From: Promethearchaeota archaeon
GTDB lineage: Archaea > Asgardarchaeota > Lokiarchaeia > Sigyniarchaeales > SOKP01
Assembly (NCBI GenBank): GCA_011364925.1
Contig: RDOA01000019.1
Span: 1-58,180, forward strand
Length of the DNA: 58,180 nt
Direction of reading: 5' to 3'
Part shown: one piece after another, positions 1 through 58,180 of the stretch
Numbering within the stretch: the stretch's first letter is position 1
Layout: every line of letters begins with the position of its first letter
The notes under the pieces: generated by a model
What the model was told of the DNA's origin: nothing
What the model saw: only the letters and a program-made list of their open reading frames with translations
The model's database searches: none
Made by a program: the position numbers and the translations under genes

Positions 1-440
1 TTCTGTAATTTAATTCTTTCAGATTCTTCTAAAGAAAGAGTCATATCAGTTATTTGGTCTCCAGAGATCAAGATATTTAGCTTTTTAGCCAATTCGCGTA
101 GATACCCAAGATAATATCCTATTCGATACACATTTTTTAGTCCCCCAAATACAAGGTATTCGTCGTTAATTGCTAGAATGATGCTATAACCAGATGTGTT
201 GTGAAGAATTATTTCTGTTAAAGCCCCATGAGCGGTTGCCTCACTTAACCTTAACCCCAGATCAATTAAAGCAGTACTAGAAGCTGATGTAGCATCAGCA
301 TCAAGTTCGGAGGAAGCAGCAGAAGCCACTTTCATACCAACCCTTGATAATACTGCTAAATTTTCTAGGTCAGTTCTTTCTTCCTCGAATCTTAAAATTT
401 TCATCATATTTTCTTGTATACCGGGAGCGAGGGACGACAT
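1..440 (-). CDS. Roadblock/LC7 domain protein, C-terminus cut by window edge
   Basis: Reading the minus strand from the ATG at 438-440 gives at least 146 residues without a stop up to the left edge, so the 3' end is missing. After a short lead (MSSLAPGIQENMMKILRF) come a helix containing RVGMKVASAASSELDADA, a stretch like SEATAHGALTEIILHN and strands such as GYSIILAINDEYLVFGGL. This is the helix-strand pattern of Roadblock/LC7 proteins, which form dimers and act as platforms or GAPs for small GTPases (MglB in bacteria, Ragulator subunits in eukaryotes). Asgard genomes carry many copies. Its GTPase partner is not evident here: the next gene, on the same strand, is a dNK-like kinase about 106 bases upstream. 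The family call rests on pattern similarity read by eye. Confidence 0.72.
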   Translation of the reverse strand, partial: MSSLAPGIQENMMKILRFEEERTDLENLAVLSRVGMKVASAASSELDADATSASSTALIDLGLRLSEATAHGALTEIILHNTSGYSIILAINDEYLVFGGLKNVYRIGYYLGYLRELAKKLNILISGDQITDMTLSLEESERIKLQ

Positions 441-546
441 TTAAAATCAGATTCCTTTTTGGAGTAAGAATTAATTAAATCGTAAATTATTATATTCTTT
501 TAATTTATATCATAAAATCTAGATTAATATATTTTATCATAAATCC

Positions 547-1278
547 TTAAACAAAATCTTTTAAATTCTTCTGCGTAGAGGGCGTGTTATCGAATTTGTC
601 GAAGGAATATCCTGAGATGTCAGTAATAACTTGCTTAATTTCTTCTATAATCTCTTCCAAAGATAAATGATCTGTATCAATTGTGAATATTTTTTTTGTT
701 TGATTGGCTGAAAAAAGAAATTGGTTGTAAAAATGAAGGATTTCTAACAAATATTTTTTATCATCTTCGTTCCATTCTTTTCTTAGCTTTTCAATTGATC
801 CTCTCTGCACAATTCTTTTTAGTATCGTATCTGGCTGAGCTGTGAGATATATGATGTAATCTTCCTTCCACTTTACCGATTTATACATATCTAGAATAAG
901 ATTATAGTCTTTTTCTTTAAGATAAAGGCTTTTTGAATATACTAAGACGCAAAAAGGCGTTCTATCCAGGATAATAACTCTACCATTATATCGATTATCA
1001 AAGTTTGTAACATTTTGATTTCTATGTATTAATTGTTGAAGAAAGTGAATTTCGCTCCGAAAGGCAATTTGTTTATTTTCAGATCCAAAAGGAAAGGGAG
1101 GAATTTTTATGTAACGTTCGGGAAAAAACTTAAATTTACTATTATCTCCTAGGAGATTTTTTAAGTAATTAAATACGGTGGTCTTTCCAACTCCATGTGC
1201 TCCAGCTATAGATATAATAATGTTGTCTTTACTTCCCTTATTGGTATAATAGGTTCTACTCAATATCTCTTTCTCCAC
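547..1278 (-). CDS. Deoxynucleoside/thymidylate kinase-like P-loop kinase
   Basis: A 243-residue P-loop protein. Walker A is GAHGVGKTT at residues 26-34 and a DR pair (D105, R106, in ILDRTP) sits where dNK-family kinases carry their DR(S) motif. The pattern KRIVQRG near residue 155 resembles the lid arginine region, where arginines contact phosphates. The family phosphorylates deoxynucleosides or nucleoside monophosphates in the cytosol for salvage or dTTP synthesis. The substrate cannot be read from sequence. The start is a GTG (complement of 1276-1278), with no nearby in-frame ATG. The last 20 or so residues (after DISGYSFDKF) look like a flexible tail. Neighbours do not inform the role. 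Confidence 0.6.
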   Translation of the reverse strand: MEKEILSRTYYTNKGSKDNIIISIAGAHGVGKTTVFNYLKNLLGDNSKFKFFPERYIKIPPFPFGSENKQIAFRSEIHFLQQLIHRNQNVTNFDNRYNGRVIILDRTPFCVLVYSKSLYLKEKDYNLILDMYKSVKWKEDYIIYLTAQPDTILKRIVQRGSIEKLRKEWNEDDKKYLLEILHFYNQFLFSANQTKKIFTIDTDHLSLEEIIEEIKQVITDISGYSFDKFDNTPSTQKNLKDFV

Positions 1279-1397
1279 GCCGATTAAACTGTATCGTATT
1301 TAAAAGAACTTATGTAGTTAATTATAACACTAGAGATATTTGATTTTTCTTACTATTAAATTTATATATTAAAGGACAATGAGAACTACTCTAGAAA

Positions 1398-2501
1398 TTA
1401 GAAGTATACAAATAAAATTACTGAAACTATTGTATAAGCCATATTGGCGATAATAGTGGTGAGCAAGTTCTTATTAATTTCATAAACGATCCCTAAGAAT
1501 ATAAAGATCATCAAATTAGGGATAAAGAAATAAATTCCGATAGGTAATGTGAAAAAGAGGAAAAGAGCCGAGTAAACAAGAGCAACAATTAAGATAACAG
1601 CCACTCTACCAAGGAAATTATCCTCAAAATGTGCTTTTAGAGCGTTATGTAATACACCCCTGAAAGCGATCTCGATTGAAATAACTGAAAGACACATTAC
1701 TGTTATCAGTAATATTATAAAAATTAAATTTGTATTTTGAAGAATTAAGTATTGCTCTGCTTGGTTATTAAAAACATCGTTAAAATTGATTCCAGAATTG
1801 ACCATGAACTTAATTATTATTGACCAGAAATTATCGATTAGGATCAATCCAACGCTCCCAATTGCTCCAATAATTAAAGCAAGAATAATATATCTTTTAC
1901 TCGTCATTAAACCTAATTTTTGGAATTTGTGTTTTTTTGATATAATGTAATATAGGGGGTACACTCCAAAAATAATTTCAGTGATTTGATTTAAGAGAAT
2001 AAATGTGAAATCTGTTAATCCCAATTGTAATGTGAAAAGCATAGATACAACTAATTGAATCGTAACGAACGCAATTAAAGAATTAGCAAAAACACTTATA
2101 CCCTCTCTTAAATTCCATTTATTACGTTGTAGAACAAACCTTTGCTCGGGGACCAACTTTTTGTCTGTAAATATATATCCAGTTTTTCCTGAAGTCTTAT
2201 TATCTTGAACAACCGTTTTTTGTTCTGGTAATTTTTCTAATTTCGTATCACAGATAGGACATTGCTCTAAAACAGAAGAAGTAATTATTGATCCACATCC
2301 TGGACATTTACGGGATAAAACTTCTTTTTTTTTTAATACTGGTGTAATTTCTTGCTTTCCAGAGGTAGGTACGCCCGGTTTTATTTTTATGATAAGTTTC
2401 CCACATTTGGGATTAGGGCAATATACCATGTTTTCTTTAATAGTAGTACCACAATACACGCAAAATTTAGCTACTGACTGTTCTTCATCATCTTTTGACA
2501 T
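1398..2501 (-). CDS. Zinc-ribbon membrane protein of the CPBP (Abi/CAAX protease-like) family, probably inactive
   Basis: A 367-residue protein when started at the ATG at 2501; an in-frame TTG at 2510 would add three residues. The N-terminus carries two zinc-ribbon pairs: CVYC...CPNPKC near residues 14-33 and CPGC...CPIC near 66-84. A linker is followed by about eight hydrophobic segments. One segment holds EIAFRGVLHNAL, which resembles motif 1 (EExxxR) of the CPBP intramembrane protease family. Only one glutamate is present, and the positions where the family has catalytic histidines read FLFFTLP and IIANMAYT, with no histidine. The fold is therefore probably CPBP-like but the metalloprotease site is degenerate. 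Zinc ribbons fused to CPBP domains are common in archaea and may recruit partners. Function unknown. Confidence 0.6.
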   Translation of the reverse strand: MSKDDEEQSVAKFCVYCGTTIKENMVYCPNPKCGKLIIKIKPGVPTSGKQEITPVLKKKEVLSRKCPGCGSIITSSVLEQCPICDTKLEKLPEQKTVVQDNKTSGKTGYIFTDKKLVPEQRFVLQRNKWNLREGISVFANSLIAFVTIQLVVSMLFTLQLGLTDFTFILLNQITEIIFGVYPLYYIISKKHKFQKLGLMTSKRYIILALIIGAIGSVGLILIDNFWSIIIKFMVNSGINFNDVFNNQAEQYLILQNTNLIFIILLITVMCLSVISIEIAFRGVLHNALKAHFEDNFLGRVAVILIVALVYSALFLFFTLPIGIYFFIPNLMIFIFLGIVYEINKNLLTTIIANMAYTIVSVILFVYF

Positions 2502-2661
2502 TATTCTCAATAAAAAAGAAATTGTAGTCTGCTGAGCTGTACTTAGTTAATTATATAAAATGAGAAATTAAATATTTTATTGTTATTTTATACAAACAAA
2601 AAGATATAATAACATTTGATGGACTATAGCGCAAGAAATTCGCGAACTTATTATTGTATTT

Positions 2662-3912
2662 TTACTGGGAACCTTCTTTTATATGTTTTTTAAATTTTTT
2701 CGTTCTTGAATAGAGTTCCATTAATAATAAATTATGATAAAAAGAAATTGAATCAAAATATCCTTCTCCTAGATCAGATTTGTTCGCAAGTACTAAAGCA
2801 AGTTGAGCGTTTAATGCAGATTTCATAAGCAATTCAACGCCTTTGTAAATTAGATTCGGACTCCATGTTCCACGGTCAGGATTAGCCCACCAGGTAGTAT
2901 CAGAACATATACCTCTATCGTAAAACCATCTGGCAGTCTCAGTATACCTTTTTACTTCCCATTCATCATTTAATTCCAGATTTTCGACTAAATTCATTAA
3001 ATTGTTCAAACTCCGCATAATTTTCCAAAAGAGTGAATGAACGCGATTATCAGGATGATCCCATAAGGGATATGGAATATTTAAATTCATATCATCATAG
3101 GTGGTACTCCAACTAGATTCTTTTGGGATTATTTTTTCGTTATGAGTAGGAAAATATTTCTCTAGATTAGAGATAAACTCTATTTCTATTTCCTTTTCGT
3201 TGTTAATAAGTTCAAAAGATTTACTTAAGAAAGTTCTCTCAAACTTCTTTATATGATGACCAAATGTTTCTGCATCCATTGCTGTAATGCTGTATTTATT
3301 CTTTTCTTTTGTTTCTTGTTTAAAAGTAACTCCTAAATGTGCTACAAATTCTTTTGCGGTAATATCATTAAAGGCAATCTTGTTACTCAATATATCGTCT
3401 CTAAAGAATAGCATTAAACCATTGGGGGAAGTATAGATTTGATCGTAAACCCACTCGCTAGGGCAAGCTATACCACTCATGATTACCCATTTATACCCTT
3501 TTGAACGAATAAATTTTGCAACTTGAGAACTGATTGATAATTCAGGAGGAAAGAATCCAGTTCTTTTCCATTGTTGAAATTCTTGCCTAAGAATTTCTTC
3601 ATTCATTTCAATCTGGCGTTCTGCTTCTTTTTGTGGAATAAGGGGAAGGATAGGATGAAATTTTGCGGTCCCAACAATCTCAATTTTGTTATTCTGTTCA
3701 AGATTTTTCAATAACTCAATTGTGTCGCTTAAATTAAATTCTCTAAGCATTTCTATTAAGACAGCATTAATATTTAGACTAATTTTAACATTATCATGTT
3801 CCTCTAGCATCCTAAATAGAGGTTTATAACATTCTTTATCTATTTGCTTTAGTACCTCACTATTTTGAAAACTAGGTTGATACATGTGTAATAAGGGGGT
3901 CCAGTATATCAT
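2662..3912 (-). CDS. Glycoside hydrolase family 57 protein (alpha-amylase/glucanotransferase type)
   Basis: A 416-residue protein. The N-terminus MIYWTPLLHMYQP is the typical first strand of GH57 (beta/alpha)7-barrel enzymes. FFPPELSIS at residues 120-128 matches the segment carrying the nucleophile (E124). AMDAETFGHH at 211-220 matches the region of the catalytic acid (D213). GH57 enzymes hydrolyse, branch or transfer alpha-glucans. No signal peptide is seen, so it should act in the cytosol on storage glucan, which fits the glycogen synthase gene at 12389. The chosen ATG at 3912 has GAGTGA eight bases upstream; an in-frame GTG lies inside that same motif (3924) and would add four residues. 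Precise specificity (amylase, branching or 4-alpha-glucanotransferase) is not determinable. Confidence 0.8.
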   Translation of the reverse strand: MIYWTPLLHMYQPSFQNSEVLKQIDKECYKPLFRMLEEHDNVKISLNINAVLIEMLREFNLSDTIELLKNLEQNNKIEIVGTAKFHPILPLIPQKEAERQIEMNEEILRQEFQQWKRTGFFPPELSISSQVAKFIRSKGYKWVIMSGIACPSEWVYDQIYTSPNGLMLFFRDDILSNKIAFNDITAKEFVAHLGVTFKQETKEKNKYSITAMDAETFGHHIKKFERTFLSKSFELINNEKEIEIEFISNLEKYFPTHNEKIIPKESSWSTTYDDMNLNIPYPLWDHPDNRVHSLFWKIMRSLNNLMNLVENLELNDEWEVKRYTETARWFYDRGICSDTTWWANPDRGTWSPNLIYKGVELLMKSALNAQLALVLANKSDLGEGYFDSISFYHNLLLMELYSRTKKFKKHIKEGSQ

Positions 3913-3973
3913 GTTAATATTCACTCATTAATGATTTTATTATAATCATCAATTCCAAATTTATAACCTTTAG

Positions 3974-5524
3974 TTAATTTGTTTTAATTTGTTTCATCGC
4001 TTTCTGGCGCGAAATACAAGATGAACAATTACCACATGGTTCGTCATAATCCGCATAACAACTCCAAGTAACATCAATAGGGACATTCAATTCGTAAGCT
4101 AATTTCAATACTTCTTCTTTTGTCTTGTTAGAGAAAGGTATTAAAATCTCAATATTGCGTAAATCTTTATCATGTTTTGAAATTTTTATTAAATTTTCGA
4201 GATTTTGAAAGAAATTTTCTCCTACATCAGAAAATTTTTTTATATCCTCGTGAATGTGGCCCCCTATGATTTTATTACAGCCATACATCTCAGCAAAATA
4301 AGCTCCGACCGAGTAAAAAATTAAGTTTTTGAGGGGTATAAATCCTTCTGGAGCATTTTCAGCGGAGGGAATGGGGAAGCCCTCCATTCTTAAATCTACA
4401 GCGCCCATGATGTAGGACATTGGAACCTCTACCAAAGAAACTTTTGCTAATTCGGCTAGTTTTCTACTGGCTTTTATCTCTTTTTTAGGTCTCCATTTAT
4501 AATTTATAGATAATGCAGTGACCTCGTAACCATTATTTAAAGCCCAAAAAAGGGTCGTTGCTGAGTCTATACCGCCAGACAACATGACAATGACTCTATT
4601 ACTTGGATTCTTAATGGGAGAGCTCATTTTTATTCTTACAGCGTTGTTTATCGCTTCTTCTATCGGGGATATTCTAAAACCTAATGCTTTAGACGCAATT
4701 TTACCGTCGGCAATTATATCGCATTTCATTACATCAACCATTTCTGTACATATCCCAAACTTCGAGGAAGCTGACTCGTATGGAACATACTCATATTTTG
4801 GTGGAGGAATATTCAATCCAATATCCTTGATAGCATTTGTTACTTTTCGAACCAAATCTTTCATATTTAATGTCTCCAAACCGACTAAGTTATAGATTAC
4901 ATTGTCTTTTCCCTTCCCTAACGAAGCGTTCAAGAAAGCTGTCACCGCATCCATAACATAAATCGGCTGCATTGGAACTTCACCCGTTCCAGCAATATAT
5001 ACTTTCCCATCATAGATTTGCTCGATGATATCTGGTATTAACTCGTCATTTGATCCAAGAATATAAGACGGTCGAAAAATTACATAGGAAACATCACTAT
5101 TAATTAAAAGCTGTTCTGCTTTACTTTTTGAATAAAAATAATTATTGTTCGCCCATTCTCTCTCACCGTATTTTTCTACTCCTAGACCAGAAGGATAGAT
5201 AATTCTAGATACTCCCACATTTCTCGCAGCTTCAATGACATTTTTCAATCCTTTTATATTGACCTTTACAAACAGTTCTTTACTTCCGCAGACAATGTTG
5301 GCAAAATGAATAACTGCTTCGCAACCTTGAAATGCGGTCTCTAAATCTTTTACAGTAAAATTTTTAACTAAGAAAACCTCAACATTCTTGCTGGTTACAG
5401 ATTCGACAACTTCGCTCCTACGAACAATTGCATTTATCAATAAGTCTCTTTCTAAGGCTCCCTTGATCGTTTGCATTCCAAGATATCCATTTGCACCCGT
5501 TATTGCGATTTTTTGTTTTAACAT
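3974..5524 (-). CDS. Fusion of SDR-type NAD-dependent epimerase and QueC-like 7-cyano-7-deazaguanine synthase
   Basis: A 516-residue single frame with two domains. Residues 1 to about 300 form an extended SDR: GANGYLG nucleotide-binding loop at 10-16, a conserved YxxxK (YSKSK), and a sugar-nucleotide epimerase-like second half. From about 309 to 516 is a QueC-like PP-loop domain with SGGIDS near residue 316, and the QueC-type zinc site C489-x7-C497-x2-C500-x2-C503 in WSCYADYDEPCGNCSSC. QueC makes preQ0 from 7-carboxy-7-deazaguanine, the precursor of archaeosine in archaeal tRNA. The QueD gene lies divergently 138 bases away, which supports a 7-deazaguanine role. The SDR half is unexpected; a linker (KMSSPIKNPSNRV) joins the two parts without a stop. 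It could be a true fusion enzyme or a two-function polypeptide. Confidence 0.8.
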   Translation of the reverse strand: MLKQKIAITGANGYLGMQTIKGALERDLLINAIVRRSEVVESVTSKNVEVFLVKNFTVKDLETAFQGCEAVIHFANIVCGSKELFVKVNIKGLKNVIEAARNVGVSRIIYPSGLGVEKYGEREWANNNYFYSKSKAEQLLINSDVSYVIFRPSYILGSNDELIPDIIEQIYDGKVYIAGTGEVPMQPIYVMDAVTAFLNASLGKGKDNVIYNLVGLETLNMKDLVRKVTNAIKDIGLNIPPPKYEYVPYESASSKFGICTEMVDVMKCDIIADGKIASKALGFRISPIEEAINNAVRIKMSSPIKNPSNRVIVMLSGGIDSATTLFWALNNGYEVTALSINYKWRPKKEIKASRKLAELAKVSLVEVPMSYIMGAVDLRMEGFPIPSAENAPEGFIPLKNLIFYSVGAYFAEMYGCNKIIGGHIHEDIKKFSDVGENFFQNLENLIKISKHDKDLRNIEILIPFSNKTKEEVLKLAYELNVPIDVTWSCYADYDEPCGNCSSCISRQKAMKQIKTN

Positions 5525-5624
5525 TTCTTTGACTATTATTTCTGAAGCGAGTTTATATTTAGAGTCTATAACTTAAAAAAGGATTAAACGATCTAAAGTA
5601 TAAACTTTATGATTTTAAAGATTA

Positions 5625-5637
5625 AATTATATATATT
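5625..5637 (+). promoter_or_regulatory. TATA-box promoter candidate for queD
   Basis: AAATTATATATAT, with GATTA-type purine-rich sequence just upstream, lies about 30 bases before the QueD ATG. This is the spacing expected for an archaeal TATA element driving a leaderless or very short-leader transcript. Confidence 0.45.
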
Positions 5638-5662
5638 AGAAAAAGATTGAAATTAGATTTCT

Positions 5663-6127
5663 ATGAGTTATAAAGTTATTGTTAAGGAAACACAAATAAA
5701 GTTTAGTGCTTCCCACTTTTTAAAAGAACCTTCTCAATGCTCAAAACTTCATGGTCATAATTACTATGTATCCGTTGAATTAGAAGCTCCTTTAGACGAG
5801 AATTATATCGTTGTAGATTTTATAGAGTTAAAAGAAAAAGTGAAATCTATAGCGGAACCTTTAGATCATCACGTTTTAATTCCTGAGTTATCTAATGATC
5901 TTACAATTTCAGAAACTTCAGAATCAATTGAAATTATAACTAACTCTAATAAGCGCTATGTTTTTCCCAAAATGGATGTGACACTATTACTTTTACCAGC
6001 AACCACTAGTGAGCTTCTAGCTAAATTTTTTCACGATAAATTAAAGGAGATATATCCACATAAGAGAATTACAGTAAAACTAGGAGAAACAAAAAGTTCT
6101 ATTGCCGTTTATCGAGGTGAAATGTAA
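5663..6127 (+). CDS. queD: 6-carboxy-5,6,7,8-tetrahydropterin synthase (QueD/PTPS family)
   Basis: A 154-residue T-fold protein. The zinc histidines are H18 (FSASHF), H30 and H32 (KLHGHNY), and C26 sits at the QueD catalytic cysteine position (C-x3-HGH). LDHHVLI near residue 72 supplies the partner histidine. QueD converts dihydroneopterin triphosphate to 6-carboxytetrahydropterin, the first committed step to preQ0 and archaeosine. The C-terminal KLGETKSS carries the conserved glutamate that anchors the pterin. It is divergent from the SDR-QueC fusion gene, and the two probably share the intergenic promoter region. QueE is not in this window. A pterin-only (PTPS-III) role is possible, but the QueC neighbour favours QueD. 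Confidence 0.88.
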   Translation: MSYKVIVKETQIKFSASHFLKEPSQCSKLHGHNYYVSVELEAPLDENYIVVDFIELKEKVKSIAEPLDHHVLIPELSNDLTISETSESIEIITNSNKRYVFPKMDVTLLLLPATTSELLAKFFHDKLKEIYPHKRITVKLGETKSSIAVYRGEM

Positions 6128-6136
6128 TAATCAGGT

Positions 6137-7240
6137 CTATTTTTCAATGATGGTCTCTTTAATTTTTGTACCGAAATGAGTTGCACCGGGACCGAGATAA
6201 ACAAGAACTTCATCCCCGATCTTTACGTCGACAATAGAAATTGGAACACCCTCAGAACTAACTAATCGAATCGTTTCTGCGTTTTGTCCAATATAATTGA
6301 TTTTCGTCTTTCCGACTTGATCCTTTATTTCTAATTCCAGCCGTATCATAGGACGCGTTTCTATTTTAACCCTGCCTACTGTAACGATTTTCCCCTCTCC
6401 GTTGGCATTTACCACAAGAACGCGATCTCCCCCCTTTAACTCACTTAGATATTTCGTTTCATACAATTTGTCTTCTTTATCGCTTGGAACTAAAATGTAT
6501 GCTGATACATCCCCTGCGTTTACTCTAAATGGTCTTGAGGAAACAAACTGAGTTTCGAAAACCTCCGCATGCACTAAAGTAAAACCTTTCGCAGTGCTAC
6601 CAACAAGCATTCCTTCTCCAGGTTTTAAAAGCGAAGTAGTATCAACACACACTCGCTCACTTTCAGGGATATTCTGAACATTGATGACTTTTGCTTTAGT
6701 TAATTCAATATTGTAGCCATTTACTATTAATTTTTTCAGTTCTAATATCTCATCTACATTGTGTGGTGTAATTAAGATTCCATCCGTACCAATTTCGAGA
6801 GTCTTTAGCATTAATTCTGCTTCTGTTAGGTTCTCAACTGAAGCTATCAGTTCTGTATCGCTAGTCTGCAATTGAGCGATAAGGTTTTCAAAAGGTATTA
6901 TCTTCCAATCGCTAGCTGATACTATAATAAAATCAATTTCATTAAATTTTGCTAACTCCATAACTTTTTGTTCGTCTGCCTTAACTTTCAACTCTAATTG
7001 AATCCCTCTGTTAACTTCTAATTTCTTACTGCTTTTAAGATGTTCAAGGTTGTCAAATACTAAGTTTTTAACGGGTAAAACTGTATCTCTGCTAAAAGTA
7101 GTAACACGTTCAATTTGGTTCAATTCTGAATAAGTCTCTTTAGAAACCATGAAATTAAGAAGATTCATGTTGAAAGCTTCCTGCATTAAAGCCTTAAAAT
7201 TATCCGTTTTTCTCTCGAAATTTAAAATTATCTTCTTCAT
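6137..7240 (-). CDS. 3-dehydroquinate synthase II (archaeal type)
   Basis: A 367-residue protein, close to the usual length of archaeal DHQS II. Diagnostic blocks are LKTLEIGTDGILI, VCVDTTSLLKPGEGMLVGST, LVHAEVFETQFVSSRPFRVNAG and the C-terminal GDEVLVYLGPGATHFG. The enzyme deaminates and cyclises 2-amino-3,7-dideoxy-D-threo-hept-6-ulosonate, using NAD, to 3-dehydroquinate. It belongs to the archaeal aromatic amino acid route that starts from aspartate semialdehyde and 6-deoxy-5-ketofructose phosphate. It is convergent with queD with 9 bases between stop codons. No other shikimate gene is in the window. The start is an ATG at 7238-7240. Confidence 0.93.
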   Translation of the reverse strand: MKKIILNFERKTDNFKALMQEAFNMNLLNFMVSKETYSELNQIERVTTFSRDTVLPVKNLVFDNLEHLKSSKKLEVNRGIQLELKVKADEQKVMELAKFNEIDFIIVSASDWKIIPFENLIAQLQTSDTELIASVENLTEAELMLKTLEIGTDGILITPHNVDEILELKKLIVNGYNIELTKAKVINVQNIPESERVCVDTTSLLKPGEGMLVGSTAKGFTLVHAEVFETQFVSSRPFRVNAGDVSAYILVPSDKEDKLYETKYLSELKGGDRVLVVNANGEGKIVTVGRVKIETRPMIRLELEIKDQVGKTKINYIGQNAETIRLVSSEGVPISIVDVKIGDEVLVYLGPGATHFGTKIKETIIEK

Positions 7241-7338
7241 TTAATTATCATCAAAGTTTGGACTATGAAAGCTTTATTGACATGAATTTTTTTACTATAT
7301 TAAATTCTATCAAATTTTTAAGTAAATAAAATCATAAT

Positions 7339-7348
7339 AATTATAAAA
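7339..7348 (+). promoter_or_regulatory. TATA-box promoter candidate for the ESCRT-III gene
   Basis: AATTATAAAA lies about 32 bases upstream of the GTG start at 7380, which would give a transcript with a leader of about 10 bases or less. It supports the GTG start, because the frame is closed by TAG at 7374-7376. Confidence 0.45.
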
Positions 7349-7379
7349 GAGACACTATAAATTTTCGAGTGATTAGAAA

Positions 7380-8039
7380 GTGTGTGCTAAACTAAAAGGG
7401 AAACTTTTTCCCAGAAAAAGCAAAGAAAAAGAAGAGCTCGTGATTAAAGCTAAAGCTCACATAAGAAAAATAGCATTAGCAAATAAAACTTATAACAAAA
7501 GAGCAGAGATAGCAAGAAAGAACGCAAAAATAGCGTTAAAGAGAGGGGAAAGAAATAGAGCTAAAAACTATCTTATTCAACATAAACAATATCAGATGAA
7601 GGTGGATCGCGCAAACAATATTCGAGCCAAGATTGAACGCCAGATCGAAGCGATTGAGGAAGGACAGATGATTTCTATGACTGGAGACTTAATGGGAGGG
7701 ATTAGAGACGAGTTAAAAACTATTGCCGGTAGCGCAGCGCCTGAAAAAGTAGCAGAGATTGCGGAAGATTCTGAACAATATGTGTCAGAGATTGAAGAGT
7801 CAGCTGAAATCCTTGCCGGAGATCCCGAAATTGACCTAGCAATTGATGTTACTGACGAACTCAACCAACTTGAGACGGAGATGCTTTTAGAACAAGGTGG
7901 GCAAATGCCAGAAGTACCAGATGAAGAGCTTTCATATATTTCAGAATTCGATGAGATAGAAGAAGAACCCGAAATACGGACTAAAGCTAAGCTAGAAGAC
8001 GAAATAGACAAATTAAGAAAAGAGTTAGAAGGAAGCTAA
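7380..8039 (+). CDS. ESCRT-III protein of the Snf7 family (CHMP4/6/7-like class)
   Basis: A 219-residue, largely helical protein with a basic N-terminal half and an acidic C-terminal half, as in Snf7 proteins. The alpha1-alpha2 hairpin includes ARKNAKIALKRGERNRAKNY and QHKQYQMKVDRANNIRAKIE. Helices 3-4 include MGGIRDELKTIAG and PEKVAEIAEDSEQYVSEIEE, the site of the conserved DKVDxLMxxI-type segment of CHMPs. Residues 176-184 (MPEVPDEEL) closely resemble the MIM2 motif by which CHMP6 binds the Vps4 MIT domain (LPEVPSEPL). The C-terminal helix KLEDEIDKLRKEL could be a second, MIM1-like site. ESCRT-III polymers remodel and cut membranes. The GTG start is forced by an upstream stop. The 3' neighbour converges, with 15 bases between the stops. 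Vps4, ESCRT-II and ubiquitin genes are not in this window. Confidence 0.85.
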   Translation: MCAKLKGKLFPRKSKEKEELVIKAKAHIRKIALANKTYNKRAEIARKNAKIALKRGERNRAKNYLIQHKQYQMKVDRANNIRAKIERQIEAIEEGQMISMTGDLMGGIRDELKTIAGSAAPEKVAEIAEDSEQYVSEIEESAEILAGDPEIDLAIDVTDELNQLETEMLLEQGGQMPEVPDEELSYISEFDEIEEEPEIRTKAKLEDEIDKLRKELEGS

Positions 8040-8054
8040 AAAATTATAGCTTTA

Positions 8055-10151
8055 TTAAGTATAATATCTTTTTCTATCAAGCTCATTAGCTGAACCTCTT
8101 AAAAATTCTTCATCTTCTAAATCGGAATTTAGTGCTTCAATATTTTTTTCAATTATATATATTTCTTTTTGCAGGTTCTTAAAGTTCTTAAAATAATCGA
8201 TTTCAGAAATATCTCCAGATTCAAATTTGGAGTCTAAAGCTTTTAAAGTTTCTTCAAGGCTATATTTCTCTTTTTCTAAGTTAAACATCTTTTTTTCTCT
8301 TGATTTATCGTACTTCTTCGAATTGAAGCTAGAGTTTTCATTTGAATGATAAGGATCAGAATTACGATTAAATAAATCTGAGAGATGGTTTCGGGAGTAT
8401 TCTTGATATTTGGGGATTTTTCTAGAGTTTCCATTAGGACTATAATCAGCTGGATTGTTAAGAAAATCATTAAAGTTATTTAGTCCGTTTCTAGAAGGGA
8501 AGGATTGCTCGTATCTTTGTAGCTGTTCTAACTTTCTCATCAGTAAGTTTTTTTGATCTAAGTCAGAAAGGTCATTACCAAACCCTCTGCCGTATTGTTT
8601 AGGCTCATAGTTTTGTATTCTGTTAGTGTCGTAGAAGTTTTGTAAGAAAAACTCATTTTGATTATAGTTGGGAGGTAAATACTTACGCATTGCGTGCCCA
8701 AAGTAATTTAAGTCCTCGGGAGTTTGTATTTGGCTCATCCTCTGATTAGGAGGCTTAAGATTATTTTGATAAAGCATTTGATTATCGGGCATGTTTTGGT
8801 AGAGCCCATATGGATTCTTGTTGTTGTAGGGATTAATAACTTGGTTCTGAGGGAAATAAGGACCCTTATTCGATATTATATTAGGGTTTTGATTAAACAA
8901 AGTTGACGCTATGTTATATTCAGACATTTTTTTGTTTGAATTGACATTATTGTATTGACACTTCAAACTAAAGAACGAATTTATTGCTTCTTCAATATAG
9001 TTGGAAATATCACCTAAGTCAACTTCGATATTATATAACTTTTTAGCCGCTAACTTGTCGTAAATAACAGTTTCATCAAAGCATCGAGCAAGTAAGAGAT
9101 AGTCTAACACCCTTGAAATAGAATTTGGGGGAAGCGTAAATTCATATCTCCCATAAGGAAATTCAATATAGAGTTTCTTGAATATTTTCCCTCTTATTTG
9201 AACTTTAGTTAAATCCTTTACAGGAGCTTTAAATATACCGTCTTTTTTCCTCCTTCGCTTTCCATGTTCACGAACAAAAGATAAATCGAAATTGGTTATA
9301 AAGAGGATGCCTTTATTCTTCTTGTATTTATCCTCCGTATTAAGTCCGTTAGCCAATTTAGCGTATATTGCGTAAACTGGCTTTTCCTCCTCTGCCAAGT
9401 TGAGGAATTTAATATAATTCTTGAAGTAAAAAGTGATTTTATCGATGAACACTAAATTTTTTGAAATATTTACAATACTAGTGTTTATGGTATTCACATT
9501 ATTCTTAATAAAATCAATTATTGAAGTATAGCTTCGATTTAGATTTTCAAGTATGTCTTCAATGATTCGAATATTAGAATTCTGTTGCATGTAGATATCG
9601 AAAAAATATTCTTTATTAATTGATAAATGCTGGATAAAATTGCGAATCTTCTCTATCAGATTTTCTTTTGCGTATATAAACAGTTTAAAGAGCGCTAGTA
9701 AATCCAATTCCATAGTAGGATAATGATAACATTTAACGGGTGGAGCTCTTGCATCTAGGATTTTATTTTTTAATGAGTAAAGTGAATTTAATAGATCTCT
9801 AAGTGGATCTATAAACGAACGAGAATTTTTAATTAGTTCCATGAAATTTTTTTCAAGATCTTCTTTCTTTTCATAGATATTTATTATTTGATGAGAATGA
9901 CACTTTGGGCAAGACTTTAAGAGTTGGTTGGTTCTAACTATATTATCCGTTCCACAGTCTTTACAAGTTTTTTTATTGCCTGATTCAGGAACGATGATAT
10001 TTTTTGAATTACATTCTTGACATATATAAGTATCAATTTTTTCCTCATGCAAACAATCGGAACAACAACTAACACCACAATCTTCACAATAATAAGCTAA
10101 CTTTACATTTCTTTGACAGAAACGGCAGATTTGGAATTGTTGCTCCAACAT
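8055..10151 (-). CDS. Multidomain protein: cross-brace zinc finger, helices, GRAM/PH-like domain, N/Q/P/Y-rich region, C-terminal helical hairpin
   Basis: A 698-residue protein without a known name. Residues 9-47 hold paired cysteines (C9-x2-C12, C22-x2-C25, C30-x2-C33, C44-x2-C47) like a B-box or related cross-brace finger. A CxxC...CxxC zinc ribbon follows near 62-82. Helical or coiled-coil sequence fills about 90-270. Residues 285-370 look like a GRAM/PH fold: a KGILFITNFDLSF strand pair, a basic loop GKRRRKK, then VKDLTKVQIRG, KKLYIEFPYGRYEF and a closing helix. Residues 400-630 are rich in Asn, Gln, Pro and Tyr and are probably disordered. The end (LEETLKALDSKFESGDISE onwards) is a helical hairpin common in Asgard proteins. 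The domain set suggests a membrane- or partner-binding adaptor. Its gene converges on the ESCRT-III gene. Confidence 0.7.
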   Translation of the reverse strand: MLEQQFQICRFCQRNVKLAYYCEDCGVSCCSDCLHEEKIDTYICQECNSKNIIVPESGNKKTCKDCGTDNIVRTNQLLKSCPKCHSHQIINIYEKKEDLEKNFMELIKNSRSFIDPLRDLLNSLYSLKNKILDARAPPVKCYHYPTMELDLLALFKLFIYAKENLIEKIRNFIQHLSINKEYFFDIYMQQNSNIRIIEDILENLNRSYTSIIDFIKNNVNTINTSIVNISKNLVFIDKITFYFKNYIKFLNLAEEEKPVYAIYAKLANGLNTEDKYKKNKGILFITNFDLSFVREHGKRRRKKDGIFKAPVKDLTKVQIRGKIFKKLYIEFPYGRYEFTLPPNSISRVLDYLLLARCFDETVIYDKLAAKKLYNIEVDLGDISNYIEEAINSFFSLKCQYNNVNSNKKMSEYNIASTLFNQNPNIISNKGPYFPQNQVINPYNNKNPYGLYQNMPDNQMLYQNNLKPPNQRMSQIQTPEDLNYFGHAMRKYLPPNYNQNEFFLQNFYDTNRIQNYEPKQYGRGFGNDLSDLDQKNLLMRKLEQLQRYEQSFPSRNGLNNFNDFLNNPADYSPNGNSRKIPKYQEYSRNHLSDLFNRNSDPYHSNENSSFNSKKYDKSREKKMFNLEKEKYSLEETLKALDSKFESGDISEIDYFKNFKNLQKEIYIIEKNIEALNSDLEDEEFLRGSANELDRKRYYT

Positions 10152-10327
10152 ATTTATAGTTTAACCCGACCTTATTAAAATTAAAAAAAACACAATTTTT
10201 GAACGCTGTATAGAAGAAAGTTTGAAAATTTACTACAAAAATAAGTATATTATATCGATATATACATATGTAATATCCCGTAAGTGCTAAATAATCGCAA
10301 GAAGAACCTATGAAATTATTATATTTA

Positions 10328-10621
10328 TCACTTGATAATTTTTACTTTTTGCCCTAAAGCCTGCCCAGGAACACCAGCTTTTTTGAAGTGAGCTCTAATT
10401 GCGCCTTTGTTCCCATGAGCTCGAGTTATTGTCCCTTTTAATTCTTTTCCCGTTGAACTTGTCCAGACTACAGTTCTTCCAATTAATTTATTTGCATCTT
10501 TTCTGCTATTAATATTAGGGAATACGATTATGCAGTGTTTGGGGTGTAAAGTGTGGCGACCTTGTTTATAGTTAGAAATTACACCTTCAAGTCCTAAAAT
10601 TTCTAATTTACTCAGTGACAT
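10328..10621 (-). CDS. Ribosomal protein eL33 (L35Ae)
   Basis: A 97-residue protein of the large ribosomal subunit. GRTVVWTSSTGKELKGTITR and AHGNKGAIRAHFKKAGVPGQ are the hallmark blocks of eL33, shared by eukaryotes and some archaea. AAAGGAG (complement of 10631-10637) precedes the start: it lies 9 bases from the ATG at 10621 and 6 from an in-frame TTG at 10624, so either could initiate. The N-terminal lead (MSLSKLEILGLEGVISNYKQG) is typical in length. It stands alone as a transcription unit, divergent from the ceramidase-like gene. Confidence 0.93.
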   Translation of the reverse strand: MSLSKLEILGLEGVISNYKQGRHTLHPKHCIIVFPNINSRKDANKLIGRTVVWTSSTGKELKGTITRAHGNKGAIRAHFKKAGVPGQALGQKVKIIK

Positions 10622-10629
10622 CAAAATTG

Positions 10630-10637
10630 ACTCCTTT
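10630..10637 (-). promoter_or_regulatory. Shine-Dalgarno sequence of the eL33 gene
   Basis: On the minus strand this reads GAAAGGAG, a strong match to the 16S rRNA 3' end, 9 bases before the ATG. Confidence 0.6.
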
Positions 10638-10770
10638 CTATTTCGTTTACACTTAAGGAATTGAGTTAATAAATTCTTAAAAAAATAAAAATTTTCCTAA
10701 AAAGAGCATAAGAAATAAATAATTTTAAAAAAGAAAACATTTTTGAAAATCTTTGCTTTATTATAGGTAA

Positions 10771-12150
10771 ATGAAGGTTGCGTTTAGTAGAATAAAACTT
10801 ACACCAAAGGATTATATTGGTAAGCCTATGGCAGGGTATTCTCGCAAAGATCCTTGTTTAGGGAAATTGGACGATATTTATGCGAATGGTGTGTTAATCA
10901 ATCACAATGATAAAAACACAAATTTACTCTTAATTTCAGTTGATATTCTGAAATTACCACTATCAATAGTAGAGTATATAAAAAAGAAGCTTACATCGAA
11001 GTATGAAATTTTAAATCCGGATGCAATAGTAATACACGCAACACATACCCATTCTTCGTTTGATCTCACAGGTGAATTCTATTATCTGGGAGGAATGTTG
11101 GCATTCTTTAAAGGTGTTATGTTTGCTGATAATAAAAACGACCGATTTATCGTTTGGATGGTCGATAGAATAATAAAAATGGTTGCGAAATTATTTAAAG
11201 ATTTACAGCCTTGTAAAATTGCTATAAAGAAAAAGAGCTATAATCCAAATTTAGTACTTAATCGAAGGTGGCCTAAGAGAAAGGTTTTACCAGATTTAGG
11301 AGTTATAGCTTTTAAACAATTAGATAACGATACTTTAATTGGTCTGATAATCAATTACTCGTGCCATCCTACCACATTATCTTTCGCGAATAACAAATTA
11401 TCTGCCGATTTTCCAGGTCGAGTGATTGCAAGAATTGACGATTTAACTAACAATAAAGTTAAATCCATTTATATAAATGGACCCTCCGGCGATTTAAACC
11501 CTATAACAACTTCAGGCGTCGATTTAGAGAAAATTGACAAAGATAAAACCTTAACCTATGATCAGCGAGGAACATACGAGCACACGAAAAAAATTGGGCA
11601 TATCATCGCGGAAGAAGCTTTAAAATTTGCTCGTTCTATAGCTGAATCCGAATATTTTAACACCATGGATATCGATGTGTATGCAAGAAGACTTTTAATT
11701 CCTCAAAAAGACGCAGTCTACCTCTCAAAGGTTTTCTTATCAAATAAGGTAAAATGGTTGATAAAAAAGTATTTCTTGTTTAAAGTTGCTAAGTTTGACC
11801 AAAAATACGTTACTTTTCCCTTCTTTATGGAGGAGCGTAGGCACCTACAAAAATATGGAAAAACCATTGTCCAATTTATAAAACTTACTGCATCTAACGA
11901 CGATTCATATGGGATAATTACAATACCAGGCGAATTATTTGAAGAGATTGGAAAAAGATTGATTCGAACAACCCCTACTTTAGAGAAAAATACATTCATC
12001 TTTCAAAATTCTCAAGACTGGATAGGATATTTATTTCCTTTAGAAACTTACATTACTGAAGGAGGTTATGAACCCTTTATGTGTTATAGTCCTCTGTGCG
12101 GTGCTTATATTGAAAATGGTACAAAAAAGCTCTTACATAAAATAAAGTAA
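10771..12150 (+). CDS. Neutral/alkaline ceramidase-like amidohydrolase (N-terminal domain only)
   Basis: A 459-residue protein that matches the metal-binding core of neutral ceramidases: HATHTHSS (H89, H92, H94), NYSCHPTTL (H199), DFPG near 213-216 and NGPSGDLNP near 236-244. The family hydrolyses the amide bond of ceramide using zinc and a serine nucleophile in a GDxSPN motif. Here that motif reads GDLNP, so the usual serine is replaced. There is no signal peptide and no C-terminal Ig-like domain, so it is shorter than secreted ceramidases. Archaeal lipids contain no ceramide, so another amide or ester, perhaps on a sugar or lipid conjugate, may be the substrate. It is divergent from the eL33 gene and no operon partner is evident. 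Confidence 0.65.
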   Translation: MKVAFSRIKLTPKDYIGKPMAGYSRKDPCLGKLDDIYANGVLINHNDKNTNLLLISVDILKLPLSIVEYIKKKLTSKYEILNPDAIVIHATHTHSSFDLTGEFYYLGGMLAFFKGVMFADNKNDRFIVWMVDRIIKMVAKLFKDLQPCKIAIKKKSYNPNLVLNRRWPKRKVLPDLGVIAFKQLDNDTLIGLIINYSCHPTTLSFANNKLSADFPGRVIARIDDLTNNKVKSIYINGPSGDLNPITTSGVDLEKIDKDKTLTYDQRGTYEHTKKIGHIIAEEALKFARSIAESEYFNTMDIDVYARRLLIPQKDAVYLSKVFLSNKVKWLIKKYFLFKVAKFDQKYVTFPFFMEERRHLQKYGKTIVQFIKLTASNDDSYGIITIPGELFEEIGKRLIRTTPTLEKNTFIFQNSQDWIGYLFPLETYITEGGYEPFMCYSPLCGAYIENGTKKLLHKIK

Positions 12151-12388
12151 AAAACCTCCTTAATTTTCGAAATCACATTGAGATTAGTTCTTCGCAATAA
12201 AAATGGGTGGTTTAATATTGCTTAAAATAAAACCATAAATGTTATTTAAATTTGCCTCGATTAACTCAAACATTAGATTTTTTCGATTAAGCTTTAATAA
12301 AAGAAAGATTTTATCTCTTTAAGCAAAGTAAATATATCTTGAACTTTTTCTTCCTTTACTAAGTTCGAAATAAGAAGGCTTTATTTTA
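12151..12388. other. Intergenic region, 238 bases, no gene seen
   Basis: AT-rich sequence between two plus-strand genes. No tRNA-like arms, no convincing small ORF. GAAGG at 12374-12378 is a weak Shine-Dalgarno element about 10 bases before the glycogen synthase ATG. Confidence 0.5.
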
Positions 12389-14179
12389 ATGGAAGCTAGG
12401 AAAAAAATCTGGATTTTTTCATTTGAATATGCAGGTGTGGCGAAAGTAGGAGGACTTGGAGAAGTTCCAGCTAATCAAGCAAAGCATTTAGCTGATCAGT
12501 TCGATATTACTGTATTTATGCCTTCTCATGGTCAACTTGATCATCTAAAAAGTAAATATACAATGAAAAAACTACCTTTTAGATGTATAGGCAAAATAAA
12601 TCCGACATTGTTTGGTTTGGAACAATCTGAAGCGAATTGTGATATTAGGTTTTATAAATTCAAGCTAGAAAATGTCAATATCATTTTACTTACTGGAGAA
12701 AATGCATTCACTTCAAAGTATTTAGATGATTTTACCGTGTATAATCCTGCAACAATAAGGGGTAAAATTGCGCTTTTTAGTTTGGGGATTCGCTGTTTGG
12801 TTAATCATTTTATAGAGATTGATAGGGCGAAATTACCTGACATTGTCCATCTCCACGATTACCATGTTGTTATTGGCTATTTTGGATTAAAGCAAGCTTT
12901 AGAAAAAAATGGATTGGATGTTTCTTCAATCTTAACTATACATTTATTAACATGGCCAAGATTTGAATACGAATTTTATAAATTATGTGGTATTGACGAC
13001 ACATCTATCAAAGTTTCGCTGAGTGAAGGGCACAGAATGCTGACCTTAAGAGATATTTATCAAATATCCAAGGAAAATATTGCAGATCACCAAGATCCTA
13101 CTGTTGAAAAAATAGGAGCAATTGTTTCAGATTTGGTAACTACAGTAAGCCAATCATATTTGAATTCAGATATCATTCCTAATTGCGGTAAAGAGATTAT
13201 TAAGTTTAAAGCTGATTTTGTATGGGACGGTTGTGATTGGGATTATTTCGAGATATTTAATAAAGTAAAAGAGATACATGGACCGGATATTCGCAAATTT
13301 CTCAATCAAGCATCTCAATCCGAAATAAATACTACAGATATGAAAGAATATCTCCTAAAGTATAAAATAGGAAATCTAAGCCAAAGTCCCTTAATTAGTT
13401 CTCAAAATGTATTAAACGCTATAAATCAAATTTCAAATGGAAATCAGTTTAGCAAAAATGGAACTATTAAACCTTTTTCAGATTCGGGGCCATTAATTCT
13501 GACAACAGGAAGAATTTCACCCCAAAAAGGTTTTGACACTATTTTAAAGGCAGTTCCGGAGGTGATAAAATTCATCCCAAACGCAAAATTTCTGTTCTTA
13601 ATATTACCAACAGATTATAGTTTGAACGAAATACAGAGCTATTCCAGTTACGTAAAAGAATATCCAGAAAATGTTCGAATAGTGTTTGGGGTTTCTTCGG
13701 AGATTTTCTATTTAGCACATTTAAGTGCTGATGTGTATTGTGCATTATCTAGGTGGGAACCTTTCGGAATAATGGCTTTGGAAGCAATGGCATGTAAAAT
13801 TCCCATTATTGCAACAAAGGTAGGAGGATTACAAGAAACGATTATTGATGCAGGATTATACCCAAAAATAGGAACTGGCATTTTAATATCAAAAGAAAAT
13901 CCTTCTCAGTTTGCTAAAGCGTTAATTTCTTTACTAAAATCTTCAGAAGTTGCGACTCTTGTAAAAGATACTGAGAGCCGTACGGTCTACAATGCGGATA
14001 CACTAAATGTTGTGAATCAAATACCAGATGAAGTTATAAAGTCCCATGTTCTTCTGAATCCGAATTTTTTTTTTAATATTAAGGAAAATTGTTATAAGAG
14101 GGTTAAGGAGAATTTTACTTGGAGTATTGTTTCTAAGAAATTGGCTCTCATATATCAAAATATTCTGAAAAATACATAA
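12389..14179 (+). CDS. Glycogen synthase-like glycosyltransferase (GT5)
   Basis: A 596-residue GT-B enzyme. The N-terminal domain carries the glucosyl-nucleotide loop KVGGLGEV (K19-V26) and the VHLHDYH segment. The C-terminal domain has TTGRISPQKGFDT, SRWEPFGIMALEAM (catalytic glutamate region) and TKVGGLQETI. These are the GT5 starch/glycogen synthase signatures. It should transfer glucose from ADP- or UDP-glucose to a growing alpha-1,4-glucan. It is about 160 residues longer than the shortest archaeal enzymes (Pyrococcus type), with an insertion around residues 290-365 (NQASQSEINTTDMKEY onwards) and another near 525-545. An MFS transporter follows after 25 bases and is probably co-transcribed. 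The GH57 gene at 2662 is a likely pathway partner. Confidence 0.85.
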   Translation: MEARKKIWIFSFEYAGVAKVGGLGEVPANQAKHLADQFDITVFMPSHGQLDHLKSKYTMKKLPFRCIGKINPTLFGLEQSEANCDIRFYKFKLENVNIILLTGENAFTSKYLDDFTVYNPATIRGKIALFSLGIRCLVNHFIEIDRAKLPDIVHLHDYHVVIGYFGLKQALEKNGLDVSSILTIHLLTWPRFEYEFYKLCGIDDTSIKVSLSEGHRMLTLRDIYQISKENIADHQDPTVEKIGAIVSDLVTTVSQSYLNSDIIPNCGKEIIKFKADFVWDGCDWDYFEIFNKVKEIHGPDIRKFLNQASQSEINTTDMKEYLLKYKIGNLSQSPLISSQNVLNAINQISNGNQFSKNGTIKPFSDSGPLILTTGRISPQKGFDTILKAVPEVIKFIPNAKFLFLILPTDYSLNEIQSYSSYVKEYPENVRIVFGVSSEIFYLAHLSADVYCALSRWEPFGIMALEAMACKIPIIATKVGGLQETIIDAGLYPKIGTGILISKENPSQFAKALISLLKSSEVATLVKDTESRTVYNADTLNVVNQIPDEVIKSHVLLNPNFFFNIKENCYKRVKENFTWSIVSKKLALIYQNILKNT

Positions 14180-14190
14180 AGATTCTACTA

Positions 14191-14196
14191 AAGGAG
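14191..14196 (+). promoter_or_regulatory. Shine-Dalgarno sequence deciding the TTG start of the MFS gene
   Basis: AAGGAG lies 8 bases before TTG at 14205-14207. No in-frame ATG occurs near the expected N-terminus, so this element supports the TTG start. Confidence 0.65.
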
Positions 14197-14204
14197 TATA
14201 GGAC

Positions 14205-15377
14205 TTGATATTATCAAAAAAATCTGTAATCCTTATTTTAATTTCTACTTTTTTGATTAATACAGCCGCAATGGTAGTTTACACCTATACATCAACGTAT
14301 TTATTATATTTAGGTACAAGCAAATCACTAATGCAACTAATTGTCACTATCTTTCCTTTAACTGCATTTTGTTTTCCTCCATTATATGGATTCTTATCAG
14401 ACAAATATCAAAATCGAATAGTATTTCTTTTAATTGGAACATTCGGTATGATTTTTGCTTTTGTAATGTTATCGTTAACTCGTGATTTGATTTTTACAAC
14501 TTTATTCCTTTTTTTGTTTGGGTTTTTTATGGCTTCATCTAATATTTCTTTCACATTATATTCAGAGTTAGTAGAAGATGATAAAAAGTATGTATCCTAT
14601 CTTAATGCTATTATCGTTGCTGGATGGTTTATTGGAGCACAATTTGGAGGAATTGTTATTGATATTTATGGAATTGAGAATATTTTCTTATTAGTCTTAT
14701 CAATTTCTCTACCAAACATAATTTGTGTTGTTCTCATTCGAGAAAATAGACCTATGATATTAGAAAGCTATAACAATAGAGTTAATAAAAAGTTAAATGA
14801 TTTGAATACAAATGTCACTGAAGTAGAAAACTCAATTTCCAAATCAATTTATTATGGGTTATTTTTCAGGAATTTTAGCATTAAACCAATAATGCCTATA
14901 CTTGCCCTTTTAATGATTTCATATTTAGGTAATCGCTCTGAGGTAGGTTTTTTAATTGGTATAAATTTTTTCCTACAATTTTTTCTGATGCTGTTAGCAG
15001 GAAAGATAATTACGAGTAAAAATGTTAAAATGTTCATGGTTATGGGTTATACATTAAGCTCATTAACAATTTTTGGATACATCATCTCAACTAGTTTTTT
15101 TATTTATTTTTTCTTCCAACTTATATTTGCATTTAGCTACTCTATGCATTGGGCAGCTACGATTGTGTATATCACTCAAAATACGACACCTAAAAATAAG
15201 GGACAGATTATAGGTTATGCGAATGCTAGTGTATTTTCTGGAAGTTTTGTTGGGGGGCTCTTTTTCACCCTTTTATTAAGTTTTAATCCTAATTATTACA
15301 TGGCAATGTCTTTTATGATAATTTTTCCTATTATTTCAGTTGTAATTATTTCTCTTAAGTTCAAACCAAAAAGATAA
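14205..15377 (+). CDS. Major facilitator superfamily transporter
   Basis: A 390-residue protein with about 12 hydrophobic segments split by a hydrophilic loop at roughly residues 182-215. The loop between the second and third segments reads YGFLSDKYQNR, matching the MFS motif A (GxLaDrxGrr). The N-terminal SVILILISTFLINTAAMVVY segment begins immediately after the start. The TTG start is supported by AAGGAG. It follows glycogen synthase by 25 bases, so a sugar or sugar-phosphate substrate is possible, but MFS substrates cannot be read from sequence. Its stop codon abuts the stop codon of the XPD gene on the other strand. Confidence 0.8.
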   Translation: MILSKKSVILILISTFLINTAAMVVYTYTSTYLLYLGTSKSLMQLIVTIFPLTAFCFPPLYGFLSDKYQNRIVFLLIGTFGMIFAFVMLSLTRDLIFTTLFLFLFGFFMASSNISFTLYSELVEDDKKYVSYLNAIIVAGWFIGAQFGGIVIDIYGIENIFLLVLSISLPNIICVVLIRENRPMILESYNNRVNKKLNDLNTNVTEVENSISKSIYYGLFFRNFSIKPIMPILALLMISYLGNRSEVGFLIGINFFLQFFLMLLAGKIITSKNVKMFMVMGYTLSSLTIFGYIISTSFFIYFFFQLIFAFSYSMHWAATIVYITQNTTPKNKGQIIGYANASVFSGSFVGGLFFTLLLSFNPNYYMAMSFMIIFPIISVVIISLKFKPKR

Positions 15378-17375
15378 TTATTTCTTGCTCCAAAAGCTGC
15401 TTAAATTCTGTGTTATAGCATTGGGTTTGTCTGGAACAATTTCTAACTCTTTCCGAATCCATTCAGCAATCCATTTGGATTTTTGTTTAAACCGCGAATC
15501 CATGAAAATGATAGCGCCTTTATCTTTTATTTTTCTTATGGGTCGACCTGAAGCCTGGTTAGCTCTTTGAATAGCTGGGTATAAATAAGCAAAATTCCAT
15601 CCTTGGTTATCAAATACTTTATCATAATATTTTATTTTTGCTTCAACTCGCGGAGTGGGCAAATGATACGGAAATCCCGCAATAATCACAGAATTCATAT
15701 GATCACCGGGATAATCTTCACCCTCTGAATTCCTTCCTCCGCACACGCCTAATAAAACAGCTCCATTCCGAGAGGATTTTGCCATCGATTTGAAATCATT
15801 CACGAGATAAGCATTTTCTGAGGCCGTAAGCCCAGGTTCCTCAATGAATAATTGCTTATTATTCTTTAAGGCTATTAAATCCATTCCATTTTTAACTAAT
15901 TCGTTTAGAATTTTATAGGAAGCGCAAAATATTCCAACATTCGCAGGCGTACAATATAAGACTTCACTTATTTTAGAGAGCATTTTCTTAAACATAGGGC
16001 TATTTCGGTTCTTCCCACGGGTGTCTACTCCTTCTGTAATTAATGCCTTAATGTTTTTTTTTTGAAAAGGCGAATCAGCAACAATACCCTTATACCCTTT
16101 ACCACTATTTTGTAACCCCATTAAGTTGTTATAAACATAGGGATTTACCGTCCCTGAAAGATGTACACTAGTGTAACACTCTCTTAGTATAGGAATCGCA
16201 ATTTCTCTTGGATCTAAGGCTACAATTTCCATCGAAATTGCAGTTTTTCCCTTAACTTGCTTAGTAGTATAGCAGAAGAAATAATTATCTAATAAACTAC
16301 ATTGCATCCATTTCATCCAAAACTCCGCAAGAGAGCCTAAAAAATCTCTTGAAATTTCACCATTTGCTAATTTTTCTTCATGAACAGATACACCAAAATC
16401 TTGAAGGTCTTCTATAAAGTTTTTAAATTCGTTCAGATTTGAAAAATGCATCATGGTATAGACTTGTTTTAACAGTTTCTCTGGATCTATCTCTTTTTCC
16501 ATAACAGTTAATTTTTTTTTCTTTCTGTCTAAATGGTTCAAAAGTGACTTTACAAATCTCTGCATGTCATTGGGTGAACGATACAGCTCTAAATCCTTTA
16601 AACATAATCTAAGCGAGTAAGGCGTCAATCTATCAGAATTAACTTCTGTTGCCATATCAATTACATTGTGGCATTCATCAAGGACTAAAATACACTCACT
16701 AAGTTCTTTATCTATGAATTGTAGGAAATTTTCTCGAATATAAGGATGAAAAATCCATTGATAATTACAAATAATTAACCTCATCTCTTTTAAAAGAAAT
16801 TTACTTAAAAAATACGGGCATAACATTTTATCTCTGCAGAAATGAATTAGCTCTTCAGCATCAACGGGTTTATTTAACAAATCGGGAGCTATATTAATTG
16901 GATTATCGTGCATATCCTTTTTCTTTAATAGATTCAGAAAATATTTGCAGCTTTTATTTTTCCTTAAATCTCCACATACTGCCATTGATTCTCGAGGTCC
17001 AAGCTTCAATGATAATAATATATCATTGAGACACATTTCGTTCCTACCTCTTATGGAGAGACCGTTTACTTTGATATTTAAATTATTTTTAACTAATAAT
17101 TCTGAAACTTTCGTGAGTTCCTTAATTATTCTTGTATTTTGAGCGTGAGTTCGACATAAATATATAATCTTTAAATTATTTTTTATCGCTAAAGGTAATA
17201 ACGCGCTTAAAGCAATGATTGTTTTACCCGTGCCGTTTGGGGCCGAAAGTAAAGAGTTCTTCTTATCTACTGAAGCTCTTTCAATCTGGATAATAATATT
17301 CTCTTGTTCTTGTCTAAATTGATCGTATGGGAAGAAATTTGAATATTTCATAACTGAACTCGTGAATTTACTCAT
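15378..17375 (-). CDS. XPD/Rad3-family iron-sulfur DNA helicase
   Basis: A 665-residue superfamily 2 helicase. Walker A is APNGTGKT at 45-52 and the Walker B/DEAH box is DECH at 233-236. The iron-sulfur domain cysteines fit C115 (RNEMCLN), C134, C143 (KSCKYF) and C186 (LCPYFL), the spacing seen in XPD. The C-terminal half has GAVLLGVCGGRNSEGED and motif VI in QASGRPIR. Archaeal XPD unwinds DNA 5' to 3' and is linked to nucleotide excision repair. The ATG start at 17375 lies about 26 bases from a TATA element, consistent with a leaderless message. It is convergent with the MFS gene with no bases between the stops. Confidence 0.9.
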   Translation of the reverse strand: MSKFTSSVMKYSNFFPYDQFRQEQENIIIQIERASVDKKNSLLSAPNGTGKTIIALSALLPLAIKNNLKIIYLCRTHAQNTRIIKELTKVSELLVKNNLNIKVNGLSIRGRNEMCLNDILLSLKLGPRESMAVCGDLRKNKSCKYFLNLLKKKDMHDNPINIAPDLLNKPVDAEELIHFCRDKMLCPYFLSKFLLKEMRLIICNYQWIFHPYIRENFLQFIDKELSECILVLDECHNVIDMATEVNSDRLTPYSLRLCLKDLELYRSPNDMQRFVKSLLNHLDRKKKKLTVMEKEIDPEKLLKQVYTMMHFSNLNEFKNFIEDLQDFGVSVHEEKLANGEISRDFLGSLAEFWMKWMQCSLLDNYFFCYTTKQVKGKTAISMEIVALDPREIAIPILRECYTSVHLSGTVNPYVYNNLMGLQNSGKGYKGIVADSPFQKKNIKALITEGVDTRGKNRNSPMFKKMLSKISEVLYCTPANVGIFCASYKILNELVKNGMDLIALKNNKQLFIEEPGLTASENAYLVNDFKSMAKSSRNGAVLLGVCGGRNSEGEDYPGDHMNSVIIAGFPYHLPTPRVEAKIKYYDKVFDNQGWNFAYLYPAIQRANQASGRPIRKIKDKGAIIFMDSRFKQKSKWIAEWIRKELEIVPDKPNAITQNLSSFWSKK

Positions 17376-17396
17376 AGAATTAAGTTTAATATAGAA

Positions 17397-17406
17397 TTTT
17401 TATATT
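17397..17406 (-). promoter_or_regulatory. TATA-box promoter candidate for the XPD gene
   Basis: On the minus strand this reads AAATATAAAA, centred about 26 bases before the XPD ATG, which would place transcription start at the ATG itself. Confidence 0.5.
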
Positions 17407-17432
17407 TGTAGACCATATAAGTTTATTTATTA

Positions 17433-18305
17433 ATGCGTTCTTTTAATATAAAAATGAGTGAAAATAATTCTGAAGGACAATTTCTAAAATTAAGAGAAAT
17501 TTTTAATGAGACTATTCTCAGAGATGTAATAATATTTGTTGCGTTATATTTATTCATTTTATCTCAATCTTGGAAGAATATTTTCTTATTACTATTTCCT
17601 ATTGTTTCGTTTGGGTTTTCGTTCTTTTTTAGAATTATTAATACAAATAAATTTCGCCTATTTTTAAGGATAGAAGGGGCCCAAATCACCTACAACCCCC
17701 TCGGATTAGAAAAAAAACACGCAAATAGATTAAACTTCTCATCAATCTTCCAATTAATTTTGTTGTTTTGGATTGGAGCAGAATCCTTTTATCATCCCCA
17801 ACTCCTTGACGCTTACGGTATTTTTTTCAATTTAGCCTTTATATTCTTCTTCACTTTTGGTTTTTATTGGGTACTGACTGATATATGGAAATACGCGAAA
17901 ATAACAATTGAATTAGAGGATGAGAATTTAATTTCTCTGTTAAGCTTGAGAAAATTTAAGCTGGTAGCTATCATTAATTTAATTAACTTCTGTTTCATTA
18001 ATTTGTTAAACCTAACTTTTACCATATTTATCAAAAATAATACAATTTTAAGTTTTAACCTACCTGGAACCGGAATTGAAAGTTCATTGCCGTTAAGATT
18101 GTCAATTGTCCCATTTATTACAATATTGGTTTCTCCTACAATAACTATTGTATTACTATTTATTATTTATAAGGGTTTACACTCTATCTCTCTCGCTGAT
18201 TTAAACAATTCTCTTACCGGAATACCCAGTGAGCAAAGAAACCTCATAATTCACAATTTTGAAAAAATCAACAAGAAACTTTTTCGCGACTTGAATAATG
18301 AATAA
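17433..18305 (+). CDS. Polytopic membrane protein of unknown function
   Basis: A 290-residue protein not recognised as a known family. It has about six hydrophobic segments: two at residues 30-68 (VIIFVALYLFIL and LFPIVSFGFSFFF), one near 103-118, one near 130-147 (LAFIFFFTFGFYWVL), one near 176-200 and one near 225-250. The last 40 residues are hydrophilic with a likely cytosolic helix (PSEQRNLIIHNFEKINKKL). An alternative ATG is at residue 8 (17454). It is divergent from the XPD gene, with 57 bases between the starts, and sits 67 bases before the Rab-like GTPase gene on the same strand. That proximity might mean shared transcription, but a TATA element lies between them. Confidence 0.6.
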   Translation: MRSFNIKMSENNSEGQFLKLREIFNETILRDVIIFVALYLFILSQSWKNIFLLLFPIVSFGFSFFFRIINTNKFRLFLRIEGAQITYNPLGLEKKHANRLNFSSIFQLILLFWIGAESFYHPQLLDAYGIFFNLAFIFFFTFGFYWVLTDIWKYAKITIELEDENLISLLSLRKFKLVAIINLINFCFINLLNLTFTIFIKNNTILSFNLPGTGIESSLPLRLSIVPFITILVSPTITIVLLFIIYKGLHSISLADLNNSLTGIPSEQRNLIIHNFEKINKKLFRDLNNE

Positions 18306-18334
18306 ATTATTGCATAAAAATTTATTAAAACCGA

Positions 18335-18344
18335 ATATATTATA
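18335..18344 (+). promoter_or_regulatory. TATA-box promoter candidate for the Rab-like GTPase gene
   Basis: ATATATTATA, preceded by AAAACCGA (BRE-like), lies about 30 bases before the ATG at 18373. It favours that ATG over the in-frame TTG at 18367. Confidence 0.45.
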
Positions 18345-18372
18345 ATTATAAAATTCTAATAGTTGCTTGGGA

Positions 18373-18918
18373 ATGTCAGAGCAAACAGTACAAAAACATC
18401 AGTATCTTTTTAAAATCGTTGTAGTTGGGGACGGGGGAGTTGGTAAAAGCACTATGATACAAAGATTGATAACTGGACACTTCGTTCCGATGAAAATTAC
18501 GATCGGTACTGACTTAGCATCGTACGATATGAATATTGAAGACATTTCCGTGAAGCTACAAATATGGGATTTTGCTGGAGAAAAACGATTCAGATTCTTC
18601 TTGCCTAACTACGCTAGAGGTGCTCAAGGTTGCATCCTTTGTTATGATATTTCAAGGTACACAAGTTTTCAGAATCTTAATGAATGGTATAATATCGTGA
18701 AGGAGAATACAAACACAGATACAGTGTTTCTTCTTGTTGGTGGAAAAGCTGACCTTTCAGAATATAGAAGAACTGTAACACAAAAAGATGCAGAAGAATT
18801 ACAACAAGATTTAGACATTCCTCTTTTCTTAGAAACGAGTTCAAAAACGGGGGAAAATAACAAAAATGTGTTTGAAATGCTCACAGAAGCGATGTTAAAA
18901 AAAAGAAAATTAATATAA
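18373..18918 (+). CDS. Rab/Ras-like small GTPase
   Basis: A 181-residue GTPase (from ATG 18373; a TTG at 18367 would add two residues). G1 is GDGGVGKST (19-27). G2 probably lies at T43 or T46 in TIGTD. G3 is WDFAGE (65-70), where Ras and Rab have WDTAGQ. G4 is GGKAD (123-127) where NKxD is usual, and G5 is ETSSK (154-158). E70 replaces the catalytic Gln and G124 the base-specifying Asn of NKxD. There is no C-terminal cysteine for prenylation, which is usual for Asgard GTPases. Such proteins cycle between GDP and GTP and may control membrane or cytoskeletal processes. A Roadblock protein, a potential regulator, is encoded at 20163. The 3' end converges on an FrhB-like gene. Confidence 0.92.
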   Translation: MSEQTVQKHQYLFKIVVVGDGGVGKSTMIQRLITGHFVPMKITIGTDLASYDMNIEDISVKLQIWDFAGEKRFRFFLPNYARGAQGCILCYDISRYTSFQNLNEWYNIVKENTNTDTVFLLVGGKADLSEYRRTVTQKDAEELQQDLDIPLFLETSSKTGENNKNVFEMLTEAMLKKRKLI

Positions 18919-18939
18919 TAAGTTAATTCAAGAAAAAAG

Positions 18940-19878
18940 TTATTCTAATAAGTCTTTTAACTCGTTTACAGTAAGCTTTAGATATTTTGCTGTGATTAAA
19001 TCATTACTAAGTAATTTAAGAATGTTTTTCTTCCTCTTTTTGTTTAAGAACTCCTTCATTTTGCTCAGATCTGGCTCTTTATTCGTAACTTCGATTAACT
19101 TATTCTTGATTGCGTGATTAACAACTTTTTGACCGACATCAGTTCGAACGATAAGAAATGATTCTTCTTTAGTTGGTCCCCCGTAAGGGCTATAGGTTAT
19201 GTCAGAAAATTCCCCTGAATAATCAGTACAATATACGCAACCTTTCATACCCCCAGATGAACAAGCAAAACCGATCTTTAAAGAGGTTCTTTCAGCGCCT
19301 GTATTGAAGTCGCTTGTAAGTATTTTAGCAAGCCCTTGAAGATGACAGGGATTTGCCACGATCCCAATATCTCGTTTTCTATCCAAATATGCCTTCCCAA
19401 TTCCGGTAATTAATGGTCCTCCATTTTTATTAGGATGATCTGGAATGTATTGCTTCGCATCTTTTGCACTATCAACAACAACCGGGAAAGCCGCACCAAG
19501 TTTCTTTTCTTGAGGATTGCTTAACACAAAATGTTTTGTAACTCCTGAATCAAAAGCAGCCTTTACTAAATTGAATAGAGTATTGTCCTTATTTTTAGAT
19601 TTTACTTGGATTATATCCTTATAAACCCCTACTGCTAGGTCTACTCGAGTTTGCCCGAACATTTTCTGTTCGATCTCCGAAACAGGTAGAAAACTTCTTG
19701 GGCATGCATTATAACAAAGCCCAACAGTTTCTGCACATTCGTCAACAACATACGCCTGTCCTGTTTCTTTGTTAAAATCCATGTGGGGGCAAAAAGCGTT
19801 GCAACTACCGCAATGAATACATAATCCAGCATATATAACTTCGTTTTCGAGATCTTGACTCGACTTTTCAATTTTCAT
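18940..19878 (-). CDS. FrhB/FdhB-type coenzyme F420 (or flavin) iron-sulfur oxidoreductase subunit
   Basis: A 312-residue protein. C20-x2-C23-x2-C26-x3-C30 (CIHCGSCNAFC) is a ferredoxin-type [4Fe-4S] motif, and a second cysteine group follows at C48, C55 and C59. The rest resembles the FrhB/FdhB C-terminal domain, including VANPCHLQGLAKI, KIGFACSSG and CVYCTDYSGEFSDI-type blocks. FrhB-family subunits carry FAD and exchange electrons with F420 or other acceptors, and they work with hydrogenase, formate dehydrogenase or Hdr-type partners. No such partner is adjacent, so this is an orphan subunit. The ATG at 19878 is preferred because AAAGGA lies upstream; an in-frame TTG at 19911 would add 11 residues. 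F420 use fits the Mtd gene elsewhere in the window. Confidence 0.8.
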   Translation of the reverse strand: MKIEKSSQDLENEVIYAGLCIHCGSCNAFCPHMDFNKETGQAYVVDECAETVGLCYNACPRSFLPVSEIEQKMFGQTRVDLAVGVYKDIIQVKSKNKDNTLFNLVKAAFDSGVTKHFVLSNPQEKKLGAAFPVVVDSAKDAKQYIPDHPNKNGGPLITGIGKAYLDRKRDIGIVANPCHLQGLAKILTSDFNTGAERTSLKIGFACSSGGMKGCVYCTDYSGEFSDITYSPYGGPTKEESFLIVRTDVGQKVVNHAIKNKLIEVTNKEPDLSKMKEFLNKKRKKNILKLLSNDLITAKYLKLTVNELKDLLE

Positions 19879-19911
19879 ATTGTAATTTTCCTTTAAAATT
19901 CGATTATTCAA

Positions 19912-20162
19912 TCTATTATTATTGAATAGTAAAATAATTCATGGCATATAAATCTTGAATGAAATTTCACACTCTTCATTTTAAAGATGGTTAAGGATTT
20001 TTGGCTAAAATTTGTGATGTTTCAGTAGAATGGATTTGCTAAAATGATTCAATTTCTCAAATTCTTATTTTTGAAAATTTAACCTCAACACAAAGACATA
20101 TATAGTTAATTTTCTTATCATTCAATGATTATATTTACGATGCGAAAACCAAGGTTATATCA
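19912..20162. other. Divergent intergenic region, 251 bases, promoters only
   Basis: AT-rich spacer between the FrhB-like gene and the Roadblock gene. ACATATATAG near 20098-20106 is a TATA candidate for the Roadblock gene. No RNA gene or small ORF was seen. Confidence 0.4.
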
Positions 20163-20537
20163 ATGGAAGCAAATCTAACAGAATATTTAGAATACTTGTG
20201 TAGTGAAAATGATGAAATAAACGATCTCATAGTTGTAAACGATGAGGGATTACCAATTGCCATGGCTACTTCTAACCAAACTTCAGATCAGACCCTTGTT
20301 TCGGGAATGTGTACAGCTCTTAATTGTATAGGTAGAGAACTCATACGAGAAATGCTGGAAGGAAAGCTTAAGCGCCTTTTAGTCGATTGTAGCGAAGGTG
20401 TAGTTTTAATTCAACCACTTAACCAACAAAGAATCTTAGTAGCATCGTGCAGCGATATGGCAGTCTTAAGCAAAATTGATGTTTCTTCTATACAAAGATA
20501 TATTATAACTCAACAGAATCACTTAGTAGCAATGTAA
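20163..20537 (+). CDS. Roadblock/LC7 domain protein
   Basis: A 124-residue single-domain protein. NDLIVVNDEGLPIAMATS forms the first two strands, GMCTALNCIGRELIREML the long dimerisation helix, and KRLLVDCSEGVVLIQPL with RILVASCSD the last strands. This is the classic Roadblock/LC7 layout found in MglB, LAMTOR subunits and dynein light chains. The family binds small GTPases as a dimer. The nearest GTPase gene is the Rab-like one at 18373 on the same strand, with the FrhB-like gene lying between on the other strand. Physical partnership is an inference from proximity. Confidence 0.85.
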   Translation: MEANLTEYLEYLCSENDEINDLIVVNDEGLPIAMATSNQTSDQTLVSGMCTALNCIGRELIREMLEGKLKRLLVDCSEGVVLIQPLNQQRILVASCSDMAVLSKIDVSSIQRYIITQQNHLVAM

Positions 20538-20635
20538 AATTATTAGGAATCAATGAAATTCGTACCACTATTTTCAGGGGGCTGAATATTATATTTAACG
20601 GGAAATTTTTGAGATCTAGGAAAGAATGAATAATA

Positions 20636-20917
20636 CTAATCGTCTTGATCTAAATAACGAGAACATGTCTCATCCAACTTCTTTATGATATGGACTCTAG
20701 TTTTCCAAGTTATCCAAGTACTTCCTGATTTTTCAAAAAAGAATCCATCATACTCTTCCTTCAACTTGGTTAGCGTTTTTTTCACAAAACTCCAAGAAAA
20801 TCCTGTTTTCTCTACAACTTCTGCTATTGCTATTGGTCGATTTATTTCAAGATCGTTATTAAAAAATTCAATAATCTTTTCAAAACCAGTTTTAAGGGCT
20901 TGGTTTTTATCACTCAA
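20636..20917 (-). CDS. Small winged-helix DNA-binding protein
   Basis: A 93-residue protein. The segment IAIAEVVEKTGFSWSFVKKT is a helix-turn-helix with a recognition helix, followed by LTKLKEEYDGFFFEKSGSTW, a plausible wing. It starts at TTG (complement of 20915-20917). The size and fold suggest a transcription regulator. The 3-hydroxyacyl-CoA dehydrogenase gene lies upstream? No: it lies 43 bases beyond this gene's start on the same strand, so this gene is downstream of it in transcription and could be the last gene of that unit. Target unknown. Confidence 0.6.
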   Translation of the reverse strand: MSDKNQALKTGFEKIIEFFNNDLEINRPIAIAEVVEKTGFSWSFVKKTLTKLKEEYDGFFFEKSGSTWITWKTRVHIIKKLDETCSRYLDQDD

Positions 20918-20960
20918 TTTTCTCTTTATCCGCTATTCTCGATTTAATAATTTGAATTAA

Positions 20961-22151
20961 TTATTTTTTAAATTTAAGGAATTCTCCCGATTTCATCATA
21001 TCACACGGCTTATAATAGGTTATTCCCGTTATTTTCACAATTTCTTCTAGTATTAGTGACCATTTTTCGTAATTATTTTTACCTGCTCTAAAAGGCCCCG
21101 GCATATCCATACCTGCTAACATGGTGTCATCGATAATTTTATAACTTTTAACAATTCCTTCCTCTAATAATCTACAACCTTCGTTTAACTGGATTGCGTA
21201 AAATTGTTCTAAATTGAATAACCCTGCTTTCTCAGGTGATTTAATCTTAGGTTTTCCTTCAATCCATTCATAGATGCCTTTACCAGTTTTCCTTCCGAGG
21301 TTTCCTTCTTTAAGGAGATTGGTAAGTGTTTTGCCAGGAGCAAATTCAGGGGATACAGTTTCAGCAAAATAGTTTAAAACATCAATTGCGATGTCAATAC
21401 CGAAGTAATCCCATTTTGCTAGTGGTCCCAAATCAGGAGGAGTTATAAAATCATTATCAATCTTTTCGTAAGGAATGCCTTTATTAGTAGCCATATCTAA
21501 TATCCAACTAAAAAAGGGGGAGGTTGAGATTGTTAGTCGATTTACTATAAATCCAGGCGATTCTTTCTCTATTTGTGCAATGTATCTTTTACCTTTGAGT
21601 GCCGGTAAATTTTTACCAATCAATACTCCTAAATCAAAGGTTTCTTGCGATGTCTTTTCTCCTTTTATCACTTCGATTAATCGTAGCAAGGGAACAGGCG
21701 TGAAAAAATGCATCCCTATGACTTTTTCTGGCTTATTGGATCCTTCAGCAATTTTAGTGATGCTCATAGTTGATGTATTTGTTGCCAGTACAGTATGTTC
21801 TGGTGAGGATTCACCGAGTTGCTTGAATAATTCTTGCTTTAATTCCATAACTTCTGGGATAGCTTCAACAATAAAATCAGCGTTTTTAACAGCAGTGATC
21901 AAATCCTTAGTAATAACAAGATTTTCAAGCAAAGAATCGGTTGTTAAATTTTGACCTAACTTACCTTTAGATTCGATTTTTTTTAAGCCAGTTGTTATAT
22001 AATTCTTTGCGTCGCTAAGTGCATTATTGTCAATGTCGTGTAAAATTACCTTGTTGAATAGATTTGACATTAAAGCAACTTGAGCGATTTCTCGACCCAT
22101 CGTTCCCGCTCCAATTACAGCAAATATTTTAACGCGACTAAGATCTACCAT
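20961..22151 (-). CDS. 3-hydroxyacyl-CoA dehydrogenase
   Basis: A 396-residue NAD-dependent enzyme. The Rossmann loop is GAGTMG at residues 14-19, followed by HDIDNNAL, the acidic end of strand 2. NTSTMSITKIA and MHFFTPVPLLRLIEVI carry the active-site residues, including the catalytic His in MHFF. The C-terminal domain includes GRKTGKGIYEW. The enzyme oxidises (S)-3-hydroxyacyl-CoA to 3-ketoacyl-CoA in beta-oxidation or acetoacetyl-CoA metabolism. It is longer than the 280-residue single-domain enzymes and has an additional C-terminal helical half-domain. It lacks the enoyl-CoA hydratase domain fused in many archaeal homologues. No other fatty-acid gene is nearby. Confidence 0.88.
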   Translation of the reverse strand: MVDLSRVKIFAVIGAGTMGREIAQVALMSNLFNKVILHDIDNNALSDAKNYITTGLKKIESKGKLGQNLTTDSLLENLVITKDLITAVKNADFIVEAIPEVMELKQELFKQLGESSPEHTVLATNTSTMSITKIAEGSNKPEKVIGMHFFTPVPLLRLIEVIKGEKTSQETFDLGVLIGKNLPALKGKRYIAQIEKESPGFIVNRLTISTSPFFSWILDMATNKGIPYEKIDNDFITPPDLGPLAKWDYFGIDIAIDVLNYFAETVSPEFAPGKTLTNLLKEGNLGRKTGKGIYEWIEGKPKIKSPEKAGLFNLEQFYAIQLNEGCRLLEEGIVKSYKIIDDTMLAGMDMPGPFRAGKNNYEKWSLILEEIVKITGITYYKPCDMMKSGEFLKFKK

Positions 22152-22169
22152 ATTATTAGAAATCAGAAA

Positions 22170-23204
22170 TCATATAAAAAAAGTTACTATCAATTGATAA
22201 ATCGCGAAAGTACCTATTCCCATGAAAATCGATATTGGGAGTCCTGGCAAAATTTTATTACGTTTTAATCCTGAAATTGTAATTCCTGTTCCAATTAGAA
22301 TTGCAGCTGAAACTAAAATGACGATTAGAAAATTATTAGTAAAAAGAAGAACAGAAGAAGTAAGTAGACTGTAGAAAGCTAAATCTCCAATCCCTATCTC
22401 AAGTTTTGATGTATCATATACACTCTCTCCTTTTCTAATTCTTTCTTCTACCTCAGCTTTACTAGGGTCATTTTCGTCGTTATTAATGGATACAATATCA
22501 ATCATTGTTTTAATAGGTCCACGTTTATATAAGACAGCAAAAATGTCCCATAAAGATATGCCTATTAAAATGGCTAAAGTGCTCCAAAAAGGTAATACTA
22601 TGCTCATTGAAGCGCTAACTAATAGACTTATATATAATACTATGATATTTTTAATTTTGATTGATTTTGATGTGAAATAATAGAAAATGATAAGAAAAAC
22701 AAAAATAGCTGTTGAAATCGGGATGAAAATATTTGTAAACAAATAATAGAAATTAATTAAGAATATGGTTTCAGGAATTTGAACGAAGATTAGAAAAATT
22801 ATGACATCTAAAAACATCAATGTAATAAAAAAACTGACAAAGCCAAAACTAAGCCCAAAGATGTATTTTAATACGCCTACACCTAATTTTCGCATTAAAA
22901 AAATGATTGTAAACGCTGAAACCGCTGCAATTACAGTAAAGATTACACCGTTTAACACCACGCCTAGAACTCCATATTGATCCTCAGGGAAATAGCTCCC
23001 CTCAACTTGAACCCCCGCTACAACAAATGTGAGGTACGCTAAGACTCCAGCAAATAAAATAGCAATAATTATAGGTAATGGATATAAAGAAGATTTTACT
23101 CTATATGTGGGAAGAAAATGAGGAATGAAATCCTTTTCTATTATTTCCTTTTGTTGTTCTTGGCTTTCATCTTGAAAATCTAATGTTTCAGGATTAGTTG
23201 ACAT
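22170..23204 (-). CDS. Presenilin/signal peptide peptidase-family intramembrane aspartyl protease
   Basis: A 344-residue protein with about nine hydrophobic segments after a hydrophilic N-terminus of 40 residues. The two catalytic aspartates fit D220 in SLWDIFAVLYKRGP (the YD site, here WD) and D274 in GIGD at 271-274 (the GxGD motif). PGLP at 320-323 corresponds to the PAL motif. Between the aspartates is a hydrophilic loop (about residues 232-268) matching the large cytosolic loop of presenilins. These proteases cut single-pass membrane proteins within the membrane, and archaeal homologues (DUF1119 type) are known. The gene is upstream of, and 18 bases from, the 3-hydroxyacyl-CoA dehydrogenase gene on the same strand. 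No presenilin cofactor can be recognised. Confidence 0.85.
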   Translation of the reverse strand: MSTNPETLDFQDESQEQQKEIIEKDFIPHFLPTYRVKSSLYPLPIIIAILFAGVLAYLTFVVAGVQVEGSYFPEDQYGVLGVVLNGVIFTVIAAVSAFTIIFLMRKLGVGVLKYIFGLSFGFVSFFITLMFLDVIIFLIFVQIPETIFLINFYYLFTNIFIPISTAIFVFLIIFYYFTSKSIKIKNIIVLYISLLVSASMSIVLPFWSTLAILIGISLWDIFAVLYKRGPIKTMIDIVSINNDENDPSKAEVEERIRKGESVYDTSKLEIGIGDLAFYSLLTSSVLLFTNNFLIVILVSAAILIGTGITISGLKRNKILPGLPISIFMGIGTFAIYQLIVTFFI

Positions 23205-23473
23205 AGTAATATTTAGAGAACTTTTTACGACAGTAATTTAAAATTATAGAATTAATACTAACTTAAATATATAACAGTAATGGATTATATAATAATAAAA
23301 TTGAATTGTAAAACAATTCTTTCAAATCAAAGCATAGAAATAGTTAAAGATTTTTTGTTATCCAAGAGTTACATGCATCCATAAATCAAATAAAGTGCAT
23401 TGAATTATCTATGTCATGTAGATCTAACCATTCATAAGAATATTAAACTTCAGGATTAGCCAATAAACAAAAT
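23205..23473. other. Intergenic region, 269 bases, no gene seen
   Basis: AT-rich spacer between two minus-strand genes. No RNA-like fold or ORF of note. It should hold the promoter of the presenilin-family gene and the 3' end of the GT4 transcript. Confidence 0.4.
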
Positions 23474-24721
23474 TTAAAATGAGACATTTGGTAATTTTTG
23501 AATGAATTCTTTAACTAAATCCACTCGTTCTTTTCTATCTACTCTATTATATCTTAATGGGTAAAGTTGGTCAATCGTGAATTTGTATAACTTTATCCAA
23601 GTTTTTGCGATCTCACTTACTCTATAATGTTGTGCGATTTCTTTTGCATTGTTTCCAAACTCTGCCCTGAGATCGTCGTCCTTTAATAATTTTACTACGA
23701 ATTCCTTGAATTGATCTAAATTATTGGCTAAATAGCCCGTTTTACCATGACGGATAATATTACTAATACCACACGCATTTGCTCCAACGTTAGGAGTTCC
23801 TTGAGCCATCGCTTCAATTAAAACAAGTCCTTCAGCTTCAACCCAAGACCACAAACCTGTTAAATCTGCTGCATTATATAATTTCAGCAAATCTGGAAAG
23901 GGAACCCTCCCTTCATAAGATACAAAATCCCGATATTGCTTTTTCTTTATTAAATGTTTCACATGGTCTTTAGAAGGACCGTCACTTCCGACTAATAGCA
24001 AATGAGCATCAGGAACCTCGTCATGTACTCTTTTAAATATTTTAATAATTTCTAGTGGGTGTTTTTCTGGAGATAGTCGTGAAGCATAGAGAAAAATTTT
24101 CTTACCTTCTAAACCGTACTTCTCTCGAATTCCGTTCTCTTTCAAATTCGTATAGTATAAATCTCTAATACCATTAGTCATACATACAATTGGCTCTTTA
24201 AATCGAAAATCTCGTAATAAATCTTTCTTAGATTTAGTCGCCACATGAACAAAATCGTATTTATCAACTACATGGCGTTCGTATCTCCATATAAAATCTC
24301 CCTTAGTTAGCAATTTACCGATTACAGGTACGTATTGAGCAGTATAATATTGCATAGGACTATTGTGGGTTCCAATCATTGGAATGCCTAAATACTTAGC
24401 CCAATTGATTGCCATAGAGCCTATTACTGCGTGCGTATGGATGTGAGCAATGTCTAAATAATCGTGCTGACTAAAAAAGAATTTATGTATAGGAACGCTT
24501 AAAACGAACCCAGTATTATCTCCGATAATTGCGCCTCCAAGTTCATGAAAGTGTAGAGTTTTTGGTATTTCATATCCATTTTGGATTCTAGGAGCAAATA
24601 CGTGAACATTATGACCAAGGTTTGCAACTGCTTCTGAGAGAAATCTTACAGCATGAGCGGTTCCGTTGATTTGACTGTACATTGTGCTAAAGAATCCAAT
24701 GTCCAGCACTTGCTTGACCAT
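23474..24721 (-). CDS. Glycosyltransferase family 4 protein
   Basis: A 415-residue GT-B enzyme from the ATG at 24721. MVKQVLDIGFFSTMYSQING begins the acceptor domain, and HTHAVIGSMAINWAK follows. The donor domain contains ASRLSPEKHPLEIIKI, HLLLVGSDGPS, YNAADLTGLWSWVEAEGLVLIEAMAQGTP and GISNIIRHGKTGYLA, with the GT4 ExxxxxxxE glutamates. It probably adds a sugar (glucose or mannose) from a nucleotide donor to a lipid or glycan at the cytosolic membrane face. The longest frame starts 51 codons upstream, but those residues are basic and not conserved-looking. A TATA element 26 bases before 24721 implies a leaderless message from this ATG. Confidence 0.83.
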   Translation of the reverse strand: MVKQVLDIGFFSTMYSQINGTAHAVRFLSEAVANLGHNVHVFAPRIQNGYEIPKTLHFHELGGAIIGDNTGFVLSVPIHKFFFSQHDYLDIAHIHTHAVIGSMAINWAKYLGIPMIGTHNSPMQYYTAQYVPVIGKLLTKGDFIWRYERHVVDKYDFVHVATKSKKDLLRDFRFKEPIVCMTNGIRDLYYTNLKENGIREKYGLEGKKIFLYASRLSPEKHPLEIIKIFKRVHDEVPDAHLLLVGSDGPSKDHVKHLIKKKQYRDFVSYEGRVPFPDLLKLYNAADLTGLWSWVEAEGLVLIEAMAQGTPNVGANACGISNIIRHGKTGYLANNLDQFKEFVVKLLKDDDLRAEFGNNAKEIAQHYRVSEIAKTWIKLYKFTIDQLYPLRYNRVDRKERVDLVKEFIQKLPNVSF

Positions 24722-24741
24722 AAGTAGCGTCCCAAAAGAGA

Positions 24742-24752
24742 TATTTATAAAA
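24742..24752 (-). promoter_or_regulatory. TATA-box promoter candidate for the GT4 gene, setting its start
   Basis: On the minus strand this reads TTTTATAAATA, centred about 26 bases before the ATG at 24721. It lies inside the longer reading frame, so a transcript from it could only use the internal ATG. Confidence 0.55.
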
Positions 24753-24979
24753 GGATTATAAATAGATAGTTTATTATATAAACAAATATCTAGTCTAATT
24801 TTTAAACTAATTCTTTTATTAAAATTTTCGCGGTTTCTTAATAAAATCGCTAAAACCATTAATTTTATAAGCAATAATTTTGGATCGATTTTATTTTTTA
24901 AAATACTGAATTAAAATACAGAGTAATTTAATCATAATTATTTTGAATACAAAATTTTGGTAGATAGGTGGATAAATTT

Positions 24980-25462
24980 ATGCAAAGTTACCATATACGG
25001 AAAAAAGAGAGAGAGATTAAAGATATTAATAAAATAAAAGGCATTTTGAAGGGAGGAAAATATGCCACAATTTCGATGTGCAGAGAAAAGGAACCTTATA
25101 TCGTTACTTTAAGTTATGGTTTTGACGAAGAACAATTTGCTTTATATTTTCACAGCGCGAATTTAGGATTAAAACTTGATATTTTAAAAGAAAATTCCTA
25201 TGTATGTGGTACTGTTATCGAAGATTTAGGATATATTAGCGGTGCTTGCTCACATAAATATCGTTCTATTATATTCTGGGGTGATATGATGATTATTAAT
25301 GAAATAGAAGAGAAAAAACATGGTTTTGATGTGTTATTGAACCATTTGGAAGAAAATCCAAGTAAAATGAAAAAACAATTTTTTAAAACCGAAAAAGCTT
25401 ATCGTGACACATGTATTATAAAATTGGCTATTAAAAGTATTTTTGGGAAAGCCTCTGAATAG
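24980..25462 (+). CDS. Pyridoxamine 5'-phosphate oxidase-like flavin-binding protein (NimA type)
   Basis: A 160-residue split-barrel protein. KYATISMCREKEPYIVTLSY is the first barrel hairpin, and ALYFHSANLGLKLDILKENS is the flavin phosphate-binding segment followed by the helix. HKYRSIIFWGDMMIINEIEE is typical of the NimA/DUF447-like branch of the family. These proteins bind FMN, FAD or haem and reduce varied substrates, and the role is uncertain. GGTG lies 9 bases before the ATG at 24980. An in-frame GTG at 24968 is part of that motif and is less likely as a start. Confidence 0.72.
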   Translation: MQSYHIRKKEREIKDINKIKGILKGGKYATISMCREKEPYIVTLSYGFDEEQFALYFHSANLGLKLDILKENSYVCGTVIEDLGYISGACSHKYRSIIFWGDMMIINEIEEKKHGFDVLLNHLEENPSKMKKQFFKTEKAYRDTCIIKLAIKSIFGKASE

Positions 25463-25534
25463 AACCTGATTAAAAACTTTGTGTGAATACCTATAATCAA
25501 AAAATTTTTTTTACTTGCATGACCATTTATAGAT

Positions 25535-25714
25535 ATGGATCCTACTGAAGAGAAAAAAATTATTGAGGAAATTTTACAAAATAGAAGGTTGCCATATTCG
25601 ATTGAGTTATTAGATATCGAAGGAGATAAATATACTGTAAGAAATAATTTTGGTTCTACAGTAGTATATTTCAAAAAAGATGATAATTACTTCCTAGAAT
25701 CGGAATTAGATTAA
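25535..25714 (+). CDS. Small acidic protein of unknown function (59 residues)
   Basis: An ATG-started frame too short for most ORF lists. The protein begins MDPTEEKKIIEEILQNRRL, continues with PYSIELLDIEGDKYTVRNN, and ends in strands FGSTVVYFKKDDNYFLESEL. The alternation of hydrophobic and charged residues, a helix followed by a four-strand pattern, looks like a real small domain and not random translation. It lies 72 bases after the flavin-protein gene on the same strand and could be co-transcribed. A longer frame on the opposite strand overlaps it but has no recognisable features. Confidence is limited by the short length. Confidence 0.5.
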   Translation: MDPTEEKKIIEEILQNRRLPYSIELLDIEGDKYTVRNNFGSTVVYFKKDDNYFLESELD

Positions 25715-25916
25715 TTCCATAAGTTTTTTTCTATTATTGTATTAAACAATTCTTTTATTGATCTCTTTATAAAGCAATAAATTTAAGCTCTATTTCAATT
25801 TTTATACGCTAAAAATGAAAGGCTAGTAAAGAAATATATATCCTAAAAGACATAAAATTATAAGATTATCATATCTTTATTTAACCACAGAAAGTAATAA
25901 ATTTTTAACAGAGCAG

Positions 25917-27068
25917 ATGGTAAAAAGAAAGCTTAAATCTAAGAGTTCTGATGAGAAATTCGCTGAAGAGTTTCGGGCGGTTACAGATAGTTCTACTTCT
26001 ATTTCAATGTACAATGAAAAAAGGAGATCAGTGTGTGTAATTCGCAAGAACTTAGCAAAGGATTATGAAATTGAGGTAGATTCTTCAGAAGCACCAGTGT
26101 TGAATACTATATTAGAATTTCCTCAACCATTTGAAACTTCAATGGCCTCACTAAACCTTCTTGAGAAGGAAGTCTTTCCACTGTTAGATGCTTTTAAAAA
26201 CACGTTTGGAGCTGAAAAAGAATTAAAGCTGCGATCTATTAAACTTGCGGTTGGTGGAAGTAATAATGACTATGTTACAATTCGAGAAAAAGATTTAAGC
26301 AAATATGATGTTAAACCAACATTAAGTGGCTTAAGAGATTTTATAAAGGAAAACAGTGATAGCATCTTAGGTTTTTTAGATAGTGAGTATGTTAGCGAAG
26401 AAGGAAATGTTATCTATCTAAAATGTGAGAAAAGAGATGTTACAGAAAATATTTATTCTATTAAGTTTTTAATCCTCGCTTCCATGCAACAGAGAGGTTA
26501 TTTTCTTCAACAAGAACATAAGTACTATGGTATGCAATTATTTGTTATTATAGAATCAAAAAAACCCAATGATGACAAAATACTTATGTTTATAAAGGAG
26601 TTAGGAATTGATTGGGAATTGATTTTTTTTAGAAGAAGATTGGCAATTCATGATTGGACTGAGATTGAATGCCAATTAAATTCTGACAATCTTAAAAGTT
26701 ATCTCCGGGTTAAGTACGACACTTTGAATTATTTTGACATCAATAATATTATCAGATTGATTGATAAGAATAAGTTACCTTTTAATGTCGCCGATAAGAT
26801 GGGATCTTTATTATATAAAATGAAATCCGAGAGATCTTCACAGTTACAAGAACGCCAAAATACTGATAACTTGGACTACGATAATTCTTTAACCAGTGGA
26901 TCAATTCAATCTATTGATGAGTATTCGTTAACACTGAAAAAAGCAGAGATAGCAGCAGCTGCGAAAATTGCTTGCGCTTATCTTGGTATCCAAACACAGA
27001 TAACGGTTGATCGAGATATTTCTGACGCTGAGATTATCAAATATCAAGAGGAATTAACTAATTTTTAG
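25917..27068 (+). CDS. Protein of unknown function, 383 residues
   Basis: Not recognised. The protein is soluble, with no membrane segments or metal motifs. Residues 1-30 are basic (KRKLKSKSSDEKF). Residues 30-190 look alpha/beta: SVCVIRKNLAKDYEIEV, VLNTILEFPQPFET, LKLRSIKLAVGGSNNDYVTI. Residues 150-290 include NVIYLKCEKRDVTENIYSIK and MQLFVIIESKKPNDDKILMF, alternating strands and helices. After a polar linker near 300-330 the end (TLKKAEIAAAAKIACAYLGI) is an amphipathic helix. An ATG at 25917 starts the frame without a clear ribosome site. It is convergent with the Mch gene. Its size and composition suggest a real gene, perhaps lineage-specific. Confidence 0.55.
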   Translation: MVKRKLKSKSSDEKFAEEFRAVTDSSTSISMYNEKRRSVCVIRKNLAKDYEIEVDSSEAPVLNTILEFPQPFETSMASLNLLEKEVFPLLDAFKNTFGAEKELKLRSIKLAVGGSNNDYVTIREKDLSKYDVKPTLSGLRDFIKENSDSILGFLDSEYVSEEGNVIYLKCEKRDVTENIYSIKFLILASMQQRGYFLQQEHKYYGMQLFVIIESKKPNDDKILMFIKELGIDWELIFFRRRLAIHDWTEIECQLNSDNLKSYLRVKYDTLNYFDINNIIRLIDKNKLPFNVADKMGSLLYKMKSERSSQLQERQNTDNLDYDNSLTSGSIQSIDEYSLTLKKAEIAAAAKIACAYLGIQTQITVDRDISDAEIIKYQEELTNF

Positions 27069-27131
27069 TTCTAATAAAATTACTTTAAGTGATAGTTAGC
27101 AAGAGAAATATAATTGTTAGTTTAACAAGCT

Positions 27132-28130
27132 TTAGATGAATTTATAAGATTCTTTCAGCAACTCGTGATTGATTTCTCCCACGGTTATACTATTTCCTGT
27201 TTTTACATTTGTCACTGTATATACTGCTGGCGCAAACAAACCCGGATCAATCGCATAAAAATCATAATTTGCGGCTTTAAATGTTTCGATAAAAGGTTTT
27301 CCATAGCTAAACGAAGTATTTGCAGGAGCTTTTTTTAGAAGCTCAAATATTTCATCTTGGTTTTCTTTTTCAACCTCAATGGTGTAATAGGTCATACCTG
27401 CAGCGCTAATTGAATCATTAGTGCGACCCATTGCACCCAAATCATCTTTAGCAATAGGAGCTACAGTAGCAATACCAAACCCATCTCTAATTACGTCTAT
27501 TGGAAATTTAATTTCGTGTAATTTATGAATCCCGGTTTCAACAATTCGCGCGGCAACTTGGATAGAACCCGTTAAACAAGCAGTCGGTGCAAAAAGAGCA
27601 TATGTCTTATTTGGTCCTACTCCGCATTTATCAGCTACTAATGTCATAACTTCCTCATTTGGCAAGGTAGCAGTCTCAAAAACAATAACAGCACAATCAG
27701 AATCATCATTGTAGTCCAATTCCTTAAATAATTTTTCAACTCTACTTTTTGCTCTCGCTGGACCTGAACCTAAGGACTCAAACACTTTCTTTTTTTTTAT
27801 AACACCATCCTTTTCTATTTCCTTTTTTAGTTTCACATTCCAACCAGCGAGTTGAGAAGCCATACAAGATATAATTGGATGGGAAGTATAAACGCTGACA
27901 CTTGGTAAAAAATTGCCCTCCAAGTTATAGGAGGTTAGTTCAACGGTTCCCAGACCTCCCATACAGATTTCACTAACGAGTTTTCCACCATTCCACGATG
28001 CGTTAGTCATATCTAAGACTGTTGCCCCATTATCGTGTTTAATAACTTTAGCTTTAAAATATTCGCTCCTATCTATTACTTTCTGGACAAGTTTAACTGT
28101 TAATTCATTTATTTTTATATGGTGTGTCAT
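27132..28130 (-). CDS. mch: Methenyltetrahydromethanopterin cyclohydrolase
   Basis: A 332-residue protein close to the family norm (about 320). Matches include MGGLGTVELTSYNLEGNFLP, VYTSHPIISCMASQLAGW, GSGPARA, and APTACLTGSIQVAARIVETG. The enzyme interconverts 5-formyl- and 5,10-methenyl-tetrahydromethanopterin, the step between Ftr and Mtd. All three genes are in this window, so the organism carries this segment of the archaeal methyl branch of the Wood-Ljungdahl pathway. Start is an ATG at 28128-28130. Residues 115-125 (EKDGVIKKKKVFES) form a basic insertion. The gene is divergent from the RecJ-like gene. Confidence 0.93.
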   Translation of the reverse strand: MTHHIKINELTVKLVQKVIDRSEYFKAKVIKHDNGATVLDMTNASWNGGKLVSEICMGGLGTVELTSYNLEGNFLPSVSVYTSHPIISCMASQLAGWNVKLKKEIEKDGVIKKKKVFESLGSGPARAKSRVEKLFKELDYNDDSDCAVIVFETATLPNEEVMTLVADKCGVGPNKTYALFAPTACLTGSIQVAARIVETGIHKLHEIKFPIDVIRDGFGIATVAPIAKDDLGAMGRTNDSISAAGMTYYTIEVEKENQDEIFELLKKAPANTSFSYGKPFIETFKAANYDFYAIDPGLFAPAVYTVTNVKTGNSITVGEINHELLKESYKFI

Positions 28131-28221
28131 AATTTTATTGTGTTTTTTTTAATTGAGTATTTAATATTAAATTCTTACTTTATTATATTTATATAAGTTT
28201 ATATTAAAATTTTTAAAAAAA

Positions 28222-29739
28222 ATGAGCACCCCAATCAATAGCCTAAGACTTTTAATTTCTGATTTAAATGAAACTAAAAAGTGGTTTTTAAATAAATTAC
28301 AGGGAAATGGCACCTTAGTTCATATTTACACTCATCTGGATGCTGATGGCTTGTCATCTGGTGCAATTTTAGGAAAAGCGTTCTATCGAGAAAACATTCC
28401 ATTTCAGATTTCTGTGTTAAGACAGTTAGAACGGGAAGAAATCTTAAAAATAGCAAACTATTATGAAGAAACAAAATGTCTCATGCTTTTTACTGATTTT
28501 GGGAGTGGTCAATATATAGAATTAATCGAAAAATTGAAATCTTTAAAAGAAGTTCCTTCTTTTATCGTTCTTGATCACCATTTGCCCCAAAAAATACCAG
28601 ATAAGAACGATATCAAACTTAAGGAAATATATAATAACTCCCGACCTTGGCATATTAATCCTTATTTTTATAATATTGATGGGAGCACTGAAATCTCAGG
28701 GGCAGGAATATGTTATTTTTTTGCTAAGGTTTTAAACGAACGAAACAAGGATTTATCTCCTATTGCTCTTGTAGGCGCCACTGGCGACATACAAAGCCAG
28801 GGACCTAACAACTCTTTTACCGGTTTAAACACCATTATTCTAGAGCATGCAATTGAGAACGATTTAATTGAAGTAATAAATGATTTGAATTTTTCACCGA
28901 TTAAACCTTTAAACGAAGCTATTTCGTATTCAAGTGAAATTAATTTGCCAGGATTAAGTGATAACACGAGCAAAATGTTAAAATTTTTACAATCTTTAGG
29001 AATATTGATGGAAAATTCAGATGGAAGCATAAAGACTTTAAATGATTTAAATCAAGATGAAAAACAAAAGGTTTCTGCAGGTATTATCGAATACATTTCT
29101 CTTAAACTTGACACTGAACCTTCAGAAATTATAAATAAACTTATAGTTAAGAGATATATTTTAAAAAATGAAGTAGTTGGATCCGAATTACACGATCTAA
29201 ACGAGTTTTCATATCTTTTAAACTCTTGTGGAAGGAGTGATAATGGGTCATTAGGGATTGCAATAGCAATGGGAGATAGGAGAATTGCTTACGATAAAGC
29301 TAAAGATCAATTAATCAACTACAAAAAATTATTAGTGCAATCGTTAACATGGTTACAGGAAGAAAATAAAATCCAATACAAAGACTACATACAATTCTTT
29401 TTTGGGGAAGACGTCATTCCAGAAAATATAATTGGAACGATTGCTTCAATGCTAATTTTCAGCAAAAGTGGAGAGATTGACCTGTCAAAACCTGTTTTTG
29501 GTTGCGCACGAAGGAAAGAGGAGGAGGTTTATAAGATATCTGGGAGAGCCCATCAAACTATTGTTGAAAACGGGGTAAATCTTTCAGAAGCTATTAGGGA
29601 AGCGTTAGAACTATCGAATCTTAAAGCTTTAGGTGGTGGACACCCTCCTGCAGCTGGAACAAAAGTTCCTGTCGATAAAATTGATCTTTTCTTAGAAAAT
29701 TGTAATACAGTAATTAAGAAGCAACTAAAAATAGATTGA
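28222..29739 (+). CDS. DHH-family RecJ-like nuclease or phosphoesterase
   Basis: A 505-residue DHH/DHHA1 protein. The metal site is formed by H38, D40 and D42 (THLDADG), D92 (TDFG) and D118-H119-H120 (VLDHH). A GATGDIQ block follows the central helix. The DHHA1 domain ends with GGGHPPAAGTKV at about residue 471. Archaeal RecJ homologues include the GINS-associated 5'-3' exonuclease (GAN) and related RNA or DNA exonucleases, and which one this is cannot be decided. It acts on single-stranded nucleic acids in the cytosol. The gene is divergent from mch and convergent with a beta-CASP nuclease gene, so both flanking partners are single genes. Confidence 0.85.
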   Translation: MSTPINSLRLLISDLNETKKWFLNKLQGNGTLVHIYTHLDADGLSSGAILGKAFYRENIPFQISVLRQLEREEILKIANYYEETKCLMLFTDFGSGQYIELIEKLKSLKEVPSFIVLDHHLPQKIPDKNDIKLKEIYNNSRPWHINPYFYNIDGSTEISGAGICYFFAKVLNERNKDLSPIALVGATGDIQSQGPNNSFTGLNTIILEHAIENDLIEVINDLNFSPIKPLNEAISYSSEINLPGLSDNTSKMLKFLQSLGILMENSDGSIKTLNDLNQDEKQKVSAGIIEYISLKLDTEPSEIINKLIVKRYILKNEVVGSELHDLNEFSYLLNSCGRSDNGSLGIAIAMGDRRIAYDKAKDQLINYKKLLVQSLTWLQEENKIQYKDYIQFFFGEDVIPENIIGTIASMLIFSKSGEIDLSKPVFGCARRKEEEVYKISGRAHQTIVENGVNLSEAIREALELSNLKALGGGHPPAAGTKVPVDKIDLFLENCNTVIKKQLKID

Positions 29740-29762
29740 AGTGTTGAAATTGCCTTATTCAA

Positions 29763-31067
29763 TTAAATTTTATAAGTTTCTCCTGCCTCCGGTGCAACAG
29801 AATTAAAGTCTCTTTTAGTTAAGTCGTGAGCGAACGAAGTTGTTGACTTATCGTCACCATGCACACAAAATATTAATTTATCATCCTCACGAAACACCAA
29901 ATCGTCAATATATTCGTTTAGATGTTTTTTATCTGCATGACTAGAAAAATCATAGTAATCTACATTGCACTTAGCCTTAATAAACAGATTATAGGATTGA
30001 TTTCCTCTCTTTTTCTCCTCTTTGAACTCAAAAATCTTCTCATCAACTAACTTTCTCCCAGGAGTTCCTTCAACTTGATACCCAACCAAAAATACAGCAG
30101 AAGTAGGATCGTTTAGTAAACTAGGAATGTATTCAATAGCTGCTCCTCCTTTTAACATACCAGAAGGAGAGATAATTAATCCTTTTGTACCTTTTTTCAG
30201 CTTTTTTCTCCACTCTTTCGAGACTAACCTAGCTTTTTTCATAGCGGATTTATATCTTGTAAAATCTTTGAACGACGCTGGAAATTGGGAATATTCAGTT
30301 AATATCTTTCGAGCTAATCCATCGATAAATATATCATTTCTAACCCCGTACTTTTCTAACATTAAAAGTATTTCTTGTGATCGCGCAACGCCAAAAGCGG
30401 GAATGAGAACATTTCCACCGTTTTCAAGAATATTTAAAGTGTCGTTAATAAATGTCTTTTCAAGTTCTAATCTAATTGGATGATCTCTTGAAGAGTAAGT
30501 AGATTCTATAATTAATACATCAATATCAGGGATTTCTTTTGGTTGAGCTGAAGAGACTAAGTTCGTTTCTTGTGTATTAATATCTCCGGTATAAAGAATC
30601 CTCTTATTGTCTACTTCTACTAATATAGATACACTCCCAGGTATATGCCCAGCATTATAGAAGGTTATAAAAAAGTTGTCATCTATTTTCTGACGTACTT
30701 TATTATGTAAGAATACCGCATTTTCCCTTGTATTTCGTAGTTCTCTGTATCCAAAAGGATAAGGATAACTAGAAATTCTTATCATATCCTCTAGCAAAAT
30801 TTCCGATATCCGTAATGTTAATGGATTAGTATACAATGGAAGATTGTTTTTCTTAAATAATAACGGTAATCCTCCCGAATGATCTATGTGGCAATGAGAT
30901 AACGCAACAGCTTTAATATTATCAATATCTCCATTTGAAGGTAGTCTTTCCTCATTTGTAAATCTAACACCATAATCTAGAATGCATTGTGCTCCACCTT
31001 TCGACTCAATTAGAATAGATGAACGTCCTACTTCTCTACAACCGCCGAGGAATTTTATTATGGGCAT
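29763..31067 (-). CDS. Beta-CASP metallo-beta-lactamase ribonuclease (archaeal CPSF-like, no KH domains)
   Basis: A 434-residue protein. The HxHxDH motif is H58-x-H60-x-D62-H63 (SHCHIDHSGG). AGHIPGSVSI and YTGDINT give further metal ligands (His and Asp). The beta-CASP insert includes ESTYSSRDHP and GGNVLIPAFGVARSQEIL. The last motif is FSSHADKKHL. The enzyme is an RNA endonuclease or exonuclease of the CPSF73/RNase J family. Lacking N-terminal KH domains, it resembles the short archaeal type (aCPSF2-like). It converges on the RecJ-like gene with 23 bases between stops. ATG start at 31067. Confidence 0.88.
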   Translation of the reverse strand: MPIIKFLGGCREVGRSSILIESKGGAQCILDYGVRFTNEERLPSNGDIDNIKAVALSHCHIDHSGGLPLLFKKNNLPLYTNPLTLRISEILLEDMIRISSYPYPFGYRELRNTRENAVFLHNKVRQKIDDNFFITFYNAGHIPGSVSILVEVDNKRILYTGDINTQETNLVSSAQPKEIPDIDVLIIESTYSSRDHPIRLELEKTFINDTLNILENGGNVLIPAFGVARSQEILLMLEKYGVRNDIFIDGLARKILTEYSQFPASFKDFTRYKSAMKKARLVSKEWRKKLKKGTKGLIISPSGMLKGGAAIEYIPSLLNDPTSAVFLVGYQVEGTPGRKLVDEKIFEFKEEKKRGNQSYNLFIKAKCNVDYYDFSSHADKKHLNEYIDDLVFREDDKLIFCVHGDDKSTTSFAHDLTKRDFNSVAPEAGETYKI

Positions 31068-31166
31068 AAAAAACTTTTTTTAAAATATAAAAAAATAGAA
31101 TAGCTTAAGTTAGGATAAATCTTCAGAAAATTTCAATCTTATGATTAGGAATAAAAAAAGAAAATG

Positions 31167-31916
31167 TCATTTTATTTTCTTTATCGTATTTGTCAATAAA
31201 GCAATAACATTATTAACATTCTTTCCAAAAATTTCTAAAATCTCTTCCCATGTGACTGGAGCTTCATCATCTTTCCAGCAGTCATAATCCGTGGACATAG
31301 CTACAGCAGCATATGGAATACCCGCTTCATTTGCTAGAATTGTTTCAGGAGCTATACTCATGTTAATTACATCAGCCCCCCAGATTCGAAACATTTCGGA
31401 TTCCGCTCTCGTTGAAAACCTCGGTCCTTCGATCGTAACGACAGTTCCTTTCTCGTGGAATTTAAGATTGAGTTCCATTGCTGTGTCAATAAGAAGTTTC
31501 CTTAATTCTTCCGAATAGGGGTAAGCCATTGCAGTGTGTTTTGCATCGCCAGGAGGGAATTCATCAAAGAAACTTACTTTTCTAAGGCGCGTAAAATCAA
31601 TAAACTGATCAAGTATGACGAAATCGCCTCGTCCAATCTCTTCTCTCAAACTACCGCAAGCCGTTGTAGCTAAGATGTGAGTACATCCTTGTGTTTTTAA
31701 TGCATGTATGTTTGCTCTGTAGTTAACATGCGTTGGAGGAATGGTGTGGTTTTGCCCGTGTCTAGCTATAAGAACAACCTCAACATCGTGTATTTTCCCT
31801 AATTTTAGAGGTGAAGTTGGTTTTCCATAGGGTGTACTTATTTCTATTTCTTTAACATCCTTTAAAATATCTGGATTATCTAGTCCCGAACCTCCTATTA
31901 TTCCGATTTTAACCAT
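31167..31916 (-). CDS. S-methyl-5'-thioadenosine phosphorylase
   Basis: A 249-residue PNP-superfamily enzyme started at the ATG at 31916; an in-frame GTG at 31925 adds three residues. IGIIGGSGLD, ARHGQNHTIPPTHVNYRANI, EGPRFSTRAESEMFR, INMSIAPETILANEAGIPYA and AMSTDYDCWKDDE are characteristic. The two aspartates in TDYD bind the adenine base. It phosphorolyses MTA to adenine and 5-methylthioribose 1-phosphate, recycling polyamine and S-adenosylmethionine by-products. The adenine can be reused by Apt at 37395. It is divergent from a second, zinc-ribbon-bearing paralogue at 32023. Confidence 0.9.
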   Translation of the reverse strand: MVKIGIIGGSGLDNPDILKDVKEIEISTPYGKPTSPLKLGKIHDVEVVLIARHGQNHTIPPTHVNYRANIHALKTQGCTHILATTACGSLREEIGRGDFVILDQFIDFTRLRKVSFFDEFPPGDAKHTAMAYPYSEELRKLLIDTAMELNLKFHEKGTVVTIEGPRFSTRAESEMFRIWGADVINMSIAPETILANEAGIPYAAVAMSTDYDCWKDDEAPVTWEEILEIFGKNVNNVIALLTNTIKKIK

Positions 31917-32022
31917 CTTACTCACTATGTTTAGTTTCTAAAATAGATTTTTTATAATATTTAAAATTGCTCAAATTTTATTTTATTTTGTTTTAATAAA
32001 ATTAAAATGATGTGAATTTAAT

Positions 32023-32886
32023 TTGACAGAAAGAAAACACATAATTGATCTGGCAATTATTGGAGGTACCGGTTCTGATATCACTTTAGAAAATGTAGAA
32101 GAAGTAAAAATCTATACTCCTTATGGCCAAACCTCAGCAACGATAACAATAGGGAAATTTAAGGGGAAGAATGTTGCTTTCATTCCTCGCCACGGTATAA
32201 ATCATTCAATTCCACCTCATAATATAAATTTCCGTGCAAATATTTGGGCTTTAAAAAAGTTGGGTGTGAAATTCATTATATCCCCATCAGCTGTTGGTTC
32301 TTTAAGAAAAACGCATAATAAAGGAAAATTCATATTAGTAGATCAATACATTGATAGAACTAAACGAAGAACTGAAACTTTTTATGAAGGCGGTCAATTG
32401 TGTCATATTGGACAAGCTGATCCTTACTGTGAATATTTAAACGATCTTTTTTTTGAAACTGGGGAATCCTTGAATTTGAATATACAAAAAGGTGGAGTAT
32501 ACATTTGTATTGAAGGTCCAAGGTTTTCAACGAGAGCGGAATCAAAGATGTTTCGCCAATGGGAAGGGGATATCGTAGGAATGACAAATTATCCAGAGGT
32601 TGTTCTCGCAGCAGAAAAAGAAATTTGCTACTGTTGTATTGCGATGGTAACAGATTTGGATGTATGGGCAGGTGAATGTTCAAAATGCGGAATTGTTGAA
32701 TATGCTCAAAAATGCGAATATTGTGGGGGTAAAATAGAAAAGAGATTTGTAAACGTACCAGAAGTTTTAGAAACTATGGCCCAAAATTCCGAGAATTTAA
32801 AGATGTTGCTTGAAACAGCTATTGGAAAAATAGATGTAGAAAGAGATTGCACTTGTCACCATTCTCTTACAAATGCATTAATTTAA
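32023..32886 (+). CDS. MTA/purine nucleoside phosphorylase paralogue with an inserted zinc ribbon
   Basis: A 287-residue paralogue of the neighbouring MTA phosphorylase. It retains IIGGTGSDIT, PRHGINHSIPPHNINFRANI, EGPRFSTRAESKMFRQW and the base-binding TDLD (D211, D213). Directly after TDLDVWAG a four-cysteine zinc ribbon is inserted: C219-x2-C222-x8-C231-x2-C234. A CTCHH motif (276-280) near the C-terminus resembles the CXC motif of archaeal MTAP II. Its substrate may be MTA, a modified nucleoside or methylthioinosine. It starts at TTG (32023), with no in-frame ATG in the first 175 residues and a GATGTGA element 9 bases upstream. It is divergent from the first paralogue and convergent with gcvPB. 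Confidence 0.85.
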   Translation: MTERKHIIDLAIIGGTGSDITLENVEEVKIYTPYGQTSATITIGKFKGKNVAFIPRHGINHSIPPHNINFRANIWALKKLGVKFIISPSAVGSLRKTHNKGKFILVDQYIDRTKRRTETFYEGGQLCHIGQADPYCEYLNDLFFETGESLNLNIQKGGVYICIEGPRFSTRAESKMFRQWEGDIVGMTNYPEVVLAAEKEICYCCIAMVTDLDVWAGECSKCGIVEYAQKCEYCGGKIEKRFVNVPEVLETMAQNSENLKMLLETAIGKIDVERDCTCHHSLTNALI

Positions 32887-32891
32887 TTTAA

Positions 32892-32899
32892 TTTTTTTT
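32892..32899 (+). terminator. T8 tract terminator after the PNP paralogue
   Basis: Eight T's directly downstream of the stop codon, in the 25-base convergent gap before gcvPB. Archaeal transcription ends on such U-rich tracts without a hairpin. Confidence 0.45.
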
Positions 32900-32911
32900 A
32901 ATCTATATCTT

Positions 32912-34348
32912 TTATTCTTTTAATATCGGATTCCTTGCTGCATTAACAGCGTCTAATCTTCCAACGGGAGTATTCAGTGGTGCACTTTTTAAACGATCTG
33001 GCTCATTAAATGCTTCATCATAAATTTTATACATGGCTTCAATAAAGTTATCTAAAGATTTTTTCGACTCAGTTTCAGTTGGTTCCACCATCATTGCTCC
33101 ATTTACAATTAAAGGGAAATAAATTGTTGGAGCGTAATAACCATAATCCAGTATCCTTTTTGCAATATCTTCAGTTGTAACCTCATTTGGCAGATTTTTA
33201 TCCGTTAAAACAAATTCATGCTTACAAATTCGATCGTAAGGGAGATAATATTTTTTTTGGAGTTGAATCCTAAGATAATTTGCATTTAATACCGCTATTT
33301 GACCAACTCTCTTCAATCCTTCAGCACCTAATGAAAGGATATAGACATATGCACGCACGATTATCCCAAAGTTTCCCCAAAAGGCTTTTATTCTCCCAAT
33401 TGAATGATCGCGGTCTTGAGTACAAACGAGACCTTCATCAGTTGTAATAATACAAGGTGTGGGGAGAAATGGTATTAACTCTTTTATGACTCCTACTGGT
33501 CCTGAGCCGGGTCCTCCTCCTCCGTGAGGTGTTGAAAATGTCTTATGCAAATTTAAATGAACTATATCAAAACCCATATCTCTCGGACGACAGATTCCTA
33601 ACATAGGATTTAAATTAGCTCCATCATAATAGCACAATCCACCGTGTTTATGTACAATTTTGGTTATCTTAAGTATCTCCCTATCAAACACTCCTAATGT
33701 GTTGGGATTAGTAAGCATAATTCCCGCAACATCTCCTTGTTGCATTGCAAATTCAAGGTGGTCTAACGGAACTTCACCGTTCTGATTTGATTGCAGCTCA
33801 ATAATTGAAAATCCAGCCATTTTAGCTGATGCAGGATTAGTTCCATGAGCAGAGTCAGGGACGATAATTTTGTTCTTTTTTACTCCTTTCATCTCAAAAT
33901 ACTTTTTTATTATTAATAATCCTACTAATTCACCATGAGCACCAGCTGCTGGTTGTAGCGTAAAACCATCCATTCCAGTTATTTCAGCCAATAATACTGA
34001 AATTGCGTTTATAAGTTGGAGAGTGCCCTCATTTTCCTCTTGTAATGGATGGATTTGTGAGAATTCGGCTAATCTAGCAACATATTCATTAATTTTGGGG
34101 TTGTATTTCATTGTACAGGAACCCAGAGGATAGATTCCTGAATCAACCCCGTAATTCATTCTGCTTAGTTTAATATAATGGCGGACGATCTCAACTTCAG
34201 AAACATCTGGAATTGGAATATCATCCCGTAGCAAATTCCTTGGTATAATGTTTTCGAGTTTCTCGATTTCGATATCTAATTTTGGAATAAAGTTAGTATG
34301 AGTACTATTATTTCCTTTTTGGAAAATCAACAATTCTTTCTCATCCAT
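32912..34348 (-). CDS. gcvPB: Glycine dehydrogenase (decarboxylating) subunit 2, P-protein C-terminal half
   Basis: A 478-residue PLP enzyme. YPLGSCTMKYNPKINEY, TLQPAAGAHGELVGLLI, DSAHGTNPASAKMAGF and HLNLHKTFSTPHGGGGPGSG (PLP lysine in LHKT) are hallmark blocks of the split P-protein. With subunit 1 it decarboxylates glycine and passes the aminomethyl group to the lipoyl arm of GcvH. Its ATG (34346-34348) overlaps the TAA of gcvPA by one base (TAATG), which indicates translational coupling. It is the last gene of the gcvT-H-PA-PB operon and faces the PNP paralogue across 25 bases. Confidence 0.95.
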   Translation of the reverse strand: MDEKELLIFQKGNNSTHTNFIPKLDIEIEKLENIIPRNLLRDDIPIPDVSEVEIVRHYIKLSRMNYGVDSGIYPLGSCTMKYNPKINEYVARLAEFSQIHPLQEENEGTLQLINAISVLLAEITGMDGFTLQPAAGAHGELVGLLIIKKYFEMKGVKKNKIIVPDSAHGTNPASAKMAGFSIIELQSNQNGEVPLDHLEFAMQQGDVAGIMLTNPNTLGVFDREILKITKIVHKHGGLCYYDGANLNPMLGICRPRDMGFDIVHLNLHKTFSTPHGGGGPGSGPVGVIKELIPFLPTPCIITTDEGLVCTQDRDHSIGRIKAFWGNFGIIVRAYVYILSLGAEGLKRVGQIAVLNANYLRIQLQKKYYLPYDRICKHEFVLTDKNLPNEVTTEDIAKRILDYGYYAPTIYFPLIVNGAMMVEPTETESKKSLDNFIEAMYKIYDEAFNEPDRLKSAPLNTPVGRLDAVNAARNPILKE

Positions 34349-35688
34349 TACGCAGTCCCCTCTGTATTATTGTTTGCTAACTCTAAGGCGTTAAATAGCT
34401 TTTCAATAGATTCCTTTGTATTCGATTCAGTTACGCAGATTAGAACAACATTTTTCATATGGGGATAATACTTTGAAAGTTGGAGCGGGGGAAGTAAGTC
34501 TTGTTTCTTGCATTCTCGAATTAGAGTACTAACATTAGGACATTTAACCATAAATTCATTGTATGTAGGTTTTGTGTTTAAAATTTCATAACCTGGAATC
34601 TTTTTCAGTTTATTCTTCACGAATTGAGATTTTTGTACGTTTTGAGTAGCGATTTCTCGCAAACCTGTTTTTCCAAGTGAAACAAGATAAATCAGCGCAG
34701 ATAATGAACACAAAGCTTGATTCGTACAAATGTTGGAACTGGCTTTCTCTCTTCGAATATGTTGTTCTCGTGCTTGTAAAGTCAGTAAAAAACCATTAAG
34801 CGTTCCGTTAATTTCCTTTGTTTTACCTACTAATCTTCCAGGAATTTTTCTTAGAAATTTTTCCTTCGCTGTAAAAATTCCTAATCCTGGTCCTCCAAAT
34901 GAAGGGTTAATCCCAAAGGATTGTCCTTCTGCCACAAATATATCAATATCTGTTTCACCCGGGGGCTTTAAGATACCTAAACAAGTAGGATCTGTCATAA
35001 CTTGGACAATTAAACAATTTGGATTTTTTTTTCTAATAAGATTCACTATTTTTGATGTATCTTCAATATCACCAAAAAAACTTGGATTTTGGAATAAAAC
35101 AGCGGCAATTTCTTGATTTAATTCATCATCTAACTTTTCCAAAGATATTATTTTATGCTTTATATCTTGACCCCAACAATAAGTTTTAACGACTTCAATG
35201 TATTCAGGGTGTATTCCTTCTATTAAGATTATTTGATTTTTACGTGTTATAGCGGAGGCCATTATAGCAGCTTCTGCAAGGGCTGTTGAACCATCGTACA
35301 TGCTTGCATTGGCGACATCCATTTTCGTAAGTCTAGAGATAACGCTCTGATACTCAAAAATTGCTTGTAAATAACCTTGACTAGCTTCTGCTTGATATGG
35401 AGTATAGGAAGTATAAAACTCTGACCGACTAACTACGAAGTCTACTAAAGTAGGAATGTAATGAAAATAGCATCCAGCTCCTAGAAAGGAATTAGAATAA
35501 ACTGCATTTTTTTTTCCAAGCTTTTTCAATTTCATCAAAACATCTGGTTCTGACAAACCCTCTGGAAGATTTAATCCGTTGATGAGTATATCCTTAGGAA
35601 TATCATCAAACAAATCTTCTATTTTATCAACACCTATTACTTTAAGCATTTCAGCAATAGTATCATCGTCGTGAGAAACAAAATCCAT
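34348..35688 (-). CDS. gcvPA: Glycine dehydrogenase (decarboxylating) subunit 1, P-protein N-terminal half
   Basis: A 446-residue protein. VSHDDDTIAEMLKVIGVDKI at the N-terminus, YTPYQAEASQGYLQAIFEYQ, NASMYDGSTALAEA, and GPGLGIFTAKEKFLRKIPGR are typical of GcvPA. It forms the glycine decarboxylase heterotetramer with GcvPB. The ATG at 35688 gives the usual family N-terminus and has GAGTGG seven bases upstream; a TTG at 35709 would add seven residues. It overlaps gcvPB by one base and follows gcvH by 58 bases (37 from the TTG). Confidence 0.95.
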   Translation of the reverse strand: MDFVSHDDDTIAEMLKVIGVDKIEDLFDDIPKDILINGLNLPEGLSEPDVLMKLKKLGKKNAVYSNSFLGAGCYFHYIPTLVDFVVSRSEFYTSYTPYQAEASQGYLQAIFEYQSVISRLTKMDVANASMYDGSTALAEAAIMASAITRKNQIILIEGIHPEYIEVVKTYCWGQDIKHKIISLEKLDDELNQEIAAVLFQNPSFFGDIEDTSKIVNLIRKKNPNCLIVQVMTDPTCLGILKPPGETDIDIFVAEGQSFGINPSFGGPGLGIFTAKEKFLRKIPGRLVGKTKEINGTLNGFLLTLQAREQHIRREKASSNICTNQALCSLSALIYLVSLGKTGLREIATQNVQKSQFVKNKLKKIPGYEILNTKPTYNEFMVKCPNVSTLIRECKKQDLLPPLQLSKYYPHMKNVVLICVTESNTKESIEKLFNALELANNNTEGTA

Positions 35689-35746
35689 ATTTAACCACTC
35701 ATACTTCAAAAATATAAGGAATAAAATTAAAATAATGAATAAAAGT

Positions 35747-36142
35747 TTATTTTTTCTCTGCGTTTACAACTTCTTTATAGGCTTCTACTGATAAAAGGTC
35801 GTTAAGTTCGCTTTTATCAGAAATTTCTATCTTTATCATCCAACCCGAACCATAGGGGGATGAATTTACCAATTCAGGTTTATCAGCCAGAATATTGTTG
35901 ATTTCTATAATCTTTCCGGTTAATGGCATCATTAATTCACCAACCGCTTTTACAGATTCGATTTCAGCAACGCTACTTCCTTTATTCAGCGTTGTGTTTA
36001 CCTCCGGTAATTCTACATATACAATATCACCTAATTGATGTTGAGCATAATCTGTTATTCCAACACTAGCAACATTGCCTTCTATTCGAACCCATTCGTG
36101 CGTCTGGAGATATTTAAGTTCACTAGGGAATCTATATTCCAT
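35747..36142 (-). CDS. gcvH: Glycine cleavage system H protein
   Basis: A 131-residue lipoyl-carrier protein. The lipoylation site is K65 in IESVKAVGEL. THEWVRIEGNVASVGITDYA and GDIVYVELPEVNTTL are diagnostic, and YGSGWMIKIE closes the fold. The arm shuttles the aminomethyl group from the P-protein to the T-protein. The ATG at 36142 gives the family N-terminus (MEYRFPSELKY); a GTG at 36151 would add three residues. gcvT lies 33 bases upstream on the same strand. No lipoate ligase or lipoyl synthase is in the window. Confidence 0.95.
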   Translation of the reverse strand: MEYRFPSELKYLQTHEWVRIEGNVASVGITDYAQHQLGDIVYVELPEVNTTLNKGSSVAEIESVKAVGELMMPLTGKIIEINNILADKPELVNSSPYGSGWMIKIEISDKSELNDLLSVEAYKEVVNAEKK

Positions 36143-36174
36143 TATGTTCACAACTAATTTTAATTTTTTTTCAT

Positions 36175-37263
36175 TTAGACATTACGGTAAAATGGTGTAG
36201 GTACGACTATACCTCTAAGAGACTTATTTCGAACTTCTATTTCAAGCTGAGTTCCTTCTTCCTTGAATTGTTTCTTAATTAAGCCTAAGCCAATTGTTTT
36301 TTTAAGAGTTGGTGAGTAGCCACCTGAAGTTATATATCCTATTTCTTCACCATCCTTAAAAATTTTAAAGTTTTCTCTAAGGATACCCCTATCCAATAGG
36401 TTTAAGCCAACTATAACTCGATCGGTTCCTTGAGATTTCTGTTTTATCAATATTTTCTTCCCAATATAGTCAATGCCTTCCTTAGGTTTAACAAGCCAAA
36501 ACAAGCCTGCTTCTACAGGAGTTATAGAATCATTTATTTCATGACCATATAATGAGTAAGTTGCTTCTAATCTCAAGGAATCCCGTGCGCCCAAGCCTGC
36601 TGGGGATGCACCTAAATTAATTAACGCCCCCCACACATTTTTAGCGTGGATGTTGTCAAACGAAATTTCAAATCCTCGTTCACCTGTATATCCAGTTCTT
36701 GCTAAAAAAATGGGTATGCCGCTTAAATTACAGTGAGCAAAAAAAAACCTATTTATAGAAGCTAGATCGACATCAACCAAAGACTGAAGATATTCATCCG
36801 ATTTTGGTCCTTGAAACGCTAAACGACATCTTTCTTTCGATAAATTTGTAATTTTGACATTTTTAGTGCCAATATGCTCGGTTAACCACTGAAAGTCTTT
36901 TTCTATATTCCCTGCGTTAACGATCATTCTAAATCGATCTGGGGCCTCTTCATAATAGACCAGATCGTCAACTACCGTCCCGTTTTCGTAACACATGCAA
37001 GAATATTGTCCTTTTGAAGGTTCAAGCAAATTTAAATCATTAATCATAATGTATTGAAGAAAATCAATTACATCCTTGCCTTCTAGTAAAAATTCTCCCA
37101 TGTGAGAAACATCAAATACACCAGCATTGGTGCGTACTGCTTCATGTTCTTTTATAATGCTCTCATACTGAACTGGCATACTGAATCCCGCAAAATCAAC
37201 CATTTTTGCGCCTAATTTCACATGGATATCGTAAAGAGGAGTTTTTTTTAAGTCTGTAATCAA
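36175..37263 (-). CDS. gcvT: Aminomethyltransferase (glycine cleavage T protein)
   Basis: A 362-residue protein close to the standard length. TPLYDIHVKLGAKMVDFAGF, HEAVRTNAGVFDVSHMGE, DDLVYYE (catalytic Asp region), ARTGYTGERGFEIS and LGARDSLRLEATYSLYGHEI are the T-protein blocks. It releases ammonia and moves the methylene group to tetrahydrofolate or, in this organism, perhaps tetrahydromethanopterin. The start is TTG, with GGTG five bases upstream (complement of 37269-37272) and a TATA-like CTTAAATAATT about 58 bases before it. It is the first gene of the gcvT-H-PA-PB operon, so glycine cleavage is likely regulated here. Confidence 0.95.
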   Translation of the reverse strand: MITDLKKTPLYDIHVKLGAKMVDFAGFSMPVQYESIIKEHEAVRTNAGVFDVSHMGEFLLEGKDVIDFLQYIMINDLNLLEPSKGQYSCMCYENGTVVDDLVYYEEAPDRFRMIVNAGNIEKDFQWLTEHIGTKNVKITNLSKERCRLAFQGPKSDEYLQSLVDVDLASINRFFFAHCNLSGIPIFLARTGYTGERGFEISFDNIHAKNVWGALINLGASPAGLGARDSLRLEATYSLYGHEINDSITPVEAGLFWLVKPKEGIDYIGKKILIKQKSQGTDRVIVGLNLLDRGILRENFKIFKDGEEIGYITSGGYSPTLKKTIGLGLIKKQFKEEGTQLEIEVRNKSLRGIVVPTPFYRNV

Positions 37264-37315
37264 ATCTACACCTAGTAATGTGTTTATTTTAATATTGTGA
37301 GTACAAAAGACAGAG

Positions 37316-37326
37316 AATTATTTAAG
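37316..37326 (-). promoter_or_regulatory. TATA-box promoter candidate for the gcvTHPAPB operon
   Basis: On the minus strand CTTAAATAATT is centred 58 bases before the gcvT TTG, giving a leader of about 30 bases that includes the GGTG ribosome site at 37269-37272. Confidence 0.4.
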
Positions 37327-37336
37327 TTTTCAGACT

Positions 37337-37365
37337 AAAAAAAAAGAGAGCCTAGGGGAAAAAAA
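37337..37365 (-). terminator. Double T-tract terminator between apt and gcvT
   Basis: On the minus strand two T runs (T7 at 37359-37365 and T9 at 37337-37345) follow the apt stop codon, the pattern of archaeal intrinsic termination. They separate apt from the gcv operon. Confidence 0.5.
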
Positions 37366-37394
37366 TGGGTGAATATGTCAAAGTTTAATTTGGA

Positions 37395-37922
37395 TTACTC
37401 CTCAACCGGTATTTCAACCAAACTAATGACATCATACCCTTCCAATTTTTCACGCCCATGGAGGCTACCAGTGAGTTCTATAATAAATGCGACTCCAGCA
37501 ACTACGCCTCCAGCCTTTTCTATTAGATTACATGCAGCCTTAGCTGTTCCTCCCGTCGCTAGTAAGTCATCAAATATTAATACGTTGTCACCCTTCTTTA
37601 TCGCGTCAGTATGAATTTCTATCTTATCCGTTCCATATTCTAATTCATATTCTTCAGTGATTGTATCTGCAGGTAATTTACCTGGTTTTCGAATCAGTAC
37701 AAAACCCGCTCCTAACTGATAAGCTATAACACCACCCCAAACGTATCCTCTAGCTTCAATAGCAGCAACTTTCTCTATACCTTTCTTTTTATATTTTTTT
37801 ATTATAAGATCACAGGATTCTTTGAATGCTGTTGAATTTTTCGCTAAAGTTGTTATATCCTTAAATTGAATACCAGGTTTTGGCCAATCAGGCACATTCC
37901 TTATTTCTTTCAGTAAATCCAT
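37395..37922 (-). CDS. apt: Adenine phosphoribosyltransferase
   Basis: A 175-residue protein of typical APRT length. VPDWPKPGIQFKDIT at the N-terminus, AAIEARGYVWGGVIAYQLGA, RKPGKLP and the PRPP loop VLIFDDLLATGGT are classic. It converts adenine and PRPP to AMP. AAGGAG (complement of 37929-37934) lies six bases before the ATG. The gene should act with the MTA phosphorylases at 31167 and 32023, which release adenine. It is upstream of gcvT on the same strand but T-tracts lie between them, so it is probably a separate unit. Confidence 0.92.
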   Translation of the reverse strand: MDLLKEIRNVPDWPKPGIQFKDITTLAKNSTAFKESCDLIIKKYKKKGIEKVAAIEARGYVWGGVIAYQLGAGFVLIRKPGKLPADTITEEYELEYGTDKIEIHTDAIKKGDNVLIFDDLLATGGTAKAACNLIEKAGGVVAGVAFIIELTGSLHGREKLEGYDVISLVEIPVEE

Positions 37923-38150
37923 ATCATTCTCCTTTTATTTTTCTTTTAATATCTACTAATTTATGTATGGTAATTAAAAATTATATTTAATTGAATCGTC
38001 CATACTGTTATTGTCATAAAGATCGTATAATAATTAGAAAAAGATTAAATAATCATTAATTTATAAAAAATATATTAGACGATTTTATTAATTAAAATAA
38101 ATTCGATAATCTCTTTAAATGCTTGAGTAAAAGAACTACGGTGAACTAAA
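37923..38150. other. Divergent intergenic region between apt and the Rag-like GTPase gene
   Basis: 228 AT-rich bases. TTATAAAAAATATATT at 38061-38076 is a TATA candidate for the GTPase gene, with a second weak TTTAAATG at 38114-38121. No small ORF or RNA gene was seen. Confidence 0.4.
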
Positions 38151-38153
38151 ATA
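38140..38153 (+). promoter_or_regulatory. Shine-Dalgarno GGTGA and apparent AUA start codon of the Rag-like GTPase
   Basis: GGTGA at 38140-38144 is followed by six bases and ATA at 38151-38153. All three frames are closed by stops (TGA 38142-38144, TAA 38147-38149, TAA 38152-38154), and the open frame starts after 38144 without any ATG, GTG or TTG before the P-loop. Confidence 0.5.
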
Positions 38154-39104
38154 AAAGTACTCCTCTTTGGACCAGCGGGTGCGGGTAAAACATCGCTAAT
38201 GCGTACTACTTGCTTAGGATATAACTTCATGAAAGTTCTCAACTTAAAACCTACAAAAGGAGTTTCAAGGGAGAATTTTATTTTTAGAGGAATTATGGAA
38301 CTTTCAATATGGGATTTAGGGGGACAACAATTATATATGGATCGTTATTTTTCAGAAAAGCAAAGAGAGCTTGTTTTTTCTGAAGTAATGACTGCCGTTT
38401 TCATGGTTGATTCAGCGGCTGAGGAACCTAAGTTAAAAGATATATTTGATAATTTTATGAAATATATCTTTGAATTCAGCCCTGAAATTGATATGGTGTA
38501 CGTTTTACTGAATAAAATCGACCTTCAGGAGTCAAAAGAAGACGAAGTTTATGAATTTTTAGTAGAAGACATGACAGATGATTTAAAAAGTAGAGTGGCT
38601 TTTACTCCAGTATCAGTTAAGGAAGGAAGTGCCCAACATAGATTAATTGAAATTCTTGATTATAAAATTCAACAGAACACATTAGCTTTACAAAGACTTG
38701 GAAAAATCAGGCATATGCTAGATGAAATGAAGCTCACTACGCTTTCAGAATATTTTTTATTCAACCAACCCGACGGTCTACTTATAGCGTCAACTTTAGG
38801 AAAGTTTGAGCATAAACCTCTCCAATTTATGAAGTTTGAGTTAGGAACACTTGATAGTAATATCTATCAAATATTTACTAAAATTATGAACTTGTCTGAT
38901 TCTGCGATATCTCCTTTAGAATTATCTACAGTAATCTATGAAAGCGATAATAATTATATTTTAGTGCGAGAAGTGAGTAATGGCTCAGTGTTGATGATAG
39001 TAACAAAGAGTAAAAATGAGGAGACCTTTATTACTATCCTGAATTCCTTTAACGGAGAAGAATTTAAGAATTTGAAGAAATTCCTTAATAAAAATGAATT
39101 TTAA
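38151..39104 (+). CDS. Rag/Gtr-like small GTPase with C-terminal Roadblock-like domain; non-canonical AUA start proposed
   Basis: A 317-residue protein if started at ATA 38151; the nearest ATG (38199) would give 301 residues and delete the P-loop. G1 is GPAGAGKTS at 7-15, G2 probably T35 (KPTKGV), G3 WDLGGQ at 54-59, and G4 NKID (from N121). The WDxGGQ form of G3 and the length agree with Gtr1/RagA-type GTPases. The last 130 residues (SEYFLFNQPDGLLIAS onwards) look like the Roadblock-type C-terminal domain of Rag proteins. In eukaryotes Rag GTPases signal amino-acid status from the lysosome; Asgard homologues have unknown outputs. The AUA start, or an A-for-G change in the sequence, needs checking. 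Divergent from apt. Confidence 0.85.
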   Translation: MKVLLFGPAGAGKTSLMRTTCLGYNFMKVLNLKPTKGVSRENFIFRGIMELSIWDLGGQQLYMDRYFSEKQRELVFSEVMTAVFMVDSAAEEPKLKDIFDNFMKYIFEFSPEIDMVYVLLNKIDLQESKEDEVYEFLVEDMTDDLKSRVAFTPVSVKEGSAQHRLIEILDYKIQQNTLALQRLGKIRHMLDEMKLTTLSEYFLFNQPDGLLIASTLGKFEHKPLQFMKFELGTLDSNIYQIFTKIMNLSDSAISPLELSTVIYESDNNYILVREVSNGSVLMIVTKSKNEETFITILNSFNGEEFKNLKKFLNKNEF

Positions 39105-39188
39105 TTGGTATGATGTAATTTATTCTCTATTTATGTTGTTTAAATTAAAAAATAAGAATTTATTAAATCGCGAAATTAATCTCTTAAA

Positions 39189-40031
39189 TTACGCTTCTTT
39201 ATCATGTAACTTTATTTTTGTTAATATGTGCTGTTTGGCATGATGGGGTCTTCTAATGACAGTATCGTTTGATTTTTCCAATTCCCTCGCTTGGTCACAC
39301 ATTAACGCAGCTGTTCTCATCATTTCATGCGCAGCTGCAAGTAATGGTATATATTCAGATCGTTCTTGAAGTTTAAAGCACGCCGTTCCAGTTACTTTTG
39401 ATACCGAGGCAGCTAACTCAAAAGCAGCAATTGCCTTAGCTTCAGCGTAAGGATTTGAAAATTTAGCAGTTTTTACAGCTTTGGTGGCATCAACAATGAT
39501 TTGGGGTAAATTAGGTGTTTTATTTTCTAACATGTCCATTATTACTTTATTTAATTCAATAGAAATAAGTTGGAGCGCCCCCGATATTGCAAGTACTTTT
39601 AATAAATCAGCGTTAAAACAACTCATTTCAACAGGATCTAAAAAAGGACGTCTAGCACCAATCATACTATCGCAATTAACAAGAATATATCCCATCCCTT
39701 TTTCTTGAATTTCATCAAGCGCTTTTCTTGCAGGAGCGTCAGAAATTACAATCGTTGGAATTCCTGCCTCTTTTGCCATTTCTCTCGCAGCTTTTGGACC
39801 ATCCAATGAAGCATTTGGGCTACTCATCAAAATAAGATCTGGTTGCCATCTTAATAAGTCTTCCATTGTCTTAGTACACATTTCTGGGGGGTGCATTTTA
39901 GCTCCAGAGGTCACTTCGTAAACGTTTATTCTTGTTGCTTCAGCTCTCTCGTCCATAAGAAAAGCAAGTAATAAAGATGAACCAATTGTTCCATTCTTTG
40001 ACACTCCTATTTTAAGAACTTTTTCACTCAT
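39189..40031 (-). CDS. mtd: F420-dependent methylene-tetrahydromethanopterin dehydrogenase
   Basis: A 280-residue protein, the usual Mtd size. KIGVSKNGTIGSSLLLAFLM, VTSGAKMHPPEM, LMSSPNASLDGPKAAREMA, GIPTIVISDAPARKA and DSMIGARRPFLDPVEMSCFN are diagnostic. It oxidises or forms methylene-tetrahydromethanopterin with F420, the step after Mch. Start at the ATG at 40031 is preferred; an in-frame TTG at 40040 would add three residues. It is divergent from ftr, with 153 bases between, so the two genes may share control. The gcv operon lies 2 kb upstream. Confidence 0.93.
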   Translation of the reverse strand: MSEKVLKIGVSKNGTIGSSLLLAFLMDERAEATRINVYEVTSGAKMHPPEMCTKTMEDLLRWQPDLILMSSPNASLDGPKAAREMAKEAGIPTIVISDAPARKALDEIQEKGMGYILVNCDSMIGARRPFLDPVEMSCFNADLLKVLAISGALQLISIELNKVIMDMLENKTPNLPQIIVDATKAVKTAKFSNPYAEAKAIAAFELAASVSKVTGTACFKLQERSEYIPLLAAAHEMMRTAALMCDQARELEKSNDTVIRRPHHAKQHILTKIKLHDKEA

Positions 40032-40184
40032 TATTAACAACTTAGTTTGTATTATTTGAATAAATATAATTGTAGTTAATATACCTTCTATTTTTCAATA
40101 TTTTTATTTTTTTTTTAAAATTTTATAAAAGATAGATGTCTAATATTTAATACGATATTCAAAAAAATAAAGAGATGGGATTAA

Positions 40185-41096
40185 ATGGAATTAAATGGAG
40201 TAGAAATTGAAGATACTTTTTGTGAAGCGTTTGGAGCAGTTTTTACAAGAATTTTAGTAACTGCGATTGACGAAAAATGGGTCAAAATTGCTAGTCAAGT
40301 CGCAACGGGTTATGGTACTTCTACAATCCATTGTGATTCAGAAGCTGGCGTAGATGTATTCGTTTCTGCGAATGATACTCCTGATAGGCGACCAGGAGCT
40401 ATATTAATGTTTTTTAAAACTAAAAAAGAAAAAATGGATAGTGTATTGTTAAACAGAATTGGGCAATGCATATTAACTTGTCCTACTACAGCTTGTTTTG
40501 ATGCATTAAATTGTTCTCTCGACCCAGAAAAGGATTTTGAAATAAAAACTGGCTATAAACTCAAATTTTTCGGTGATAAATACGAAGAAAAAGTAGATGG
40601 TGTGTATTCTTTTGAAGCGTGGAAAATCCCGGTTATGGATGGTGAATTTGTGGTCCAGAGTAACTTTAAAGTTGGAAAAGGAATTGCTGGGGGCAATTTC
40701 TTGATCTTTGGAGAAACAAAGGAAGCGACCTTAAAGGCAGCTGAAAAAGCGGTAGAAGCGATTAAGGAAGTAGAAAATGTGATCACCCCTTTCCCTGGAG
40801 GAATTGCTAGATCTGGTTCAAAAGTAGGATCCCAATATAGTTTTTTAAATGCATCGACAAACGATCCCCTTTGTCCTACCCTACGTAATAAGATCGAGGA
40901 TTCTTTATTAGGGGAGAGAGATAATTACGTATACGAAATCATCTTAGATGGTGCGACGGAAGACGCCATCAAGAAAGCAATGAAATTAGGAATTCAAGCG
41001 GCTGCTAAAATTTCCGGTGTCAACAAAATTAGTGCTGGTAATTACGGAGGCAAACTTGGAAAATTTCAGTATCGCCTTCACGATGTTTTAAGTTAA
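40185..41096 (+). CDS. ftr: Formylmethanofuran:tetrahydromethanopterin formyltransferase
   Basis: A 303-residue protein, the usual Ftr size. MELNGVEIEDTFCEAFGAVF, VATGYGTSTIHCDSEAGVDV, DTPDRRPGAILMFF, RIGQCILTCPTTACFDALN and PFPGGIARSGSKVGS are all hallmarks. It moves the formyl group from formylmethanofuran to tetrahydromethanopterin, the step before Mch. A TATA-like TTTTATAAAA lies at 40121-40130. It is divergent from mtd and convergent with a surface-protein gene, with a T9A7 tract between. The combination of ftr, mch and mtd in one window supports a methyl branch of the archaeal C1 pathway. Confidence 0.95.
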   Translation: MELNGVEIEDTFCEAFGAVFTRILVTAIDEKWVKIASQVATGYGTSTIHCDSEAGVDVFVSANDTPDRRPGAILMFFKTKKEKMDSVLLNRIGQCILTCPTTACFDALNCSLDPEKDFEIKTGYKLKFFGDKYEEKVDGVYSFEAWKIPVMDGEFVVQSNFKVGKGIAGGNFLIFGETKEATLKAAEKAVEAIKEVENVITPFPGGIARSGSKVGSQYSFLNASTNDPLCPTLRNKIEDSLLGERDNYVYEIILDGATEDAIKKAMKLGIQAAAKISGVNKISAGNYGGKLGKFQYRLHDVLS

Positions 41097-41112
41097 ATCG
41101 CAACAAATGAAA

Positions 41113-41128
41113 TTTTTTTTTAAAAAAA
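41113..41128. terminator. Bidirectional T9A7 terminator between ftr and the surface-protein gene
   Basis: Nine T's followed by seven A's lie in the 43-base convergent gap. Each strand reads a U-rich tract after its gene's stop codon. Confidence 0.55.
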
Positions 41129-41139
41129 GTATAAAATTT

Positions 41140-42852
41140 TTATTTTAATTTTCTTTTTATTGTTCTTTGCGGTTCTTTTGAGATCTCTTCTAATTCTTTC
41201 TTTTCAACTTCTTCAGCGGCTTGTTTTGGTTCTTTCTTTTTGATTGAAGAAACCTTTTCCGTTTTTGAGGGTTTCTTTAGTGGTATCTCTTTTGGTTCAG
41301 AAGTTGACCTTTTAAATTTTCTGTATAATAAACCAACACCAGCTAAAAAACCAATTAGAAGTCCAATTGACAAAGCTATCCACGGAAGAACCGGTGTCAG
41401 CACATCAGGGATAATATTAATTTCTTGGGGTGCTAAGCCATAATTCGCATTAAGGCGAGTGGTTGCGCCATCTCTATCTGTTACTGATATATATACGTAC
41501 CACACTCCAGTGATTAACTCTTCCGTTCTAATTATTATTTTCATGCCACTTTGGTATTGTTTTGTTATATTATACCAATTATTATCACTATCTAAAAGAG
41601 AAACGGTAACATAAGCAATTGTATTTTCAACATCAATTACATTAAAGCGAAATACTAAATCTTCTCCGTAATTTACAGATACGCTTTGATTCACATTTAA
41701 TCCATTAACAGAGTACCCTTTGATTTCGGGAGGATTATTTTCGATGAGAATTAGTTTTGTAGCATTATCGTAACCGCCATATTGGTCTACAACTCCGATA
41801 TGCATCTGATAATATCCTAAAGGTTTACCAATACCTATTGAAAAAATTGTAGTAAAAGTCCAATCACCATTATTGGTCAATTGAATCGGGGCACCATTTC
41901 TCCCAATAGAATCTTGAATTACTAAAGAAACATTTAAATTTTCTGGCTTAGTGTAAGGATCAACATCTGTAACATTTAAATTAAGCGTGCAATCTTCTGC
42001 TCTCTTTAACGGATCTACCGAAAATGCTATCGAAGATTCTGCAATCTCTGGTGCAGAATTTAATACTTTAAAAGGATAATATGCAGCAGCAATAGTATTC
42101 CTTGAAGCATCGGAAATATTTATTTTTACATAATAAAAATCATTAGTAAAGTTAAACCTATCATCAATAACAGTAGAGAATTCGTTAATATTATTTCCTA
42201 CATTAAATAAATTGCTTTGAAGAGTTTCGTTATCATCATCAACGATAGTTACATTCCAATTGAAGTCGTAGGGCTGAGGTTCGTCGTTAACTATTAATTC
42301 TGCATAAAGAGTTTCGTTTAAGTGATATTCCGCTTTGTCAAGTGATAATAAATAGTTTGAATTAATTGTAAAATTTGTAATTGGAACAGTAGAACTAAGG
42401 AGCCCATCAGTAACGTTATAAATAAGATAACTAACTTCTTGGAATCCTAATGGATCGTTATATCTCGGAGTATAAGTGTAAGTAAAATTCGTATTCGTGC
42501 CAAGAACATAATCCATGTTAAAATTTTCCACCATATTATTTGAATAGTGAATTTCTATGATAGTATAATTCGGATCGAGAAAGGCTGATGCGTTAATGGT
42601 AAATTTAATTGATTCAAATAATCGATATGCGCTCGTTGAATTCCTAAAAATTGATGAATAACTTATAGGATTTTCATTAGCAGAACTTTTCAATTCCATC
42701 GTATCTGGAGAGTCAGAAAATATCCCCTTTTGTTCAAAATTTAAAATAAAATTATTGTTAATAACAGTTGAACATGCCCACATTGGAAGTAATATGGTCA
42801 TGAAAGCAAAGATAATCAATAATAACCTAATCGTACCAGCTTTTCTATTCAT
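41140..42852 (-). CDS. Surface protein with Ig-like domains and C-terminal membrane anchor
   Basis: A 570-residue protein. The N-terminus (TIRLLLIIFAFMTILLPMWA) is a signal peptide or anchor. Repeated beta-sandwich segments follow, such as KAEYHLNETLYAELIVND, NRAEDCTLNLNVTDVDP-like units and DNWYNITKQYQSG, with many NxT/NxS sites typical of glycosylated archaeal surface proteins. A transmembrane helix (WIALSIGLLIGFLAGVGLLY) lies near residue 495, followed by a basic and acidic tail rich in Lys and Glu. The family is not known. It is downstream of the 923-residue gene with only 7 bases between, so the two are probably one operon. The cytosolic tail could contact intracellular partners. Confidence 0.65.
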   Translation of the reverse strand: MNRKAGTIRLLLIIFAFMTILLPMWACSTVINNNFILNFEQKGIFSDSPDTMELKSSANENPISYSSIFRNSTSAYRLFESIKFTINASAFLDPNYTIIEIHYSNNMVENFNMDYVLGTNTNFTYTYTPRYNDPLGFQEVSYLIYNVTDGLLSSTVPITNFTINSNYLLSLDKAEYHLNETLYAELIVNDEPQPYDFNWNVTIVDDDNETLQSNLFNVGNNINEFSTVIDDRFNFTNDFYYVKINISDASRNTIAAAYYPFKVLNSAPEIAESSIAFSVDPLKRAEDCTLNLNVTDVDPYTKPENLNVSLVIQDSIGRNGAPIQLTNNGDWTFTTIFSIGIGKPLGYYQMHIGVVDQYGGYDNATKLILIENNPPEIKGYSVNGLNVNQSVSVNYGEDLVFRFNVIDVENTIAYVTVSLLDSDNNWYNITKQYQSGMKIIIRTEELITGVWYVYISVTDRDGATTRLNANYGLAPQEINIIPDVLTPVLPWIALSIGLLIGFLAGVGLLYRKFKRSTSEPKEIPLKKPSKTEKVSSIKKKEPKQAAEEVEKKELEEISKEPQRTIKRKLK

Positions 42853-42859
42853 ATTTTAA

Positions 42860-45631
42860 TCATCTTCTTAATAGTTTATGTTTAATCTCTTTATTTTTAT
42901 ATATTAACACGATACCAATTGGAATCAATACAGGGAGTATGTAAAATACAATTAAGTTGAAAGTTGATAATTCCAACTGGATCTCAAAGTAATATCGAAC
43001 TATTGGAACATTTGAACTATCACGTAATTCGAAAGTATAAGATTTCTTTCCAAAATCATAAGGATTTATACTGGGAATTACTTCATAAATAATCCTATTT
43101 ATTCCTGGACCAAGGCCATTAAGATTCGTCGTTACACGGTCGCCGTTTACAAAAAGCGTAAAGGATTCTGATGTCTCTTGGTTGTTCTGTATAATCAAGA
43201 TAAATTGAACCGTACCACCTTGTTCTACGATTTCTGGAAAAGATACACTTAGAATTTCATATTTAGGTATTACATTAACATAGAATTGTTCTGTGTAGAT
43301 ATTCGTTTTTCCTTTTGAAATGACCATTGTCATATTAAGGCGATCCTCATTAGATAACGCATAATTCAATATAAAATTCACATTCTTAACTTCTTTTTCA
43401 GATAGTACTACTTCTTCTTTGTAAATTACAAGATCATCCTGATAGTAGCTAACATTAAAAATTTGAGAACTATTAGGCAAGAAGTTAGTTAAGGTCATAG
43501 AAACAAATCCGGATTCTCCATTTACTATAAAATTATCGTAGAAAAAATAGGAATAATCAAAAGAATGCCCAATAAGAACACTTACATTTATCATCAAATA
43601 GGTTGTACCCCCATCATTAAATTTAAAACTGATATTGTGACTCCCTATTTCAGCATCAAGTATAGTCGTTAGGTTAAAGGTGACATTAGTCAATACATTA
43701 GTGAAAAAGGTTAAATTTTGATAGCCTGGAATAATTTCGGATCCTTCCATTGAAACTGTTAAGTTTACATCTTGAGAACGCGTGTTGTTAACTGGGATAG
43801 TAATGTTTACAATTGGTCCCTGGTATAGGGTTTGAGGTAAGCCTAAAATAGGTGAAGCTACTAATCCTGAAATCACATTGAATCTCTTTAAGGTGTAAGA
43901 TGTTCCAAAGTTAGAACAATTAGCAAAAATTTGAAGGTAATATCCAGTCCCTAAATCTAAGACATCTGTAATGCTATAGACCATCGTTGACGATGTATCT
44001 ATAATTTGTTGGGATATTGTATCAAAAATTAGTTTTTCTGGTGTCTTAAAAATGTAAGTAATAGAAGCATCGTCTATTTTATATTCAATTGTGAAGGGTT
44101 CATATAGTTTAGTGGTAGTATTATAATATTTATCAGTTTTATAATACATATAAACGCTTGTAATGTTAAGAGAATCTTGATTAAAAATGTAATCGGGAAT
44201 TAGAGCAGTTACATTATAAGTAGAATTAAGCCTGGTAGCGTTGTAGATATTGTAAGCATTTAAATAAGCTTCGCACAACCGAAGATTAGCGTACAAATTC
44301 TTATCAGTATTAACAGGATCTATTGACTTTATATAAGAATTAACAGAAAGATCATAAAAAGAACTTTCAAAAGTATCGTATAAATCCCATGCGCGGTTAT
44401 AATAGGTAATGTTTCCTGTAAATTCAAAGAGTTTTAGACACGCTGACATCATAATAGCATTTGCCTCTAAATCTATATAGGTAGCGTTCACAATTGGTAT
44501 TCCAACCCAATTTGACTCTCTGAATTGTTCATAAGCATTAAATCCCGAATCCCATAGGGCATCCAATTTATTAAATAGAAAAGTAGCGTTCTTAAAGTAT
44601 GTAGAATCACTTTGCATTCCGGAATCAATCCAAAAATTTAATAGAGTAATAATTCCTAAAGCGTTTGTTTTTAAATACTTATACGTACTCCCTGGTTCTG
44701 ATGACCAATCGTTTTTTCCGTAATACTCAAAACCGCCATCAGTATTATCCCATAACTCGTTTAAAAGCTTATGTACTGTTGTGTTGGCTATTTCATAAGC
44801 GCTATTTTCAATTATAGTATCGAGATTGAGTTCGCTATAAATTCGATGAATTTCAAGAGCAGCTAATATAGCATACATATTGCTTTCTGCATATTTATCC
44901 GTTGTTGAATTATGATTGTAAAACCCACCATAGGTATCGTCTCGAAATTGAGATGAGTTTATTAATTGAAATGCTTCTTCAATTGAATCTTTAGGGGAAA
45001 TACTATTAATGCTTATACTGTCAATTTCGGTTCCAATGTTTTCAATTAATAGAAATATGGGCATAAGGTTATCAATTAAATATCGGGTATCGTCAAATAT
45101 TTTTCCTGTAGTGTTATCAACTGATCTTACGAAGCCATACTCATTTTGGACAATACTGTTTTGATACCATAAAAGAGAATCTCTTAATTTCAAATAATTA
45201 TCAAATGTGTCATAAGCATTTGTATCATCCTTCAAGAGAGTTTTATATAATAACAGATTATCAATTGAATATACTTTATCATTAGTTACTACTCCAAGAT
45301 TATTGCCCGTTCTATAATATGTATTGATATCAAAATCTAAATCTGATTTGTATTTAAATTTAAAAAAATTCCAAATATTAGTAAAATTAACTTTAAACGG
45401 ATCGACAAAAATCTCTGGACCAGCTGCCGAATTAAGATTGTTCACATTAGAAATATTGTTATCAAGTGAAAAAGGTTCTCTTTTGACATTGTTACTTTGA
45501 AATAATCCGTCGTTATAATATAAGAAACTAAACACAAACAGAAGTAGGAAAAAAATACTTAACAAAATTTTAGTGTTTCTATATCTCATTTTCCCTTTTA
45601 TTCGGAAAGTGAAAAAGTTATTGTAATTCAT
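42860..45631 (-). CDS. Large surface protein with an alpha-toroid-like domain, beta-sandwich repeats and C-terminal anchor
   Basis: A 923-residue protein. An N-terminal hydrophobic segment (KILLSIFFLLLFVFSFLYY) is a signal or anchor. Residues 70-470 are helical and repetitive, with aromatic/Gly motifs such as DDTYGGFYN, NTDGGFEYYGKND and YAILAALEIHRIY, resembling alpha/alpha barrel folds of the AGE, glycosidase or thioredoxin-like YyaL type. Residues 475-880 are beta-rich with Asn-linked glycosylation sequons. A terminal hydrophobic segment (FNLIVFYILPVLIPIGIVLI) plus KNKEIKHKLLRR anchors it. A sugar-acting or sugar-binding role is plausible but unproven. It is co-transcribed with the next gene. 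The start at 45631 could also be the ATG at residue 15. Confidence 0.6.
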   Translation of the reverse strand: MNYNNFFTFRIKGKMRYRNTKILLSIFFLLLFVFSFLYYNDGLFQSNNVKREPFSLDNNISNVNNLNSAAGPEIFVDPFKVNFTNIWNFFKFKYKSDLDFDINTYYRTGNNLGVVTNDKVYSIDNLLLYKTLLKDDTNAYDTFDNYLKLRDSLLWYQNSIVQNEYGFVRSVDNTTGKIFDDTRYLIDNLMPIFLLIENIGTEIDSISINSISPKDSIEEAFQLINSSQFRDDTYGGFYNHNSTTDKYAESNMYAILAALEIHRIYSELNLDTIIENSAYEIANTTVHKLLNELWDNTDGGFEYYGKNDWSSEPGSTYKYLKTNALGIITLLNFWIDSGMQSDSTYFKNATFLFNKLDALWDSGFNAYEQFRESNWVGIPIVNATYIDLEANAIMMSACLKLFEFTGNITYYNRAWDLYDTFESSFYDLSVNSYIKSIDPVNTDKNLYANLRLCEAYLNAYNIYNATRLNSTYNVTALIPDYIFNQDSLNITSVYMYYKTDKYYNTTTKLYEPFTIEYKIDDASITYIFKTPEKLIFDTISQQIIDTSSTMVYSITDVLDLGTGYYLQIFANCSNFGTSYTLKRFNVISGLVASPILGLPQTLYQGPIVNITIPVNNTRSQDVNLTVSMEGSEIIPGYQNLTFFTNVLTNVTFNLTTILDAEIGSHNISFKFNDGGTTYLMINVSVLIGHSFDYSYFFYDNFIVNGESGFVSMTLTNFLPNSSQIFNVSYYQDDLVIYKEEVVLSEKEVKNVNFILNYALSNEDRLNMTMVISKGKTNIYTEQFYVNVIPKYEILSVSFPEIVEQGGTVQFILIIQNNQETSESFTLFVNGDRVTTNLNGLGPGINRIIYEVIPSINPYDFGKKSYTFELRDSSNVPIVRYYFEIQLELSTFNLIVFYILPVLIPIGIVLIYKNKEIKHKLLRR

Positions 45632-45756
45632 AATTAATCTGCAAATGATTAAAATTATTTTTTAATATCGATATATTTTTTAGAAAAATGTTCTTCTCTT
45701 TAAAATTTTTTTCTGAAAACCTTGTGGATTCAAGGATATTTTGACTTCAATTTTTG

Positions 45757-47241
45757 TTATTTGTTATCAATAGAATTTAAAATTTCTGAAATTAATACTC
45801 TTTTCTGTTCCATTGTATCTCTGTCTCTAATAGTAACAGAATTATCATCTAAAGAATCATAATCTATTGTAATACAATATGGCGTTCCTAATTCGTCTTG
45901 CCTTCTATATCTCTTACCAATTGACCCTGCAGTGTCAAAAAATGAAGTTATTCTGTGTTGTAACAATAGTTTATGTACATCTTTTGCTAAATTCAGTATA
46001 CTTTTTTTATTCCTTACTAATGGAAATACTGCAACATAATTAGGAGCGAGTATGGGATTTAGGTTTAACACTATTCGTTCATCTATTATATTGAATGTCG
46101 TTTCGAGAAGCGTGTAAATGATTCGATCGGGTCCAAATGCAATTTCGAGAATCTGAGGTACTTCTTTTGAACTAGAATCTGTACCCATTGGAATTTCAAA
46201 ATTTTGTTTTGAATATTCCCCATGCCGTTTCAAATCGTAGTCTGTCCTGTCGTGAATTCCACATATTTCTACCCACCCAAATTGTTCGGTGTTTATTTCT
46301 AAATCCCAAGCATCATCAGCATAATGAGCCATTTCCTGTGGTGAATGTTGTCTTAATCTAATTTTTTCTTCAGGAAATCCTAATTTGGAAGCAAGATGAT
46401 ATCCGAGATAAATGCAGTATGCGAAAGCTTGTTTTTTAAGAATTCCGTTATCTACAGCTTCTTTTAATGATATTTTATTAGGAAACCCAATTTTGCTTTC
46501 TTGAGATTTCCAATCAAGCAATGGTATTATATTTTCATTGATTTCATTATATTCTTCATAATTTAATTCTTGCTCTTTTCCAATAAACAATTGTATTTCA
46601 AATTGATCGAAAGCTCTCATACGAAGAACTAACTGTCGTGGAGAAATTTCATTTCGAAAAGCTTTCCCATATTGAAAAACCTTTATAGGATATTGCCTAC
46701 GAGCATCTTGGTTCAATCGATTAAACAATAAATACGTTGTAGTAGCAGTTTCCGGTCTTAAATATGCAATTACACCACTTCCAACGGATGTTTGGAGCAT
46801 TAAATTGTACTTTTCAACTCTTTCAAAAGAAGTATTACATTTTGGACAACCTAATCCGTGCTTCTTTACCAAATTCTCCATCTCCTCGAAAGATAATCCA
46901 TCTGATAATTCATCAGGTAAGCGATCTTGAAGAAATTTGTCTGCTCTTACCATAGTATCGCACTTTTTACAGCGAAATACTGGATCTATGAATCTTTCTA
47001 GATGGCCTGACGCTTCCCATACTTTTTTGGGCATTATTTCAGGGCATTCTACTTCATAGAACCCATAAGCTCTGAGTTCGCGTCTAAACAGCGATAAAAC
47101 ATTGTTTTTCATTGCCTTACCTGCTGGACCATAGGAATAGAATCCCGCTAAACCACCATAAATCTCTGGAGAAGGCCCCCATATAAAACCACGTCGCCGT
47201 AATAATGAATTAAAAGCGTCAATCTTATCCTCAATCTTCAT
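45757..47241 (-). CDS. glyS: Glycyl-tRNA synthetase (class II, archaeal/eukaryotic dimer type)
   Basis: A 494-residue enzyme. LLRRRGFIWGPSPEIYGGLA, FYSYGPAGKAMKNNV, FRNEISPRQLVLRMRAF (motif 2) and the C-terminal anticodon-binding domain (VAVFPLVRNKKSILNLAKDV) are typical. Two CxxC pairs lie in the catalytic half: CKKCDTMVRAD near residue 92 and CPKC near 135. It ligates glycine to tRNA-Gly. The ATG at 47241 is preferred because AAAGGA lies 10 bases upstream; a TTG at 47250 would add three residues. It is upstream of the 923-residue surface-protein gene but 125 bases away, so is probably separate. Confidence 0.93.
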   Translation of the reverse strand: MKIEDKIDAFNSLLRRRGFIWGPSPEIYGGLAGFYSYGPAGKAMKNNVLSLFRRELRAYGFYEVECPEIMPKKVWEASGHLERFIDPVFRCKKCDTMVRADKFLQDRLPDELSDGLSFEEMENLVKKHGLGCPKCNTSFERVEKYNLMLQTSVGSGVIAYLRPETATTTYLLFNRLNQDARRQYPIKVFQYGKAFRNEISPRQLVLRMRAFDQFEIQLFIGKEQELNYEEYNEINENIIPLLDWKSQESKIGFPNKISLKEAVDNGILKKQAFAYCIYLGYHLASKLGFPEEKIRLRQHSPQEMAHYADDAWDLEINTEQFGWVEICGIHDRTDYDLKRHGEYSKQNFEIPMGTDSSSKEVPQILEIAFGPDRIIYTLLETTFNIIDERIVLNLNPILAPNYVAVFPLVRNKKSILNLAKDVHKLLLQHRITSFFDTAGSIGKRYRRQDELGTPYCITIDYDSLDDNSVTIRDRDTMEQKRVLISEILNSIDNK

Positions 47242-47445
47242 TTTTATCAATTCCTTTCGTTAATAGTTATGTGAATCATTGTTAATATTTTTATTTTAAG
47301 ATTCTCCACTAAGTAAAAGGTTGTAAACAGTATTGAAATTCTAATTTTATAAAGTAAATTTTTATATAACTAAAAGATAGTATTATTATAATTTTAAGTT
47401 TTAAATTCAAATTAATTAGGATAATAAATTACTCCTTGATGTGTT

Positions 47446-48300
47446 ATGTTTTTCCAAGACTATTTTCAATTTTTTGATATATGGGACGGTATTGAGTCGG
47501 GCTTATATTACGCAATAGTAGGTTTTTATTTTCTAATATTTGCATATTTCCTTTTAATGAGATTTAGAGTTTCGAAAAAGCTCTATTGGTTTTACTTTGC
47601 AATTTTATTTTTGTTTCTAGCTGCAGGGAGAGGATTTTTCATTGTTTACTACTTTTACGCACCAGAACTCTATGGATCAATGCCAACTTTAGAATTAGTA
47701 GGATTGTTAATGTTTCTTTATAGATTAGCTACATTTTCTACATGGTTAGCCATAGCTTGTGTGATGGGTGTTTTTGGTACGCTCATCTTTCCTTCGATTT
47801 CTGAAAGCGATACCGATTCAGAAAAAAAAGATAATGTATCTAAAATTAAACAATTAATAAGAAATAAAAAAGTAAGAATATCCCTTAAAATCTGTTTGAT
47901 TGTAATCCCCATTATTGTAAGCATTCTCGCTTTAACCTTACCAGATTCACTACTTATGGATCCAGATTTCAATGAAGCGCCATATAATGCTGGAGTTACC
48001 TTAGTAACGATTTTTGGGTATCCCGCAGGTAGAGCTGTCCTCAATTTTATTCTCTTACCTTTAATGGTGTTTTTAATTCCGTTTACATTCGTTTATTTAG
48101 CGTTGAAAACATTTGGAGTTTTAAGGCGTTCTTACGCTTTAAATGCAATTGGATTCTTTATCTATTTTTTTGGAAGAATATCTCAAGGGATATTTGAAAC
48201 CTTTGGATTTCCCCATGTTGGAGCGATTTTGCCACCATTATTAATCTTACTCTCCTTATTAATTATCGTAATTGCAAATAACTACGAACAGTTGCGTTAA
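47446..48300 (+). CDS. Polytopic membrane protein, about seven helices, unknown function
   Basis: A 284-residue protein not recognised. Hydrophobic segments lie near residues 20-40 (LYYAIVGFYFLIFAYFLLM), 45-68, 85-110 (LVGLLMFLYRLATFSTWLAIACVMG), 145-166, 180-215, 225-245 and 258-278. A charged loop (SDTDSEKKDNVSKIKQLIRNKK) lies near 120-145. The general topology resembles small sensory or receptor-like seven-helix proteins, but there is no retinal-lysine motif such as that of microbial rhodopsins visible, so a rhodopsin call is not supported. A TATA-like TTTTATATAAC lies near 47360. It is divergent from the GlyRS gene. Confidence 0.55.
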   Translation: MFFQDYFQFFDIWDGIESGLYYAIVGFYFLIFAYFLLMRFRVSKKLYWFYFAILFLFLAAGRGFFIVYYFYAPELYGSMPTLELVGLLMFLYRLATFSTWLAIACVMGVFGTLIFPSISESDTDSEKKDNVSKIKQLIRNKKVRISLKICLIVIPIIVSILALTLPDSLLMDPDFNEAPYNAGVTLVTIFGYPAGRAVLNFILLPLMVFLIPFTFVYLALKTFGVLRRSYALNAIGFFIYFFGRISQGIFETFGFPHVGAILPPLLILLSLLIIVIANNYEQLR

Positions 48301-48510
48301 AGATCAAAAATTATTATATTCTTTGAAATAAAATCGTTTTTTTCAAATCTTTTAGACTTTTTATAAATTCAATCTTAGAAAATACTAGTAGATTGTTAGG
48401 ATAGTGGAGATTTTAAAAAATAATTTTAAATAAAAATTTTAGTAATAATTTATTAAACTAAAAAAAAACTGTATTATTATAATTAATTTTAAACCAGATG
48501 AGGTCAATTT
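48301..48510. other. Intergenic region, 210 bases, promoter and ribosome site only
   Basis: AT-rich spacer before the coiled-coil gene. It carries GAGGT at 48500-48504, six bases before the ATG at 48511. No RNA gene seen. Confidence 0.4.
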
Positions 48511-50139
48511 ATGTCAATCCATGGCAATCAATATATTTTACCCCTATTTAATACTCCTCAAAGAATACCCCCCATCAAGGAACACGATGAGTTAGCATTG
48601 GCGTTCTATTTATTAACAAAAAATGTAGATTCAGATGAGAGAATTGTCTCCTTTTCTAGACTACTTTGGCCATATCTCTGCGTCCAAGGTGTTATAAGTA
48701 CACATATAATTTTAGATGGGTTGAGTGTATTTTCGAAAAGAGATAAACTTTCTAATCCGCCTCGCCAACCGTTAATAGGTCATCTTCTAAGAAACATTGA
48801 GAATCGAACAGAGATTGAACAACTGAATAAAATTATAGAAGTTTTAAAATATACCGATAGCGAAGCAGAATCTCTGGGTGAAAGCGAGGAATCCGAGTTT
48901 CAGGAGTTAAAAATAGAATCTTTAATTGATCCAGAATTCCTTGTAACTTTAGTAAAACTATTACCTTTCACTGAATTTAAACCTGTAGCAGATTATATGC
49001 CATTGGAAGCGAACTTTACTACAGAGCAGGCTTTAGAGATTGCAGAGAAATATCGGAATACGGTCGATTATATGAAGGGGAACGCACTAAGGTGGAATAC
49101 ACAAATTGAATTGATTAGTAAAGAAGTAGATAAATGGTTAATCAATATCAATGTCCAACTAAAAGATATAGATTCTCGTTTCTCATCCCAGATTTCAAAG
49201 ACATCACAGTCAATTGATAAAAATCAAATTAATGATAAGATCGCATTGGAAAGCGATAAAATTGACCAATGGAAAGTTGCTGAAAAAAGAAGAGTAATTG
49301 AGAATATATCAGTGTTATTTAAAACAGCAGAAAGACAACTGGAAGAGATAATTAAGAAAAACAAACAGTTCACCCATTCAGATATGTTAAAAGGTAGAGT
49401 TTTTAGTGATCTTACATATCCATTTGAAAATCACTTTAAATACTTAATAGACGAAGGGAATAATTTCGTAAGTTCAATTACATCTATGACTCAAAAATAC
49501 ATGGAATTGAAAGAACGCGCTTTTGAAATCGATGCTGAAGCAAATAAAAAATTGGAAGAATTCAAATCCTCTTTAGATATGAAACTTCAAGATAGAAACA
49601 AAAATTTATCAGCATTCGAAGAAGAGAAACAACAAAAAATAACAGAAATTGGAACTCTACAAAAACAGGTTGAAAATTTATATTCTCAGATAAAATCCAT
49701 TGTTCAAACTAAAAATGGAAATTGCTTACAAGAAGCTAAAGACTTAATATCTTGGTCGTTAACTGATGATCAATCTGAGTTATTTTCTCGCCCAATAGTA
49801 TGGATTTATATGCCGTTATATGTTATGTTCGTTGAAAACAAAAAAAATATGGAAGAAAAAATGTTTTCAGTCTTTCCCGGAACTGTTACGACTGATCCAA
49901 ATAACATTTATAAGGAAGTTTCTGATGTTATGCTGAATTTAAAGCGTAGAGTTACTGAAAAAATTGAAGAAGATATGGCACTAAGATCTAATTTCGAATT
50001 TTCAAGCGAAAATAGGAATCTGCTCGAAGATCCAAGTTTAAAAAAGAAAATCCAACAAGGGATTTCCATTTTAAGAAACAGTGGGTTAATAAATGTTGAT
50101 ATGGAAAATGAAATTAGAACGAAATTGGATTCTATATAA
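48511..50139 (+). CDS. Coiled-coil protein of unknown function
   Basis: A 542-residue soluble protein, not recognised. The N-terminal 180 residues (ALAFYLLTKNVDSDERIVSF, LLWPYLCVQGVISTHIILDG) look like a compact mixed domain. Long helical stretches follow at about 190-240, 255-300 and 330-415, with heptad-like patterns (EIDAEANKKLEEFKSSLDMK, KQQKITEIGTLQKQVENLYS). The C-terminal 120 residues (SRPIVWIYMPLYVMFVENKK onwards) form another folded domain. Strong SD GAGGT. The ATG at 48511 has a clear N-terminus. It begins a plus-strand cluster with two GNATs and a membrane acyltransferase, and gaps of 26, 79 and 42 bases suggest co-expression. A structural or scaffold role is possible. Confidence 0.6.
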   Translation: MSIHGNQYILPLFNTPQRIPPIKEHDELALAFYLLTKNVDSDERIVSFSRLLWPYLCVQGVISTHIILDGLSVFSKRDKLSNPPRQPLIGHLLRNIENRTEIEQLNKIIEVLKYTDSEAESLGESEESEFQELKIESLIDPEFLVTLVKLLPFTEFKPVADYMPLEANFTTEQALEIAEKYRNTVDYMKGNALRWNTQIELISKEVDKWLININVQLKDIDSRFSSQISKTSQSIDKNQINDKIALESDKIDQWKVAEKRRVIENISVLFKTAERQLEEIIKKNKQFTHSDMLKGRVFSDLTYPFENHFKYLIDEGNNFVSSITSMTQKYMELKERAFEIDAEANKKLEEFKSSLDMKLQDRNKNLSAFEEEKQQKITEIGTLQKQVENLYSQIKSIVQTKNGNCLQEAKDLISWSLTDDQSELFSRPIVWIYMPLYVMFVENKKNMEEKMFSVFPGTVTTDPNNIYKEVSDVMLNLKRRVTEKIEEDMALRSNFEFSSENRNLLEDPSLKKKIQQGISILRNSGLINVDMENEIRTKLDSI

Positions 50140-50165
50140 ATTCGCTAGTCTTTTTTAATAAGAAG

Positions 50166-50831
50166 ATGTGTGCCAAAAAATTAGATCTTAGAAAAAAGAT
50201 CAATTTGAAAAGAAAAGCTTTAAGAACATATTTTTTACACATTGAGGAAGATTCTCAAAAGGGAGAAGTTAGTGAGCTCCAGCGAGAGATTCTGGAAGAA
50301 GGGATGGTATACCTCCAGATGAGACTACCCATTGATAAAATCACTAAAGATTTTGAGAATTCACTAAAAGAAAAGATAGAGCATAAAATTTTTCACGCAA
50401 GTATTCGAGAAGCAACAAAAAATGATCTTACTAGCGTCCAAGATATCTACAACAAAGCTTGGTTAACATCCAACACACCTTTCAGACCAATTGAGAAAGA
50501 TACTCTTAAAAAAATCTTTAATGACCCGGACACGGTTTTTCTTATTGCTAAGGTTTACGGCATCGATGGAGGATTTGTAATTTTAGATTTCGAAGGTGAA
50601 AATAAGGAATACGGAGTAATTGCAGGACTAGGCGTTTTACCTCGGTTCCAAGGTAAAGGGTTAGGAACGATTTTAGGTTTAGCTGCCTGGAATTACTTTA
50701 AGGAGAAAGGTTTGGAAGAATTAAGGTGCGAAGTTTATAAAGACAATCAGAAATCTTATAAATTTGTTAAAGGATTAAATTTTGAGGAATTTGGAAAAAA
50801 AATCTATCGTAAAGAGGATTTTGAGTTATAG
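50166..50831 (+). CDS. GNAT-family acetyltransferase with a lineage-specific N-terminal domain (copy 1)
   Basis: A 221-residue protein. The GNAT fold runs from about residue 78 (ASIREATKNDLTSVQDIYN) to the end. The acetyl-CoA pyrophosphate loop is RFQGKGLG (160-167), after VIAGLGVLP on strand 4. The C-terminal strand NQKSYKFVKGLNFEEFG is typical of RimI-type enzymes. The first 75 residues (basic helix plus ILEEGMVYLQMRLP) are not part of the GNAT fold and recur in the next gene. Substrate unknown. It starts 26 bases after the coiled-coil gene and 79 bases before its paralogue. Confidence 0.82.
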   Translation: MCAKKLDLRKKINLKRKALRTYFLHIEEDSQKGEVSELQREILEEGMVYLQMRLPIDKITKDFENSLKEKIEHKIFHASIREATKNDLTSVQDIYNKAWLTSNTPFRPIEKDTLKKIFNDPDTVFLIAKVYGIDGGFVILDFEGENKEYGVIAGLGVLPRFQGKGLGTILGLAAWNYFKEKGLEELRCEVYKDNQKSYKFVKGLNFEEFGKKIYRKEDFEL

Positions 50832-50910
50832 TATTATCGTTCTATAAAACCTTTTTATTTTTGGATCATTTATTGATTTTAATTGATAAGCTGAATTTTT
50901 TTATTCAATA

Positions 50911-51558
50911 ATGTCGCTTCCTCGTATGAATTTTAAGAAAAGAAGACTTCGAAGTATATTTCTAAGATTTGAGAAAAAAAGTAAATCAACTGATGAAATA
51001 GAGGACGATCTAATTACATCGGGGTTAGAGTACATTCAAATGAAGTTACCTGTTGCAAGAATTACCCCAGAATTCGAAAAAAAAATTACGGAAAAGATAG
51101 AACGCAATATTCTTCGAGCAAAGATAAGAGAAGCAAAATTAGATGATTTGGAGAGCGTTGTGGCTCTATATAATAGAAGCTGGTTGACGTCGAATACTCC
51201 TTATTCACCATTATCACTTGAATCCATAAAAGTATTATTCGAATATCCAGAAACTAAAATCTTAATAGCTAGAGTATATGGTTATGATGCTGGGTTCGTT
51301 ATCCTTGATTATGAGGGTCCACACAATCAGTATGGAATTATTGCTGGACTTGGAGTTATCCCTCGCTATCAACGGAAAGGTCTTGGAACTGTACTTGGAG
51401 TAGCAGCATGGAATTACTTTAAAAAGCAAGGAGTTAAAGAACTCAGATGTGAAGTATTTAAAGATAATAAAGTATCTTACAATTTTATCAAATCATTAGG
51501 ATTTGAAGAATTTGGAACAAAAATATATAAACAGGAAGATTTTGATGCATACTTGTAA
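50911..51558 (+). CDS. GNAT-family acetyltransferase with a lineage-specific N-terminal domain (copy 2)
   Basis: A 215-residue paralogue of the preceding gene. The loop is RYQRKGLG (152-159), with VAAWNYFKKQGVKELRCEVF and SYNFIKSLGFEEFG after it. The N-terminal part keeps the same layout (KKRRLRSIFLRFEKK, then GLEYIQMKLPVARITPEFEK). The two are clearly a tandem duplication with divergence; roughly half of the residues match by eye. Both may acetylate related substrates, possibly protein N-termini or a small amine. A 42-base gap then leads to a membrane acyltransferase-like gene. Confidence 0.82.
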   Translation: MSLPRMNFKKRRLRSIFLRFEKKSKSTDEIEDDLITSGLEYIQMKLPVARITPEFEKKITEKIERNILRAKIREAKLDDLESVVALYNRSWLTSNTPYSPLSLESIKVLFEYPETKILIARVYGYDAGFVILDYEGPHNQYGIIAGLGVIPRYQRKGLGTVLGVAAWNYFKKQGVKELRCEVFKDNKVSYNFIKSLGFEEFGTKIYKQEDFDAYL

Positions 51559-51600
51559 AATTTCATAATTATCCTTCAAAATAAAAAAGCTGAATTGTTG

Positions 51601-52752
51601 ATGGTTAGAATTAAAAGCATAGAAACTGTAAAAGGATTCTCAATTTTAATAATTCTTATTTCAAACTCTATAAACTATTGGTTAATTTTCGGAGATGATA
51701 TGCAAGATATTTATGGGTTTATTATTACTATTTTAGAAGTGATTGGTCCAGCGTTATATATATTTGTTATATCGTTTTCAATTTCTTTCACATTAGATAA
51801 AAAAATGGGAACTTATCCTAAAAAAGCAAATCGAAATATAATCTTTAAACAAGCTTTCTTTTTGATATTGATAGGAATTCTATATAATATAATAATTAAT
51901 CCGAATTTGGCCTTCCCCTTCAATCTTTGGGGATGGAATATCCTTATCTTTTTAGGTTTTTCTCAAATTATTTGTTATTTAGCTTATAAGCTGGTGAGAT
52001 GGATACGTTTAGTTATTGGTTTATTTATCATTTTTTTAACACCCGGAATTCGAGAATTATTGTTTATAGTAAAAGATACAAATCTTTTAATGAACGCAAT
52101 CCATTTTGTAATTGTTTCTCCTTTTCCTAATTATTCGCTTCTACCATTTGCTTCAATTTCTTTTTTCTCTACTGTATTTGGGGAATATATATTTGAATCT
52201 ATATCCTTAAATTCAAACAGAGCAAATCTTCGTTCAACTCAGTCTATTATTAAATATGGCTTAGTGTTATTATTTTGTGGATTTATACTTCCCTTCATAG
52301 ATATTGGTTTGGTTGTTAATGCTGAAAATTTTAACCCCTTAATCTATCCTTTTCAGGAAGCCGTTCCATTATTAGTTGCTCACAATATATTGTATATCTC
52401 TGGGTTGCCCTTATTTTTATTAAAAGGGACTCCTTCTTTTCTATTTTTATGTATGGGGTTAGCATTACTAATTATTGGGATTTTTTATTATTATTCAGAT
52501 GTTCTCCATAATAAAAGCAGAATTTGTAATACATTTGATATGTTTGGGAGACACTCTATTACAATATTTTTTCTTCAATACTTATTCGTATGGATTTTAT
52601 ACCAAAAAGTTATAATAGTCTGGTATTTCCCATTCTTATTACTGTATTTAGCCATATTTGGGGTTTTATTTTTCCTATGGCAGGAAAATCATAATTCAAT
52701 CCTTTCGTTGGATTGGATCAAGAATAAAATAAGTGGAAAAACTGAAGATTAA
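51601..52752 (+). CDS. Polytopic membrane protein of the DUF1624/HGSNAT-like acyltransferase type
   Basis: A 383-residue protein with about ten hydrophobic segments. IKSIETVKGFSILIILISNS at the start is the family-type first helix (usually R..SiD..RGl.i). FNLWGWNILIFLGFSQIICY near residue 115 matches the WDIL-IGLS segment, and MFGRHSITIFFLQYLFVWIL near 315-335 the late helix. Members include the lysosomal heparan N-acetyltransferase and bacterial DUF1624 proteins, which acetylate glycans across the membrane. The family histidine is not obvious here, so activity is uncertain. The start is ATG 51601; two TTG codons directly before it are in frame. The gene overlaps the 3' end of the TPR gene on the other strand by four bases. 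Confidence 0.65.
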   Translation: MVRIKSIETVKGFSILIILISNSINYWLIFGDDMQDIYGFIITILEVIGPALYIFVISFSISFTLDKKMGTYPKKANRNIIFKQAFFLILIGILYNIIINPNLAFPFNLWGWNILIFLGFSQIICYLAYKLVRWIRLVIGLFIIFLTPGIRELLFIVKDTNLLMNAIHFVIVSPFPNYSLLPFASISFFSTVFGEYIFESISLNSNRANLRSTQSIIKYGLVLLFCGFILPFIDIGLVVNAENFNPLIYPFQEAVPLLVAHNILYISGLPLFLLKGTPSFLFLCMGLALLIIGIFYYYSDVLHNKSRICNTFDMFGRHSITIFFLQYLFVWILYQKVIIVWYFPFLLLYLAIFGVLFFLWQENHNSILSLDWIKNKISGKTED

Positions 52753-54179
52753 GGCTCTTCTTCTCTAAGAGAGTTAATTTTCTCGTTTACGAGGTTTTTG
52801 TTATATTCATCTTCTATTTCAGTGAAAGATTCTTTTGCTTTTTCAAAATATATTAGAGCTCTATCAAACATATGCTTAGAAACATAAATATCTCCTAATT
52901 TGGATTGAACATTAGCAGCCATCTTCGCATTATTTAAACTTTCAAATAGTTCTAGAGCTTCTTCATAATATAAAATTGCTTTTTGTTCATCTTGGATGTA
53001 GTCTTGAAAAATGGTAGCTACATGATATTTCATTTCAGCTATTTTTAATTTATCTCCAAATTTTTGGTAAATCTCCTTTGAATATCCGTAATAATCAATA
53101 GCTTTACTGTCCTCTCCTTTTAATGAGTAGAATTTGGCAATCGCTTCTAAAACAATCCCCTCTTTTATGTTTTCCTGGACCTCAAAGGTCCTTACAGCTT
53201 CTAGACTTTTCAAAAAGTAATCTTCTGCTTCTAGATCATTATCCCATAATGAATGTAAGTACCCTAAATAAAGAAAACACTCCCACTCTAGTCTTTTACG
53301 CGTAACAAGGGTAATCTGGTTTTTGATTGATTCAATCAATTCTAATACGCTTATTAAGCATTTATAAGATCGATTGTAATAGTCTTCTCCGAGATAATAA
53401 TAATATTTTCCATATTTTATGCGAGTCTGGATAATACCATAGGCATCATTTATATTCGTAAAAAATTCCAAGTTCCTTTTTAATAATTTCTTGACCCGTT
53501 CGTAATCCTTTAACGAAAGTAACACTTCAATTAAATTGCTAGAAGTTTTTATTGCTTCGACTTCCAAATTCTCTTGTTCAGCTAAATTTAACGCGTCTTG
53601 ATAAAATTGATATGAATTCTCAAAATCATTAATCAAGTAATAAACATTTCCTAAATTATTCAAAACTTGTACTTTTTTTACATTATCCTTTAGATCTTCT
53701 AAATAACTTAGGGTTCTATCAAAGTGATAAATCGCCTGATCAAAAAATCCAGTTTCCTCGTAAATTAGACCTAATTCGTTATGACTTATTATTATATTCA
53801 AAGTATTTTTTTCCTCTTTAAAATTTTCCAAAGCAAGTTCTAAATTTTTTAAAGCATTAGGAAAATCTCTCTTATTGTAAAATAAACTTGCTTTCCTTAA
53901 TAGAAGATCACCCATGTTTCTTCCTAATTTTTCACTTTCAGTTAATTTCTCTTCCAGTTCAGCTAACTCAAATTCAATTGATTCGTCATCAATTAAGTTA
54001 ACATTATAGTAGTCATCTTCTTCTTGGGTGTCACTGGAAGGATGTGAAAGACTTTCATGAGAAGAAAATAATCTTTTATTAAGTTCCTCGTTAAGGTTTG
54101 TAATTAAAGGTTTATTACAATTACGACAATAAGTCCAATAAGGTTCAATTGGTTCCTTACAAAATGGACAATGATTCAT
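52749..54179 (-). CDS. Zinc-ribbon TPR-repeat protein
   Basis: A 476-residue protein. An N-terminal zinc ribbon (CPFC...YCRNCNKP; cysteines near residues 4, 7, 17 and 20) is followed by an acidic linker. About nine tetratricopeptide-type helix pairs then fill residues 100-470, for example NIIISHNELGLIYEETGFFD, NLGNVYYLINDFENSYQFYQ, HVATIFQDYIQDEQKAILYY and KLGDIYVSKHMFDRALIYFE. TPR arrays bind peptides or proteins. No enzymatic domain is present. A second TPR gene lies 111 bases upstream on the same strand. It overlaps the acyltransferase gene's stop codon by four bases. Confidence 0.78.
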   Translation of the reverse strand: MNHCPFCKEPIEPYWTYCRNCNKPLITNLNEELNKRLFSSHESLSHPSSDTQEEDDYYNVNLIDDESIEFELAELEEKLTESEKLGRNMGDLLLRKASLFYNKRDFPNALKNLELALENFKEEKNTLNIIISHNELGLIYEETGFFDQAIYHFDRTLSYLEDLKDNVKKVQVLNNLGNVYYLINDFENSYQFYQDALNLAEQENLEVEAIKTSSNLIEVLLSLKDYERVKKLLKRNLEFFTNINDAYGIIQTRIKYGKYYYYLGEDYYNRSYKCLISVLELIESIKNQITLVTRKRLEWECFLYLGYLHSLWDNDLEAEDYFLKSLEAVRTFEVQENIKEGIVLEAIAKFYSLKGEDSKAIDYYGYSKEIYQKFGDKLKIAEMKYHVATIFQDYIQDEQKAILYYEEALELFESLNNAKMAANVQSKLGDIYVSKHMFDRALIYFEKAKESFTEIEDEYNKNLVNEKINSLREEEP

Positions 54180-54290
54180 TACTCGATGATGTTATATTAA
54201 TGCTCGTTTAATTACAAATGAAAATTCGTTCATATATAATTTTTTAAAAATTCAATTAAAGAGTACATCAACGATTTCTTTTCATTAATA

Positions 54291-55211
54291 TTAGTTTTTT
54301 CTGCTATTCAAATACAATTTTAAATCTCTGTTTATTTCATCCTCGTTTAATCCTAAAGAATTTAAAAGGATTCTTAGCTGAATAATGGAGTTTTTCGCAT
54401 TTATTTCTTCAGCGACGCTTAATGCTTTAATGTATGTTTCTTTTGCTTCTTTTAACTCACCTTCATAAACTAAGAGTTCACCAATATAACTTAAACCCTT
54501 TAAAATTAACTCCGTATAATTTGAATCAATCGCTTTATTAGTCCCTTTTTTAAAATATATAAGAGATTGAAAAAGATCGTTATCTCTTTTTTTTAAAATA
54601 CCTAAATTAAAGTATGATACAATTTCACCCTTAGGATCGTCTAATTTCTTAAATGCTTCAAGAGATTTTTGATAAAGTTCATAAACAATTTCCCAATTCT
54701 CTTTTATTTCATAAATTTGAATTAGATTACCCAGACAATCAAGTAAATTATATATATCATCATGATCAGAGCATAACGCACTACACTCAAGAAAAACATC
54801 GCATGCTTGATCATATTGGTTTAGCTTGATTAGATTGTTTCCGATTCCTTTTAAGCATGTGATTAGTTCTTGAATCTGATTTAATTCAGTATAAATATCG
54901 AATGCGTGTTGGTAACTTTCAATTGATTTCTGATAATCACCTTTTTTAAAATAAAGCGTCCCTAATAAGCCATAAACGGCTGCTTGCCCTAATCTATCTT
55001 TCTGTTTCTGAAAATGTTTCAAGCAGATCAAATAATTCGTTTCTGATTCCTCAAATAATCCTAATTGTATTTGAATTAAACTAATATCACTAAGTTCCTG
55101 GATGTAGTTTGAATCTTTACCTATTTGCTCTAATTCCTTTAAATTAGCTAATTTTTCTTTAAGGAGGACTTCTAATTCTTCACGAGTATATTCGTCTTTA
55201 TCTTCTGTCAT
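54291..55211 (-). CDS. TPR-repeat protein
   Basis: A 306-residue soluble TPR protein with about seven repeat units, for example AVYGLLGTLYFKKGDYQKSI, CLKGIGNNLIKLNQYDQACD, YFNLGILKKRDNDLFQSLIY and YIGELLVYEGELKEAKETYI. It has no zinc ribbon, unlike the following gene, with which it may form an operon. A role as an adaptor or chaperone-like scaffold is possible. ATG start at 55211. The last 25 residues (ILLNSLGLNEDEINRDLKLY) are a final helix. Confidence 0.75.
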   Translation of the reverse strand: MTEDKDEYTREELEVLLKEKLANLKELEQIGKDSNYIQELSDISLIQIQLGLFEESETNYLICLKHFQKQKDRLGQAAVYGLLGTLYFKKGDYQKSIESYQHAFDIYTELNQIQELITCLKGIGNNLIKLNQYDQACDVFLECSALCSDHDDIYNLLDCLGNLIQIYEIKENWEIVYELYQKSLEAFKKLDDPKGEIVSYFNLGILKKRDNDLFQSLIYFKKGTNKAIDSNYTELILKGLSYIGELLVYEGELKEAKETYIKALSVAEEINAKNSIIQLRILLNSLGLNEDEINRDLKLYLNSRKN

Positions 55212-55246
55212 AAATAAAAAGGAGAATTAATTAATTTTAATAGCAT

Positions 55247-55684
55247 TCATTCTAAAAGTTCTTCTAAAATCTCAGCTGCGTTTTTCACGCATAGTCGGCA
55301 TTTTTTATCGAGTAAATCATTTTGACGGAAAAATTCTAGACCTTCAGGAGTATTAATGTCACAACCAATAATTTCCTTACAAATCATCGAACCATTTTTT
55401 TTAAGAAAACGGTAAGAAAATTCGTTTACAATTTGATAAGTCTTATCTTTCGCATCTGAATCATTACTTAAACCTAAACCATGCTTCAACCCTATAACCA
55501 TGTAAGCACCAGTAACAGCACCGCAAGTTCTACCGCTACGACCCATTCCTCCACCAAATCCAGTAGCTATTTTCAGAGCTATATCTTGATCTAATCCATA
55601 ATAGGGAGCAAAAGTGCCAAATATTGATTGTGCACAATTAAAATCTTTTTCAAAAATTGAGAGAGCTTCTTCTATTCTTGACAT
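55247..55684 (-). CDS. C_GCAxxG_C_C family cysteine-rich protein
   Basis: A 145-residue protein. The defining cluster is C17 (FNCAQSIFG), C54 (RTCGAVTGA, the CGAxxGA box), then Cys near residues 100 (MICKE), 107 (IIGCD) and in the pair CRLC near 130. This is the signature of the C_GCAxxG_C_C family (TIGR01909-type), whose members are common near redox or electron-transfer genes but have no agreed function. The cysteine pattern suggests iron-sulfur or disulfide chemistry. The gene is upstream of the TPR genes (35 bases) and divergent from the AmrS gene. Confidence 0.82.
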   Translation of the reverse strand: MSRIEEALSIFEKDFNCAQSIFGTFAPYYGLDQDIALKIATGFGGGMGRSGRTCGAVTGAYMVIGLKHGLGLSNDSDAKDKTYQIVNEFSYRFLKKNGSMICKEIIGCDINTPEGLEFFRQNDLLDKKCRLCVKNAAEILEELLE

Positions 55685-55792
55685 TTTAAATAACTATATG
55701 TTATATTTTAAACCTATAAGAAATATAAAATTGCGTATCTATTATATATTTAGAGATAGATCAGTAAAATTTCCCAAGCAAAAGGATTTTAT

Positions 55793-56905
55793 ATGAAAGT
55801 TAAAGCGAGATTATATGAAAAACTCGACAAAGATAAGGTTAAATGTCATATTTGTGCTAATGAATGCACCATTCTACCGGGGAAGATTGGAATATGTAGA
55901 ACAAGAAAGAATTTTGACGGAGAATTATTTACTTTAATATATGGTTCTATGATATCCTCAGGCAGCTTGGATCCAATTGAGAAGAAACCACTTTATAACT
56001 TCTGGCCAGGCGCGACAGCTTACTCAATTGCATCAATCGGTTGTTCTTTTAAGTGTCAGAATTGTCAGAACTGGTCTATTAGCCAAGCTAACCCAACGGA
56101 TAATGGAAAAGATGGATATTACGACTTTAAAGGATACGAGGGTCGTAGAATGTCTTTGGTTGAAATGACACCTGAAGAATTAGTAAAAAGAGTCGTTAAA
56201 AGTGGTGCTAAAACATTAGCTTATACGTACAACGAACCACTAATTTGGCACGAATGGATATTGGATACTGCTGAACTGCTTAAAAAAGAGGATATTAAAA
56301 CTATACTAGTGACAAACGGATACTCTACCCTTGAAGCCACGACAGAATTGATAGAAGTAGGAATAGATGCTGCTAATATCGACATTAAATCTATGTCAGA
56401 TGACTTTTATAAGAAAATCTGTGGTGTAAAATCAGTCCAGCCTGTTTTGGATACAGCAAAAAGATTTAAAGCCGGTGGAATTCACGTTGAAATTACTAAT
56501 CTCATTATTCCTGATTTAAATGATAGCGATGCTGAAATTGAGTCGCTTTCTAGTTGGATTTACGAAAATCTTGGAGATGATACTCCACTTCACTTCTCTG
56601 CTTATCATCCAGACTTTAAGCAACCATCTATGAAAAGAACTCCGTTTAAAACATTAGACAACGCCTATAACATCGCCAAAAGAATAGGGTTAAAATATGT
56701 ATATGTTGGGAATATAAATCATGAAAAAGGTGCAAATACTTACTGTCCAAACTGTAATCACTTGATTTTAGGGAGAAGTGGATACCGATTTACGAAAATT
56801 GACATTACAGAGTCAAAACTGTGCCCAAATTGCCAATACGATCTAAAAAACGATATCATAGGGGAAATTGACAAAAATCCCTCTCATAGATTTAGCTTCT
56901 TTTAA
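55793..56905 (+). CDS. AmmeMemoRadiSam-type radical SAM enzyme (AmrS)
   Basis: A 370-residue radical SAM protein. The SAM cluster motif is C84-x3-C88-x2-C91 (IGCSFKCQNCQNW). An N-terminal cysteine group (C18, C21, C25, C35) and a C-terminal zinc ribbon (YCPNCNH...LCPNCQYD) bracket the barrel. KTLAYTYNEPLIWHEWILDT and ILVTNGYSTLEATTELI are family blocks. It belongs to the AmrS/PflA-related group, found beside AMMECR1 and MEMO proteins, which have an unresolved role. Neither partner is in the window. AAAGGA lies before the ATG at 55793. Confidence 0.85.
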   Translation: MKVKARLYEKLDKDKVKCHICANECTILPGKIGICRTRKNFDGELFTLIYGSMISSGSLDPIEKKPLYNFWPGATAYSIASIGCSFKCQNCQNWSISQANPTDNGKDGYYDFKGYEGRRMSLVEMTPEELVKRVVKSGAKTLAYTYNEPLIWHEWILDTAELLKKEDIKTILVTNGYSTLEATTELIEVGIDAANIDIKSMSDDFYKKICGVKSVQPVLDTAKRFKAGGIHVEITNLIIPDLNDSDAEIESLSSWIYENLGDDTPLHFSAYHPDFKQPSMKRTPFKTLDNAYNIAKRIGLKYVYVGNINHEKGANTYCPNCNHLILGRSGYRFTKIDITESKLCPNCQYDLKNDIIGEIDKNPSHRFSFF

Positions 56906-56944
56906 AAATTTAAAAATTATAATAAAAAAGATTTGAAGTTTAAA

Positions 56945-57625
56945 TTATAAGATTCCTGATATTGATACTCCTGGACCTAAAAGCAAGATAGCTTGTAAAA
57001 AGCAGAATCCAGCGATAATTAAGGCTAGAAATGGCCAAGATATTATTTTTGAAATAGCCATCAATGTACCTATGTAGAATTTTGCCGTAAGCGCTACAAT
57101 CGCAAAAACAATTATAAACAAAATAACAAAGAATAATGTAGGATTTATCCAAATTCCAATGAGCTGATAAGCTTGTCCAGGTATTGCCATAGCAACAATA
57201 GCTACAACGGCAGCTCCGGCTAAAAGTCCAACAACGCTAGCGATCGGGATATCGTTCATAGGTTTTAAAAATGTAAGGATTCCCAGTATAATCAGAAAAA
57301 CAGAAGTAAAAACGCTTGGTCCAGGCACTCCTCCTGCTTGTATAATATTATATGCAAATGGTCCACTTGGGGGTACGTTATACAACAATCCAGAAACTCC
57401 ACATAATAAACTCAAAACACCAACAACTATGCCAAAGTAGGTTAATACTTTTAAGAATTTTGTAATTTTGAAATCCCAATCCTCTACTTTCCTCTCCTTT
57501 ACAGAACCTCTTCGCTTTGCCTCGTATACTCCGTATATTAACCACATAACTCCCAAGATTAATACCATGAAACCAGCCATTCCTGCTAAAGGTATCAAAA
57601 ATACTTCCTTAAATTGAAAAATCAC
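56945..57625 (-). CDS. Small polytopic membrane protein of unknown function
   Basis: A 226-residue protein with about six hydrophobic segments: LIPLAGMAGFMVLILGVMWLI near 10-30, LTYFGIVVGVLSLLCGVSGL near 56-76, FLIILGILTFL near 105-115, VVGLLAGAAVVAIVAMAIP near 125-145, LFFVILFIIVFAIVALTAKF near 160-178 and one near the end. A short charged loop (RRGSVKERKVEDWD) lies after the first segment. No motif identifies a family. The GTG start (57623-57625) is well supported by GGAGTGA six bases upstream. It is convergent with the AmrS gene, with 39 bases between. Confidence 0.65.
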   Translation of the reverse strand: MIFQFKEVFLIPLAGMAGFMVLILGVMWLIYGVYEAKRRGSVKERKVEDWDFKITKFLKVLTYFGIVVGVLSLLCGVSGLLYNVPPSGPFAYNIIQAGGVPGPSVFTSVFLIILGILTFLKPMNDIPIASVVGLLAGAAVVAIVAMAIPGQAYQLIGIWINPTLFFVILFIIVFAIVALTAKFYIGTLMAISKIISWPFLALIIAGFCFLQAILLLGPGVSISGIL

Positions 57626-57631
57626 AAAATT

Positions 57632-57638
57632 TCACTCC
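57632..57638 (-). promoter_or_regulatory. Shine-Dalgarno sequence deciding the GTG start of the 226-residue membrane protein
   Basis: On the minus strand this reads GGAGTGA, six bases before the GTG. It is among the clearest ribosome sites in the window and validates a non-ATG start. Confidence 0.65.
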
Positions 57639-57756
57639 TTTAAATTAATTTAAATTTGTTATTATGTTGAATAACACGATCTAAGTATTTATATCATACC
57701 TAGTCCAATACTTGTTTACATCAAATTGTATCATATTGAAAACCAAGAATTAATGG

Positions 57757-58180
57757 TTACGATATAAATGATGTCGATTTTTTCACATAGTCTAAATAGG
57801 TGTTTATCTCATTATTCATTGTCTCATCATTCCAAGAATATTCCTTTTTCATAATCTCTGCTACTTTTTCAGCTGCTATAGAAGCTCGTTGGTGATGGAT
57901 CCAGAGCGACATTTCTGTTCGTCTACAAAATACATCGATTAAATGAGGGGATAGCTCGTATCGTAAAACGTAAAGAATTTCAGCGTGGATAAAGTCGTTT
58001 TCCTCAATAATTCGTTCTTTTAGAAATTCTTCCTCTTTTATCATATCGAGGATTTGAATTGCACCTTTTCCATATTGCTGATAGAGATGATCTGAAATAT
58101 CTTCATCAAGAATTACACCTGATTTCTTTAGTGCGTCAGACCAGTCATCTTTTTCAAGAGATATAATAAACGGCTGCCTG
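57757..58180 (-). CDS. Glycerol-3-phosphate dehydrogenase (GlpA/GlpD type), C-terminal part, cut by window edge
   Basis: The frame is open from the right edge down to the stop at 57757-57759, giving about 140 residues of C-terminus. Matches to the DAO C-terminal domain of FAD-linked glycerol-3-phosphate dehydrogenases are HLYQQYGKGAIQIL, HAEILYVLRYELSPHLIDVF and CRRTEMSLWIHHQRASIAAE. In particular, the RYEL...DVFCRRT pattern is that of the Glp family. The enzyme oxidises sn-glycerol-3-phosphate to dihydroxyacetone phosphate and feeds electrons to quinones or an electron-transfer partner. The catalytic FAD domain lies outside the window. An ATG at 58042-58044 is internal, since the frame continues upstream of it. 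Confidence 0.75.
   Translation of the reverse strand, partial: RQPFIISLEKDDWSDALKKSGVILDEDISDHLYQQYGKGAIQILDMIKEEEFLKERIIEENDFIHAEILYVLRYELSPHLIDVFCRRTEMSLWIHHQRASIAAEKVAEIMKKEYSWNDETMNNEINTYLDYVKKSTSFIS

Follow-up and report, generated by a model that had tools for sequence, protein, structure and literature searches.

ESCRT-III tails and Vps4 recruitment in archaea

In Sulfolobus, the CdvB-CdvC structure 2W2U, as presented in PMC5840170, illustrates MIM2-MIT recruitment in an archaeon. For the Asgard archaea, Lu et al. 2020 (PMC7240154) described MIM2-like motifs in Vps20/32/60 and ITC measurements in which the Asgard Vps4 MIT domain binds Vps20/32/60, the Lokiarchaeum orthologue included. 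Most of the Asgard genomes surveyed in PMC8970359 have MIM2, together with MIM1 fragments, in their CdvBa2 class, and yeast two-hybrid contacts were reported between Vps4 and ESCRT-III and between Vps25 and ESCRT-IIIB (PMC9192718). The Loki orthologue of the protein considered here forms filaments and helical tubes and remodels membranes (PMC11791191). A preliminary description of the present locus had proposed its tail motif as a sign that the MIM2 mode predates eukaryotes. From Sulfolobus 2W2U and from Lu et al., MIM2-type Vps4 docking is already known, and this claim to novelty does not stand. Arguments for an origin of ESCRT-III/Vps4 recycling before the eukaryotes already draw on this system, to which the locus contributes one further orthologue.

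The analysed stretch of DNA, called the window below, is 58,180 nucleotides long. The Lokiarchaeum GC14_75 CHMP4-7/ESCRT-IIIB protein (KKK44605.1; PDB 9FN1) is an orthologue of the window protein, approximately 72% identical, with the same C-terminal helix. Its tail reads MPDAP where the window protein has MPEVP, and the valine at the second hydrophobic position, instead of alanine, brings the window protein slightly closer to CHMP6. The human CHMP6 MIM2 (2K3W, with the VPS4A MIT domain) and the window protein have the PEVP core and the next leucine in common, but CHMP6 LPEVPSEPLP possesses two extra prolines, the third and fourth of the MIM2 consensus, which are replaced by E183 and S185 in the window protein. 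Sulfolobus CdvB (2W2U) resembles the window protein in being an archaeal ESCRT-III with a proline-rich MIM2 in its tail, which in CdvB docks on the Vps4 MIT domain. It differs by a winged-helix extension and belongs to another ESCRT-III subfamily.

Identity and class of the ESCRT-III gene

The gene and the features of its product are located as follows:
7380..8039, + strand: ESCRT-IIIB (Vps20/32/60, CHMP4-7-like) gene, GTG start, 219 aa, with Snf7 and 9fn1 matches
7419..7814, + strand: ESCRT-III core helices alpha1-alpha4 (residues 14-145), AlphaFold2 helices
7851..7898, + strand: alpha5 helix (residues 158-173), immediately N-terminal of the motif, AlphaFold2 helix
7905..7931, + strand: MIM2-like half motif MPEVPDEEL (residues 176-184) in a disordered linker, conserved prolines, low pLDDT
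7983..8030, + strand: MIM1-like amphipathic helix (residues 202-217), LxxEIxxL[RK], AlphaFold2 helix, same pattern in A-type tails

The gene encodes a lineage-standard Lokiarchaeal ESCRT-IIIB subunit (Snf7/CHMP4-7-like), an ordinary member of an already published family. The protein matched Pfam Snf7 (PF03357) at 5e-10, with 39.7 bits for a curated cut-off of 27.3, as did 55/55 orthologues; the preliminary assignment to Snf7-like ESCRT-III was correct and its ORF bounds were exact. With phmmer, the match to 9fn1, the Loki CHMP4-7 filament protein, reached E=1e-87. The same structure was the best PDB match of the model in Foldseek (72% identity, E=9e-13), followed in order by CHMP1B/IST1, the Asgard ESCRT-IIIB filament 9ftl and Snf7. 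AlphaFold2 predicted helices at residues 14-54, 58-118, 121-145, 158-173 and 202-217, and the ESCRT-III helical core fold, alpha1 to alpha5, is present in the model. Residues L164, E165, E167, L169 and L170 of alpha5 were invariant in the alignment of 55 orthologues, which are 51-94% identical to the window protein. A tree restricted to Asgard ESCRT-III sequences supported the bipartition between A-type and B-type at 100/99 and placed the window protein in the B-type clade.

A conserved half MIM2 motif in a disordered tail

The motif MPEVPDEEL lies exactly at residues 176-184, where the preliminary description had located it. That description also considered it close to the MIM2 of CHMP6, and made the proposal depend on conservation of the PEVP segment in orthologues and on the segment not being buried. 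Both expectations were borne out. P177, P180 and G174 did not vary across 55/55 orthologues, including those only 51% identical; residue 176 was always methionine or isoleucine, and residue 179 was valine or isoleucine in 46 sequences, threonine in seven and alanine in two. The mean entropy in this alignment was 0.71 bits over residues 176-180 versus 1.47 bits over the linker, residues 181-200. The core motif arose by chance in about 1% of shuffles of the protein, and at the level of sequence the conservation is the stronger support for MPEVP. Residues 175-201 had a pLDDT below 50 in the AlphaFold2 model, and the cryo-EM filament of the orthologue 9FN1 was modelled only over residues 15-172 (PMC11791191). 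The segment is therefore not buried, being disordered in the model and situated beyond the last modelled residue of 9FN1.

The likeness to CHMP6 held only in part. MPEVP agrees with the MIM2 core PhiPxPhiP, and CHMP6 P171, V173 and P174 correspond to P177, V179 and P180; the third and fourth consensus prolines are absent from 55/55 orthologues. The comparison was extended to 114 unique Asgard tails of both ESCRT-III classes (79 B-type and 35 A-type), none of which matched the full consensus PhiPxPhiPxxPPhiP (0/114). The motif is therefore a half or variant MIM2 and not the canonical eukaryotic one. The PhiPxPhiP core, counted with T or A permitted at the second Phi, was present in 72/79 B-type tails versus 1/35 A-type tails. 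All 51 B-type tails of the window's family possessed it (51/51) and 21/28 elsewhere, while the A-type counts were 0/10 in the family and 1/25 elsewhere. Other Asgard B-type tails have their prolines placed differently, for example LPDVSGLPSTP outside the Lokiarchaeota, so that a motif nearly identical to that of CHMP6 need not have been inherited directly. Judging from these tails, the exact PEVP match may be convergent.

The C-terminal helix showed another distribution. The pattern LxxE[IL]xxL[KR] was found in 110/114 unique Asgard tails, of both types, and K202, E208, I209, K211, L212 and E215 were invariant in the 55 orthologues. The strict eukaryotic MIM1 pattern [DE]xxLxxRLxxL[KR] gave 0 matches in the Asgard tails examined; the window protein carries inverted charges at MIM1 positions 1 and 7 (K202, E208). 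The proline core thus marks the B-type across Asgard archaea, and the terminal helix is common to both types.

A conserved convergent neighbour

The gene facing the ESCRT-IIIB gene has the following features:
8055..10151, - strand: convergent neighbour, 698 aa, Zn ribbons, coiled coil, PH and steadiness box, putative ESCRT-type adaptor from its Znr_PH_CC_SB architecture and linkage
9900..10127, - strand: zinc-ribbon region (Cys residues 9-84), invariant Cys
9087..9380, - strand: PH-like domain (residues 258-355), from VIA-align
8073..8327, - strand: steadiness-box-like helical hairpin (residues 609-693), Pfam Vps23_core at 620-666

Eleven cysteines (C9, C12, C22, C25, C30, C33, C47, C63, C66, C81 and C84) were invariant in 51 orthologues of the neighbour. 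The PH-like domain aligned in VIA-align with a Z of 13.7 to the Lam6 PH-like domain and of 11.9 to the EAP45 GLUE domain 2hth. The hairpin is formed in the model by helices 609-644 and 650-693; Vps23_core matched 33/51 orthologues, the window copy staying below the cut-off (E=0.011), and the phmmer match to the yeast Vps23 core 2f66 was weak (E=0.72). All elements of the Znr_PH_CC_SB architecture (Zn ribbons, coiled coil, PH and steadiness box) are present. In the passages of Makarova et al. 2024 that deal with it (PMC10936438), Znr_PH_CC_SB is a likely ESCRT-I component; the neighbour resembles this Asgard family (cog.011556) by its Cys pairs, coiled coil, PH and steadiness box, a likeness of architecture and not of sequence membership. 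No mention of the family adjoining ESCRT-IIIB was found in these passages.

The neighbour was located within 3.6 kb of ESCRT-IIIB in 52/57 named Lokiarchaeota loci. With four loci cut by contig ends left out, 53 of the 57 were informative, and 52/53 of these have the ESCRT-type gene, in disagreement with the preliminary view of a gene isolated from other ESCRT genes. As suggested by architecture and linkage, the neighbour probably acts with ESCRT-IIIB as an adaptor.

In the only informative locus devoid of a neighbour match (L164, CP070831.1), an unmatched 832-aa ORF is found in its place. The ESCRT-IIIB and Zn-ribbon/PH/steadiness-box genes are separated, in most of the family's other genera, by a Meth_synt_2-like gene (about 340 aa; L052:8367-9389, - strand, and equivalents), which is not found there in the window's genus. 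Residues 92-360 of the neighbour, a helical bundle followed by the PH domain, gave Foldseek matches to RhoGEF DH-PH proteins with E about 1e-6. These matches were not read as homology to DH-PH, the long alignments having an rmsd of 5-20 A and the signal coming mainly from the PH domain; the matches probably reflect the PH domain and generic helices.

The vps4 cluster

Pfam searches with Vps4_C, MIT and Snf7 found neither vps4 nor ESCRT-IIIA in the window's own genome. All MIT-like matches were below the cut-off, the best one on contig C96 in an ORF of 180 aa that has no AAA domain, and the best AAA matches were Cdc48-like. True loss of the cluster was rejected, as the cluster DNA of a congener matches the end of contig C104 and resumes at C60:137. 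On C104 the match extends to position 7204 of 7220, practically the contig end, and stops within the gene that flanks ESCRT-IIIA. Both genes are therefore missing from the assembly because the cluster falls in the C104-C60 gap. The ESCRT-IIIA/Vps4/ESCRT-II cluster is missing although the genome was scored 100% complete.

In the congener, the cluster (L062) comprises two ESCRT-II genes, ESCRT-IIIA and a Vps4 gene whose product has a clear MIT domain. This same-genus MIT domain, at L062:9418-9687, matched Pfam at 1.8e-13, VPS4A MIT chains at 5e-6 (2k3w, the CHMP6 complex, being among the matches) and the Sulfolobus 2w2u MIT chain at 1e-3.

A model of Vps4 recruitment and its alternatives

We propose, with a probability of about 85%, that the gene encodes a Lokiarchaeal ESCRT-IIIB whose core drives filament formation and whose tail docks the Vps4 MIT domain for recycling. 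In this model, by orthology, the core would polymerise into membrane-deforming filaments. The flexible tail would present the half MIM2 just past alpha5 and the MIM1-like helix about 20 residues further on, and its docking on the MIT domain would lead to subunit extraction and recycling, PEVP being presumably seated in the alpha1/alpha3 groove. The Zn-ribbon/PH/steadiness-box neighbour would probably serve this pathway upstream, as a membrane adaptor, in view of its architecture and conserved linkage. The conserved and exposed MIM2-like core probably docks on the Vps4 MIT domain: at the equivalent positions of CHMP6, V173D or P171A/P174A disrupts VPS4A binding (PMC11218997). Against the MIM2 reading, just half of the consensus is present, and a similar half motif in S. 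acidocaldarius CdvB1/2 binds marginally, with a Kd >100 uM (PMC5840170). The C-terminal helix, which is no less conserved, could also carry the Vps4 contact alone. A contact made mainly by helix 202-217, with MPEVP being accessory or serving another MIT or adaptor protein, is unlikely but deserves consideration; it is consistent with the six invariant residues of the helix, with its presence in nearly all Asgard tails of both types, and with a half MIM2 deprived of P3 and P4. Yet the invariant prolines amid a variable disordered linker, and the B-type-specific core, point to a separate selected contact, and the charge inversion at positions 1 and 7, together with a strict MIM1 pattern that fits no tail, speaks against this reading as well. 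The two putative tail contacts allow clean mutants for asking which one recruits Vps4. ESCRT-III tails are known to autoinhibit, and the proline segment, placed between alpha5 and the C-terminal helix, might be a structural hinge or an autoinhibitory element making no MIT contact. We consider this improbable, as the conserved residues are the MIM2 contact residues of CHMP6 and the model puts the segment in disorder.

The preliminary description had also suggested that the gene might be a third ESCRT-III paralogue, or a divergent one, set apart from the ESCRT system and having its own role. The gene is indeed located away from vps4 and the ESCRT-II genes, and in this respect differs from the clustered Asgard ESCRT genes. 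In 34 genomes of the family, the search recovered both types, the B-type as a close orthologue and the A-type as a distant copy, never near each other: the two genes were on different contigs, or 1.47 Mb apart in one single-contig genome, whereas many other Asgard families have their two Snf7 genes side by side. This separation is a family trait and gives no sign of a new paralogue; the same arrangement appears on the published Lokiarchaeum map (Lokiarch_16740/16760 versus 37450-37480, PMC5840170). The window protein is the sole B-type orthologue, in a family with one B-type and one A-type copy per genome. Given these copy counts, the Asgard comparison, the B-type clade at 100/99 and the ESCRT-type gene adjoining in nearly all informative loci, a third paralogue was rejected and is hardly credible.

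The recycling model can be extended, although the extension taken as a whole is rather unlikely. Asgard tails would be bipartite, with a shared charge-inverted MIM1-like helix to which the B-type adds PhiPxPhiP, and one Vps4 MIT domain would be gripped on both faces; eukaryotic A-type and B-type tails would later have specialised by loss, and Lokiarchaeota ESCRT-IIIB would be nucleated by the linked Zn-ribbon/PH/steadiness-box neighbour and not by partners of the cluster. In eukaryotes, IST1 has both MIM motifs and may grip the MIT domain on both faces.

Other genes in the window

The 516-aa ORF at 3974-5524 (- strand) combines an NAD(P)-dependent epimerase-like domain (approximately residues 3-228) with a QueC domain (approximately residues 311-513). 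It adjoins a PTPS/QueD-like gene (5663-6127), and several members of the genus lack both at this place. On the + strand, the 459-aa ORF at 10771-12150 matched the N-terminal domain of neutral/alkaline ceramidase with E=6e-9.

Follow-up and report, generated by a model that had tools for sequence, protein, structure and literature searches.

A lokiarchaeal Znr_CC_PH_SB gene lies tail to tail with ESCRT-III and may encode an ESCRT-I-like, membrane-targeting scaffold

The window analyzed here, a 58,180-nucleotide stretch of DNA from Promethearchaeota archaeon (contig RDOA01000019.1), carries at 8055-10151 a gene that encodes a protein of the already described Znr_CC_PH_SB family, and the tail-to-tail link of this gene to ESCRT-III is old and spans the Asgard phylum. 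The best reading of the data is that the product is a PH-targeted, ESCRT-I-like scaffold that brings ESCRT-III to the membrane and is not an obligate ubiquitin adaptor, and we consider it likely that it represents an Asgard-specific, ESCRT-I-like, membrane-targeting scaffold. This bears on the open question of how ESCRT was delivered to membranes before eukaryotic endosomes, and adds the phylum-wide link to ESCRT-III, the relative age of core and linker, the status of the protein as a Vps23 match, and its retention in a family without detectable E2 enzymes.

The open reading frame has an ATG start and no internal stops. Because open-frame homologues are present in 54 of 58 relatives, and a search of the phylum's genomes returned matches in 213 of 228 (a count that includes weak matches in families f15, f18, f25, and most of f17, which may reflect the hairpin alone), we regard it as a real gene. 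The closest public record is 82% identical, and related records are Lokiarchaeota MAGs. The convergent neighbor encodes a Snf7/ESCRT-III protein (39.7 bits, above the Pfam cut-off of 27.3), so the preliminary description of this DNA was correct in placing the gene tail to tail with ESCRT-III with 15 bases between them. No terminator-like hairpin was found in this gap; the sole terminator-like site near the junction falls within the ESCRT-III gene, on the far side of which lies a gene for 3-dehydroquinate synthase II.

That description could match the architecture to no named family, but it corresponds to the published Znr_CC_PH_SB or Znr_PH_CC_SB family (asCOG cog.011556; Makarova et al. 2024 mBio, PMC10936438). 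That paper describes the family as absent from eukaryotes and likely ancestral in Asgardarchaeota, and considers it a likely component of ESCRT-I whose PH domain associates with membranes. The window protein has the features of the family, with zinc modules at the N-terminus (three predicted sites), helices at 92-250, a PH domain, and a C-terminal steadiness box, and it shares with the family the Asgard-specific distribution and the ESCRT neighborhoods. It departs from that account in two respects: in the Lokiarchaeal form, an added N/Q/P/Y-rich linker of roughly 200 aa separates the PH domain from the steadiness box, and zinc sites one and two appear to belong to a single cross-brace C8 finger, not to a pair of ribbons. 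The terms "tail-to-tail" and "convergent" are absent from the text of PMC10936438, figures and tables aside, and we claim no priority for the arrangement. No other paper naming the family was found in the open-licence literature, and no experiments on the family were found in the literature.

Table 1. Features of the gene, its protein product, and its surroundings
Feature	Position in window	Strand	Basis
Whole gene, Znr-CC-PH-(linker)-SB protein, 698 aa	8055..10151	-	ORF and homologues
Cross-brace-like C8 finger, residues 9-47, two predicted zinc sites	10011..10127	-	Eight Cys at least 95% conserved
Zinc ribbon, residues 63-84, third predicted zinc site (C63, C66, C81, C84)	9900..9965	-	Four Cys conserved
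Long-helix (coiled-coil-like) domain, residues 92-250	9402..9878	-	AF2 helices
PH/GRAM-fold domain with basic beta3-beta4 loop, residues 256-357	9081..9386	-	AF2, Foldseek, Pfam
Disordered N/Q/P/Y-rich linker, residues 415-612, long only in the window's order	8316..8909	-	pLDDT, composition
Linker motif A, KNxLMRKLEQ, residues 534-543	8523..8552	-	Conserved across f1; AF2 short helix 530-546
Second linker motif, Y-x2-Y-x2-NHLS-[DE]-x-F, residues 582-594	8370..8408	-	Conserved across f1
Steadiness-box helical hairpin (Vps23 core-like), residues 608-696, core 618-676	8064..8330	-	Profiles, Pfam, AF2
Gap separating the convergent gene pair, 15 nt	8040..8054	.	Stop codons tail to tail
ESCRT-III (Snf7) gene, 219 aa, convergent partner	7380..8039	+	Pfam Snf7 5.2e-10; homologues adjoin gene across phylum
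Ribosomal protein L35Ae, upstream, co-directional; context only	10328..10624	-	Pfam Ribosomal_L35Ae 3.9e-16

The N-terminal region (residues 1-91) contains 12 near-invariant cysteines (9, 12, 22, 25, 30, 33, 44, 47, 63, 66, 81, and 84), which are predicted to form three zinc sites; each of the 33 N-termini aligned has all 12, spaced according to one pattern. The spacing of the finger is C-x2-C-x9-C-x2-C-x4-C-x2-C-x10-C-x2-C. In Pfam scans, zf-B_box matched 12 of the 46 orthologues (best 8.1e-5) but not the window protein itself; the last ligand pair of the finger is C-C, not H-H. PDB profile matches of the finger include RING, B-box, and FYVE chains, while Pfam zinc-ribbon matches in the region of residues 63-84 were sub-threshold. 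A cross-brace-like finger, as in the preliminary description, is thus supported by the first eight conserved cysteines together with the B-box-, RING-, and FYVE-type matches, and the last four cysteines fit a zinc ribbon. A FYVE finger was rejected: although the cysteines are spaced in a similar way, AYYCEDCG stands where the R(R/K)HHCR basic motif would be.

AlphaFold2 (AF2) predicted helices at 92-134, 147-178, and 191-245 (pLDDT about 90-97), followed at about 256-357 by seven strands and a C-terminal helix, the latter with high confidence both in the full protein and in the domain folded alone (mean pLDDT 84). Fold prediction with a Foldseek search, the check proposed for a GRAM/PH fold originally placed at 280-370, found this fold slightly more N-terminal; the best Foldseek matches to the domain were Lam6, TBC1D23, MTMR2 (myotubularin), BTK, and BBS5. 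Pfam matches to the PH region of orthologues included bPH_3 (2.9e-7), GRAM (9.6e-5), and Vps36_ESCRT-II (0.0011), and the top PDB sequence-profile match, albeit weak (E 0.17), was the Vps36 GLUE domain (2cay). The domain is basic, with a mean net charge of +10 across 46 orthologues, beta3-beta4 loop included, a charge that would be compatible with binding to acidic lipids.

When the full-length model was compared, the best Foldseek matches were the DH-PH modules of RhoGEFs, including Tiam1 (E 1.8e-6, probability 1.00), as would be expected of a small-GTPase exchange factor of the DH-PH type. However, the superposition had an rmsd of about 20 A and a TM score (target) of about 0.3, Pfam scans of the window protein and its orthologues gave no DH family match, and Foldseek with the PH domain alone placed diverse PH/GRAM domains on top. 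This candidate was rejected on the basis of the rmsd and the lack of sequence support, and we hold an exchange factor to be very improbable; the matches are most simply taken to reflect long helices that precede a PH domain. The protein also resembles Vps36 of ESCRT-II, another ESCRT protein that has both zinc fingers and a PH-like domain and to which weak Pfam and PDB matches were obtained. In contrast with Vps36, the window protein has no winged-helix domains, and its fingers precede the PH domain instead of splitting it. GLUE had no Pfam match in the window protein and matched 3 of 46 orthologues at E <= 0.1 (best 0.0011), and for the EAP30 tandem winged-helix there was no Pfam match in the window protein and no evident counterpart among the AF2 elements.

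The C-terminal helical hairpin reported in the preliminary description was confirmed (pLDDT mostly >90 by AF2), and profile comparisons identify it as a steadiness box of the Vps23 type, the hairpin of ESCRT-I assembly. This steadiness box, which the description had missed, is the strongest single clue to function. A profile search with the hairpin returned yeast Vps23 first (1e-4, 4e-4, 8e-4), followed, with generic coiled coils interspersed, by TSG101 (0.029), Vps28 (0.11), and Vps37B (0.24). Of all Pfam families, Vps23_core matched the most orthologues (24 of 46, best 4.8e-6); in the window protein it scored 16.1 bits, under the cut-off of 26.8. In the first homologue search, the hairpin of the query also matched short proteins in other Asgard genomes, one of which, checked in full, has both UEV and Vps23_core above cut-off. 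With this Asgard UEV-Vps23 as query, the sole match in the window's genome was the hairpin of gene 8055-10151 (2.7e-7), making this protein the closest detectable Vps23 equivalent in the window's family. Like Vps23/TSG101 of ESCRT-I, it carries a steadiness box at the C-terminus after a helical region, but zinc fingers and a PH domain take the place of the UEV; no UEV domain was detected in the window protein by Pfam, and none was found in the window's genome. Vps28 was found in this genome (contig C64), and, besides the ordinary Vps28, a match to the Vps28 C-terminal domain lies inside a 797-aa ORF (G000:C21:67960-68238, minus strand).

We then consider the linkage to ESCRT-III across Asgard genomes. 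Of 86 loci with a visible downstream side, 63 have a convergent ESCRT-III gene within 250 nt; in the remaining assessable loci, ESCRT-III lies within 2.5 kb in 8 and further out in 2, and none is in view in 13. The neighborhood of orthologues, which the preliminary description had proposed to examine, is therefore one in which ESCRT-III is kept beside the gene across the phylum. The tight pairs fall in eight families (62 of the 63; f1, f2, f8, f10, f13, f21, f22, and f27), with one in a doubtful bin. G047, listed as f4 (L047, L053), was given no family of its own in this count and is a probable mixed bin, because its ESCRT-III falls close to the f22 one in the tree. Families f5, f6, f7, and f20, and part of f1, f2, and f4, have lost the link or did not show it. 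The chance probability of the linkage is about 1e-26, a rough guide only, with families treated as independent, and the pattern suggests one ancestral gene arrangement that was inherited and retained. A convergent pair is not transcribed together, and what the linkage reveals is therefore slow rearrangement or selection for proximity, not a complex.

In most f8 genomes, the stop codons of the convergent genes are 0-8 nt apart (e.g., L077, L084, L089, and L090), and such tight, conserved tail-to-tail pairs might permit antisense coupling. The pair adjoins Vps4, Vps25-type, and EAP30 genes at some f8 loci, and Vps4 and a Vps25-type gene in f13. Within the window's genus, the Vps4 and ESCRT-II genes cluster with the other ESCRT-III paralogue at a different site (contig C38 of G009), and the gene pair is still together. 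Neither this second paralogue nor EAP30 was found in the window's assembly (G000), while genomes of the same genus have both beside Vps4; the absence is probably an assembly gap, despite a completeness estimate of 100%. The ESCRT-III tree has two deep clades, with the gene's neighbor in one of them in most families and the f8 neighbor a divergent, long-branched member of the other. A single conserved ESCRT-III paralogue at the junction was rejected on these grounds, and the partner is therefore "an ESCRT-III", not provably the same one throughout. Elsewhere, a 1169-aa ORF with a Snf7 domain match (L055:2167-5676, minus strand) lies beside Vps4, Vps28, and UEV-Vps23, apparently an ESCRT-III-like domain fused to a large protein.

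Given that the gene is linked to ESCRT-III and not to Vps28, the protein could instead be an ESCRT-III/Vps4 regulator that binds the convergent ESCRT-III through its finger or linker motifs and times assembly, with no need of an ESCRT-I headpiece. ANCHR acts in a somewhat similar way in abscission, and the window protein resembles ANCHR/ZFYVE19 in having a B-box-like finger in an ESCRT-linked protein. An ANCHR-like B-box match was obtained among orthologues (1.3e-5), and the linker contains conserved short motifs. However, this match concerns a common finger type, the window protein differs from ANCHR/ZFYVE19 in the absence of the FYVE basic motif and in an otherwise unrelated architecture, the linker motifs are limited to family f1, and retention of the steadiness box across homologues points to ESCRT-I. 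We consider such a regulator quite improbable. The steadiness box and the phylum-wide ESCRT-III neighbor instead support the role of ESCRT adaptor put forward in the preliminary description, which withstood both of the refuting conditions set for it, and with it the ESCRT-I-like scaffold.

Another possibility is a ubiquitin adaptor, in which the zinc finger would read ubiquitinated cargo (as compared with the NZF of yeast Vps36) and hand it to ESCRT while the PH domain anchors the protein. The window's genome does encode E2 enzymes, the finger resembles cross-brace fingers of the B-box/RING type, and an analogy with Vps36 is drawn in PMC10936438. Set against this, Pfam scans of the window protein and its orthologues gave no NZF match. 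Moreover, in a mixed panel, E2 turned up in every genome but one (12 of 13), the one without being G055, the panel's only f8 genome; a separate search, in which the control genomes were also silent, gave no E2 in any of 12 f8 genomes. As the same E2 query was positive in the 12 panel genomes, its sensitivity is adequate for Asgard E2s. UEV was likewise not found in the one f8 genome searched. The f8 family would resemble Thorarchaeota, a group in which, according to PMC9192718, ubiquitin genes have yet to be identified. The f8 genomes without detectable E2 nevertheless keep the gene tight beside ESCRT-III. The conserved core role therefore probably does not require ubiquitin conjugation and appears to be independent of it, ubiquitin as the essential link is not supported, and an adaptor of this kind is unlikely.

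For the PH-targeted scaffold, we infer that the protein binds both lipid and Vps28. The PH domain would dock on acidic, probably inositol-headgroup, archaeal lipids, and the steadiness-box hairpin would pack against that of Vps28 to give an ESCRT-I headpiece, doing the job done elsewhere by the Vps23 steadiness box. A separate, freestanding steadiness-box protein has been reported in Lokiarchaeota (PMC9192718) and could be the Vps28 partner instead. The zinc module may bind a further partner, whether cargo, ESCRT-II, or an ESCRT-III tail, and the assembly would concentrate the neighboring ESCRT-III subunit at the membrane site. We also put forward, tentatively and as a rather doubtful extension, that Znr_CC_PH_SB was the ancestral Asgard ESCRT membrane-targeting subunit, connecting lipid to ESCRT-III without ubiquitin and standing in for Vps23 in Lokiarchaeia, with ubiquitin reading by UEV-Vps23 a parallel, added layer. 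If true, lipid recruitment would be older than, or independent of, ubiquitin recruitment. The combination of a PH domain and an ESCRT-I hairpin, an ESCRT-III neighbor, and survival in genomes without detectable E2 makes ubiquitin-independent, lipid-driven recruitment directly testable, for which four small proteins suffice: the gene product, Vps28, the neighboring ESCRT-III, and Vps4.

The long low-complexity stretch noted in the preliminary description exists, being mostly disordered by AF2 prediction (pLDDT about 30-40 except for short helical stretches), with N/Q/P/Y/S/G making up 56% of residues 400-612. Its standing as a defining part is not supported: its length is about 140-270 aa within the window's order and just 20-65 aa in most homologues elsewhere, and the prion-like stretch is therefore a lineage-specific elaboration. 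By sequence comparison, the zinc-PH-SB core is evidently ancient and the long linker an expansion peculiar to the lineage. Phase separation by the linker is unsupported beyond composition. In Lokiarchaeia, it may serve as a flexible tether bearing short binding motifs. Late-domain motifs were considered and rejected, with P[ST]xP sporadic and PPxY frequent in the genus but not outside family f1, as was an MIT-interacting motif in linker motif A, which lacks conservation at the last hydrophobic position. The two motifs of Table 1, both confined to family f1 within an otherwise poorly conserved disordered linker, are candidate docking sites.
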